Virus record (IMG/VR): IMGVR_UViG_3300025949_000053 | Coordinates: 1-39,029 of that record | Origin: a virus | Strand: one strand, 5' to 3' | Length of the DNA: 39,029 nt | Part shown: one piece after another, positions 1 to 39,029 of the stretch | Layout: every line of letters begins with the position of its first letter | Numbering within the stretch: the first letter of the stretch is position 1 | Notes under the pieces: generated by a model | Seen by the model: only the letters and a program-made list of their open reading frames with translations | What the model was told of the DNA's origin: nothing | Database searches by the model: none | Translations under genes and position numbers: made by a program

Positions 1-1911
1 TATCGTGCAATGAAAGATTATTTCACTGCAGGAATAACAGGAAGTTCTGGTATTATTGATACTGGATCATTAACGACTACCGCATCCTTCAACACATTTA
101 CTTCATCTTATTTAAATGATTCCGCTTCATTTAATACTAGAATCAATTCAATAACTGGTTCAGGAGATTTAATAAATACAGGTTCCTTATTATCAACTAG
201 TTCTTTTAATCTATTTACTAGTTCCATTAATAATCAAATCAATAATGTATTTTCTTCTGAAAGTAATTACTTACCTACTGCATCCTTCAATACGTTTACA
301 TCTTCTTATTTAAATGACTCATCTTCGTTAAATATAAGTATCAATAATGTATTTTCCAGTGAAAGTAACTATCTTACAACTTCATCTTTTAATATATTTA
401 CCGCTTCTATTAATAATCAGGTATCTAACGTTTATGCTTCTGAAAGCAACTATCTTTCTACCTCATCTTTCAATATATTTACATCTAGTTATTTATTAAC
501 TTCATCGTCTATAAATAATAATATAATTAACATATTTGCTTCTGAAAGCAATTATGTGCTTACATCCTCGTATATAATAGATTCAAGTTCTTTTGACAAC
601 AGGATTAATACATTATCTGGTTCTTTATCAAATTTAACGGGATCATATGTTACAACAGGAAGCTTCAACACTTATACTGCATCTACTAATTTACAGATAG
701 CCAATGTATATGCAAGCGAGAGTAATTACTTGCTTACATCGTCTTTCAATGCATTCAGTTCATCGTATGTATCTAATTCAAGTTCTTTTACTACGGTGAG
801 TGCGTCATTGAATTCCATATCTTCATCATTTAATAGTCTCTCAGCTAGTAATGCCTCAAATGGATCAGTAAATTTAGTTTATTCATCATCAATAGTATGG
901 AATTATTTGTCTGGAAGTGTAGCGAATGTTACATTAATTGGAAATGCTTCATTGAATTTAATTAGTGCGTCTATTAATTCATTTGGTATAATTAAAGTCA
1001 CGCAGGATTCCACAGGGAGCAGAGCACTATCTTTACCAGGAAGTATTCAAACAAGTGCGTCTTTAAGTCAGAATCCAAATAGTGTTGATCTACTTGGATT
1101 TTATTATGATGGATCTACATTTTTTTGGTCGTATAGTAATTTTGGTACTGTATTAACTGGTAGTGGTAATTTCGATTCAGATGCATTTACATTTATAAAT
1201 GCGGCTAATATTGGTGATAATACGCAAAAGACTGCTATAAATCAATTAGTACTTGATCTTAAAAATGCTGGTATATGGACTAAGATGACTGCTGTATATC
1301 CTTTTATTGGAGGTAATGCATTTGCTCATAAATTTAATTTAAAAGATCCTCGTGATTTAGATGCAGCCTTTAGAATTAGCTGGACAGGATCTGTTACCCA
1401 TAATAGTAATGGTATAACTGGAAATGCATCTAATGCGTTTGGTAATACAAATATAAACCCTAGTGCTAGTTTAATATATAATAGCACTCATTTGTCTTAT
1501 TATGAAAGAACCGTAGTAGGAACTAATAGAGCTATGGGTAGTCAGAATGGAACAGATGAACTTATACTTTGTAATATAGGTGGAATGTTAGGAAGGATGT
1601 ATTCATCCAATAGTCAAGTGTCAACTCCTGCAAATGGTACAGGTTCATTAATTATTTCTCGTACAAATTCAAACACGATGAAAGGATATTATAATTCTAA
1701 TTTAATCGTATCATCTTCATCCACAACTAGTGGTTCATTGCCTCCATTTCCTATATATGTTTTAGGATTTGATAATTCAGGGTCTGTCACTGCAGCAAGT
1801 TCTAATTTAGCATTTGTTTCAGTTGGTAGTGGTTTAACTGATACGGAAGCTATTGCATTAGGCAATGCAACAAAGAATTTTCAAACAACTTTAGGTAGAA
1901 ATGTAGTATAA
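1..1911 (+). CDS. Tail fibre protein, 5' end outside window
   Basis: The frame is open from base 1 (YRAMKDYF...), and the same YRAMKDYF stretch occurs at about residue 36 of the fibre gene at 2776, so the true start lies upstream; the first ATG in the window (base 10) is internal. About residues 15-280 are a Ser/Asn/Thr-rich repeat array with five 'ASESNYL'-type units (NVFSSESNYL, NVYASESNYL and so on) alternating with SSFNxFTSSY units. From about residue 385 a different, non-repetitive C-terminal domain begins (DAFTFINAANIGD, then GIWTKMTAVYPFIGG and HKFNLKDPRDLDAAF). This resembles a C-terminal domain I associate with tail or receptor-binding proteins of Bacteroidota phages, probably a lectin-like sandwich fold; that fold is inference. 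The stop codon overlaps the next start (TAATG), so the hydrolase is probably translationally coupled. Receptor binding is the likely role. Confidence 0.8.
   Translation, partial: YRAMKDYFTAGITGSSGIIDTGSLTTTASFNTFTSSYLNDSASFNTRINSITGSGDLINTGSLLSTSSFNLFTSSINNQINNVFSSESNYLPTASFNTFTSSYLNDSSSLNISINNVFSSESNYLTTSSFNIFTASINNQVSNVYASESNYLSTSSFNIFTSSYLLTSSSINNNIINIFASESNYVLTSSYIIDSSSFDNRINTLSGSLSNLTGSYVTTGSFNTYTASTNLQIANVYASESNYLLTSSFNAFSSSYVSNSSSFTTVSASLNSISSSFNSLSASNASNGSVNLVYSSSIVWNYLSGSVANVTLIGNASLNLISASINSFGIIKVTQDSTGSRALSLPGSIQTSASLSQNPNSVDLLGFYYDGSTFFWSYSNFGTVLTGSGNFDSDAFTFINAANIGDNTQKTAINQLVLDLKNAGIWTKMTAVYPFIGGNAFAHKFNLKDPRDLDAAFRISWTGSVTHNSNGITGNASNAFGNTNINPSASLIYNSTHLSYYERTVVGTNRAMGSQNGTDELILCNIGGMLGRMYSSNSQVSTPANGTGSLIISRTNSNTMKGYYNSNLIVSSSSTTSGSLPPFPIYVLGFDNSGSVTAASSNLAFVSVGSGLTDTEAIALGNATKNFQTTLGRNVV
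61..800 (+). repeat. Degenerate fibre-coding repeats
   Basis: This is a tandem array of imperfect units of roughly 75-105 bp, encoding alternating SSFNxFTSSYxxDSSSF and INNVxASESNYLxT segments. The units match strongly at protein level but have drifted synonymously at DNA level. The same unit family recurs in the fibre gene downstream. Confidence 0.7.
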
Positions 1912-2594
1912 TGAATAATATAATTCCTATAATAAATCTAATGATAAGTAAACATAAGACTGGAATATCTTCACAAGTTTCTATTCCTGATAATTATATT
2001 GGATCTGTTATCGTATGTGATGGAAATTCTTTGACTTATGGTGTTGGGTCTTCCTCTCCACCAACTTCTAGTTACCCGACTTTTTTAAAAAATTTAGATC
2101 CATTTGTTAATGATAATAGTACTATTTATAATCTGGGTGTTGGTGGACAAACTACACAACAGATGATAGATGATGCCATAACACAAGTTGATCCGTTATA
2201 TAATAGCAATGTTAGATCAGTTGTTGTAGCATGGGAGATAGGAAACGATATAGGAATTAATGGAGATGTAACAGGTTCTATTTCACGATATGCTAGTTAT
2301 TGTAGTGCGAGAAAATCTACAGGTTTTAAAGTAGTTGCAGTTACTTTAACTCCTAGAAGCCAAAGCACATCTTTTGGAGATACTATTCCTCAGTATAATA
2401 CGAAATTGGGGCAAGCAAATACGTTATTGCGTAGTGGATATATGACTTATGCTGATGCTCTATGTGATATAGCAGCAGACGACAGATTCCAAAATTACAA
2501 TCCAACTTATTATGCTTCTGATAATGTTCATTATTCTGATCAAGGATATGAGATAGTAGCTCAATTAGTAAAACAATCTCTATTAACATTATAG
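1911..2594 (+). CDS. SGNH/GDSL-type hydrolase (esterase) of the fibre locus
   Basis: This 227-aa protein carries all four SGNH blocks. Block I is CDGNSLTYG with nucleophile Ser40, block II is NLGVGGQ (Gly78/79), block III is GND (Asn112), and block V is DNVH (Asp204 and His207). The family removes acyl groups from polysaccharides, lipids or glycans. In a phage fibre locus the likely substrate is acetylated capsule or O-antigen, but the substrate is inference. There is no clear signal peptide, unlike the genes further down, so it is more likely a virion or cytoplasmic protein. The start ATG overlaps the stop of the preceding fibre gene (TAATG), suggesting coupled synthesis and possibly a fibre-bound partner. 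Length is normal for a minimal SGNH domain. Confidence 0.85.
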   Translation: MNNIIPIINLMISKHKTGISSQVSIPDNYIGSVIVCDGNSLTYGVGSSSPPTSSYPTFLKNLDPFVNDNSTIYNLGVGGQTTQQMIDDAITQVDPLYNSNVRSVVVAWEIGNDIGINGDVTGSISRYASYCSARKSTGFKVVAVTLTPRSQSTSFGDTIPQYNTKLGQANTLLRSGYMTYADALCDIAADDRFQNYNPTYYASDNVHYSDQGYEIVAQLVKQSLLTL

Positions 2595-2615
2595 AAAAAA
2601 ATTGAAAATAAAAAA

Positions 2616-2774
2616 ATGGCAGATAAAAGAATAAATCAATTAGACTCAGGATCTATTTTAGATTCATCTTTAGGTTTAATAGGAGATCCAAATTCATTAT
2701 TTCTTGATAGTCTACACCCAAATCAGGCAGGAAATAGGCTAGAAGCTGATACTTTTAAAACTATAATTACATAA
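2616..2774 (+). pseudogene. Chimeric remnant: fibre N-terminus fused to SGNH hydrolase C-terminus
   Basis: This 52-codon ORF starts with MADKRINQLDSGSILDSSLG followed by LIGDPN, closely paralleling the first 25 residues of the next fibre (MSKKIINLPSGSINDSSIG, FIGDPN). It then switches to FLDSLHPNQAGNRLEADTF, which looks like the catalytic Asp-x-x-His end (block V) of an SGNH hydrolase. No nucleophile or middle blocks are present, so it cannot be an active enzyme. The simplest reading is that a former fibre or fibre-hydrolase gene lost its middle by deletion. It stops one base before the next ATG, so it may still be translated as a small peptide. The reading frame is clean, so a functional micro-protein (for example a spare tail-anchor peptide) cannot be excluded. 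Confidence 0.6.
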
Positions 2775-2775
2775 G

Positions 2776-5700
2776 ATGTCAAAAAAAATAATAAATCTTC
2801 CATCTGGCTCAATAAATGATTCTTCTATAGGATTTATAGGAGATCCAAATACAGGTGCATTAACAGAGACAAGTTATCGTGCAATGAAAGATTATTTCCA
2901 AAATGGAATATCATCTTTATTAACAGGATCTTATGTAACTACAGGATCTTTTAATAATTTTTCATCAAGTTATAATAACGATTCTAGTTCATTTTATAAT
3001 AATGATAAGAACATATATTCATCTCAAAGTGGATATACTACAACATCATCTTATAATCCTTTTACTGCTTCTTATTTTGTAGATTCTGGTTCATTCGATA
3101 TCAGAATCAAAGCCATTTCTGGATCTATACCATCTGGATCATATATAACTACTACAACATTCGGTGTATTTAGTGCATCCTACGTAATAGATTCATCTTC
3201 TATTAATCAGAAGTTGGTAAATATTAATGCATCAGAAAGTAATTATGTTCCAACATCATCCTATAATCCTTTTACTGCTTCTTATTTTGTAGATTCTTCT
3301 TCCTTTTTAAATAAAATTAATAACGTTTATTCTTCAGAAAGTAATTATGTTCCAACATCATCTTTTAATATTTTAAGCAGTTCAATAAAAAATGATTCAT
3401 CTTCAATAGATACTAGAATAAATAATGTTTATTCTTCTGAAAGTAATTACTTACCTACAGGTTCTATATTAGGAAGTAATAATTATATACCTATATATAG
3501 TGGATCAAAAGGATTTACTTTTGGTTTACTTTATTATTCTGGATCTTCACTTTTGATCAATCAAGTGAATGGTCTTAATAATGCCCTATTGCAGGTAGCT
3601 GGACCTGTATCTGTAAACGATACTTCATATTTGTTATTACCTCGTGGTACTACTGCTCAAAGACCAACAGGTTCTTTTGCTATGATTAGAGGAAATACCG
3701 AAACTACTAATATTGAATTTCATAATGGTGTTGGATGGATTTCTTTAGGAAGTGGAAGTGGAATATTTGCTAGTGGTTCTGTAACTTCCGTTGGATTATC
3801 ATTACCTTCTTCATTATTCAGTGTTTATAATTCACCAATAGTTGGTGCAGGAGTTTTATCTGCATCTTTAAATACTCAAAGTGCAAATCTTGTATATGCT
3901 TCTCCAGTCGGAACATCTGGAATCCCTATTTTTAGAACTTTGGATATTACCGATATAGCCGCTCTTACGTCGTCATTTATTGCTGGATATGTTTTAACTG
4001 GTTCTTTCAACACATTTACATCATCGTATTTTATAGATTCTGCTTCAATATTAATAAACATCGCAAATGTATTTGCAAGCGAAAGTAATTATGTTCCAAC
4101 ATCATCTTATAATCCTTTTACTGCTAGTTATCTTAACACCTCAGCTTCGATAAATAACAGTCTAAGCAATGTATACGCTTCTGAGTCGAATTATCTGCTC
4201 ACTTCTTCATTTTCAAATTTTAGTTCGTCTTACCTAAATGACTCTAGTTCATTTTTAACTAGAATTATAAATGTATTTGCTTCCGAAAGTAATTATGTTC
4301 CAACATCATCTATAATAGGCAATAATAATTACTTACCTGTATTCACCGGATCTTCTGCGATAACACAGAGTTCCATATATCAATCTGGTAGTTTTATAAT
4401 ATTAGGAAGAACAGGATCAATAAATAATAGTTTATTACAATTATTTGGTTCTATATATATATCTGGATCTATATATGATTCTTCAAATTCAACTGGATCT
4501 GCAGGACAAATGTTAGGTTTTGCTCCAGGTGGAATACTTTGGATTTCTACTGGATCTGGTGGATGGAATCTTTCAGGAAACTCAATTTCTTCTGGATCGT
4601 TTCTAGGCTCTACAAATGCTCAGGATCTTATATTTAAAAGAAATAATGTTCAAGTTGGGGCATTTTTTACTAATAATAATATCGTTTTTGGTAATTCAAA
4701 TAATAGCACGACAGGATCAAATGCTATAGTATTGGGTGGTGTTAATAACTTTGCCAACAATATGGCGGTTGTTATTGATGGTGCTAATAATAGCGCGATT
4801 GGTAATTCTTCAGTAGTCGTAGGAGGTCAAAGTAATATCACTCCAGGAGTCGGATCTGTTACTTTAGGTGGTATAAATTTATCAGCATCTGCAGCATATG
4901 CCGTTGTATTGGGTAGATTTAATGATCCAATTGCTTCGTCTAATCAATCTTCATGGATTGGAGGTGATCCGATTTTTATAATAGGTAATGGAAGTTCAAC
5001 AGGATCATTATCTAACGCTTTTGTTGTTAATAAAACGGGCAGCATAGTATTATCTTTTTATGCCAATACTTCTAGTGCCGTTCTTGGTGTTGACAATAAT
5101 GGTAATATTGTTAATATGCAGGTTGTGTCTCAATCTGTTTATAATATAGATTCTTCGTCATTCAGTAATAGAATAAATAACATATTTGCTTCTGAATCTA
5201 ATTATTTATCAACCGCATCATTTAATATATTTAGCTCTAGTTTTCTTACTTATTCATCCTCTACAGATGTTAAAATAAATAATGTATATGCTTCTGAGAG
5301 TAATTATTTACTTACATCTTCATTTAATAATTTCATAAGCGGTAGTTCAGGACAAATAGCATTGTTTAATACTCCTCATAGTTTAACATCGAGTCTAATA
5401 AATCAACTAGGTAATTCTATTATATCTATATCTGGTGCAATTATACAACCAACTAACTTTACTCCGTCTGTTACTAATACGGTAGCTTTTGGATTTAATA
5501 ATATTTTATATGGATCAGGATCCTTTGCCCACGGTTTTAACAATACTGTAAATTCATATATAGGTCATGCTGAGGGTTCTAATAATGCTATTAATGGGGT
5601 AGGAGCACATTCTGAAGGAACAGGAAATACTGCTTATGGTGATTATTCTCATGCTGAAGGTTCCGGAAGTATATCCTATGGGTTTGGATCACATACTGAA

Positions 5701-6846
5701 GGTCTTGGTACTATTTCAACAGGTTCATATCAATTAGTGATAGGTAGGTTTAATAAGATAAATGCTAATTCATTATTTATAATAGGAAATGGATTTAGTT
5801 CAATGAGTAGAAATGATGTAGCTACTTATTATTCCGAATCAATTGAATTTAATAAAGATCTTTACCTAAATACCAGTTCTCTTCATGTAGGACAATATTT
5901 ATATGATTCATTTGGTAATACTGGATCAAATGGGCAAGTAATTTCTTCGATAATAGGAGGAATAAAATGGTCTGATCTATCAGGATCATCTACTGGCTCA
6001 AATGGATTTGTTACAAATGGTATATTCCAGGCATATACTTCATCCACGAATATTCAGATTGCTAATATATTTGCTTCAGAAAGTAAATATACATTAACTT
6101 CTTCATTTAATTTATTAACACAATCATTTAATACATTTACATCTTCTTATATCATAGATTCCGGTTCATTTGACACAAGAATCAAGACCATTTCTGGATC
6201 TTTATCAACTCTTACCGGATCATATGTTATTACAGGAACTTTCAATTCATTTACAGCATCTTATATAGTTGATTCTTCATCTTTTAATACCATAATAAAT
6301 AATGTGTTTGCAAGTGAAAGTAATTATTTACCATCATCTTCATTACGGGGTTTATCTAATTATTTAGCAGTATTTAGTGGATCAAATATATTAACAACAA
6401 GTAGTATATATCAATCAGGTAGTTCTATATTAATAGGAAGAAATACAGGATCCAATAATGCCGTTTTACAAGTATTTGGAGATATTTATATTAGCAAATC
6501 GATATATGATTCAATTGGTTCTACAGGATCGTTGAATCAAACATTGATAAAGACGCAATCAGGATTCCAATGGGTTAATACTGGTAGTGCTGGAAATTTT
6601 ACTAAAGTTATAAATTTTGTTATAGGTGATGGTCAATCATTTACTCCTTCCTCTGGATCAACAATTTTCAGTAGTTCTTTATTAGTTAGTTCTAGTATTT
6701 TACAGTTTAGTCAAGAAGGATTTATAATGGCTCCTATTTCAAGATCATTAGCTTCCTGGTTCAGTTTTACCTCTTCTCAAGGTAGAATTGATATAAATAA
6801 TACAACCTTCAGTCAGGATTCATATTTTCAAATTCTTTATATATGA
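2776..6846 (+). CDS. Large repeat-rich tail fibre protein
   Basis: This 1356-aa protein has an N-terminal module (about residues 1-45, INLPSGSINDSSIGFIGDPN then TSYRAMKDYF) shared with the truncated fibre at the window start and with the remnant at 2616; it is probably the tail-attachment segment. The body holds about ten ASESNYL-type repeats, interrupted by non-repeat inserts. At about residues 640-715 are GG/VVLG-type turns (NAIVLGGVNN, VVVGGQSN, VVLGRFN). At about 910-985 are SHAEG/HAEG/HSEG repeats, a pattern typical of YadA-like head domains found in many phage fibres, usually trimeric. The C-terminus (about 1270-1356) is non-repetitive and may be the receptor-binding tip. The gene ends in an ATGA overlap with the next gene. 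No signal peptide is present. The fibre role is well supported; the receptor is unknown. Confidence 0.85.
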   Translation: MSKKIINLPSGSINDSSIGFIGDPNTGALTETSYRAMKDYFQNGISSLLTGSYVTTGSFNNFSSSYNNDSSSFYNNDKNIYSSQSGYTTTSSYNPFTASYFVDSGSFDIRIKAISGSIPSGSYITTTTFGVFSASYVIDSSSINQKLVNINASESNYVPTSSYNPFTASYFVDSSSFLNKINNVYSSESNYVPTSSFNILSSSIKNDSSSIDTRINNVYSSESNYLPTGSILGSNNYIPIYSGSKGFTFGLLYYSGSSLLINQVNGLNNALLQVAGPVSVNDTSYLLLPRGTTAQRPTGSFAMIRGNTETTNIEFHNGVGWISLGSGSGIFASGSVTSVGLSLPSSLFSVYNSPIVGAGVLSASLNTQSANLVYASPVGTSGIPIFRTLDITDIAALTSSFIAGYVLTGSFNTFTSSYFIDSASILINIANVFASESNYVPTSSYNPFTASYLNTSASINNSLSNVYASESNYLLTSSFSNFSSSYLNDSSSFLTRIINVFASESNYVPTSSIIGNNNYLPVFTGSSAITQSSIYQSGSFIILGRTGSINNSLLQLFGSIYISGSIYDSSNSTGSAGQMLGFAPGGILWISTGSGGWNLSGNSISSGSFLGSTNAQDLIFKRNNVQVGAFFTNNNIVFGNSNNSTTGSNAIVLGGVNNFANNMAVVIDGANNSAIGNSSVVVGGQSNITPGVGSVTLGGINLSASAAYAVVLGRFNDPIASSNQSSWIGGDPIFIIGNGSSTGSLSNAFVVNKTGSIVLSFYANTSSAVLGVDNNGNIVNMQVVSQSVYNIDSSSFSNRINNIFASESNYLSTASFNIFSSSFLTYSSSTDVKINNVYASESNYLLTSSFNNFISGSSGQIALFNTPHSLTSSLINQLGNSIISISGAIIQPTNFTPSVTNTVAFGFNNILYGSGSFAHGFNNTVNSYIGHAEGSNNAINGVGAHSEGTGNTAYGDYSHAEGSGSISYGFGSHTEGLGTISTGSYQLVIGRFNKINANSLFIIGNGFSSMSRNDVATYYSESIEFNKDLYLNTSSLHVGQYLYDSFGNTGSNGQVISSIIGGIKWSDLSGSSTGSNGFVTNGIFQAYTSSTNIQIANIFASESKYTLTSSFNLLTQSFNTFTSSYIIDSGSFDTRIKTISGSLSTLTGSYVITGTFNSFTASYIVDSSSFNTIINNVFASESNYLPSSSLRGLSNYLAVFSGSNILTTSSIYQSGSSILIGRNTGSNNAVLQVFGDIYISKSIYDSIGSTGSLNQTLIKTQSGFQWVNTGSAGNFTKVINFVIGDGQSFTPSSGSTIFSSSLLVSSSILQFSQEGFIMAPISRSLASWFSFTSSQGRIDINNTTFSQDSYFQILYI
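2926..6340 (+). repeat. Dispersed fibre-coding repeats with YadA-like head insert
   Basis: Imperfect units encoding SYNPFTASYFVDSSSF and INNVYASESNYVPTSS segments recur at intervals across this gene, some nearly identical in DNA (for example around 3250-3290 and 4090-4125). They are separated by unique inserts, including the HAEG repeats near 5510-5720. Homology among units makes unequal recombination and length change likely. Confidence 0.7.
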
Positions 6847-9800
6847 AACGATTATTAATATTTCTTATTCCGCTTTTTTCAATTTTTTTTGCAAAAGCAC
6901 AAAATAAAATTCCTTCTATTGCATTAAGAAGTGGACCTGGTGTAACTGTTTCCGATGCTAGATTGAGAGCACAATTAAACATTTATATACCTGTAGTAAA
7001 CGATACTACGAATGGTTTAAATGGAGGTTTAGATAGTTTAGGAGCTTTTATTCAAATCAGATCAACTGGTGATATATACAAAAGAGACACTGTTATAACC
7101 GGAGGTCATAGATGGACATTATTATCGGGTACATTCAATGTATATCCTGTAAATGGATTAACAGGATCTCATGGTGATAGTCTTTATTTTGGTGGTAATT
7201 TATTACGAAATACTACATTAGGTACGACTGGATTTGATTTTAGTATCACCGGTTTACCTAACAAAGCATCTCCATTATCTACTGATAGTTTTATGTTAAG
7301 AGATAATAGCGGGAAAGTGTGGGTAACTCCTTTTTCTACAATAGGAGGAACTCAATCATTATCTTTATCACAATCATCATCAGCCGATACCATTAAGATA
7401 TCTAATAGTAATTCCATTGTATTAACTGGAGCCGATCATAATAATGCTGGATCGTTGACTGCAAATGATAAAAAACGTATTGATTCAACTATTTATGTTG
7501 GATGGTATGGTCATGGTAATCAGATGGTACTATTTAATTTTACCAAGGACTCTATGTTATTCAAAGGTATAAGTGCAAGTGCTGCTGGATTACTAAATGT
7601 TACTACTGAAACTAATAGAGATAGTATTAACTTTAAGGTTAACTTGGATACTGTTGGATTATATGGAAGAACAGTTGTAGGTATTTATGTTTCCGAACTT
7701 AGAGCTTTGGTAGCTACTCCATCTGCAAATAAAGCTTATTTTATAAAAGACCAATATATTAGTGGAAAATACGTATATGATGCTTCTGATAATACTACTA
7801 CAGATAATTTAGGTACATGTATAGTTGATGCGGCTGGCCATCGATTTAAAAGAGAATTTACAGGACCTATTCATAGTATATGGTTCAAGGTTCTAGGTGA
7901 TGGTTCTACCGATATGACCGCTCAATTACAGTCTGTAATTGATTATGCTGCCACTACCGGAGCATTATCCAGAAAGGTGATAATTGATGAAGGTATCAGT
8001 GGTAATAAAAACATCATGGTAGATAGTATCACTATCAAAACAGGTGTTATTATACAAGGAGATAATGTTCGAGTTAGGATTGCACCAAATAACAGTTCTA
8101 GGAAGTATATTTTTGGTATAGTTCCGGGTCCTGTTGATCAGTGGGGTATTAGTGACTTACAAGTTATAATGAATTCTGGATATGTAGGTCAAGGTTGTTT
8201 TAATTTTACAGCTGTTGGATCTGTAAGTTCACCTTTCAATGGCGGCGTATGGCATTTTAGAATGAACAATGTTCAAATTCAGAACTGTTCAGGACGTGCT
8301 ATTAATTTAATCGCGTCTGATGGTTCTGGAGATCTAGCTAACCAATTCCTTACTTTTGAGGATGTTAGGGTATACAATACTGCTGATACAACTGCAAGAG
8401 CGGTATATGTGTCAGGACAGTTAGGTCAAACAACTTTTCGTAATTTAGAAGCTTATGGTGCAGGGTCTACTAACTTAAATACTTGTGCAGTTGAATTAAA
8501 TTCTTTAGGAACGAGTAATGATCAGATACAAGGTGCTGTTGTATTTGATCGACCAACAGTACAGGCATATCATGATATAATGCGGACATCAAATGCACAA
8601 GGTGTGTCAGTAATATCTGGTTGGTTTGAAAATGATTCCATTGGCGTACATCTGACTAATCGTAGTACTATAAACTTTTTTTGGAATACTTGGAAAAATG
8701 TAGGTGTTGGTACGAATGCTTATATTATAGGAGATGATTTGAGTCATGGAATATTTGCAGGTAATTTTGTATATAGTGTAGTTAATAAATGGTACACTTC
8801 TCCTTCAGGTACTGCTGGTGGATTTGATATTTGGGGAAATAGTTTTCAAACAAATGGATCTGTTACCAGTTCATCTGCTGGTCAAACGTTAAGTGTATCC
8901 AGTAATGCTATTACAGCAAACTATTTCAAAGATATTGTGGTTAACACTACTACCACTTCTTCAGCTTATATTAGCACAATCAATAGTAATGCCGGGCCAG
9001 GTGAATTTATATCTATTCGTGCTAATGATCAGGCAGGTAATAGTGGTGTCGTTATGTTAAATGGTGTTGGTGGTAATATTGATGTTAATAAATTTGGTGT
9101 TAGTAGAATGGTTATCTTACGTGATAAACAGTCGGCTATACTAAAAAGAAGTGATCTATTAAATACGTGGGTAGTTGTTGCTGTATCTAATCAAGATATT
9201 TACGCAGCATCAGCTCCTACAACCGGATTATATTTTGCTGGTGAAGTTATTCACAATAATGCTCCTTCACACACAAATACTTATGAATGGGTTATAACTA
9301 GTACTGGTATATGTCCATCCTGTGGTATAGATAGCGTTATGATGTCCGGATCATCTGTTGATGTTTCTAGACTTTCAGGTATAGTACCACCTGATCACGG
9401 TGGTACTGGTGTAAATAATGCTACCAAGACAATAACGTTGGGTGGTAATTTTGCAACTTCGGGAGCTTTTAACGCTACATTAACTCTTACTGGTAATACT
9501 AACGTAACATTACCCACGTCTGGAACATTACTTCCCACAAATGGTGCTGGTACTGGTTTGAGTGGTATCACTTATGCAGTTAAAGGTACAGCTAATCAAG
9601 TTCTTGTTAATGGAACGTCTGGAGCTAATCAAACGGGTAATTTAACTTTAACAATACCTCAAGATTTGGCTACAACAAGTACATTAACACTTGGAGGTCT
9701 TAATTTAAATAACGGGTTGGCTAATTTAGCTTCAACATCAATAATTTCTAATGGAACAGTTCAATTTAATGGCACTCTTGGTTCTGCAATTAATATATCT

Positions 9801-10478
9801 CCAGCTGTGAGTGATGCTGGATTTACTGGTAGTGGTGGAACTAGGGCAGATGTGGCATTAGTTGGTTTAAGTAATATTTTAATGTCAGCAGTTAATACTG
9901 GTGTAACATTCACAAATGCATCTACTTTGTATATTGCTGGGGCTCCTACTGCTGGAACTAATGTAACTATACCAAGTCCTTGGGCATTAAAAGTGGCTAC
10001 CGGTAAATCTTATTTTGGTGGTGGTATATCCATAGTTGATGGAACACAGGGAAATCTTAAAGTTCTTACTTCTGATGCTAATGGTAATGCTTCATGGCAG
10101 GTTTCTCCTGGAGGAGGAACCTCTGGTAGTTTCACACCAACTTTGACAGGAACAACTAATATAGCTAGTATTTCGTTAAGTAGTGCAAATTATATACAAG
10201 TTGGTAACATTGTACACGCTCGTATAAGTGTAATAATACAAACTTCTGCAACGAATACGTCCAGTAGAATAACGTTTAGTCTTCCAATTGCTACCAGTGT
10301 TACAACGCAAAGTGGTATTGGTTTTGGGGTTGAAAATGTTAATATAAATGGAGCAGGCGGATATATGGCTGGTACAGCTAGTATTACTAGTTCTGCAACT
10401 CAGGCAACATTTGATTTTAATTCGGGAACCTTAAACACTTCGTCAATTGTTGTTATTAACATTGATTATTCTCTTTAA
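6843..10478 (+). CDS. Beta-helix tail-spike-like protein with N-terminal signal peptide
   Basis: This 1211-aa protein begins with a classic signal peptide (MKRL, then a hydrophobic run, ending FFAKA-Q; predicted cut after Ala19). About residues 340-720 look like a pectate-lyase-type right-handed beta-helix: it opens with a VLGDGSTDMTAQLQSVID segment, typical of phage and bacterial beta-helix lyases, followed by repeated short beta-strand rungs with Asn/Gly turns. A GGTGVNNATKTITLGG segment near residue 855 and the last ~100 residues (FTPTLTGTTNI through a YIQVGNIVHARIS strand) match patterns common at the C-termini of phage tail fibres. So it combines fibre-like parts with an export signal, which is odd for a virion protein. 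ATGA overlap with the upstream fibre implies coupled translation. Capsule depolymerisation is a reasonable inference; catalytic residues could not be identified. Confidence 0.7.
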   Translation: MKRLLIFLIPLFSIFFAKAQNKIPSIALRSGPGVTVSDARLRAQLNIYIPVVNDTTNGLNGGLDSLGAFIQIRSTGDIYKRDTVITGGHRWTLLSGTFNVYPVNGLTGSHGDSLYFGGNLLRNTTLGTTGFDFSITGLPNKASPLSTDSFMLRDNSGKVWVTPFSTIGGTQSLSLSQSSSADTIKISNSNSIVLTGADHNNAGSLTANDKKRIDSTIYVGWYGHGNQMVLFNFTKDSMLFKGISASAAGLLNVTTETNRDSINFKVNLDTVGLYGRTVVGIYVSELRALVATPSANKAYFIKDQYISGKYVYDASDNTTTDNLGTCIVDAAGHRFKREFTGPIHSIWFKVLGDGSTDMTAQLQSVIDYAATTGALSRKVIIDEGISGNKNIMVDSITIKTGVIIQGDNVRVRIAPNNSSRKYIFGIVPGPVDQWGISDLQVIMNSGYVGQGCFNFTAVGSVSSPFNGGVWHFRMNNVQIQNCSGRAINLIASDGSGDLANQFLTFEDVRVYNTADTTARAVYVSGQLGQTTFRNLEAYGAGSTNLNTCAVELNSLGTSNDQIQGAVVFDRPTVQAYHDIMRTSNAQGVSVISGWFENDSIGVHLTNRSTINFFWNTWKNVGVGTNAYIIGDDLSHGIFAGNFVYSVVNKWYTSPSGTAGGFDIWGNSFQTNGSVTSSSAGQTLSVSSNAITANYFKDIVVNTTTTSSAYISTINSNAGPGEFISIRANDQAGNSGVVMLNGVGGNIDVNKFGVSRMVILRDKQSAILKRSDLLNTWVVVAVSNQDIYAASAPTTGLYFAGEVIHNNAPSHTNTYEWVITSTGICPSCGIDSVMMSGSSVDVSRLSGIVPPDHGGTGVNNATKTITLGGNFATSGAFNATLTLTGNTNVTLPTSGTLLPTNGAGTGLSGITYAVKGTANQVLVNGTSGANQTGNLTLTIPQDLATTSTLTLGGLNLNNGLANLASTSIISNGTVQFNGTLGSAINISPAVSDAGFTGSGGTRADVALVGLSNILMSAVNTGVTFTNASTLYIAGAPTAGTNVTIPSPWALKVATGKSYFGGGISIVDGTQGNLKVLTSDANGNASWQVSPGGGTSGSFTPTLTGTTNIASISLSSANYIQVGNIVHARISVIIQTSATNTSSRITFSLPIATSVTTQSGIGFGVENVNINGAGGYMAGTASITSSATQATFDFNSGTLNTSSIVVINIDYSL

Positions 10479-10487
10479 ATCGATAAT

Positions 10488-11810
10488 ATGAAAACAATAT
10501 TAATATATTTATTTAGTATAATTTCTATTTCTGCTTCGGCACAAATAATTCAACCTACCTCTAGTATAACAGAGATAAACCCAGGGCCATATATACACTC
10601 ATTAAATACATTATCTGCTTTTTTAACAAGTACAGGAACAGCATCTGCATCTCAATCCTTTAATTTTGTTAGTGGTAATTTAAGTGCGGCTGTTGGATGG
10701 AAAACTGGTTCTGGAATGGAAATTAGTAAAGATAACTCAACATGGACTGATACAATTACATTTCTTGGATCCAATCCTTCAGGAACCGTTTATGTTAGAG
10801 TAGCGGCTGCTACTTCTGCCGGATCTTATTCTGGTAATATACATGGATCTAGCGGCTCCGCTACAGCTGATGTTGCTTATTCTGCTACAGTAACAGCTGT
10901 TCCTACTTTAATCGTTAATCCAACAAGTTTAACAGGATTTACTTCCATAACTGGTTCATTGGGAGGTTCTCAATCATATTCGCTTACAGGTACTGCCTTG
11001 ACGGGTAATATAACTGTTCAATCTCCTGCTGGATATAAAGTATCTAAAGATAATAGTTCATTTGCATTCCAACAAACAGTGGTTCCTGTCTCAGGGTCTA
11101 TATCTCAAACGATATATGTAGCTCTATCTGACACAAATACTATCCCAGGAACGTATTCAGGAAATATTGGAAATAGTGGAGGAGGTGCAACAACTAAAAA
11201 TGTTACAGTAAATGGTACCACATCAGGAGCGGCAAGTACTCCAGATTCAGTTAAATTTCAATTCGATACAACTGCTGCTAATAACGTAGCAGGTTGGACA
11301 ATTGTTCAAGGAGATCCTAGTAAACATATTATTTCTGGAACAATACCAAATACTACTATTACATTTACGACAGTATCTACTTCTAATTCAAATTGGGGAA
11401 CGTTTGGAAGCCCGGCAGGTTGCATAGGTGTAAATAATGGTGTAACTAATGCTACTATACCAGATCCGGCAAATAGTGGAGTCATGAAAGAAGCTGTATT
11501 TACAAGCAATTTATATCAAACTACTAATGCTCAATTTGTAGTTGGTGGATTAAAAACAGATGGTACTACATATGATATAGAATTATCAGGTACTACTCAT
11601 TTCTCACTTGCAGCTGTAGGCAATTATAATGTAAGAGGATCAGTTTTGCAAACCGCTAAGAATTTTAATGGAAATGCAAATACTAGTAGTAAAGCTACAT
11701 GGACTGCTATAACACCAGATGCAGGTGGTAACTTTACATTCTATATTGGTAAATTAACAAGCGGAGAACAAGTTGCTCTTCTGTCTTATATCAAAATTAC
11801 AAAACATTAA
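10488..11810 (+). CDS. Secreted protein with two Ig-like repeats and a C-terminal beta domain
   Basis: This 440-aa protein has a signal peptide (MKTILIYLFS through SASA-Q, predicted cut after Ala18). Residues of about 40-140 and 145-245 form two related Ig-like repeats; the second has GYKVSKDNSSF and a GTYSGNIG...GGATTKNVTVNG ending, a pattern I recognise from surface proteins of Bacteroidota. Residues of about 250-440 form a separate domain (VKFQFDTTAANNVAGWTI near its start, YIGKLTSGEQVALLSYIKI at its end), resembling C-terminal beta-sandwich domains of Bacteroidota carbohydrate-active proteins. No catalytic motif is visible. It lies 9 bp after the spike gene and 5 bp before the next one, so it is part of the same transcript. 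Acquisition from a host-like bacterium is likely. It may bind glycans; that is inference. Confidence 0.65.
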   Translation: MKTILIYLFSIISISASAQIIQPTSSITEINPGPYIHSLNTLSAFLTSTGTASASQSFNFVSGNLSAAVGWKTGSGMEISKDNSTWTDTITFLGSNPSGTVYVRVAAATSAGSYSGNIHGSSGSATADVAYSATVTAVPTLIVNPTSLTGFTSITGSLGGSQSYSLTGTALTGNITVQSPAGYKVSKDNSSFAFQQTVVPVSGSISQTIYVALSDTNTIPGTYSGNIGNSGGGATTKNVTVNGTTSGAASTPDSVKFQFDTTAANNVAGWTIVQGDPSKHIISGTIPNTTITFTTVSTSNSNWGTFGSPAGCIGVNNGVTNATIPDPANSGVMKEAVFTSNLYQTTNAQFVVGGLKTDGTTYDIELSGTTHFSLAAVGNYNVRGSVLQTAKNFNGNANTSSKATWTAITPDAGGNFTFYIGKLTSGEQVALLSYIKITKH

Positions 11811-11815
11811 TAGTT

Positions 11816-12250
11816 ATGAAATATATATTAATTTTAATAATTTTTTTATCTTTTAAAAGTATAGCCCAAGTTCCTAATAATTCCTGGACATTAGAAAGTA
11901 ACTATAGATTTCAATCTTTATATCGTTTAGATACATCTTCTAAAAAAGATAATAAAGGACCGGCATTGAATAGTATTTCTTCCAAAAGAGATACTATTAG
12001 TGTATCTTTCAAATTGGATACATCTGTTCGTATGATTTATAGAACTTGGAATTGGTTAGGTAAATCAAGAACTAGTAAATTTCATTATATATCTTGGGAT
12101 AATTGGGAAACCAGTAAGCATAATCCACAATATGAAAAAGGAGTCGTTTATTTCCATATTAAAAGTAGAGGCGATATTGAATGGCATCCAAATGAGATTA
12201 TTATATGGAATAATACTTTTAAAGGATTTAGAATAGAATATTTCAAATGA
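11816..12250 (+). CDS. Small secreted protein of unknown function
   Basis: This 144-aa product has a signal peptide (MKYILILIIF through SIA-Q, predicted cut after Ala17). The mature part is rich in Trp, Tyr, Lys and Ser (WTLESNYRFQ, RTWNWLGKSRTSKFHYISWD), with a strand-like pattern compatible with a small beta-rich domain. I do not recognise a family. It ends in an ATGA overlap with the esterase/beta-helix gene, so the two are probably made together and may act together outside the cytoplasm. The overlap and the shared signal-peptide style are direct observations; any partnership is inference. Confidence 0.6.
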   Translation: MKYILILIIFLSFKSIAQVPNNSWTLESNYRFQSLYRLDTSSKKDNKGPALNSISSKRDTISVSFKLDTSVRMIYRTWNWLGKSRTSKFHYISWDNWETSKHNPQYEKGVVYFHIKSRGDIEWHPNEIIIWNNTFKGFRIEYFK

Positions 12251-14907
12251 TTAAGAAATTATTTTTTCTTTTACTGTTTTTACCTATCATAGGATTCAGT
12301 CAGTCGGAGACTCATGACATGATTACCTATGATACCACTATTTCGATTTTCAATGCGCCATTTGGGCCTACTAATATATGGAATATAAGAATTACTCGTC
12401 CTCGTAATTATTTTACTGCAGGCCACCCAGATACAGCATCTCGTCCGGCTATTATTACAATGCCAGGTCAGGGTGAATTAGGTACTACTGATACAAGTAA
12501 ATTGACTGTATATGGTCCTCATTTTTGGTTAAAAAATGGATGGGATGGAGGTATACAATTGGGTAATGGTAGACACTATCCTTTATTAATTACTGTGTGT
12601 TATACTAATTCTGTAAATACATATGCAGCAGATGTTCTTAATATAGTAGATACATTAATAAAATTCTATCATATTAAAGCGAGAGGTAGACACTTTGCCG
12701 GATTATCGGAAGGAGCATTTACTTGGGGAGCTTTAGTATGTTTTGAAAAATCTGCTGGAACAGAAGATGGTATGAGTCGCATGACTTCTCTTGTAGCTCT
12801 CGAAGGTACTCCAAATCCAGCTATTAATTCATGGGATAGACGACAAGGTGCTTATAAAGTATGGGCAGCTAAATATGGTGGTAAGTATTTTTATTTAGAA
12901 GGTAATGGCTCGGATAATTTCCGAAATGGTTATCTTTGGTCACAACCTATGAATGATACAGTTCCAGGATCCGCTTATTTTGCTTGGGAAACTCTTGGAG
13001 GGGGATCACATTGCTGTTGGAATTCTATGTATGATCCATCTGTAACAAATTGGAGCACTATTCCAGTTATAGGACCTAATATTGGTACAGGACCAGCACC
13101 AAATACGCAGGGAACCTATCGTACCGGTCAAAATATATTTACTTGGATGCTTGCACAGGGCGATACTACACTAGTTGGACCTACATGTAATCCAATTGTT
13201 ACACCAGGATCTAATCAAACAATAACTTTACCGACAAGTTCATCATCTATTTCTGCAAGTGTTACATATCAATGCGGAAATACAGCATCAAATATAGTTT
13301 GGAGTCAAGTTAGTGGACCAAATAATGCTAGTATAACATCTCCGAATTTATTAACTACTGGGGTTGCTGGACTTATTCAGGGAACTTATGTATTTAAAAT
13401 AACTGTAACTGATAATACTTCATTAACTGGAACTGCTACGGTTCAAGTTACTGTTAATTCTTCTACAAGATCACCGATGAATTTTACTTGGCCCTCAACA
13501 AATTCTAATATATTAATTAATAATACAACATTTGGAGTATCTTTAATGGGAGGAGATACAGTATTTATTCCAGTTAGATCAGGAGGATATAGAAGTTTTA
13601 CAATAGATCGTATTGGTACTAGATCCGAAGGTAAATATATAACTATAGTTTGGCAAAATGGATCATTTATAACTCCTAACACATCATCACCATTGGGAGC
13701 AAATAGCATAGATTCATCATTTTGGGTTCATATATATAATTGGACTATGAATGATAATATAGATGTTGCTTTTACTTCTTATGCCAATTTGGGATATTCA
13801 CAACATATTTGGATTGATCATTGCACATTTAGAGGAATGAATGGATTTTTCCCATCAAGTCCTAGATCATTCGCAACTCTTCCAAATTTTACTGGAGATA
13901 CAATAAATTGTTTTTATAAATGGAGATGGAGTTATTGTACTTTTGATTCTTTAGTTGGAGCAAATTCAGGTAATACAGCTATTTACATCGGAGCTTTGGC
14001 TAAAAATCAGACATGGATAAATGTTGAAATAGATCATGATAAATTTGGAGATTATTCAGCTTTATCAAATCCACCAACATACATTTTTGCATATAATGTA
14101 TATGGAATATATATACATCATGATAGTCTTTGGAATTTTGGTATGAATGTTCCTAATCCAAGAGGTCATGCTGCTATGTTATTTTTAAGAATGTCTTATT
14201 TCGAAGTTTACAACTGTTGGTTTGGCACAAATAATTTTGGTAACTGCGTTCGAAATTGGGGTGCAGCTGATATTCCGTCTATGTTTAATTTATTTTCATT
14301 ATGGAGTACAGGATATAATGGAAGAAGTAGAGTTTATAATTGTATAAGTGATAGTTCGAGAAAATATCCATTTTTAGAATGTCAATCACATCCAGGAGAT
14401 ACATCTTCATTATCACCATATATTAGAGCGCGAACAGTTCCAGAAGTTTGGTTTATTACATTACGTCATCAAGGTCTTGGGATTGGAAATGATCCATATG
14501 TACCAGGATTTGATTTCTATGATCATGATTCACTTTTTGTAAAAAATTGTTATTTAGTAGGACCTACTGATACAGTTTGGACTGCTTGTAATTTTGGAAC
14601 CTTAAATCAAGGATGTAATAAATTCATAAATAATCCTGGAAGTACAATAGTATGGGATACAGCTGCTACAAGATTTGTGCCTTCTATTCCATTAATAGGT
14701 CTACAAGATAGTACATTTTTCATACCTACAACTACCGGTATGTTATATAAACAAGGTATTCCAGGACCTACCTATACTTCTTTAGATTATTATGGAAATA
14801 CGAGAGATGCAGTACACCCTAATATAGGATTTGCTGAAACAATTGATATTATTAAAAATTATTTGATTATACCAAGAAGTTATAGAATTAATATCATTAG
14901 TAATTGA
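12247..14907 (+). CDS. Secreted three-domain protein: alpha/beta-hydrolase, Ig/PKD-like, beta-helix
   Basis: This 886-aa protein has a signal peptide (MIKKLFFLLL through IIGFS-Q, predicted cut after Ser18). Residues of about 30-305 look like an alpha/beta-hydrolase or esterase: the nucleophile elbow is GLSEG with Ser154, an Asp could come from the NGSDNF region near 223, and GGGSHCCW provides a candidate catalytic His255. About 316-404 is a PKD/REJ-like Ig domain (NQTITLPTSSSSISA, WSQVSGPNNASI, GTYVFKITVTDN), familiar from Bacteroidota secreted proteins. About 410-880 looks like a right-handed beta-helix (WIDHCTFRGMNGFF, YFEVYNCWFG), reminiscent of polysaccharide lyases or phage spikes. It may both de-esterify and cleave a host polysaccharide; the substrate and whether it is on the virion are unknown. 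It is the last gene of the secreted cassette and overlaps the previous one (ATGA). Confidence 0.7.
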   Translation: MIKKLFFLLLFLPIIGFSQSETHDMITYDTTISIFNAPFGPTNIWNIRITRPRNYFTAGHPDTASRPAIITMPGQGELGTTDTSKLTVYGPHFWLKNGWDGGIQLGNGRHYPLLITVCYTNSVNTYAADVLNIVDTLIKFYHIKARGRHFAGLSEGAFTWGALVCFEKSAGTEDGMSRMTSLVALEGTPNPAINSWDRRQGAYKVWAAKYGGKYFYLEGNGSDNFRNGYLWSQPMNDTVPGSAYFAWETLGGGSHCCWNSMYDPSVTNWSTIPVIGPNIGTGPAPNTQGTYRTGQNIFTWMLAQGDTTLVGPTCNPIVTPGSNQTITLPTSSSSISASVTYQCGNTASNIVWSQVSGPNNASITSPNLLTTGVAGLIQGTYVFKITVTDNTSLTGTATVQVTVNSSTRSPMNFTWPSTNSNILINNTTFGVSLMGGDTVFIPVRSGGYRSFTIDRIGTRSEGKYITIVWQNGSFITPNTSSPLGANSIDSSFWVHIYNWTMNDNIDVAFTSYANLGYSQHIWIDHCTFRGMNGFFPSSPRSFATLPNFTGDTINCFYKWRWSYCTFDSLVGANSGNTAIYIGALAKNQTWINVEIDHDKFGDYSALSNPPTYIFAYNVYGIYIHHDSLWNFGMNVPNPRGHAAMLFLRMSYFEVYNCWFGTNNFGNCVRNWGAADIPSMFNLFSLWSTGYNGRSRVYNCISDSSRKYPFLECQSHPGDTSSLSPYIRARTVPEVWFITLRHQGLGIGNDPYVPGFDFYDHDSLFVKNCYLVGPTDTVWTACNFGTLNQGCNKFINNPGSTIVWDTAATRFVPSIPLIGLQDSTFFIPTTTGMLYKQGIPGPTYTSLDYYGNTRDAVHPNIGFAETIDIIKNYLIIPRSYRINIISN

Positions 14908-14915
14908 TATTTATA
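14906..14915 (+). promoter_or_regulatory. GATATTTATA intergenic motif (candidate phage promoter)
   Basis: The motif starts at the stop codon of the esterase/beta-helix gene and lies 26 bp before the holin-like ATG. It is the same motif as at 15491, 15501, 19024 and 20083. AATATCA just upstream can pair with its TGATATT, so it is also half of a weak hairpin. A promoter role is inference. Confidence 0.4.
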
Positions 14916-14941
14916 ATAGTAACCAAACTAAATTATTTTTT

Positions 14942-15196
14942 ATGACTGAATTTTTTAAAAAAATAGTAAATGTAGAAATACGTAATATTTTGGCTGTGAT
15001 AATTACATTAGGAGTTTTTATTCTTTTGTATTTGCTAACAATAAAGCCAGTACCTCCTGAGAACAAAGATATAATGTATGCTGCTATTGGATTCGTTTTC
15101 GGTGGAGCATTCTCTGCTGTAGCAGGTTTTTATTATGGAGCATCTAAAACTGCTCCGATAGATAATGTAAATAATAATTCCGTTATAAAGTCTTAA
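14942..15196 (+). CDS. Holin-like small membrane protein
   Basis: This 84-aa protein has a short charged N-terminus (MTEFFKKIVNVEIRN), a first hydrophobic segment at about 16-35 (ILAVIITLGVFILLYLL), a loop containing PVPPENKD, and a second Gly/Ala-rich segment at about 48-68 (AAIGFVFGGAFSAVAGFYYG). The tail is polar. Two membrane segments, small size and a position between the host-recognition and tail modules fit a holin, the inner-membrane protein that times lysis. No endolysin gene lies next to it, so the lysis role is inference and another small inner-membrane protein is possible. No Shine-Dalgarno sequence precedes the ATG; the leader is AT-rich and carries the GATATTTATA motif. Confidence 0.55.
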   Translation: MTEFFKKIVNVEIRNILAVIITLGVFILLYLLTIKPVPPENKDIMYAAIGFVFGGAFSAVAGFYYGASKTAPIDNVNNNSVIKS

Positions 15197-15209
15197 TACA
15201 TAAATAGTT

Positions 15210-15470
15210 ATGAGTAACAAGTTATCACAAGAAGAATTAGATAAAATCGTTCAAATAAAAGATGGTTATGATAAAATTCTTCCCGAAATAGGATCAATTG
15301 TAATACAAATTGATCAATTAGAGAAGAAACTTGATGAATTGAAATCTACAAAAGAAAACTATTTGTCTACTTATTATAAGATATTAGAAGAAGAATCAGT
15401 TTTATCTTCAACATTATCAAATAAATATGGGTCAGTTAAAGTAGATCTTTCTACGGGTGAAATAACCTAA
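15210..15470 (+). CDS. Small coiled-coil protein, unknown function
   Basis: This 86-aa protein is strongly helical and charged (LSQEELDKIVQIKDGYDKIL, IDQLEKKLDELKSTKENYLS) with heptad-like Leu/Ile spacing over about residues 5-65. It ends in YGSVKVDLSTGEIT, a short beta hairpin-like tail. I do not recognise a named family, although similar small coiled-coil proteins lie near structural genes in other T4-like phages. It sits 13 bp after the holin-like gene and is followed by a hairpin and the promoter-like motif, so it probably closes a short transcription unit. Confidence 0.6.
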   Translation: MSNKLSQEELDKIVQIKDGYDKILPEIGSIVIQIDQLEKKLDELKSTKENYLSTYYKILEEESVLSSTLSNKYGSVKVDLSTGEIT

Positions 15471-15473
15471 TAT

Positions 15474-15488
15474 GAAAAATCATTTTTC
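15474..15488 (+). terminator. AT-rich hairpin after the coiled-coil gene
   Basis: GAAAAA (15474-15479) and TTTTTC (15483-15488) form a 6-bp stem with a 3-base loop, just after the stop codon. The stem is weak and the U-rich part is inside it, so termination is only possible, not certain. Confidence 0.3.
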
Positions 15489-15490
15489 TC

Positions 15491-15510
15491 GATATTTATT
15501 GATATTTATT
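15491..15510 (+). promoter_or_regulatory. Tandem GATATTTATT motif upstream of tail sheath
   Basis: Two perfect head-to-tail copies of GATATTTATT lie 41 bp before the sheath ATG and directly after a hairpin. The sheath is a high-demand late gene, which fits a strong promoter. The remaining leader to 15550 is AT-rich with no Shine-Dalgarno. Confidence 0.45.
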
Positions 15511-15550
15511 ATTGTATAAAGATCAATTAATTACCAATAAACTTCTATAA

Positions 15551-17818
15551 ATGGCTGGAAGACTTCTATCACCTGGCGTTTTTACACAAGAAACAGATTT
15601 ATCTGGTGTAGCATCGGGTATTTCTCAAATTGGTGCTGCCTTTGTGGGACCAACTTTAAAGGGACCTGCATATGTACCAACACCAGTGTATTCCTTTTCT
15701 GATTTTACTGCTCAATTCGGCCAGGAAACTCCAACTAGTTATATACCTTATGCTGTAAGAAATTATCTAAAATCTGCACCTGTAGCAACAATTGTAAGAA
15801 TTTTAGGAGATGGGGGATGGGGTTTTGACGGAACTTCTAGGAAATTGGCAGCTTTTGTCAGTGGAAGCTCTGTTTTATCGGTTTTACATCCAAGTATTAA
15901 CGCAAATGATGGTGCAGCGGAACTTTCGGCAACACTTGCTACGGGTAGTTTGAATAGTTTTAATTTATATGTAAGTGGAAGCTCGGTCAATTATCAGGCA
16001 TCTTCTTCTTTGAATCCTACAAATAACAATTATATCACAAAGATATTTGGTAATAGTCCTTCTTTTAAAACAGGATCGGCATTTCCTTATTTGTTATTCA
16101 ATAATTATTTATCTGCTTCTGTTGCTATAGGTACTTCTTCTTATTCTGATCAGGCTACTCTTATTTTGAGTAGTGCCCCTTGTACTTTTACAAGTTCAAA
16201 TCAAGGTGGATATAGTGAGGCTATAACCCCGTGGATCATTTCAGAAGGTGGTGTAAGATTATTCAGATTTCATCATATATCTCCTGGAAATGACTCTAAT
16301 ATTGACGTGAAATTAGCTATTGCTGATATTTCACCTAGCACAGTAGATGGAGTATATAGTACTTTCTCTGTTCTTTTGAGATCTTTCAATGATACAGATA
16401 ATGTCCCCTCTATTGTAGATCAATTTAATAATCTTACAATAGATCCGGATGATGCCTCTTCTTATATAAGCCAAAAAATTGGAGATGAATATAGTAAATA
16501 TGATTCAAATATACAGAAAGTAATTGATTATGGAGATTATCCTAACAATTCTGCTTATGTATGGGTAGAGGTAAGTGATGCTGTAAAGAATGGGTCTATT
16601 GATCCGAAGGTATATCCTGCAGGATTTGAGGCTGTATATGAAACAATCACAGGATTTGTAGGATATTCATTGCCTACAGCTAGTATGGTTTACAGTACGG
16701 CTAGTTCTGTGATATATTCTGGATTTAATTATAATAATACAGATAATCTAAATTATCTTAATCCTATTCCGAAAGAAGCTACTCAAGGTAATAATTCCAA
16801 TTTTATACTTCCTGCGGGAGATGACAAGTTCCTTGTCCCTTTCCAAGGTGGATTGGATGGTATGAATTATACCGTTATTAAAAATACAGGTGCTAATATA
16901 ACTCCAAGTAATTTATTTGGATTTGATCTTAGTACATCTACTGCACCAGGAACTCTTTCTTATATTCGTGCTTTGGATATATTATCTAATGTTGAACAAT
17001 ATGATATGAATCTGTTGGTTATGCCGGGTGTTATTAATACATTACATCCTTATGTGGTTCAATATGGTCTTAGTACAGTAGAAAGTAGAACAGATGCGAT
17101 ATATATCCCAGATCTTTGTGGTCAAAATGATACGATTGCTACTGCTAAAGCTAGTGCAGCTTCGTTGGACTCTAATTATGGAGCAGTATATTATTCATGG
17201 GTTAAAATAATTGATAGCTCTAATAATAAAAAAGTGGCTGTTCCGCCTTCTGTAGTTATACCACAAGTAATTGCTTACAATGATTCAGTCGGTCAAGAAT
17301 GGTATGCTCCTGCTGGTTTAAATAGAGGTGGAATTTCAGGGGTTGTTGGTTTGGTTAATAAACTATCGGAGAAAGAAAGAAATGTCCTGTATCCGGCTAA
17401 AATTAACCCTATAGCTAATTTCCCAGGAACTGGTATTGCTGTATGGGGTCAAAAGACACTTCAAAGTGCAAATACTGCTCTTAATAGGATCAATGTTCGT
17501 AGATTGCTTATCAATCTTCGTAAATTCTCAGCATCTGTTGCAAAATATCTTGTATTTGAAGGTAATACTACTCAAACAAGAAATAAATTCTTAAACGCTG
17601 TAAGACCTTATTTCTCTTTTGTCCAATCTAAACAAGGTGTTTATGCTATCCAGGTAATAATGGATGAAACTAATAATACTGCTGATGTTATCGATCAGAA
17701 TGAATTAGTCGGCGAAATAAGAGTATGGCCAACTAAAACTGCGGAATATATCGTATTGAATTTTACAATAAACCCAACAGGAACTCTTATTTCTAATGGT
17801 ACAGTTGTTTCACAATAA
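15551..17818 (+). CDS. 18: Tail sheath protein (T4 gp18 family)
   Basis: This 755-aa protein opens with MAGRLLSPGVFTQETDLSGV and then GAAFVGPTLKGPAYVPTPV, the typical N-terminal signature of contractile sheaths. The C-terminal part has the conserved handshake/core region (GLNRGGISGVVGLV, NPIANFPGTGIAVWGQKTL, NVRRLLINLRK, TAEYIVLNFTINP). The sheath polymerises around the tail tube and contracts to drive it through the host envelope. Length is slightly above T4 gp18 (659 aa), with the extra residues in the less conserved middle domains. The tube gene follows 26 bp later, the usual sheath-tube order. A tandem promoter-like motif precedes it. Identification is secure. Confidence 0.95.
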   Translation: MAGRLLSPGVFTQETDLSGVASGISQIGAAFVGPTLKGPAYVPTPVYSFSDFTAQFGQETPTSYIPYAVRNYLKSAPVATIVRILGDGGWGFDGTSRKLAAFVSGSSVLSVLHPSINANDGAAELSATLATGSLNSFNLYVSGSSVNYQASSSLNPTNNNYITKIFGNSPSFKTGSAFPYLLFNNYLSASVAIGTSSYSDQATLILSSAPCTFTSSNQGGYSEAITPWIISEGGVRLFRFHHISPGNDSNIDVKLAIADISPSTVDGVYSTFSVLLRSFNDTDNVPSIVDQFNNLTIDPDDASSYISQKIGDEYSKYDSNIQKVIDYGDYPNNSAYVWVEVSDAVKNGSIDPKVYPAGFEAVYETITGFVGYSLPTASMVYSTASSVIYSGFNYNNTDNLNYLNPIPKEATQGNNSNFILPAGDDKFLVPFQGGLDGMNYTVIKNTGANITPSNLFGFDLSTSTAPGTLSYIRALDILSNVEQYDMNLLVMPGVINTLHPYVVQYGLSTVESRTDAIYIPDLCGQNDTIATAKASAASLDSNYGAVYYSWVKIIDSSNNKKVAVPPSVVIPQVIAYNDSVGQEWYAPAGLNRGGISGVVGLVNKLSEKERNVLYPAKINPIANFPGTGIAVWGQKTLQSANTALNRINVRRLLINLRKFSASVAKYLVFEGNTTQTRNKFLNAVRPYFSFVQSKQGVYAIQVIMDETNNTADVIDQNELVGEIRVWPTKTAEYIVLNFTINPTGTLISNGTVVSQ

Positions 17819-17844
17819 TTAATAATATAACTAATTAAATATCA

Positions 17845-18333
17845 ATGTCGATTCTGGACCCTAACGAAATTATGTTTACTGCTTTTCAACCAAAGGTAGC
17901 TAACCGTTTCTACATGTATATTGATGGAATTCCATCCTACATTATTAAAAAAGTCACTTCTCCCCACTTTACTGATGCAGAAATCAAAATTGATCATATC
18001 AATACTTATTTCTTCGTAGCTGGTAAAAGAGAATGGCAGGATGTAACAATGGAATTATACGATCCTATTACACCTTCAGGACAACAAGCTGTAATGGAAT
18101 GGGCTCGTCTTTGTTATGAATCTGTTACAGGACGTGCTGGTTATTCTGATTTCTATAAAAAAGATATTACACTTGAACTGGTTGGACCAGTTGGAGATAT
18201 AATCGGAGAATGGAAAATGATAGGATCTTGGGTGAAAGATGCTGCTTTTGGCGAATTGGATTGGTCTGCAGGTGATCAAGCTTTGATGATACCTATTATT
18301 TTGAAAATGGATTATTGCGTCTTGAATTTCTAA
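17845..18333 (+). CDS. 19: Tail tube protein (T4 gp19 family)
   Basis: This 162-aa protein has T4-type tube features: the N-terminal PNEIMFTAFQPKVANRFYMY followed by IDGIPSYIIKKVTSP, the EWQDVTMELYDPI strand region, and a C-terminal QALMIPIILKMDYCVLNF strand. It forms the inner hexameric-ring tube through which DNA passes. Length equals that of T4 gp19 (163 aa). It directly follows the sheath gene and has an AT-rich leader without Shine-Dalgarno. Codon use looks slightly less AT-skewed than in the fibre genes, as expected for a highly made virion protein. Confidence 0.93.
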   Translation: MSILDPNEIMFTAFQPKVANRFYMYIDGIPSYIIKKVTSPHFTDAEIKIDHINTYFFVAGKREWQDVTMELYDPITPSGQQAVMEWARLCYESVTGRAGYSDFYKKDITLELVGPVGDIIGEWKMIGSWVKDAAFGELDWSAGDQALMIPIILKMDYCVLNF

Positions 18334-18345
18334 TTTAACAAACTA

Positions 18346-18942
18346 ATGAAAAAATTTAAAGACCTAGTAAGAGAATGTTATAAAGAGATCCTTAAAGAAG
18401 AATTAACGATTCCGTCTCCGGATGGAACTTCAGATTCAGCATCTGAAGAAAATAAGCAGAAAGCTAAAGATGCTACTAAAAATGGAGATGATGTAAAATT
18501 CGTAAAGCCTGGTGAATTAGAAGAAGGTTCATCGGAAGAAGGAGAACTTAACGAAGAAGAAATTGCTCCCAAAGTATCTGAAGTATTCGCAACTCTTCAA
18601 GGATTGTCTGAAGATGTTAATTCATTAAATGAATTTGCAGAAGCTAATAAAGACAAGAAACTTGAAAAACTTTCAGGAAAATTAGCTAAACATTTACATG
18701 AAGCAACCAAAGTTATTGCTGAAATGAAAGATGCAAGAGATGCTATCTTGCAAGAAGATGCTGAAAAAGCCAATATATTTGGTGATAAGGTAGTCAAAGC
18801 TCTTGGTAAATATTGTAAAGATGAAAGTCATGGAAAGAAAATCAAAGAAAAATATATGCCTTATATAGCGAAAGCTCATAAGAAAGGCAAAAAGCCTGCC
18901 GAAGTTGCAGAACGTATTAAGGATCATAGATTTGAACTATAA
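18346..18942 (+). CDS. Acidic helical protein with capsid-targeting-like N-terminus
   Basis: This 198-aa protein begins with MKKFKDLVRECYKEILKEE, an amphipathic helix. It continues with a Glu/Asp-rich linker (about 20-75), a helical middle (about 80-150) and a Lys-rich C-terminus (HGKKIKEKYMPYIAKAHKKG, HRFEL). The N-terminus loosely resembles the capsid-targeting sequence of T4 internal head proteins (MKTYQEFIAEA). That points to a packaged internal protein or scaffold-associated protein, but similarity is only in pattern. It lies 12 bp after the tube gene and before a terminator, so it ends the sheath-tube transcript. No enzyme motif is visible and I do not recognise a family. Confidence 0.6.
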   Translation: MKKFKDLVRECYKEILKEELTIPSPDGTSDSASEENKQKAKDATKNGDDVKFVKPGELEEGSSEEGELNEEEIAPKVSEVFATLQGLSEDVNSLNEFAEANKDKKLEKLSGKLAKHLHEATKVIAEMKDARDAILQEDAEKANIFGDKVVKALGKYCKDESHGKKIKEKYMPYIAKAHKKGKKPAEVAERIKDHRFEL

Positions 18943-18950
18943 AAATTGTA

Positions 18951-18988
18951 TCAGAACTCGTAATTCTGAGCTACCTTCGGAATCAGAA
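18951..18988 (+). promoter_or_regulatory. Alternative-pairing hairpins ahead of the terminator
   Basis: TTCTGA (18964-18969) can pair with TCAGAA on either side: 18951-18956 (7-base loop) or 18983-18988 (13-base loop). The second choice touches the first bases of the terminator stem. This may be a simple 3'-end structure or a switch-like element. Confidence 0.35.
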
Positions 18989-19015
18989 ACCTCCGCTTAG
19001 ACCCGGAGGTTTTTC
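18987..19015 (+). terminator. Rho-independent terminator after the tube operon
   Basis: AACCTCCG (18988-18995) pairs perfectly with CGGAGGTT (19004-19011) around an 8-base loop, flanked by one more A-T pair and followed by TTTTC. This is GC-rich in an AT-rich genome, so a real intrinsic terminator is likely. Confidence 0.85.
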
Positions 19016-19023
19016 TATTATAT

Positions 19024-19033
19024 GATATTTATA
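19024..19033 (+). promoter_or_regulatory. GATATTTATA motif before the chaperone gene
   Basis: A perfect copy of the recurring motif lies just after the terminator and 18 bp before the chaperone ATG. The terminator-motif-gene order suggests that a new transcript begins here. Confidence 0.45.
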
Positions 19034-19051
19034 TACACAAATAATTAAGTT

Positions 19052-19816
19052 ATGGCTTATCAAAAACCCACACAGGTTATTCCTCTTCCTTCAAAAGGTC
19101 TTATATACGCGAAAGACAATCCATTAAGTTCTGGTACAATAGAAATGATGTTCGGCGGAGCCGCACAAGAAGATATTTTAGCGAATGATTCTTTCAAAGA
19201 AGAAGGAACTACGATGACTCGTTTGATTAAATCGCTGATCGTATCTAAGATAAATTATGACGATATCATTGTTGGTGATAAAAATGCTATATTTGTAGCT
19301 TCTAGAATACTTATGTTTGGTAAGTATTATGATTTAAATTATCTTTTACCAGGAGAATATAAACCAAAGCAAATAAAAGTAGATCTTACTACGATTAAAG
19401 ATAAGTCATTTAATGAATCATCTATTCAACCTGGCAAGAATGAATTTGAATTTGTGTTACCTATAACAGGTGTAAATATAACTTATAAATTATTAACTCA
19501 TAAAGATGAGGAATCGATTGCTACAGAAATTGCGGCAATGAAAAAGCATTATAATGAAGAAAACACCAAAGAAGCTTCTATACATTGGTATCATAAAATT
19601 GTAGCCGTAAATGGAGATAGATCTACCGCCGCAATTAGAGACTTTGTAAATAATGGATTGATAACGATGGATTCAGTTGAATTGGGTAAAAATATGTATG
19701 AAAATTCCCCTGGTATAGATTTTAAATTCGATTATATCTTAGAAAACGGCGAGGTATTGGAGGGCCTTCCGTTACCAATAAATACTACCTTTTTTCGATC
19801 TCCATATCTCCTATAA
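19052..19816 (+). CDS. T4 gp26-like tail assembly chaperone/baseplate protein, zero-frame product
   Basis: This 254-aa frame has an N-terminal IPLPSKGLIYAKDNPLSSGT, then EDILANDSFKEEGTTMTRLI, and GDKNAIFVASRILMFGKYYD, which I recognise from the T4 gp26-type base plate protein family. It lies just upstream of the tape measure gene, the classic place of tail assembly chaperones, which coat the tape measure before tube assembly. In the zero frame it ends in FFRSPYLL, which looks unlike a natural end; a well-formed coding frame continues in +1 to 20072 (separate entry), giving about 339 aa. So there are probably two products, short and long, as in other tail chaperone pairs. A T-homopolymer sequencing error is the alternative. 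The gp26 family call is likely; the chaperone role is inferred from position and frameshift. Confidence 0.75.
   Translation: MAYQKPTQVIPLPSKGLIYAKDNPLSSGTIEMMFGGAAQEDILANDSFKEEGTTMTRLIKSLIVSKINYDDIIVGDKNAIFVASRILMFGKYYDLNYLLPGEYKPKQIKVDLTTIKDKSFNESSIQPGKNEFEFVLPITGVNITYKLLTHKDEESIATEIAAMKKHYNEENTKEASIHWYHKIVAVNGDRSTAAIRDFVNNGLITMDSVELGKNMYENSPGIDFKFDYILENGEVLEGLPLPINTTFFRSPYLL
19790..19796 (+). other. Candidate +1 frameshift slip site (TTT TTT CGA)
   Basis: In the zero frame the codons are ACC TTT TTT CGA. Sliding a Phe tRNA from TTT (19793-19795) to TTC (19794-19796) moves reading +1 into GAT at 19797. The +1 frame has a stop at 19779-19781 and the zero frame stops at 19814, so any shift must fall in this short window. 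CGA is often a slowly read codon, which would favour slippage. A -2 shift would give the same frame plus one extra Phe. Confidence 0.6.
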
Positions 19817-20072
19817 AAAAATATTATATGATGAGATCGATTTTTTAGTTAGAGAATCCAAAGGAGCTTATACTTTTACGGATGCTTACGAAATGCCGAC
19901 TTATCTCAGAAAGTATTATATAATGAAGATATCTGATGAAAATCAGAAACTTGCAGATGAAATAGATAAGAAAAACAAGATATTAACCAGTACAACGGAT
20001 CTTTCAAAGAGAGTTCCTCCTAAAAAACGATCAAAATCAGAAGCATATGTTACAAAAGCCGGGAAAAAATAG
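19797..20072 (+). CDS. Frameshift extension of the tail assembly chaperone (+1 frame)
   Basis: This 91-codon frame reads DLHISYKKILYDEIDFLVRE, SKGAYTFTDAYEMPTYLRKY, then a charged helix (IMKISDENQKLADEIDKKNK) and a Lys-rich tail. The 'DAYEMPTYLRKYY' part resembles the 'MPxYxRxYF' motif near the end of long tail-chaperone products and gp26-type proteins. There is no ATG, GTG or TTG start until ATG 19893, which would remove the best-conserved part, so independent initiation is unlikely. It joins the upstream frame at the T6-CGA site. The open frame has good phage-like codon use over its whole length. Its stop lies inside the hairpin at 20055-20082. Confidence 0.75.
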   Translation, partial: DLHISYKKILYDEIDFLVRESKGAYTFTDAYEMPTYLRKYYIMKISDENQKLADEIDKKNKILTSTTDLSKRVPPKKRSKSEAYVTKAGKK

Positions 20073-20082
20073 CCCCGGCTTT
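20055..20082 (+). terminator. Hairpin at the end of the chaperone extension
   Basis: AAAGCCGGG (20055-20063) pairs perfectly with CCCGGCTTT (20074-20082) around a 10-base loop that includes the stop codon. The U tract is only three bases long, so termination may be partial. The next GATATTTATA motif starts directly after it. Confidence 0.6.
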
Positions 20083-20092
20083 GATATTTATA
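20083..20092 (+). promoter_or_regulatory. GATATTTATA motif before the tape measure gene
   Basis: A perfect motif copy lies between the hairpin and the tape measure ATG (20097), only 4 bp away. If it is a promoter core, the transcript would be nearly leaderless; otherwise the start codon or the motif's role needs another explanation. Confidence 0.35.
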
Positions 20093-20096
20093 TTAT

Positions 20097-22379
20097 ATGG
20101 CTACAAATCAACCCCCTAATCAGAATCAAACCATAGATGAACTCCAAAGCATCCAGGCCAATCTATTAAATATTAATGATCAATATAGAGAATGGAATAA
20201 GCAAGCACATATATATAATTCTAGTACTATTGACACGATGAAAAAGACTACGGAATTAAATAAATTAATTTCCAAGTCTTTAGATATTTCATCAAAAATA
20301 GGGAAAGAACTTATCAAGAGAAAGGATACAAAAAGATTAATTAATCAACTTGAAGCAGAATCTAATAAATTATCAAGATCCTATCAGACTACTTATGAGA
20401 AATTAACTAAATTACAACAAAAGCAGGTTGATCTATTAGGTCAACAGCAGGATCAATTTAGATCTCTTACGAAAGAATCTGATCAATTAGAATCAGATTA
20501 TTTGGAAGCTAAAGAGAATCAAGTAGAAACTTTTGAAAAGTTATTAGACTTAGAAAATAAAGGTCTTAAAAATACTAAACAATTTGTAGATCTTGAGAAA
20601 CAATTTAACAATTATTCTCAACAAGTTCTGGATAACCAAAATGAAAAAATTAATGTTGAATCAAAGATTCAAACACTAAATAAGGAAATAGCAAAAGCAT
20701 ATAAGAACCAAGCTGTATCCACCGCTCTTGTTCAAAGAACACAAGCAGAAGCGGCTAAAAATGTTTTAAATGTAACCAGATCATTACCAAAAGAAGTTGA
20801 ACAAGGTAATAAAGCATTGCAAAAGCGAAACTTTCTACAAGAAGCTTTTTCACGAGTTCCTATTTTAAAAAACATGAAAATGCTTCCAAAACACATGGAA
20901 GATTTTGGTTTAAAAGGAACGTTGGCATTAGGTATTATTGGAGGTATAGCTGCTGGTATTGGAAAGATAATTCAATTAATGTTTAAAGCTGATTCTCAGA
21001 TAACTGATATACAGAAGAGTTTTTCAGTTTCCAGAGAGAGTGCTAAAGAATTACGTCAATCATTTTATGAGATCGCGGAGAATGCTTCGAAGTTTGCCGA
21101 TATACAAAAAGAAACCTTAATATCCGAAGAAGATATTTTCAAAACTCAATTGGAATTTAACGATGCTTTCGGTACTGCTATAGCTTTGTCTGGTCAACAG
21201 GTTGTACAATTAACAAAGATTAAGGATTTAATTGGTGTTAGTGAAGAAGGTTGGAAGAATATAATGACATATTCTCTTCAATCTAATAAATCAGTAGAAA
21301 ATATAGATAGAACGATACTTGGAACATCCAGGATTATACAGGCTCAATCTGGTGTATTACTTAATAACAAACAAATTCTTGATTCAGTGTTAAAGGCTTC
21401 TGGAGGAATAAGAGCTAATTTCAGAGGAAATGTTGAACAACTAGCTAAAGCTGTAACACAAGCAAAATTATACGGCACTTCTTTAGAAGAAATTCAAAAG
21501 ACTAGTGATTCCTTATTGGATTTTGAAACATCTATTGAATCACAATTAGAGGCAGAATTACTTATTGGTAGAAAGATCAATCTCGAAAGAGCTAGAGCTG
21601 CAGCCTTGAATGGTGATATGGTGACAGTTATGAATGAAATGGTAAAACAAGCCGGAGATTTTGATCATTTCATGAAGTATAATATCATTCAACAACAATC
21701 TCTCGCTAAGGCTTTTGGATTTAGTAGAGATGAAATGAGCGACATGTTGTTTCAACAGAAAGCTATTGAAGGATTGAGAAGACTTGGTAATAATGCAGAA
21801 AAGAAATCTTTGGTTGAAAGATACGAACAGTTGGTTAAGGAGGGAAAAAGTAGAGAGCAATTGGAACAAGTTTTAGGGGCTGAGACGGAACAACGTTTAG
21901 CTACCCAATCAGCTCAGGAAAGATTTAATAAATCTCTTCAAAAATTAGAAGATATATTTTCCAGATTATTTGAAGGAGGTCTTATACAAAAAGTTATTTC
22001 AGGAATAGCCAGTGCTGCAGAACATTTGTCATCTGGTGGATCTTTGTTGGGTATTTTGACAAATTCCGAATCTTATCAAGCGGCCAAAGCTAGAGTAAGT
22101 TCTCAAATTGGGAAAGTTCAGGATGGAGTTATTTCTCCACAAGGAGTAATTATGATATCAACTCCTCGTGGACAGATTGCAACAAATCCAGGTGATTCTG
22201 TCATAGCAACATCAAATCCTTCGTCTGTATTAAATGGAGGCAATTCATCGATAAATACAAAAGCTGTAGAAGCCAAATTAGATAAATTGATAGAATTATT
22301 CTCCAAAGGAAGAGGTATCTATTTGAATGGTCGTCAAATAGGAACGGAATTAGCTATTAGCTATAATCCCACAGCATAA
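20097..22379 (+). CDS. Tail tape measure protein
   Basis: This 760-aa protein is mostly helical: residues of about 5-240 are coiled-coil-like and Gln/Glu/Lys-rich. A hydrophobic, Gly/Ala-rich segment at about 271-295 (ALGIIGGIAAGIGKIIQLMF) could insert into a membrane. The middle is helical, and the C-terminal part has GVISPQGVIMISTPRGQIAT and ends in GRQIGTELAISYNPTA. The architecture, and the place just after a frameshifted tail chaperone, identify it as the tape measure, which sets tail length and is ejected with DNA. T4 gp29 has 590 aa; at about 1.5 angstrom per residue this one predicts a tail near 110 nm. The initiator ATG has no Shine-Dalgarno. A direct sequence match to gp29 could not be seen. 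Confidence 0.8.
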   Translation: MATNQPPNQNQTIDELQSIQANLLNINDQYREWNKQAHIYNSSTIDTMKKTTELNKLISKSLDISSKIGKELIKRKDTKRLINQLEAESNKLSRSYQTTYEKLTKLQQKQVDLLGQQQDQFRSLTKESDQLESDYLEAKENQVETFEKLLDLENKGLKNTKQFVDLEKQFNNYSQQVLDNQNEKINVESKIQTLNKEIAKAYKNQAVSTALVQRTQAEAAKNVLNVTRSLPKEVEQGNKALQKRNFLQEAFSRVPILKNMKMLPKHMEDFGLKGTLALGIIGGIAAGIGKIIQLMFKADSQITDIQKSFSVSRESAKELRQSFYEIAENASKFADIQKETLISEEDIFKTQLEFNDAFGTAIALSGQQVVQLTKIKDLIGVSEEGWKNIMTYSLQSNKSVENIDRTILGTSRIIQAQSGVLLNNKQILDSVLKASGGIRANFRGNVEQLAKAVTQAKLYGTSLEEIQKTSDSLLDFETSIESQLEAELLIGRKINLERARAAALNGDMVTVMNEMVKQAGDFDHFMKYNIIQQQSLAKAFGFSRDEMSDMLFQQKAIEGLRRLGNNAEKKSLVERYEQLVKEGKSREQLEQVLGAETEQRLATQSAQERFNKSLQKLEDIFSRLFEGGLIQKVISGIASAAEHLSSGGSLLGILTNSESYQAAKARVSSQIGKVQDGVISPQGVIMISTPRGQIATNPGDSVIATSNPSSVLNGGNSSINTKAVEAKLDKLIELFSKGRGIYLNGRQIGTELAISYNPTA

Positions 22380-22387
22380 TATTTATA
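22378..22387 (+). promoter_or_regulatory. AATATTTATA motif after the tape measure gene
   Basis: This is a one-base variant of the recurring motif, overlapping the tape measure stop codon and 19 bp before the next ATG. No hairpin is seen upstream of it. Confidence 0.3.
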
Positions 22388-22406
22388 TATACAAACACTT
22401 AAAAAT

Positions 22407-22634
22407 ATGAGCAGTTTACTTAATTTATTACCATTTTCCCGTTTTGGTTTTGGTGGAAAGAAACCAGATCAATTCGATCTTGGCCCAGGTTCAACAATAG
22501 ATAATCAGTCTTCGTTGAATAACAATCCTCCTTTTGCCACATATAAAGATGTTTATCTTCGTGGGAAGATGCCAACGAAACAGGCACCTCCTGGAACGCA
22601 ATTAAAGAAATATTTGGATAATCCTCCACAATAA
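22407..22634 (+). CDS. Small Pro/Gly-rich protein, probably tail-associated
   Basis: This 75-aa protein has a hydrophobic-aromatic start (MSSLLNLLPFSRFGFGGKKP) and a disordered-looking Pro/Asn/Gln-rich remainder (PPFATYKDVYLRGKMPTKQA, PGTQLKKYLDNPPQ). I do not recognise a family. Its stop overlaps the next ATG (TAATG), so it is probably coupled to the baseplate protein at 22634 and may be a small linker or baseplate accessory protein. Confidence 0.6.
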   Translation: MSSLLNLLPFSRFGFGGKKPDQFDLGPGSTIDNQSSLNNNPPFATYKDVYLRGKMPTKQAPPGTQLKKYLDNPPQ

Positions 22635-24427
22635 TGCCAGCTTTAACCGATTTATTAAATAATCTTTCTAGTTTCAAATACTATAAAGGATATGGAAATT
22701 TTACACAAAAATCCATACCCTTTGGTAATGACCGTCCTGGTGGTGGTTCTTCTGGCCAGCCCTATATTACTCGTAAAATAGGACAAACCTGGGATATTGC
22801 CAATGACGGTACTATGCCTATTGGTATCATAGGAACAACGGAAAGATCGGTAGCAGATGTGGAAAGAATCGGTAAATTCTTTATAAATGCACCAAATGGG
22901 CCTATTTTTATCGCAAAGCAAGTTGGCTTACAACTTAGTAATCCTAAGTTAGAGCAGCCTAAAAACGCTTCTATTCCATCTACAGGGCTATCTGGTCTTC
23001 CTGATAGAATAAAACAGGACGTTGGATCTACTCGTGTATATAATTTAGGAGTAAATACACTCGCACAGGTGGGAACAGTTGCATTTGGAAATCATTTCGA
23101 TAGGCATGGTCTGTCTCCAAATATGGATGAGAATGACAAATACTATAGAATCGTTTCTGTCAATAATCAGGATTCTTCTAATTCTAAGATAAATTCGGAT
23201 GCAGGTAATCGATTAGTAAGATATACGGCTAATTTATTGGATTCTGGACAAACTACGATAGATTCGTATAAAGGTGGGCCAGGATCCGTATATGGTATTG
23301 GAAATACTACCATTTATCGTTCGGTAGATACAATTGGTAATAATTCTCCTACACAAACACCGATAAATAATTTTACACCTTTAAAGATATCGGATCTTGC
23401 TAAAATAGGAAGAGACGGTATTTTCATAAATTCTGCTGGTAATGATAATCAAACTACGTTTGATGTTACAAAACAGGATTTTAGAGAACTGAAAAATACA
23501 TTATATCGAGCTGGATTACCACAGTCGGATTATACTACTCAAAATTTGTCTACTCGCATTGGTCGAGGAAATCCTGGTAGGTCTGGTTTGGATAGATCTG
23601 ATTATTCAGTTTCTCTTCCAGGTACTCAGGATACGATAAATCAATTATCGTTATTCTATTCATCAATGCCTCCTGGAACAGATTCAAATATCTTTGATCT
23701 TAATTCAGGAAAAGTGGTGAATGCTCCACAGGTAAGAGATATTATTAAATTTAGAATAGAAGCAATTGATAACGATAATCCCGCTTTTAGTGTGTGGATG
23801 GTATTCAGAGCTACTATCACGGATTTTAATGATAATACTGACGCTATGCTCGAGTCATATAAATATAGTGGCAGAGGCGAAAATTTCTATATATATGATG
23901 GAGCAAGTTCAAATTTCTCATTTGCTTTTACCATTGCAGCTCAATCAAGAGATGAAATGAAACCATTATATCAAAAATTGAATTATCTTAAATCTAATTT
24001 ACATCCTGATTACAATGGTGCAAATAAAATGCGAGGACCTCTTATAAAATTAACAATAGGTGATTACATATATCGTCAACCTGGATGGATTTCATCATTA
24101 AATATATCTATCCCCAATGAAGCATATTGGGAGATAGCTTTAAATGAACCTGAAGGTGGTAAAGATGCTAATATGCATGAAGTTCCTATGGTACTTAAAG
24201 TATCTATGAATTTCATACCAATTTATGATTTTTTACCTCGTAAAGGAGCTTCTACTCCGTTTATTTCTGTTAATGGTCGTAAGAGTCCTTCGGATCCTCT
24301 TAGTCCTCCAGCACCGAACAATTGGTTGGCTGATAGTGGAATTACTAAAAATAATGATGGTACTTCTCGTTATACATCGCTTCAAGATAAAATTTCAGCA
24401 GCTCGTAAAAAAGTATTGAATGCTTAA
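22634..24427 (+). CDS. Tail tube-baseplate junction structural protein (putative)
   Basis: This 597-aa protein has a Gly-rich N-terminus (FGNDRPGGGSSGQPYITRKI), and a C-terminal half with features of tube-like baseplate proteins: FSFAFTIAAQSRDEMKPLYQ, KLNYLKSNLHPDYNGANKMR, and TIGDYIYRQPGWISSLNISI followed by WEIALNEPE. Such segments (planar 'load, flatten, tube-fold' region) recall T4-like tube-initiator proteins (gp48/gp54 type) of distant T4 relatives. It lies between tape measure and hub genes, which agrees. Assignment to gp48 or gp54 specifically is not possible by eye. The gene overlaps its neighbours on both sides (TAATG upstream, 8 bp downstream). Confidence 0.6.
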   Translation: MPALTDLLNNLSSFKYYKGYGNFTQKSIPFGNDRPGGGSSGQPYITRKIGQTWDIANDGTMPIGIIGTTERSVADVERIGKFFINAPNGPIFIAKQVGLQLSNPKLEQPKNASIPSTGLSGLPDRIKQDVGSTRVYNLGVNTLAQVGTVAFGNHFDRHGLSPNMDENDKYYRIVSVNNQDSSNSKINSDAGNRLVRYTANLLDSGQTTIDSYKGGPGSVYGIGNTTIYRSVDTIGNNSPTQTPINNFTPLKISDLAKIGRDGIFINSAGNDNQTTFDVTKQDFRELKNTLYRAGLPQSDYTTQNLSTRIGRGNPGRSGLDRSDYSVSLPGTQDTINQLSLFYSSMPPGTDSNIFDLNSGKVVNAPQVRDIIKFRIEAIDNDNPAFSVWMVFRATITDFNDNTDAMLESYKYSGRGENFYIYDGASSNFSFAFTIAAQSRDEMKPLYQKLNYLKSNLHPDYNGANKMRGPLIKLTIGDYIYRQPGWISSLNISIPNEAYWEIALNEPEGGKDANMHEVPMVLKVSMNFIPIYDFLPRKGASTPFISVNGRKSPSDPLSPPAPNNWLADSGITKNNDGTSRYTSLQDKISAARKKVLNA

Positions 24428-24959
24428 ACTCACAAATATATTAAAAACTGTTTTATTGGAATTGGCTGATAATATAAAACCTTTTTCATATAGAAAAACT
24501 GGAGATTATATTAAAAATGATTCTGATAGTGTTTACCTACACGGATCTAAATATTATAATTTTGATACAGAACATAATTTATCTTATGAAGTACAAATAA
24601 CCTATTTAGGAGAAGATGACCAAAGATACAGTTATGTAGATAATGAAGGACAAATGGTTGAAATAATATTCTATACAAATGGTGAAGAAGAGGAAGGTAG
24701 TAAAAATCCGTTCGATACCACCAATAATCCGAAAGAGATTTATAGAGTAATGGGAACAATATTTGATTGTATAAAAGAAGCAAGAGAAGAAGAACCATTT
24801 GATTATGTAATTTATCAAGCTTCCGATAGGAAAAATTTTGGTAAAGATCCTAAAGCGGGAGAACAGAGAAAAAAGCTTTACGATTATTATTTTAAAAAGA
24901 TGTTTCCTGGATCTAAAATTGAAAATAAAGATAAATTTACAATTGTAACATTGAAATGA
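24420..24959 (+). CDS. Protein of unknown function in the baseplate operon
   Basis: This 179-aa protein starts with an amphipathic helix (MLKLTNILKTVLLELADNIK), then has alternating strands (YEVQITYLGEDDQRYSYVDN), an acidic stretch, and an alpha/beta C-terminus (FDYVIYQASDRKNFGKDPKA, YDYYFKKMFPGSKI). The second half looks like an acetyltransferase-like or small enzyme fold, but no catalytic signature is clear. Its N-terminal helix resembles that of the 198-aa protein at 18346, perhaps a targeting signal. It overlaps the upstream gene by 8 bp and the downstream gene by ATGA, so it is certainly in the baseplate transcript. Function unknown. Confidence 0.6.
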   Translation: MLKLTNILKTVLLELADNIKPFSYRKTGDYIKNDSDSVYLHGSKYYNFDTEHNLSYEVQITYLGEDDQRYSYVDNEGQMVEIIFYTNGEEEEGSKNPFDTTNNPKEIYRVMGTIFDCIKEAREEEPFDYVIYQASDRKNFGKDPKAGEQRKKLYDYYFKKMFPGSKIENKDKFTIVTLK

Positions 24960-25261
24960 ATAGATCACAAGGATTAGAGATATTGAAGACCAAAGATGGT
25001 AGAAGATACTATAAGACTGTTAAGTATCCTGATATTCCTTTGTCAGAAGATGATATCTATGTGATCTCCTCATTTGGAGATCGTTGTGATTTAATAGCTA
25101 GTGATTATTATCAAGGAGATACTTCTTTATATTGGATCATTCAAATAGCCAATGATATACCTCGGGATTCATTTTATATTCCAGAGGGAAATCAAACCAG
25201 GATCCCGCAGGATATAACTGGGATAATACAATCATATAACGACCTTAACGGTATAAAATAA
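24956..25261 (+). CDS. LysM-like baseplate wedge protein (gp53-like, putative)
   Basis: This 101-aa protein contains DRCDLIASDYYQGDTSLYWI followed by IQIANDIPRDSFYIPEGNQT, close in pattern to the LysM-like tail of T4 gp53 (DxLAxxxYGDxxLYWxILxAN). That domain is common in contractile-tail baseplates and helps hold wedge components together. It is shorter than T4 gp53 (196 aa), lacking the N-terminal part of that protein, so a compact homologue or analogue is likely. Its ATG overlaps the previous stop (ATGA), and the hub gene follows within a few bases. Confidence 0.65.
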   Translation: MNRSQGLEILKTKDGRRYYKTVKYPDIPLSEDDIYVISSFGDRCDLIASDYYQGDTSLYWIIQIANDIPRDSFYIPEGNQTRIPQDITGIIQSYNDLNGIK

Positions 25262-25267
25262 GTTTTG

Positions 25268-28200
25268 ATGGGTGGAATACTTGATGTCACATTTAAATCA
25301 TATGTCCAAAGACAAATTAATGCCAGGCAACAGCTACTAAATCAAGAGCAAAGAGATCCTCGTTTTTTTCAATACACATCTGCTAAGAATGCCTGGTGTC
25401 GTATGACATCATTGGTAAATTATGACTCACCTGATGGTAAGTATAAGGGTGATCAATTATCCAGAAAATATGTATTGGAAGGTGGTACACTTTATCCTAA
25501 TCCATCTAATCCAAATCAATTTGCATTAAGACGCGGTGTAGGAGGTAAAGCAGGATCATATGGTTCGTTGGGAGATGGATCATTTGGTATTCGTCCGATG
25601 CCAGGCATCGTATCAATTGATTTAAAAAATAGAGGAGCTCTTGGATCTACAAAGGAAGCTGTAGTTAAATTCATGGCTTGGGATAAAGGTCAAATAGATG
25701 ATCTTGAAATATTATTCCAACGTCCAGGATATTCTGTTTTGATAGAATTTGGATGGAGTATTTATTTAGATACCTATTTTAATGATAATGATTCTAATTC
25801 TTCTAGAGTTGTGGACAAATTAGACTTATCAAAAGTGTCCATAAAAAACTTTATAGAGCCTACGATAAATGCATTTGATTCATCTTTAACTCCCCCAGAT
25901 ATATATAAAAGATTTGAATTATTAAGACATAAATTTTCTGGTAATTATGAAGGATTTGTTGGTAAGATCCGTAATTTTTCTATTCAACAATTATCTAATG
26001 GAGGATTCGAGTGTACCACAACCGTTATTGCTATATCGGATGTATTGGATACACTCAAAATAAATTCATCTACATATCCATTAGGAACGGAAAATAAAGA
26101 CAATTCATCAAAAACTAATAGTAGCTTATTTACTAGATTTGAGCAAATATTTCTACCTGTAACAGATTTAGGGAATAGTACAGATCAATATCAACATATA
26201 TTAAAAATATTAGGAAGTAATATTAATAAATATCATCCTAATAATTCAACAGATTATGATCCTAATATAGATTTGGGTGTATATAATATTCCGTATAATT
26301 CAGTTCCTTCATCTCTTATAGGTGATAATAGAAAAAATTTACAGGGATCTTTGCATTACATTTCATTAGGATGTCTTATAGCAATTTTGAATACGCAATT
26401 CGGATTATATGACCCGAGAGGAACTCAGAATGTTCCTTTAGTGGAACTAGAAACTCCATATCCAGGATATGGTTCATATGGTAATGGTTTGTGTATATGT
26501 TCTGAAGATACTATTTCTATTGATCCGTGTGTATGTCTAGTTAATAATCCAAATGCCAAATTTGTAGTAGATGGTATAAATGGATTTACTCCTAATGTAT
26601 CAAAAAATAATAAAGTTAAAATAAATTTTAACCCATTTCCTTATAGTAATACAAAAAATTTAGGAATTATTTCTAATATATATGTTTGTGTTGAATTCGT
26701 AGTACAGAGATTTCGAGAAATGTCCAATGGATCTGATGGCACTGTTGATATGCATAAATTTATAAAAAGTGTATTGGAAGATATTACCTATTGCCTTGGA
26801 TCTGTAAATCAATTTGAAATCTACACAGATGATTCAACTGCCGCAATTATAGACTCACATTTTGTAGAAGATCCGTCTCAGGCTGCTAGAACTAGATTCA
26901 TGATGAATTATCTTGGCAAAAATTCCACAGTAAGACATGCAGATATAGTTTCAAAAATATTTGAATCGCAGGCGACTATGGTTGCTATTGGAGCTGGTGT
27001 GAGAGCAAATATTTCAGCTGTTCAAACTTCTACTTATAATTTGCTTAATAAAGGTTTAACGGACAGATTAGTGTTGCAAACATTGGACGTTGATGCAGTA
27101 AATGGTTTATCAACAAATGATAAAAGTACTATAGAACAACAAGATCTAGAATATAAAAATAAACTAGCGCAAATGGTTCTAGATTTGAGAACTTATGTAC
27201 AATCATATTTACAGAAAGATGATCTTTCTCAAGTACTTGCTAATAAACAGGCAGCTAATAGTAATTTAAATTCTGTAATAGTAAAAATAAATACAGATAC
27301 AAACTTCAAGGCTCTCATACCAATACATTTAGAATTGACAGTGGATGGGATATCAGGAATGGTAATTGGCAACGTATTTAGAATTAATCCTGATTCTTTA
27401 CCAAAAGATTATGTGAATAAAAATATAGCATTTAGAATTGTGGGTCTTTCACATTCAATAATTAATTCAGATTGGATAACAAATATAATTGCTCAATGTT
27501 GTTTGCTAGATACAGAAGAAGAGATTAAATTGGGAACAATAAATAAGGAATCTATAAATACAGCTATTTCTGGAATTCAGGCTGCAATGATAGTTAAACA
27601 ACAACAAGATGCATTGAAACAAGTATATATCTATAATAACATTGTTCGTTTAATTGTATCTATTTTCGGACCAAAAAATAAAAATAATTTTTCTATAATA
27701 GATAGTTTATTAAACACTAGTAATATTTATCAGCCAGGATTATACGCTTATTCCACTAAAACCTTTTCATTTACATTTAAAGTTACAAGACCACCAATAA
27801 AAGATACTATATTTTCTAAATTACCTGTAGAAAATTTCAATGAAGAGTCTGGATTGGATTTTCTAAATAAAACGGATTTTTCCAGTCCTAATACTATATA
27901 TAATGTGATAGGTACGTCTTTTCCCGGATATCCGGAAAAAATAATAAAAGATTATTTTTATCATAATGTAGATAGAGGTGATTTTTTAACCAATGTTAAA
28001 ATAAGCGGTAGAAGTTTTTCATCTAATTCTTTATCAGTTGAAGGTACACAATATGTATTAAACCCAGTAGCAGAAAATTTTACGGATATAAAATTAACAA
28101 CTAGGACGCTTATTCAAAATTATCCAGATTATGCTCAATTGACCGATCCACTATTAAAATCTAATATATTGCAATTTTTATTAGATATGGACAATAATTT

Positions 28201-28327
28201 AAATGTTAATTCTGAAGGAATAGTAAAAATACCAGTAATGTATTTATTAAATGGAAAGACAATACCTTTAGTATATCAAAATTTATTCGTCAATGTAAAA
28301 ATTGAACCTACAACTGACTTTGAATAA
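25268..28327 (+). CDS. Large baseplate hub-type structural protein
   Basis: This protein of about 1019 aa starts best at ATG 25268; an in-frame TTG precedes it at 25265. The N-terminal part has VKFMAWDKGQIDDLEILFQR followed by PGYSVLIEFGWSIYL, and later IPIHLELTVDGISGMVIGNV and IAFRIVGLSHSIINSDWITN, a strand pattern found at the end of tail hub (gp27/gpD-like) domains. So it probably forms or holds the central hub at the tail tip. The C-terminal 250 residues (about 770-1019) appear to be an extra, beta-rich module. No lysozyme motif is visible. It lies in an uninterrupted run of baseplate genes and ends in a TAATG overlap with the next one. Confidence 0.65.
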   Translation: MGGILDVTFKSYVQRQINARQQLLNQEQRDPRFFQYTSAKNAWCRMTSLVNYDSPDGKYKGDQLSRKYVLEGGTLYPNPSNPNQFALRRGVGGKAGSYGSLGDGSFGIRPMPGIVSIDLKNRGALGSTKEAVVKFMAWDKGQIDDLEILFQRPGYSVLIEFGWSIYLDTYFNDNDSNSSRVVDKLDLSKVSIKNFIEPTINAFDSSLTPPDIYKRFELLRHKFSGNYEGFVGKIRNFSIQQLSNGGFECTTTVIAISDVLDTLKINSSTYPLGTENKDNSSKTNSSLFTRFEQIFLPVTDLGNSTDQYQHILKILGSNINKYHPNNSTDYDPNIDLGVYNIPYNSVPSSLIGDNRKNLQGSLHYISLGCLIAILNTQFGLYDPRGTQNVPLVELETPYPGYGSYGNGLCICSEDTISIDPCVCLVNNPNAKFVVDGINGFTPNVSKNNKVKINFNPFPYSNTKNLGIISNIYVCVEFVVQRFREMSNGSDGTVDMHKFIKSVLEDITYCLGSVNQFEIYTDDSTAAIIDSHFVEDPSQAARTRFMMNYLGKNSTVRHADIVSKIFESQATMVAIGAGVRANISAVQTSTYNLLNKGLTDRLVLQTLDVDAVNGLSTNDKSTIEQQDLEYKNKLAQMVLDLRTYVQSYLQKDDLSQVLANKQAANSNLNSVIVKINTDTNFKALIPIHLELTVDGISGMVIGNVFRINPDSLPKDYVNKNIAFRIVGLSHSIINSDWITNIIAQCCLLDTEEEIKLGTINKESINTAISGIQAAMIVKQQQDALKQVYIYNNIVRLIVSIFGPKNKNNFSIIDSLLNTSNIYQPGLYAYSTKTFSFTFKVTRPPIKDTIFSKLPVENFNEESGLDFLNKTDFSSPNTIYNVIGTSFPGYPEKIIKDYFYHNVDRGDFLTNVKISGRSFSSNSLSVEGTQYVLNPVAENFTDIKLTTRTLIQNYPDYAQLTDPLLKSNILQFLLDMDNNLNVNSEGIVKIPVMYLLNGKTIPLVYQNLFVNVKIEPTTDFE

Positions 28328-28953
28328 TGTATTATCCCAAATCAAAAATAATAGAAAATCTTTATACGAACGGATCTGAATTCGTCGTATCATCTACTGG
28401 TAAACCATACCAGGGATTATATCATTCTACTTTTGATGGGAATTATTATACCGGAGCAGATCATACAAATTCATCTTTGCAACTTTCAAAAAATATAAAT
28501 ACAAAAACTAGTACATCTGGAAATGTTGCTTTAGTGACTCCCCCATTAATAATGAATTTTGAGTATGATAGTATAATTAATAATCGTTTATCTTTTTTGA
28601 AAACAGAGATCATACCAAAATCTTATTATCCTATATTATCAGATAAAGATTATACCAAAGGATCTTTTACCAGATATTTTTCAAAACGTACCGGTGGTAC
28701 GGTAAAAGATATAAAGGAATTATCTGCTGACGGATTTACCAATATATCAACAAATGTTTTATATCTTTCTACAGCTATTCAATGGAAGTTGACCGGGCCT
28801 TATCACGATAAAGTTATTGATAGGAACAATACCATATATGGTGTCTGGGATACAAATGCAAGAGCAGTTGCTCAGGCTGAATCTCCTCTTCCAGGAATTA
28901 CCCAGTACTTAGGAAATTTAATTCAATTTGCCAAAATAAATTTGGAATCCTAA
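28327..28953 (+). CDS. Baseplate-associated structural protein (putative)
   Basis: This 208-aa protein begins MYYPKSKIIENLYTNGSEFV, then GKPYQGLYHSTFDGNYYTGA, a pattern I recall from small virion proteins of other T4-like phages, without a defined function. The remainder is mixed alpha/beta (SYYPILSDKDYTKGSFTRYF) and ends in QYLGNLIQFAKINLES. The last five codons and the stop lie inside the 40-bp direct repeat that also contains a host-type promoter, so this gene's 3' end doubles as promoter DNA. The start overlaps the upstream stop (TAATG). Confidence 0.6.
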   Translation: MYYPKSKIIENLYTNGSEFVVSSTGKPYQGLYHSTFDGNYYTGADHTNSSLQLSKNINTKTSTSGNVALVTPPLIMNFEYDSIINNRLSFLKTEIIPKSYYPILSDKDYTKGSFTRYFSKRTGGTVKDIKELSADGFTNISTNVLYLSTAIQWKLTGPYHDKVIDRNNTIYGVWDTNARAVAQAESPLPGITQYLGNLIQFAKINLES

Positions 28954-28972
28954 CATAGAATTCGTATCTTTG
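28933..28972 (+). repeat. 40-bp direct repeat, copy 1
   Basis: This is a perfect 40-base match to 30964-31003; after one mismatch, GAT also matches. Copy 1 overlaps the last codons and stop of the 208-aa gene. The two copies bracket the 70-aa, polymerase-like and 142-aa genes, 2031 bp apart. Confidence 0.95.
28942..28972 (+). promoter_or_regulatory. Bacteroidota-type promoter, copy 1
   Basis: TTG (28942-28944), then exactly 20 bases, then TATCTTTG (28965-28972), match the Bacteroidota -33/-7 pattern TTG-N19-21-TAnnTTTG. It should be read by the host main sigma factor without phage factors, so it is probably an early promoter. The next ATG is only 4 bases downstream. Confidence 0.8.
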
Positions 28973-28976
28973 TGAT

Positions 28977-29189
28977 ATGAAAGTTAAAGATCTTCAAAAG
29001 ATATTGTCTTCTCTTAATCCGGAATTAGATATTATACTCCAAAAAGATTCAGAAGGTAATGGTTTTAGTCCGTTACGTGATTATAAACTAGGAAGTTATT
29101 ACGCCTATAATGCGTGGTCTGGAGAAGTTGTTGAAGAACAATTAATAGGAGATGTTATTCCTGTTATAGTTTTAATTCCTGCTAATTAA
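28977..29189 (+). CDS. Small conserved-looking phage protein, unknown function
   Basis: This 70-aa protein (MKVKDLQKILSSLNPELDII, LQKDSEGNGFSPLRDYKLGS) looks like a type of small phage protein that begins 'VKDLxxxLxxLxPxxxI' and contains 'DSEGNxxSPL'. These are widespread, and function is unknown to me. It is the first gene behind the host-type promoter, with almost no leader, and its stop overlaps the next ATG (TAATG), so it is coupled to the polymerase-like gene. It may be an early protein. Confidence 0.65.
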   Translation: MKVKDLQKILSSLNPELDIILQKDSEGNGFSPLRDYKLGSYYAYNAWSGEVVEEQLIGDVIPVIVLIPAN

Positions 29190-30520
29190 TGTTCTACATA
29201 GTCGAAACAGAAGAACAACTTGACCACATCGTATCATATGAAGGTAATAATAGAGTATTTATAGACATCATTCCTTTGGATGATCGAGTTCATCCCTGTC
29301 TAAATAGCGTATCTCTTATCTATTTCCGTCCTCTGGATGCCAAAAGAGGATTTATCATCTCAATAAATCATCTAGAGACATTTTCTTTATCATATGATCA
29401 TGTATTAGATGCCCTGATCAATAGGATACCTCAAATTTACACGATTGATACCAAAACAGTATATCACTATGGTCTGGAAGAAGGTCGCGTAAAAGGGCTT
29501 AAAATGACCTATTACCTGAACCCAGGTTATCCGGAATTTCCAGATAACTCTAAATTCAATACTTCTGCTCATAAATTCTATTATTCCAGACTTGAAAAGC
29601 GAAACGATGTAAATAGATTTATACCGGTTTCAAAACACTATGAAAAATATGAAAATCTATTCAATTCATTAATTATTAATGAAGAGCATTTATCTGATCC
29701 AACTCATGGTTTTTATGATGATATAGCTTCACAGGCGTTCTGCAGAATTGAAAAGGTTGGTATTGGGATAGATATAGACAGATTTGATAAAAAATATAAT
29801 GGTTTTCATAAATCATATTCTATAAAAGACAATAAGATATATTCATTATATAATTTGTACAATCATACGGCGAGACCGTCCTGTACTTTCAATGGTTTTA
29901 ATTTTCTTGGACTTAAAAAGGATGAATCTCGTGAAGTATTAATTCCTAAAAACGATATATTCGTTGAATATGATTATAAATCATACCAGGTAAAACTTCT
30001 AGCGGACATCTTGGACTATCATTTTGAAGAAGATAATATCCATCATCATTTAATGAATGAATATGGTGAACATGATTATGATGTAGCTAAACGTCTAACA
30101 TTCAAATATTTATATGGTAGAAGTGAAACCCCTCCAAATATTCCCTTTTTCAAAGAAGTATATAGGTTTAGAGATGATCTTTGGAAAGAATATCAGGAGA
30201 AAGGTTATATCGAATCTCCTAATATAAAACGAAAAATATTTGGTATTGCTGAAATAACGCAGATATTACCTTATTTCATGCAAGCTATTGAAACGGATCA
30301 GAATATTTGGACAATATTCAACATTACACAGCTCCTTCGAGGATATAAGACTAAATTGATTCTTTACTCATATGACGCATTTCTTTTTGATCTATCATAT
30401 GAAGATGATCCAAAAGTATTACAATATATTGAAGAACAATTATCTGCGGTAAAATGTACCTATACTATATCATATGGTGAATCTTTCGGAGATTTAAGAT
30501 TGGCACCTTCCTGTACCTGA
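29189..30520 (+). CDS. Compact family-A DNA polymerase-like protein
   Basis: This 443-aa protein shows family-A polymerase motifs in order. TARPSCTFNGFNFLGL (227-242) matches the TGRLSSxxPNLQN region. Motif A is VEYDYKSYQVKLLADIL with Asp262. Motif B is AKRLTFKYLYG, with Lys301 and Tyr309-Gly310 at the spacing of Klenow Lys758/Tyr766. GYIESPNIKRKIFG matches the GYVxTxxGRRR segment. Motif C is ILYSYDAFLFD with Asp396. Both metal-binding Asp are kept, but the Glu next to the motif C Asp is Ala, the helix O Arg (Klenow 754) is Tyr, and fingers and thumb are short. The N-terminal 120 residues (FIDIIPLDD, HPCLNSVSLIYFRP) look like a decayed 3'-5' exonuclease. Distant T4 relative RM378 of Rhodothermus is known for a family-A polymerase, so kinship is plausible. 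It may be the replicase, a repair polymerase or an inactive factor. Confidence 0.75.
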   Translation: MFYIVETEEQLDHIVSYEGNNRVFIDIIPLDDRVHPCLNSVSLIYFRPLDAKRGFIISINHLETFSLSYDHVLDALINRIPQIYTIDTKTVYHYGLEEGRVKGLKMTYYLNPGYPEFPDNSKFNTSAHKFYYSRLEKRNDVNRFIPVSKHYEKYENLFNSLIINEEHLSDPTHGFYDDIASQAFCRIEKVGIGIDIDRFDKKYNGFHKSYSIKDNKIYSLYNLYNHTARPSCTFNGFNFLGLKKDESREVLIPKNDIFVEYDYKSYQVKLLADILDYHFEEDNIHHHLMNEYGEHDYDVAKRLTFKYLYGRSETPPNIPFFKEVYRFRDDLWKEYQEKGYIESPNIKRKIFGIAEITQILPYFMQAIETDQNIWTIFNITQLLRGYKTKLILYSYDAFLFDLSYEDDPKVLQYIEEQLSAVKCTYTISYGESFGDLRLAPSCT

Positions 30521-30526
30521 AAACTT

Positions 30527-30535
30527 ATATTTATA
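30527..30535 (+). promoter_or_regulatory. ATATTTATA motif at the start of the 142-aa gene
   Basis: This nine-base match to the recurring motif (T instead of G-A ahead of it) lies one base before ATG 30537. Like the copy at 20083, it is too close to the start for a normal leader. Confidence 0.25.
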
Positions 30536-30536
30536 T

Positions 30537-30965
30537 ATGCTAAACGAATTGTTATACTTAGATCTCCAAGATTTGGGCGGTAAGTTATTTTGTACATTTT
30601 CTTCCAAGGATACCCTGGATTCCACACTTTCTGGTATAAAGCAGAAATACACCATCATGTTTGGTAAGATTTTCGTATTGGAATCATCTGAAGATGAATT
30701 TATATGTACATATAATGTAGATGCTTCCAATATATCAGATAAAATTCTTATGGCAAATACTATTTTATGCCATCGAGTAAAGCAATTCAATGTGCTTTAT
30801 ACACTCAATGCGTTAAATACGTTGATAAAGAATCTCAATAAAGGTATCGAAGATCATTCTTATCCTGTATCTTGGGAGAATTACAAGAACTCTGTCCTGT
30901 TGACCAGAGCCGGTGTCTTTGTTAGAATTGATACTAAGATAAAAGATATTTTAACAATATCTTAA
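30537..30965 (+). CDS. Conserved-looking protein of unknown function in the replication region
   Basis: This 142-aa protein (LGGKLFCTFSSKDTLDSTLS, YTIMFGKIFVLESSEDEFIC, TYNVDASNISDKIL) has a compact alpha/beta pattern with several sharp sequence features. They suggest strong constraint, yet I recall no function for the family. It ends WENYKNSVLLTRAGVFVRID. Position between the polymerase-like gene and the SSB suggests a role in DNA metabolism, perhaps RNA or DNA binding or a replication accessory. Its stop codon overlaps the first base pairs of repeat copy 2, so the second promoter starts right at its end. Confidence 0.65.
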   Translation: MLNELLYLDLQDLGGKLFCTFSSKDTLDSTLSGIKQKYTIMFGKIFVLESSEDEFICTYNVDASNISDKILMANTILCHRVKQFNVLYTLNALNTLIKNLNKGIEDHSYPVSWENYKNSVLLTRAGVFVRIDTKIKDILTIS

Positions 30966-31003
30966 AATAAATTTGGAATCCTAACATAGAATTCGTATCT
31001 TTG
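30964..31003 (+). repeat. 40-bp direct repeat, copy 2
   Basis: This is identical to 28933-28972. Here the repeat begins within the stop codon of the 142-aa gene and is otherwise intergenic, whereas copy 1 is partly coding; copy 1 may therefore be the source. Confidence 0.95.
30973..31003 (+). promoter_or_regulatory. Bacteroidota-type promoter, copy 2
   Basis: TTG (30973-30975), 20 bases, then TATCTTTG (30996-31003) form the same host-type promoter as copy 1. Transcription should start near 31007, giving a leader of about 15 bases for the 49-aa membrane protein at 31023, and then SSB, UvsX and the rest of the replication run. Confidence 0.8.
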
Positions 31004-31022
31004 CGATTCAATCCTATACTCA

Positions 31023-31172
31023 ATGAAAAAGATCCTCAACTATTACGAGAGCTCTCTCGATGTAATATTAGCATCTCTAGTAATTATAATTCTTGGTTAT
31101 TTTTCTAAAATGATTGTCCAATTTATTTCTAATTTGGCAAGTATATTCTGGAAAATTCATATTTTTAAATAA
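31023..31172 (+). CDS. 49-aa single-pass membrane protein
   Basis: The ORF reads MKKILNYYESSLDVILASLV then IIILGYFSKM and a hydrophobic-aromatic C-terminus ending WKIHIFK. One clear transmembrane segment covers about residues 13-27; residues 30-43 could lie on or in the membrane. It is the first gene behind host-type promoter copy 2 and ends 12 bp before the SSB. Small early membrane proteins of phages often act in host takeover, superinfection exclusion or lysis timing, but nothing here shows which. The clean ATG, promoter and spacing support it as a real gene despite the short length. Confidence 0.6.
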   Translation: MKKILNYYESSLDVILASLVIIILGYFSKMIVQFISNLASIFWKIHIFK

Positions 31173-31184
31173 ATCTAATATCAT

Positions 31185-32228
31185 ATGGGTCTTGACATCA
31201 ATAAGGTGAAATCTCGCCTTGCACAAATGCAATCCAAAGGAAAAAAGAATGCCGATGGATCTTTCGAAAAAATCGATTTCAAAAAAGTTTATTGGAAGCC
31301 GAAGCTTGGTAAACAGGTAATTCGCCTGGTTCCATCCAAAACAAATCCTGCTGAACCTTGTCTCGAGGTAGCTTTCCACAACAATATCGTTAAAAAGAAA
31401 ATGCTTGCTCTCTCCAATTGGGGAGAAAAGGATCCTATCATTGCATTTTCAGATGTATTAAAGAAATCAGATGATAAAGGTGAAAGAGACATGGGATATA
31501 AATTATCTCCAAAGAAAAAATATATATTTCAAGTTGTAGTACGTGGAGAAGAACATCTTGGTACAAGATTGTGGGAGGCTAGTAAAACCGTAGCAGAAGC
31601 TATCTATGGTATTATAGCCGATGATGATTATGGAGATGTATTGGATGTAAATGATGGAAGAGATCTTACCATAGAAGGAATAGAAGATAGTTTTAATAAT
31701 ATAAAATATATTAAGGTCTCTATTCTTCCTAAACCAAAGGCAACTCCTCTTGCTAAGACAGAAGATGAAATCAATGGATTTCTTTCTAATCAATACGATC
31801 CATTGTCACTCACAAAGAAATATTCATACCAGGAATTAAAAGATTTTCTGGAACAAGCTTTGAATCCTGATGGAGCTGAATCAGGAGAAACTGATGTAGA
31901 AGAAACAGAAGAGAAGTCCGAAGAAATTCCAAGTGATGAACTTCCTTTTGTAGAATCTTCTACTGAAGAAGAATCAGGTGAAGAGGAAGAAACTGAAACA
32001 GAAGAACCTCCGTTCGAAGTTGAAATTACTCCTTCAAAATCTGTTATTGCACAAGCATCTAAAAGAATCATCGCTAAGAACAATGCCGAGATAAAAGAAA
32101 AAGTTGTAGTTAAAACGACAGAGACAAAAGTAAAGAAAGCTGCGACAAAAACTACTGCTCCAGCTGTTACAGGTGCTGCTCCAGTATCTAACAAAGATAA
32201 ATTCGCCGCATTATTCCCTAAAAAATAA
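31185..32228 (+). CDS. 32: Single-stranded DNA-binding protein (T4 gp32-like)
   Basis: This 347-aa protein has a gp32-type N-terminus (MGLDINKVKSRLAQMQSKGK then FEKIDFKKVYWKPKLGKQVI followed by RLVP), an OB-fold-like core to about residue 225, an acidic tail (about 228-275, Glu-rich), and an unusual Lys/Ala/Thr-rich stretch (about 285-335) ending DKFAALFPKK. gp32 coats single-stranded DNA, and its acidic tail recruits helicase, recombinase and other replication proteins. The core has a single Cys, so the zinc-binding residues of T4 gp32 are missing. It stands directly upstream of a small ORF and uvsX, the usual functional company. Length is slightly more than T4 gp32 (301 aa). Confidence 0.85.
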   Translation: MGLDINKVKSRLAQMQSKGKKNADGSFEKIDFKKVYWKPKLGKQVIRLVPSKTNPAEPCLEVAFHNNIVKKKMLALSNWGEKDPIIAFSDVLKKSDDKGERDMGYKLSPKKKYIFQVVVRGEEHLGTRLWEASKTVAEAIYGIIADDDYGDVLDVNDGRDLTIEGIEDSFNNIKYIKVSILPKPKATPLAKTEDEINGFLSNQYDPLSLTKKYSYQELKDFLEQALNPDGAESGETDVEETEEKSEEIPSDELPFVESSTEEESGEEEETETEEPPFEVEITPSKSVIAQASKRIIAKNNAEIKEKVVVKTTETKVKKAATKTTAPAVTGAAPVSNKDKFAALFPKK

Positions 32229-32233
32229 ATTAT

Positions 32234-32413
32234 ATGTTTCCTAATTCTCAAGTAATAGTTTATGTTAATGTCGATGATTCAATAAAATACGAAATGGATA
32301 GACTAAAACAAATTATCGATAATTTCAAAGAAAAATTTGATATTGGTATCCCTAATGCAATTTATTTGCCAACTTTTTATGGTGATACTCATGTAGAAGT
32401 AATTTCATATTAA
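32234..32413 (+). CDS. 59-aa protein between SSB and UvsX, unknown function
   Basis: The ORF reads MFPNSQVIVYVNVDDSIKYE then MDRLKQIIDNFKEKF, and ends GDTHVEVISY. Predicted order is strand, helix, strand, compatible with a tiny alpha/beta domain. It lies 5 bp after the SSB stop and 1 bp before the uvsX ATG, so it fills the gap exactly and is surely co-transcribed. I do not recognise a family. T4 has no gene at this point in the same arrangement. A small regulator or partner of SSB or UvsX is possible, but that is only an inference from position. Confidence 0.65.
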   Translation: MFPNSQVIVYVNVDDSIKYEMDRLKQIIDNFKEKFDIGIPNAIYLPTFYGDTHVEVISY

Positions 32414-32414
32414 T

Positions 32415-33497
32415 ATGCCAAGACAAAAGAAAGAAGAAGTTAAAACAGCGAAATCAGTTGTAACAAAGAAGATAAATCAAGGAAGGTTCGGATTTGATCT
32501 TCATGGATTTAAAAAAACAAAAAATTTATCTAATACTGCTAAATTTAAAAAGCAAGAATATTATAAAGCTTCTCCAGCCTTCCAGGAAATATTATCTATA
32601 CCTGGCATACCTAAAGGTCATATAACTTTGTTGCGTGGTCATTCTAATACAGGTAAGACTACCGCTATGGTTGAACTTATAAAAGATGTTCAGAAATGTG
32701 GTGATCTACCAGTCATTATTATTACAGAAATGAAGTGGTCTTGGGAACATGCTAAGATAATGGGTCTTGAAGTAACGGAAGAAGTTGATATTGAAACAGG
32801 AGAGATTACTTATAGTGGAGATTTCATTTATGTAGATAGAAGTAATCTTAAAACAATCGAAGATGTTGCTGATTTTATTTCAGATCTTCTCTTAGCGCAA
32901 GAACGTGGTGAACTTCCGGTTAACTTATGCTTCTTTTGGGATTCAATTGGATCAATACCATGTTTACAATGTTATGAATCTAATAAGAGTAATGCTATGT
33001 GGAATGCCGGAGCAATGTCAAATAATTTCGGCAATTTTGTTAATCAGCGAATAATATTATCTAGAAAAGATACGTATAAATATACGAATACATTAGTAGC
33101 CGTTAATCAAATACGAATTGCATATCCTAGTACCCCGATGGAGATGCCTAAACTTGAAAATAAAGGAGGCAACGCGATGTTTAGAGATGCTACTTATATA
33201 ATAACATTCGGTAATGTAAAAGGACCCGGAACAGTTAAGGTAAAAGCTAAGAAGAATAATAAAGAAGTTGAATGGGCAAATATTGTAAAAGTTTCATGTG
33301 ATAAAAATCATGGAACTGGTATTCAAACATCTGGTCGCATAGTTACTACTATTCACGGCTTTATCAGTAATGATAAAAAAGAAATCGATAAGTATAAGAA
33401 AGAACATTCTGATGAATGGGCTAATATACTTGGATCAAAAGATTTTGAAATAGTTGAAGAGGAAGATAATACTGACGCTACAGTTACAGAAGATTAA
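32415..33497 (+). CDS. uvsX: UvsX-like RecA family recombinase
   Basis: This 360-aa protein has Walker A GHSNTGKTT (residues 75-83, Lys81, Thr82), Walker B LCFFWDSIG with Asp176, and a DNA-binding loop region around NTLVAVNQIR. It also has an EMKWSWEHAK helix after strand 3, typical of T4-type UvsX. It binds single-stranded DNA and catalyses strand exchange for recombination-dependent replication and repair. Length is slightly less than T4 UvsX (391 aa). A Lys-rich N-terminus (MPRQKKEEVKTAKSVVTKKI) may bind partner proteins or DNA. It follows SSB and precedes the FEN nuclease and helicase in one transcript. Confidence 0.92.
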   Translation: MPRQKKEEVKTAKSVVTKKINQGRFGFDLHGFKKTKNLSNTAKFKKQEYYKASPAFQEILSIPGIPKGHITLLRGHSNTGKTTAMVELIKDVQKCGDLPVIIITEMKWSWEHAKIMGLEVTEEVDIETGEITYSGDFIYVDRSNLKTIEDVADFISDLLLAQERGELPVNLCFFWDSIGSIPCLQCYESNKSNAMWNAGAMSNNFGNFVNQRIILSRKDTYKYTNTLVAVNQIRIAYPSTPMEMPKLENKGGNAMFRDATYIITFGNVKGPGTVKVKAKKNNKEVEWANIVKVSCDKNHGTGIQTSGRIVTTIHGFISNDKKEIDKYKKEHSDEWANILGSKDFEIVEEEDNTDATVTED

Positions 33498-33502
33498 TTT
33501 AC

Positions 33503-34537
33503 ATGAAAAAAGACCGGTTACTCTCCATACTATCCTCTTTAAAAGAGGAAGATGTCCCCTTGCATTCCCATTTCAATAGTAAAGTACTTATCATAGATGG
33601 AATGAATACATTCCTTCGAAGCTTTGCTATTGATAATAAATTTAACAGAAATGGTCATCATATTGGTGGGGTAGCCGGTTTTTTAAAATCGATTGGTTAT
33701 GCCATAAGAACAGAAACTCCTTCCAGGGTAATAATAGTTTTTGATGGTGAAGGTGGATCAGTAAATCGCAGATACCTATATCCTGAATACAAGACCAATC
33801 GGAATACTGGAAGACTTGTTAATAAAATGTTTGATAATAAAGATGAAGAAGATGATGCTAAGATAAATGAAATTGAAAGACTCATCGATTATCTTAATTA
33901 TCTTCCAGTGACAGTTATTGCTATAGATCGTTTGGAGGCCGATGATGTTATTGGATATCTTACTAAAAAGATATATAATGACTATACAGATAGCAATGTT
34001 TGTATCATGTCTTCTGATAATGATTTTTTACAACTGGTTAATGATCGCGTTTATTGTTATTCTCCTACTAAAAAGAAGCATTATTATCACAAAGATGTTT
34101 TTGAAGAGTTTGGTGTATATCCCTGGAACTATTTGTTATATAAATGTTTTCTGGGAGATACATCGGATAATGTCAAAGGTATTTATGGTTTGGGCGAAAA
34201 GAAGCTCGTTAAATTATTCCCTATAGTAACTTCAGAACAAGTTATTTCTTTCGATGATATTTATGAAATTTGTGAAGATCCCCCAGAGAAAAGTGTTTTA
34301 TATGATCGTGTATTAGAAGGTAAACGAATATTGTTCATCAATGAACAGATAATGAATCTTTCCAAACCTAATATCTCTGAAACTCAATCTAGTTTTATAG
34401 ATTCATTTATGGAAGTGAAACCTTCCAAGCTTAGGAAAATAGATTTCCTTTCTCTTTACAGATCGGATGGTATGGAGGGAACAATTCCAGGAATAGACAG
34501 TTGGTTGGAAACATTTTCTGTTTTAAATAGGTATTGA
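33503..34537 (+). CDS. rnh: RNase H / 5'-3' FEN-type nuclease (T4 rnh-like)
   Basis: This 344-aa protein has the FEN acidic motifs: VLIIDGMNTFLRS with Asp32, IVFDGEGGS, YPEYKTNR, LEADDVIGYL, and SSDNDFLQLV, followed by GDTSDNVKGIYGLGEKK, the helix-hairpin-helix region that binds DNA and potassium. It removes RNA primers and 5' flaps from lagging-strand fragments, as T4 RNase H does. Length is close to T4 Rnh (305 aa). It lies between uvsX and the helicase. Its stop is just before the helicase start region, so coupling is likely. Sequence and context agree well. Confidence 0.92.
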   Translation: MKKDRLLSILSSLKEEDVPLHSHFNSKVLIIDGMNTFLRSFAIDNKFNRNGHHIGGVAGFLKSIGYAIRTETPSRVIIVFDGEGGSVNRRYLYPEYKTNRNTGRLVNKMFDNKDEEDDAKINEIERLIDYLNYLPVTVIAIDRLEADDVIGYLTKKIYNDYTDSNVCIMSSDNDFLQLVNDRVYCYSPTKKKHYYHKDVFEEFGVYPWNYLLYKCFLGDTSDNVKGIYGLGEKKLVKLFPIVTSEQVISFDDIYEICEDPPEKSVLYDRVLEGKRILFINEQIMNLSKPNISETQSSFIDSFMEVKPSKLRKIDFLSLYRSDGMEGTIPGIDSWLETFSVLNRY

Positions 34538-34545
34538 GAATTACT

Positions 34546-35937
34546 ATGACGATTAACAAATTATCAGAATACGGACACTCATTTCAGATCAAAATACTTT
34601 CTTCTCTATTACAGGACAATAGGTTCCTGCAGAATATAATAGATCTTCTTTTACCTGATTATTTCGATTCGGAAGCGCATAAATGGATAATCCAATTCAT
34701 ATTAGAATACTTTTCCAAGTATAAAATATATCCAACACTAGACGCTTTACAAATTGAAATAAAGAAACAGCGTAAAGAGTCTCTTAAAGTTTCTATCATT
34801 GAAAATCTCAGGGAGGCTTATAACTGCAACAATGAAGATATAGAGTACGTCCAGGAAGAATTCTTCGCATTTTGTAAGAATCAGACGCTTAAAGCGGCTT
34901 TATTACAGTCGGTAGATCTTCTAAAGGATGGTAATTTCGAAGATATTCGTCGTCTTATAAATAACGCGATGAAGGATAACAATGATAGGGATATTGGAAT
35001 GGACTATACTAATAATGTAGAAGAACGTTATAGAGATGATGAAAAAAAGGTTGTAAATTTCCCATGGAAGATTCTTAATGATATTACGGATGGAGGTTTA
35101 GAAGACGATAACTTAGTTTTATTATTTGCTCCTCCTGGTATCGGTAAGACTACTTTTGCTGCCATCATAGCAGCCCACTGTCTCAGACAGGGTAAAAATG
35201 TTTTATTCTATGCATTGGAGATATCTGAGAAGAAGATGGGTCGTAAGATAGACTCTATTATCACTGGAATTCCCATCAAAGAGCTTCGTAAACGTCGAGC
35301 AGAGGTAGATGCAGCAATGTCTAAATTACCAGGCAGGCTAATTATCAAAGCTTATCCACCTAAGAAGGCATCTCTGGATACATTAGAGACTCATAAGAAC
35401 AAGCTTCGTATAAATGAAGGCTTTGTAGCCAACGTAGTATTTTGTGACTATCCTGAGCTTCTAAAGGTGCGTAGATCACGTAAAGAGATAAGAGAAGAAG
35501 TAGACGATGTATATACTGAAATAAAAGGTATTGCGGTGGAAGATGGTATCCCTTGGATATGTCCTTCTCAAATCAATCGTATGGGATCCAGAGATAAGAT
35601 CATTGAAGGTGATAAAGTGGCAGGTAGTTACGGTAAGATGATGATTGGAGATTTGAATATGTCATTATCTAGAGACCGTAAAGACAAATTGAAAGGTACA
35701 GGCCGACTTCATATTATAAAAAGTCGTTTGGGACCTGACGGTATGACATATAAATGTACCATTGATCTTGAAAAAGGCTTCATAGATGTATCAGAAGAAG
35801 AATACGACGAGGATGAAGAGATAGAAGGATCCAAGAATATAAATGGTTATATGGTAGAAGAAGATACTATGAAACAATTGGCCAATAAATTTGCAAAATT
35901 TCAAAAATTAGATGCGGAAGTCGAAGAAGAAAATTGA
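34546..35937 (+). CDS. 41: Replicative DnaB-type helicase (T4 gp41-like)
   Basis: From ATG 34546 the protein has 463 aa; a TTG four codons earlier overlaps the upstream stop, but the ATG is preferred. The N-terminal part (about 1-145) is helical as in gp41/DnaB. Walker A is FAPPGIGKTT (about 194-203), followed by VLFYALEISEKKMGRKIDSI, a typical helix after strand 2 with catalytic Glu. NVVFCDYPELLK is the Walker B region, and WICPSQINRMG gives the H3-like motif. The C-terminus is acidic. It unwinds DNA ahead of the replication fork as a hexamer. The call is secure; no primase domain is fused. Confidence 0.9.
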   Translation: MTINKLSEYGHSFQIKILSSLLQDNRFLQNIIDLLLPDYFDSEAHKWIIQFILEYFSKYKIYPTLDALQIEIKKQRKESLKVSIIENLREAYNCNNEDIEYVQEEFFAFCKNQTLKAALLQSVDLLKDGNFEDIRRLINNAMKDNNDRDIGMDYTNNVEERYRDDEKKVVNFPWKILNDITDGGLEDDNLVLLFAPPGIGKTTFAAIIAAHCLRQGKNVLFYALEISEKKMGRKIDSIITGIPIKELRKRRAEVDAAMSKLPGRLIIKAYPPKKASLDTLETHKNKLRINEGFVANVVFCDYPELLKVRRSRKEIREEVDDVYTEIKGIAVEDGIPWICPSQINRMGSRDKIIEGDKVAGSYGKMMIGDLNMSLSRDRKDKLKGTGRLHIIKSRLGPDGMTYKCTIDLEKGFIDVSEEEYDEDEEIEGSKNINGYMVEEDTMKQLANKFAKFQKLDAEVEEEN

Positions 35938-35984
35938 TTTATAACATATCATATATATCGAGAAGAAAAATTTAATTTTTTCTG

Positions 35985-36015
35985 TATGCCGGTTTACTGA
36001 TCGGCATATTTATTT
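35985..36015 (+). terminator. Terminator-like hairpin before nrdB
   Basis: TATGCCG (35985-35991) pairs with CGGCATA (36002-36008) around a 10-base loop and is followed by TTTATTT. An AT-only palindrome (about 35964-35983) lies just upstream. It separates the replication operon from the nrd operon. The same 3' part forms a CATATTTATT variant of the recurring motif (36005-36014), 25 bp before the nrdB ATG. Confidence 0.7.
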
Positions 36016-36039
36016 CTACAGTCCCATAAAAGTAAATTT

Positions 36040-37053
36040 ATGTTATTAGATAAGAGAGTTTCATTTATGCCATTTGAGTATCCTGAAATAGAAAAATTCT
36101 CAGAAGGCATCCAGGGTACGTATTGGGTTCATAAAGAGGTTGATTTCACCGCTGATATTCATCATTTCCATACTGAATTAACGGATTCAGAAAGATATAT
36201 AATAGGAACTATTTTAAAAACCTTTGCTCAAACGGAGGTGTTTGTTGCTGATGAATTTTGGAGCCAGATGGCTAATTATATTCCCAAACCGGAAGTTTCT
36301 ATGGTAGCTCACACTTTTACAGAAAATGAATGGAGACATGCCAGGGCTTATGCTAGGTTGAATGAAGTATTGGGATTACATGATTTTGAAGCTTTTTTGA
36401 AAGATGAAGTTGCCGCAGAAAGATTCGAAAATCTTACTAAATTAGGAGATGAGCATGGTGGAAATCCAACTCCCGCTCAAATTGCCAGGACTTTGGCTTT
36501 ATTTGGTTGTTTTACCGAGAATGTTAATCTATTTTCACAATTCGCTATTTTACGCTCTTTTTCTTCTAATGGTAGAAATCTTCTACCAAATATAGCTAAT
36601 ATAATAGATTGGTCTCAATTAGACGAACAGGTACATGCTCAATGTGCTATGTGGTTGTTTAATATACTTAAAAAAGAATATCCAAAAATATGGAATGATC
36701 AATTGAAGAAGGACATCTATCAAGCAGCAGAATACACTTATGCGGTAGAATGTAAACTCATTGATCAAATATTTAAAAATGGTGATCTTCCAAATTTAAC
36801 TAAAGACCAGTTGTTAAATTTTATGAAAGATCGAATTAATAAGTCTTTAAAAACCATAGGACTTAAACAAATTATGTCCGTGGATAAGAATCTATTGAAA
36901 GAGATGAAATGGTTTTATGATGAAATAGATGCATCACATCAGGTAGATTTTTTCGCCAAAAGAGCCACGGAATATACAAAAGGTTTGGTTGTTTTCGATA
37001 AGAATTCAGTAAAGGTTACAAGAGAACAAATTAGACAACTAGTAAACGAATAA
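36040..37053 (+). CDS. nrdB: Class I ribonucleotide reductase, small subunit
   Basis: This 337-aa protein carries the dimetal ligands and radical site: Glu66 (in TFAQTEVFVA, the place of E. coli Asp84), Glu97 and His100 (ENEWRHARAY) with Tyr104 four residues after the His, matching E. coli Tyr122, then Glu160 (GCFTENVNLF) and Glu196/His199 (DEQVHAQCAMW). It provides the tyrosyl radical to the large subunit to make deoxynucleotides from ribonucleotides. Length is usual for NrdB. It lies one base ahead of nrdA and behind a terminator with a variant of the recurring motif, suggesting its own promoter. Confidence 0.95.
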   Translation: MLLDKRVSFMPFEYPEIEKFSEGIQGTYWVHKEVDFTADIHHFHTELTDSERYIIGTILKTFAQTEVFVADEFWSQMANYIPKPEVSMVAHTFTENEWRHARAYARLNEVLGLHDFEAFLKDEVAAERFENLTKLGDEHGGNPTPAQIARTLALFGCFTENVNLFSQFAILRSFSSNGRNLLPNIANIIDWSQLDEQVHAQCAMWLFNILKKEYPKIWNDQLKKDIYQAAEYTYAVECKLIDQIFKNGDLPNLTKDQLLNFMKDRINKSLKTIGLKQIMSVDKNLLKEMKWFYDEIDASHQVDFFAKRATEYTKGLVVFDKNSVKVTREQIRQLVNE

Positions 37054-37054
37054 A

Positions 37055-38773
37055 ATGAAAGAACAAGAGATTATTTCTTCCTGGAAGAAAGGGAAGGATT
37101 ATCCGTCATTTATGGACGAATCTGCACTTATAACACTTATAAATGGATATTTAATTAATAATGAAACGCCAAGGGATGCAATAAAAAGAATATCATCGAC
37201 TGCTGCAAGATTACTCGATAGAGATGATTTAGAAGATCAATTTTTCAACGCAATTTGGAAGGGATGGATATGTCCATCTACACCGGTATGGGCAAATTTT
37301 GGATCCAAAAGAGGTCTACCGATATCTTGTTTCAATTCACATATTCAAGATAGTATCTCGGGAATATTTGAAACTTTAGCGGAAGTAGCTAAGATGAGTC
37401 AAATGGGTGGTGGTACATCTGGATATTTTGGTTCTATAAGGCCGAGAGGATCTAAAACTGGTATAGCTAATGGAGTTATTACCGGTAAGACTGGAGGAAC
37501 TAAATCATTCATTTCTATTTATGATGCTACTATAAATAATGTATCCCAGGGAAAAGTTAGACGTGGTAATTTTGCAGCTTATTTAGATATTGATCATAAA
37601 GATATTGATGAATTTTTGAATATAAGAGAAGTAGGAGATCCAATTCAGAATATATCTCCTGGTGTGTGTATCACTGATTCATTTATTGAAAAACTATATG
37701 ATGGTGATGAAAAGGCTCTTACCACATGGGCTAAGATACTTGAGATGAGAGGTAAAACCGGAATGCCTTATATATTCTTCAATGATAACGTTAATAATGG
37801 TATTTCTACACCTTCCTGGTACGGATACAAACAAAATAATCCCGATCTTTATATCAGATCATCAAATCTATGTACAGAGATCTTAGAACCTTCTAATGAT
37901 TATTGGAGCTTTGTGTGTTGTTTATTATCTCTTAATATAGGTAAATATAAAGAATGGAAGAATACGAATGTTATACAATTAGCTATCTACATATTGGATT
38001 CTATCCTTACGGAATTCATCGATAAGACTTCGGATATAAAAGAAATGTGGAAAGCAAGAAAGTTCGCAGAAGAACATAGAGCAGTAGGTCTTGGTGTGCT
38101 TGGATGGCATTCTTTTCTGCAGTCGGAGAATATTCCATTCAATTCATTGATGGCTAAGTCGTATAATAGAATTATTTTCAAAGATCTTAGAGAGAAAGCT
38201 GAATTGGCTACATATGAACTAGGTGAGAAATATGAACCTTGCAATATAGGAGATGGTAAACGTAGAAATTCCGTATTATTGGCATTAGCACCAACAACAA
38301 CTAATGCTATTATTCAGGGAGAATCTCAAAGCATAGAACCATGGTCTTCTAATTATTTTATACATAAAACTTCTAAAGGTAATTTTATAAGAAAGAATAA
38401 ATTTTTAGAAGATATTCTTATTTCGATAGGTCATAATACGGATGAAATATGGGAATCTATTAAAAAGAATGGTGGTTCTGTTCAACATCTTGATATTTTG
38501 GATGATCATCAGAAGGACGTGTTCAAAACGTTCAAAGAGATAAATCAATTCATTATAATAGAACAAGCAGCAGAGAGACAGCAATATATAGATCAAGGTC
38601 AATCTTTAAATGTAAATATACCACCAGATACAGATCCAGGTTTAATATCTAAATTATATCTATACGCACATAAATTAGGTATAAAAACTCTTTACTATCA
38701 ACGCAGTGAAACCATATTAAGAGGAGGACTTCAAGAAATGTCACAAGAATCTTGTGTAGCTTGTTCAGGGTAA
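37055..38773 (+). CDS. nrdA: Class I ribonucleotide reductase, large subunit, without ATP cone
   Basis: This 572-aa protein has the catalytic core: Cys92 in LPISCFN, NLCTEI with Asn271, Cys273 and Glu275 (radical Cys and partners), Cys288/289 (FVCCLLSLN) as the second redox Cys, a TLYYQRS tyrosine pair for radical transfer, and a C-terminal CVAC pair (567, 570) that is reduced by thioredoxin or glutaredoxin. The N-terminus begins close to the catalytic core, so the ATP cone that allows dATP shut-off in most NrdA proteins is missing. That explains the short length compared with E. coli (761 aa). It is made with nrdB (ATG one base after its stop). Confidence 0.95.
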   Translation: MKEQEIISSWKKGKDYPSFMDESALITLINGYLINNETPRDAIKRISSTAARLLDRDDLEDQFFNAIWKGWICPSTPVWANFGSKRGLPISCFNSHIQDSISGIFETLAEVAKMSQMGGGTSGYFGSIRPRGSKTGIANGVITGKTGGTKSFISIYDATINNVSQGKVRRGNFAAYLDIDHKDIDEFLNIREVGDPIQNISPGVCITDSFIEKLYDGDEKALTTWAKILEMRGKTGMPYIFFNDNVNNGISTPSWYGYKQNNPDLYIRSSNLCTEILEPSNDYWSFVCCLLSLNIGKYKEWKNTNVIQLAIYILDSILTEFIDKTSDIKEMWKARKFAEEHRAVGLGVLGWHSFLQSENIPFNSLMAKSYNRIIFKDLREKAELATYELGEKYEPCNIGDGKRRNSVLLALAPTTTNAIIQGESQSIEPWSSNYFIHKTSKGNFIRKNKFLEDILISIGHNTDEIWESIKKNGGSVQHLDILDDHQKDVFKTFKEINQFIIIEQAAERQQYIDQGQSLNVNIPPDTDPGLISKLYLYAHKLGIKTLYYQRSETILRGGLQEMSQESCVACSG

Positions 38774-38780
38774 AGGTAGT

Positions 38781-38818
38781 GTCTCAGTTAGAAAAATAAG
38801 ATAAACTGAGACCTTTAT
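38781..38818 (+). terminator. Terminator-like hairpin after nrdA
   Basis: GTCTCAGTT (38781-38789) and AACTGAGAC (38804-38812) form a perfect 9-bp stem around a 14-base A-rich loop, followed by CTTTATAAT. The U run is short, but position right after nrdA supports termination. The stretch 38819-38858 is AT-rich leader without a recognisable promoter. Confidence 0.65.
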
Positions 38819-38858
38819 AATATTAAATTAATTAACAATACAAAAATCTCAATTTTTT

Positions 38859-39005
38859 ATGGGAAATCCAGTATCCGGAAGCATGAACTCTTTTGAAAAC
38901 ACACTAAAAGATGAGGAAGTCATTTACATATCTATGACTAGAAAAGACCAACGTGAGTTACTAGAAAAGATTGATTTTGCTATTTCTTTGTTGACCCGTT
39001 CGTAA
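38859..39005 (+). CDS. 48-aa protein of unknown function
   Basis: The ORF reads MGNPVSGSMNSFENTLKDEE then VIYISMTRKDQRELLEKIDF and ends AISLLTRS. It looks mostly helical and charged in the second half. I do not recognise it. It starts 46 bp after the terminator stem, has an AT-rich leader and a normal composition, and is followed immediately by another ATG, so it is probably a real small gene at the head of a new run. Confidence 0.5.
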   Translation: MGNPVSGSMNSFENTLKDEEVIYISMTRKDQRELLEKIDFAISLLTRS

Positions 39006-39006
39006 T

Positions 39007-39029
39007 ATGTTTTTTAAGTTCTACCATCA
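39007..39029 (+). CDS. Start of a gene cut by the window end
   Basis: ATG at 39007 begins MFFKFYH and is open to the window end, one base after the stop of the 48-aa ORF. Too little is present to identify. Confidence 0.35.

Follow-up and report, generated by a model that had tools for sequence, protein, structure and literature searches.

The gp26-like gene of this virus record has the tail tube gene on one side and the tape measure gene on the other, the latter adjoining the chaperone pair as it does in other tailed phages. It very probably makes two proteins by means of a +1 frameshift at TTT_TTT_CGA: a short form (TAC-N) and a long form (TAC-NC), as judged from sequence comparison. The window, by which we mean the whole stretch of 39,029 bases that was analysed, also carries a sheath gene of the T4-type tail set, and its gene order (tail tube, chaperone, tape measure) is the same in phages immuto, SP-15 and LIS04 (Table 1). 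Sequence comparison supports a join that is conserved, its slip site, a shift in the +1 direction and homology to both T4 gp26 and T4 gp51; that the shift takes place at a useful rate, the tRNA step behind it and a division of labour between the two forms are what we infer.

Table 1. Coordinates of the chaperone gene, its slip site and the neighbouring tail genes in the window, and of the two T4 paralogues
Feature	Position	Strand	Assignment or basis
Sheath gene, T4-type tail set	15551-17818		
Tail tube gene, upstream context	17845..18333	+	PHROG 4542 tail tube protein, E 1.8e-21
gp26-like gene, 0-frame product 254 aa	19052..19816	+	Short tail assembly chaperone (TAC-N, 'G')
Slip site TTT_TTT_CGA	19790..19798	+	From sequence
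+1-frame extension, 91 codons plus TAG (TAC-C, 'T')	19797..20072	+	Translation; relatives' HMM
0-frame stop TAA closing the short form	19814..19816	+	From sequence
Tape measure gene	20097..22379	+	PHROG 1293 tail length tape measure protein, E 2.5e-4
T4 gp26 (in L020)	3803-4429	-	Paralogue of gp51
T4 gp51 (in L020)	4480-5229	+	Paralogue of gp26

An earlier note on this DNA had claimed that the gp26-like frame stops while a frame shifted by +1 stays open well beyond it, that this second frame is itself closed by a stop at 19779, that it has no usable start before an ATG at 19893 and that a tape measure gene follows. ORF coordinates and a frame scan bore all of this out: the 0-frame product ends in INTTFFRSPYLL*; the +1 frame, closed by a stop codon at 19779-19781, stays open between 19782 and its TAG at 20070-20072; within it no ATG, GTG or TTG comes before the ATG at 19893, by which point 32 codons of the extension have passed; and the tape measure gene starts at 20097. 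Under a Markov model of the window, an open run this long from a given point has a probability of about 5e-4. Homology is the stronger evidence that the extension is coding, as an extension profile that was built without the window matched the +1 frame alone among 468 window ORFs (E 1.5e-16).

Homologous loci were gathered through internal gp26 motifs, which kept their selection independent of the slip site. In each locus we located the 0-frame stop and measured how far the two remaining frames ran on beyond it. After removal of duplicates, 104 distinct +1 loci were obtained, with identities down to about 20-30%, and they share both the frame break and a conserved slip site, which supports the earlier placement of the shift at the TTT TTT run. 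In the IMG/VR set of the window (same family), the +1 continuation was found in 76/76 informative loci, i.e. those not cut by a contig end; contigs from GTDB MAGs gave 13/13. Apparent exceptions among the loci (L049, L053, L083, L098, L102, L103, L109, L133 and L153) are all truncated by contig ends. The same break is present in the cultured phages immuto (Flavobacterium), Mel-JY01 (Microcystis), SP-15 (Bacillus) and RM378 (Rhodothermus), as well as in Streptococcus phage SagM-GXN1 and Listeria phage LIS04, and none of these six is annotated with a joined gene. A single uninterrupted frame uniting the N-part and the extension was looked for in about 190 homologous loci and found in none, and the 0-frame ORFs in two 80-locus IMG/VR sets were all 229-253 aa long. 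The second slip codon and the 0-frame stop are 4-8 codons apart in the relatives.

Most of the 104 +1 loci carry TTT_TTT_TGG (71), followed by TTT_CTT_T (11), TTT/TTC_TTT_CGN (10) and others, and the A-site codon is TGG in 77 of them, CGN in 10 and TAC in 9. The first slip codon is TTT in 99/104 loci, with TTC avoided (P 5e-6), and the second is TTT in 90 and TTC in 2 (P 2e-7), both against a background of 79% TTT, although these binomial P values overstate independence because the loci are related. The base before the codon pair is C in 71% of the main +1 set. In the gp26-like gene of the window, TTTC and TTTT each occur in the 0 frame at the slip spot and nowhere else, and CGA, at 2.4 per 1000 codons, is rare in the window. 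RNA structure downstream of the site did not exceed background (mean z -0.44 vs -0.5 in the control), and no Shine-Dalgarno-like stimulator at +1 spacing was present in the main +1 set.

In the mechanism that we propose, most ribosomes would stop at 19814 and release the short gp26-like chaperone, and a minority would slip one base forward at TTT_TTT_CGA with tRNA-Phe in the P site. The peptidyl-tRNA-Phe would move from UUU (19793-19795) to UUC (19794-19796), a better match, during a pause in which the rare CGA in the A site would be slow to fill. The slipped ribosomes would then read on to 20072 and produce the long form, which by translation is join(19052..19795,19797..20072), 339 aa. By analogy with lambda gpG and gpGT, the two forms may divide the labour of assembly, the short form coating the tape measure protein and the extension recruiting tail-tube subunits.

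The gp26-like product matched PHROG 150 (baseplate hub; E 4e-7) and PF12322 (E 6e-4, below the curated cut-off), and T4 gp26 (9e-64) and residues 1-201 of T4 gp51 (4e-52) each match PF12322 over its whole length. Profiles of the N-domain (G) and of the extension (T) were labelled p for the main +1 set, s for the SP-15-like +1 set and m for the -1 set described below. The N-domains are linked in a chain (Gp-Gs 3e-42, Gs-Gm 3e-28, Gm-gp26 5e-21, gp26-gp51 9e-19), and the extensions are connected by Tp-Tm (3e-11) and by Tm and the gp51 C-terminus (2e-6); the direct comparison of Tp with gp51 was not significant (0.3), so that this link passes via the -1 set. Residues 147-246 of gp51 also match phrog_634, the family of the KVP40 mini-ORF. 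By these profile matches, T4 gp51 is a gp26-like domain plus what is probably the same extension in a single frame. Considering the homology of the gp26 and gp51 N-domains together with the gp51 extension, T4 would encode each of the two forms by a gene of its own, which fits an earlier account that treats both proteins as chaperones of hub assembly and calls gp51 essential but of unknown function (PMC3004832). The suggestion of the earlier note that gp26 relatives are the chaperones of this group is supported and, going by the citation of Vladimirov, Gautam and Davidson 2022 in PMC12846349, is already published for T4-like phages.

The AF2 model of the N-domain (pLDDT 95, pTM 0.90) matched predicted gp26-family proteins of SP-15 (5e-17) and VH7D (8e-6), and the gp51-type model had a pLDDT of 88. 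Foldseek searches of the PDB gave no significant match for either model; for the N-domain, the only PDB matches with a probability above 0.1 were two chains of the HK97 tail assembly chaperone gp13 (2ob9), which were weak (E 2.2, prob 0.21); the T4-type gp51 model did not reproduce them.

The same join is found in the -1 frame in a sister set of 77 loci, made up of cyanophages, KVP40, Agrobacterium Atu_ph07 and 73 IMG/VR loci. T_TTT precedes the site in 76/77 of them (background P 5e-28), and 72/77 have the canonical heptamer T_TTT_TTC. An ATG lies just past the slip in many -1 loci, often 1-6 codons from it, and none is nearby in some; this early ATG is the reason for annotating a separate gp51 in those phages. 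Many -1 loci also have a Shine-Dalgarno-like GGAGG some 10 nt upstream, but a role as a -1 stimulator was set aside, as the motif can be explained by a conserved Leu-Glu-Gly. Three further loci, L015 (LR756511) and L197/L198, have the extension in the -1 (or +2) frame with no clear poly-T slip site near the stop. In the N-domain tree, the +1 main group makes up one side of a branch (89/88), and a 100/99 branch separates it from the cyanophage/T4 side. L192 and L194 (about 4200-4460) have T_TTT_TTC and a -1 continuation, yet fall on the +1 side of this tree. At least two changes of the -1 label are forced by well-supported branches; L012 and L017 sit on long branches, which leaves the details unsure. 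We lean, by a narrow preference, towards one gene family using the same Phe-Phe codon pair that shifts +1 in one large clade and -1 in another, and is replaced by a gene duplication in T4. Its direction would have switched more than once, steered by single flanking bases: a T before the pair would favour -1, and the lack of this T together with a slow UGG, UAC or CGN after the pair would favour +1.

Several other readings of the join had to be weighed. Since the T6 run is a homopolymer in a metagenome contig, one might suspect that faulty sequencing or assembly at this run has broken up a single gene, but two other IMG/VR contigs (L002, L003) retain the six T and are base-identical to the window across gene and extension, and the same join recurs in complete genomes of cultured phages and in more than 100 divergent loci; independent contigs and cultured relatives refute this error in practice and leave it a negligible probability. 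A shift of -2, in which the P-site tRNA slips two bases back in the T run and one extra Phe is added, enters the identical frame, and perfect -2 re-pairing within T6 or T7 is available at 87/104 sites, the window included, so that at T6 or T7 sites re-pairing does not by itself tell the two directions apart. However, +1 re-pairing of the P-site codon is free of mismatches at 104/104 loci, and -2 re-pairing is imperfect in 17/104: in 5 of those (L011, L188, L189, L190 and L095, with TTC_TTT_CGT, TTC_TTT_CAT or TTC_TTT_CCA) the middle base is mismatched at -2 and pairing is perfect at +1, and 12 CTT/CTA sites also fit +1 better. Since none of the 104 sites favours -2, we regard this direction as improbable, and the earlier preference for +1 gains from the TTC_TTT_CGT-type sites. 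RNA polymerase slippage on the T run, through which some transcripts would regain one frame, would suit the T6 or T7 of most sites; the same join is nevertheless retained at sites such as TTC_TTT_CGT, TTT_CTT_TGG and TTT_CTA, where T runs are <=3 or 4, and such variants without a long T run argue against slippage in transcription, to which we give very little credence.

The extension could also be a protein of its own, made from a non-canonical or coupled start, in the way gp51 is annotated in cyanophages and KVP40. The early ATG codons of the -1 set, whose mini-ORFs are annotated as gp51, point in this direction, as does the overlapping ORF annotated in Mel-JY01. Against this, the first ATG, GTG or TTG of the window is 32 codons inside the conserved domain, the median first ATG of the +1 loci is likewise 32 codons past the slip, 42/104 of these loci have no ATG, GTG or TTG in the new frame upstream of the slip, and no independent start was consistent across the homologous loci. 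A separate start would moreover leave the slip-codon bias and the T_TTT_TTC heptamer without a role, and T4 gp51 physically fuses the N-domain to a probable counterpart of the extension. We therefore consider separate initiation to be quite unlikely, marginally more so than a -2 shift, and retain a +1 frameshift as the probable source of the long form.

Other observations concern the surroundings of the gene. A terminator-like hairpin (11 pairs, then a T run) lies at window positions 18985-19014, between ORF 18346-18942 and the gp26-like gene, so that the chaperone gene may have a transcript of its own; in SP-15, a terminator is annotated at the equivalent place. The ORF at 18346-18942 (198 aa), between the tail tube and gp26-like genes, had no significant family match in Pfam or PHROGs. 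At 20058-20085, right upstream of the tape measure gene, the stop codon of the extension falls within an inverted repeat, AAGCCGGG...CCCCGGCTT; the repeat was spotted by eye and is absent from the output of the terminator scan. Elsewhere in the window, a +1 frame is open for 107 codons (14872-15196) from the end of gene 12247-14907 into ORF 14942-15196, which has its own ATG, and this opening is probably just the next gene.

Against the open-access literature that we searched, what looks new is that a +1 mode is conserved across a broad clade and that the direction changes at a single site. This novelty is limited by the 2022 work on T4-like phages, as far as its citation describes it, and by a +1 proposal at TTT-CGC in HF1-group haloviruses (PMC7230728). 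Frameshifts in tail chaperone genes determine how much of one assembly protein is made relative to the other, and most are -1 shifts. A conserved +1 mode in more than 100 divergent phages whose sisters shift -1 provides a natural comparison of what determines the direction of frameshifting in bacteria, with UUU_UGG, CUU_UGG and UUU_CGN sites as an assayable set. Annotations would also need correction, as the GenBank records that we examined (immuto, SP-15, LIS04, RM378 and Mel-JY01) either lack the long chaperone or break it up.

The +1 site of bacterial prfB is CUU_UGA, and the CTT_TGG and CTT_TAC variants of the relatives would likewise slip from CUU to UUU; unlike in prfB, the A-site codon of the relatives is not a stop, and a conserved Shine-Dalgarno-like stimulator was not found at their sites. 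Influenza A PA-X (UCC_UUU_CGU) and the amalgavirus +1 motif UUU_CGN (Firth 2012; Nibert 2016; cited in PMC5644247 and PMC7230728) share, as those citing papers present them, the UUU_CGN core and a proposed slip of P-site tRNA-Phe from UUU to UUC, but they belong to eukaryotic RNA viruses, whereas the window is from a tailed DNA phage and most of its relatives have TTT_TGG rather than TTT_CGN. In the HF1-group haloviruses, the shift at TTT-CGC was proposed between two chaperone CDS (PMC7230728), and the TTT_CGn site type and the position before the tape measure gene are alike; these are archaeal viruses, and the comparison with the window covers site type and position. In T4-like phages, TAC genes with poly-T -1 signals have been identified, according to the citation in PMC12846349 (Vladimirov, Gautam and Davidson 2022), and T4 gp26 (TAC-N) and gp51 (TAC-NC) resemble the window in their homologous N-domain and, for gp51, in joining it to a probable counterpart of the extension; T4 differs in using two separate genes, as do cyanophages and KVP40 in having a -1 site where the window has a +1 site. 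Lambda gpG/gpGT, known along with other tail chaperone frameshifts (PMC5009743; Xu, Hendrix and Duda 2004), has the same layout of a shared N-part and a frameshifted C-part just before the tape measure gene, but lambda shifts by -1, whereas the window would shift by +1 and has an N-part of the gp26 type (PF12322/phrog_150) of about 250 aa.
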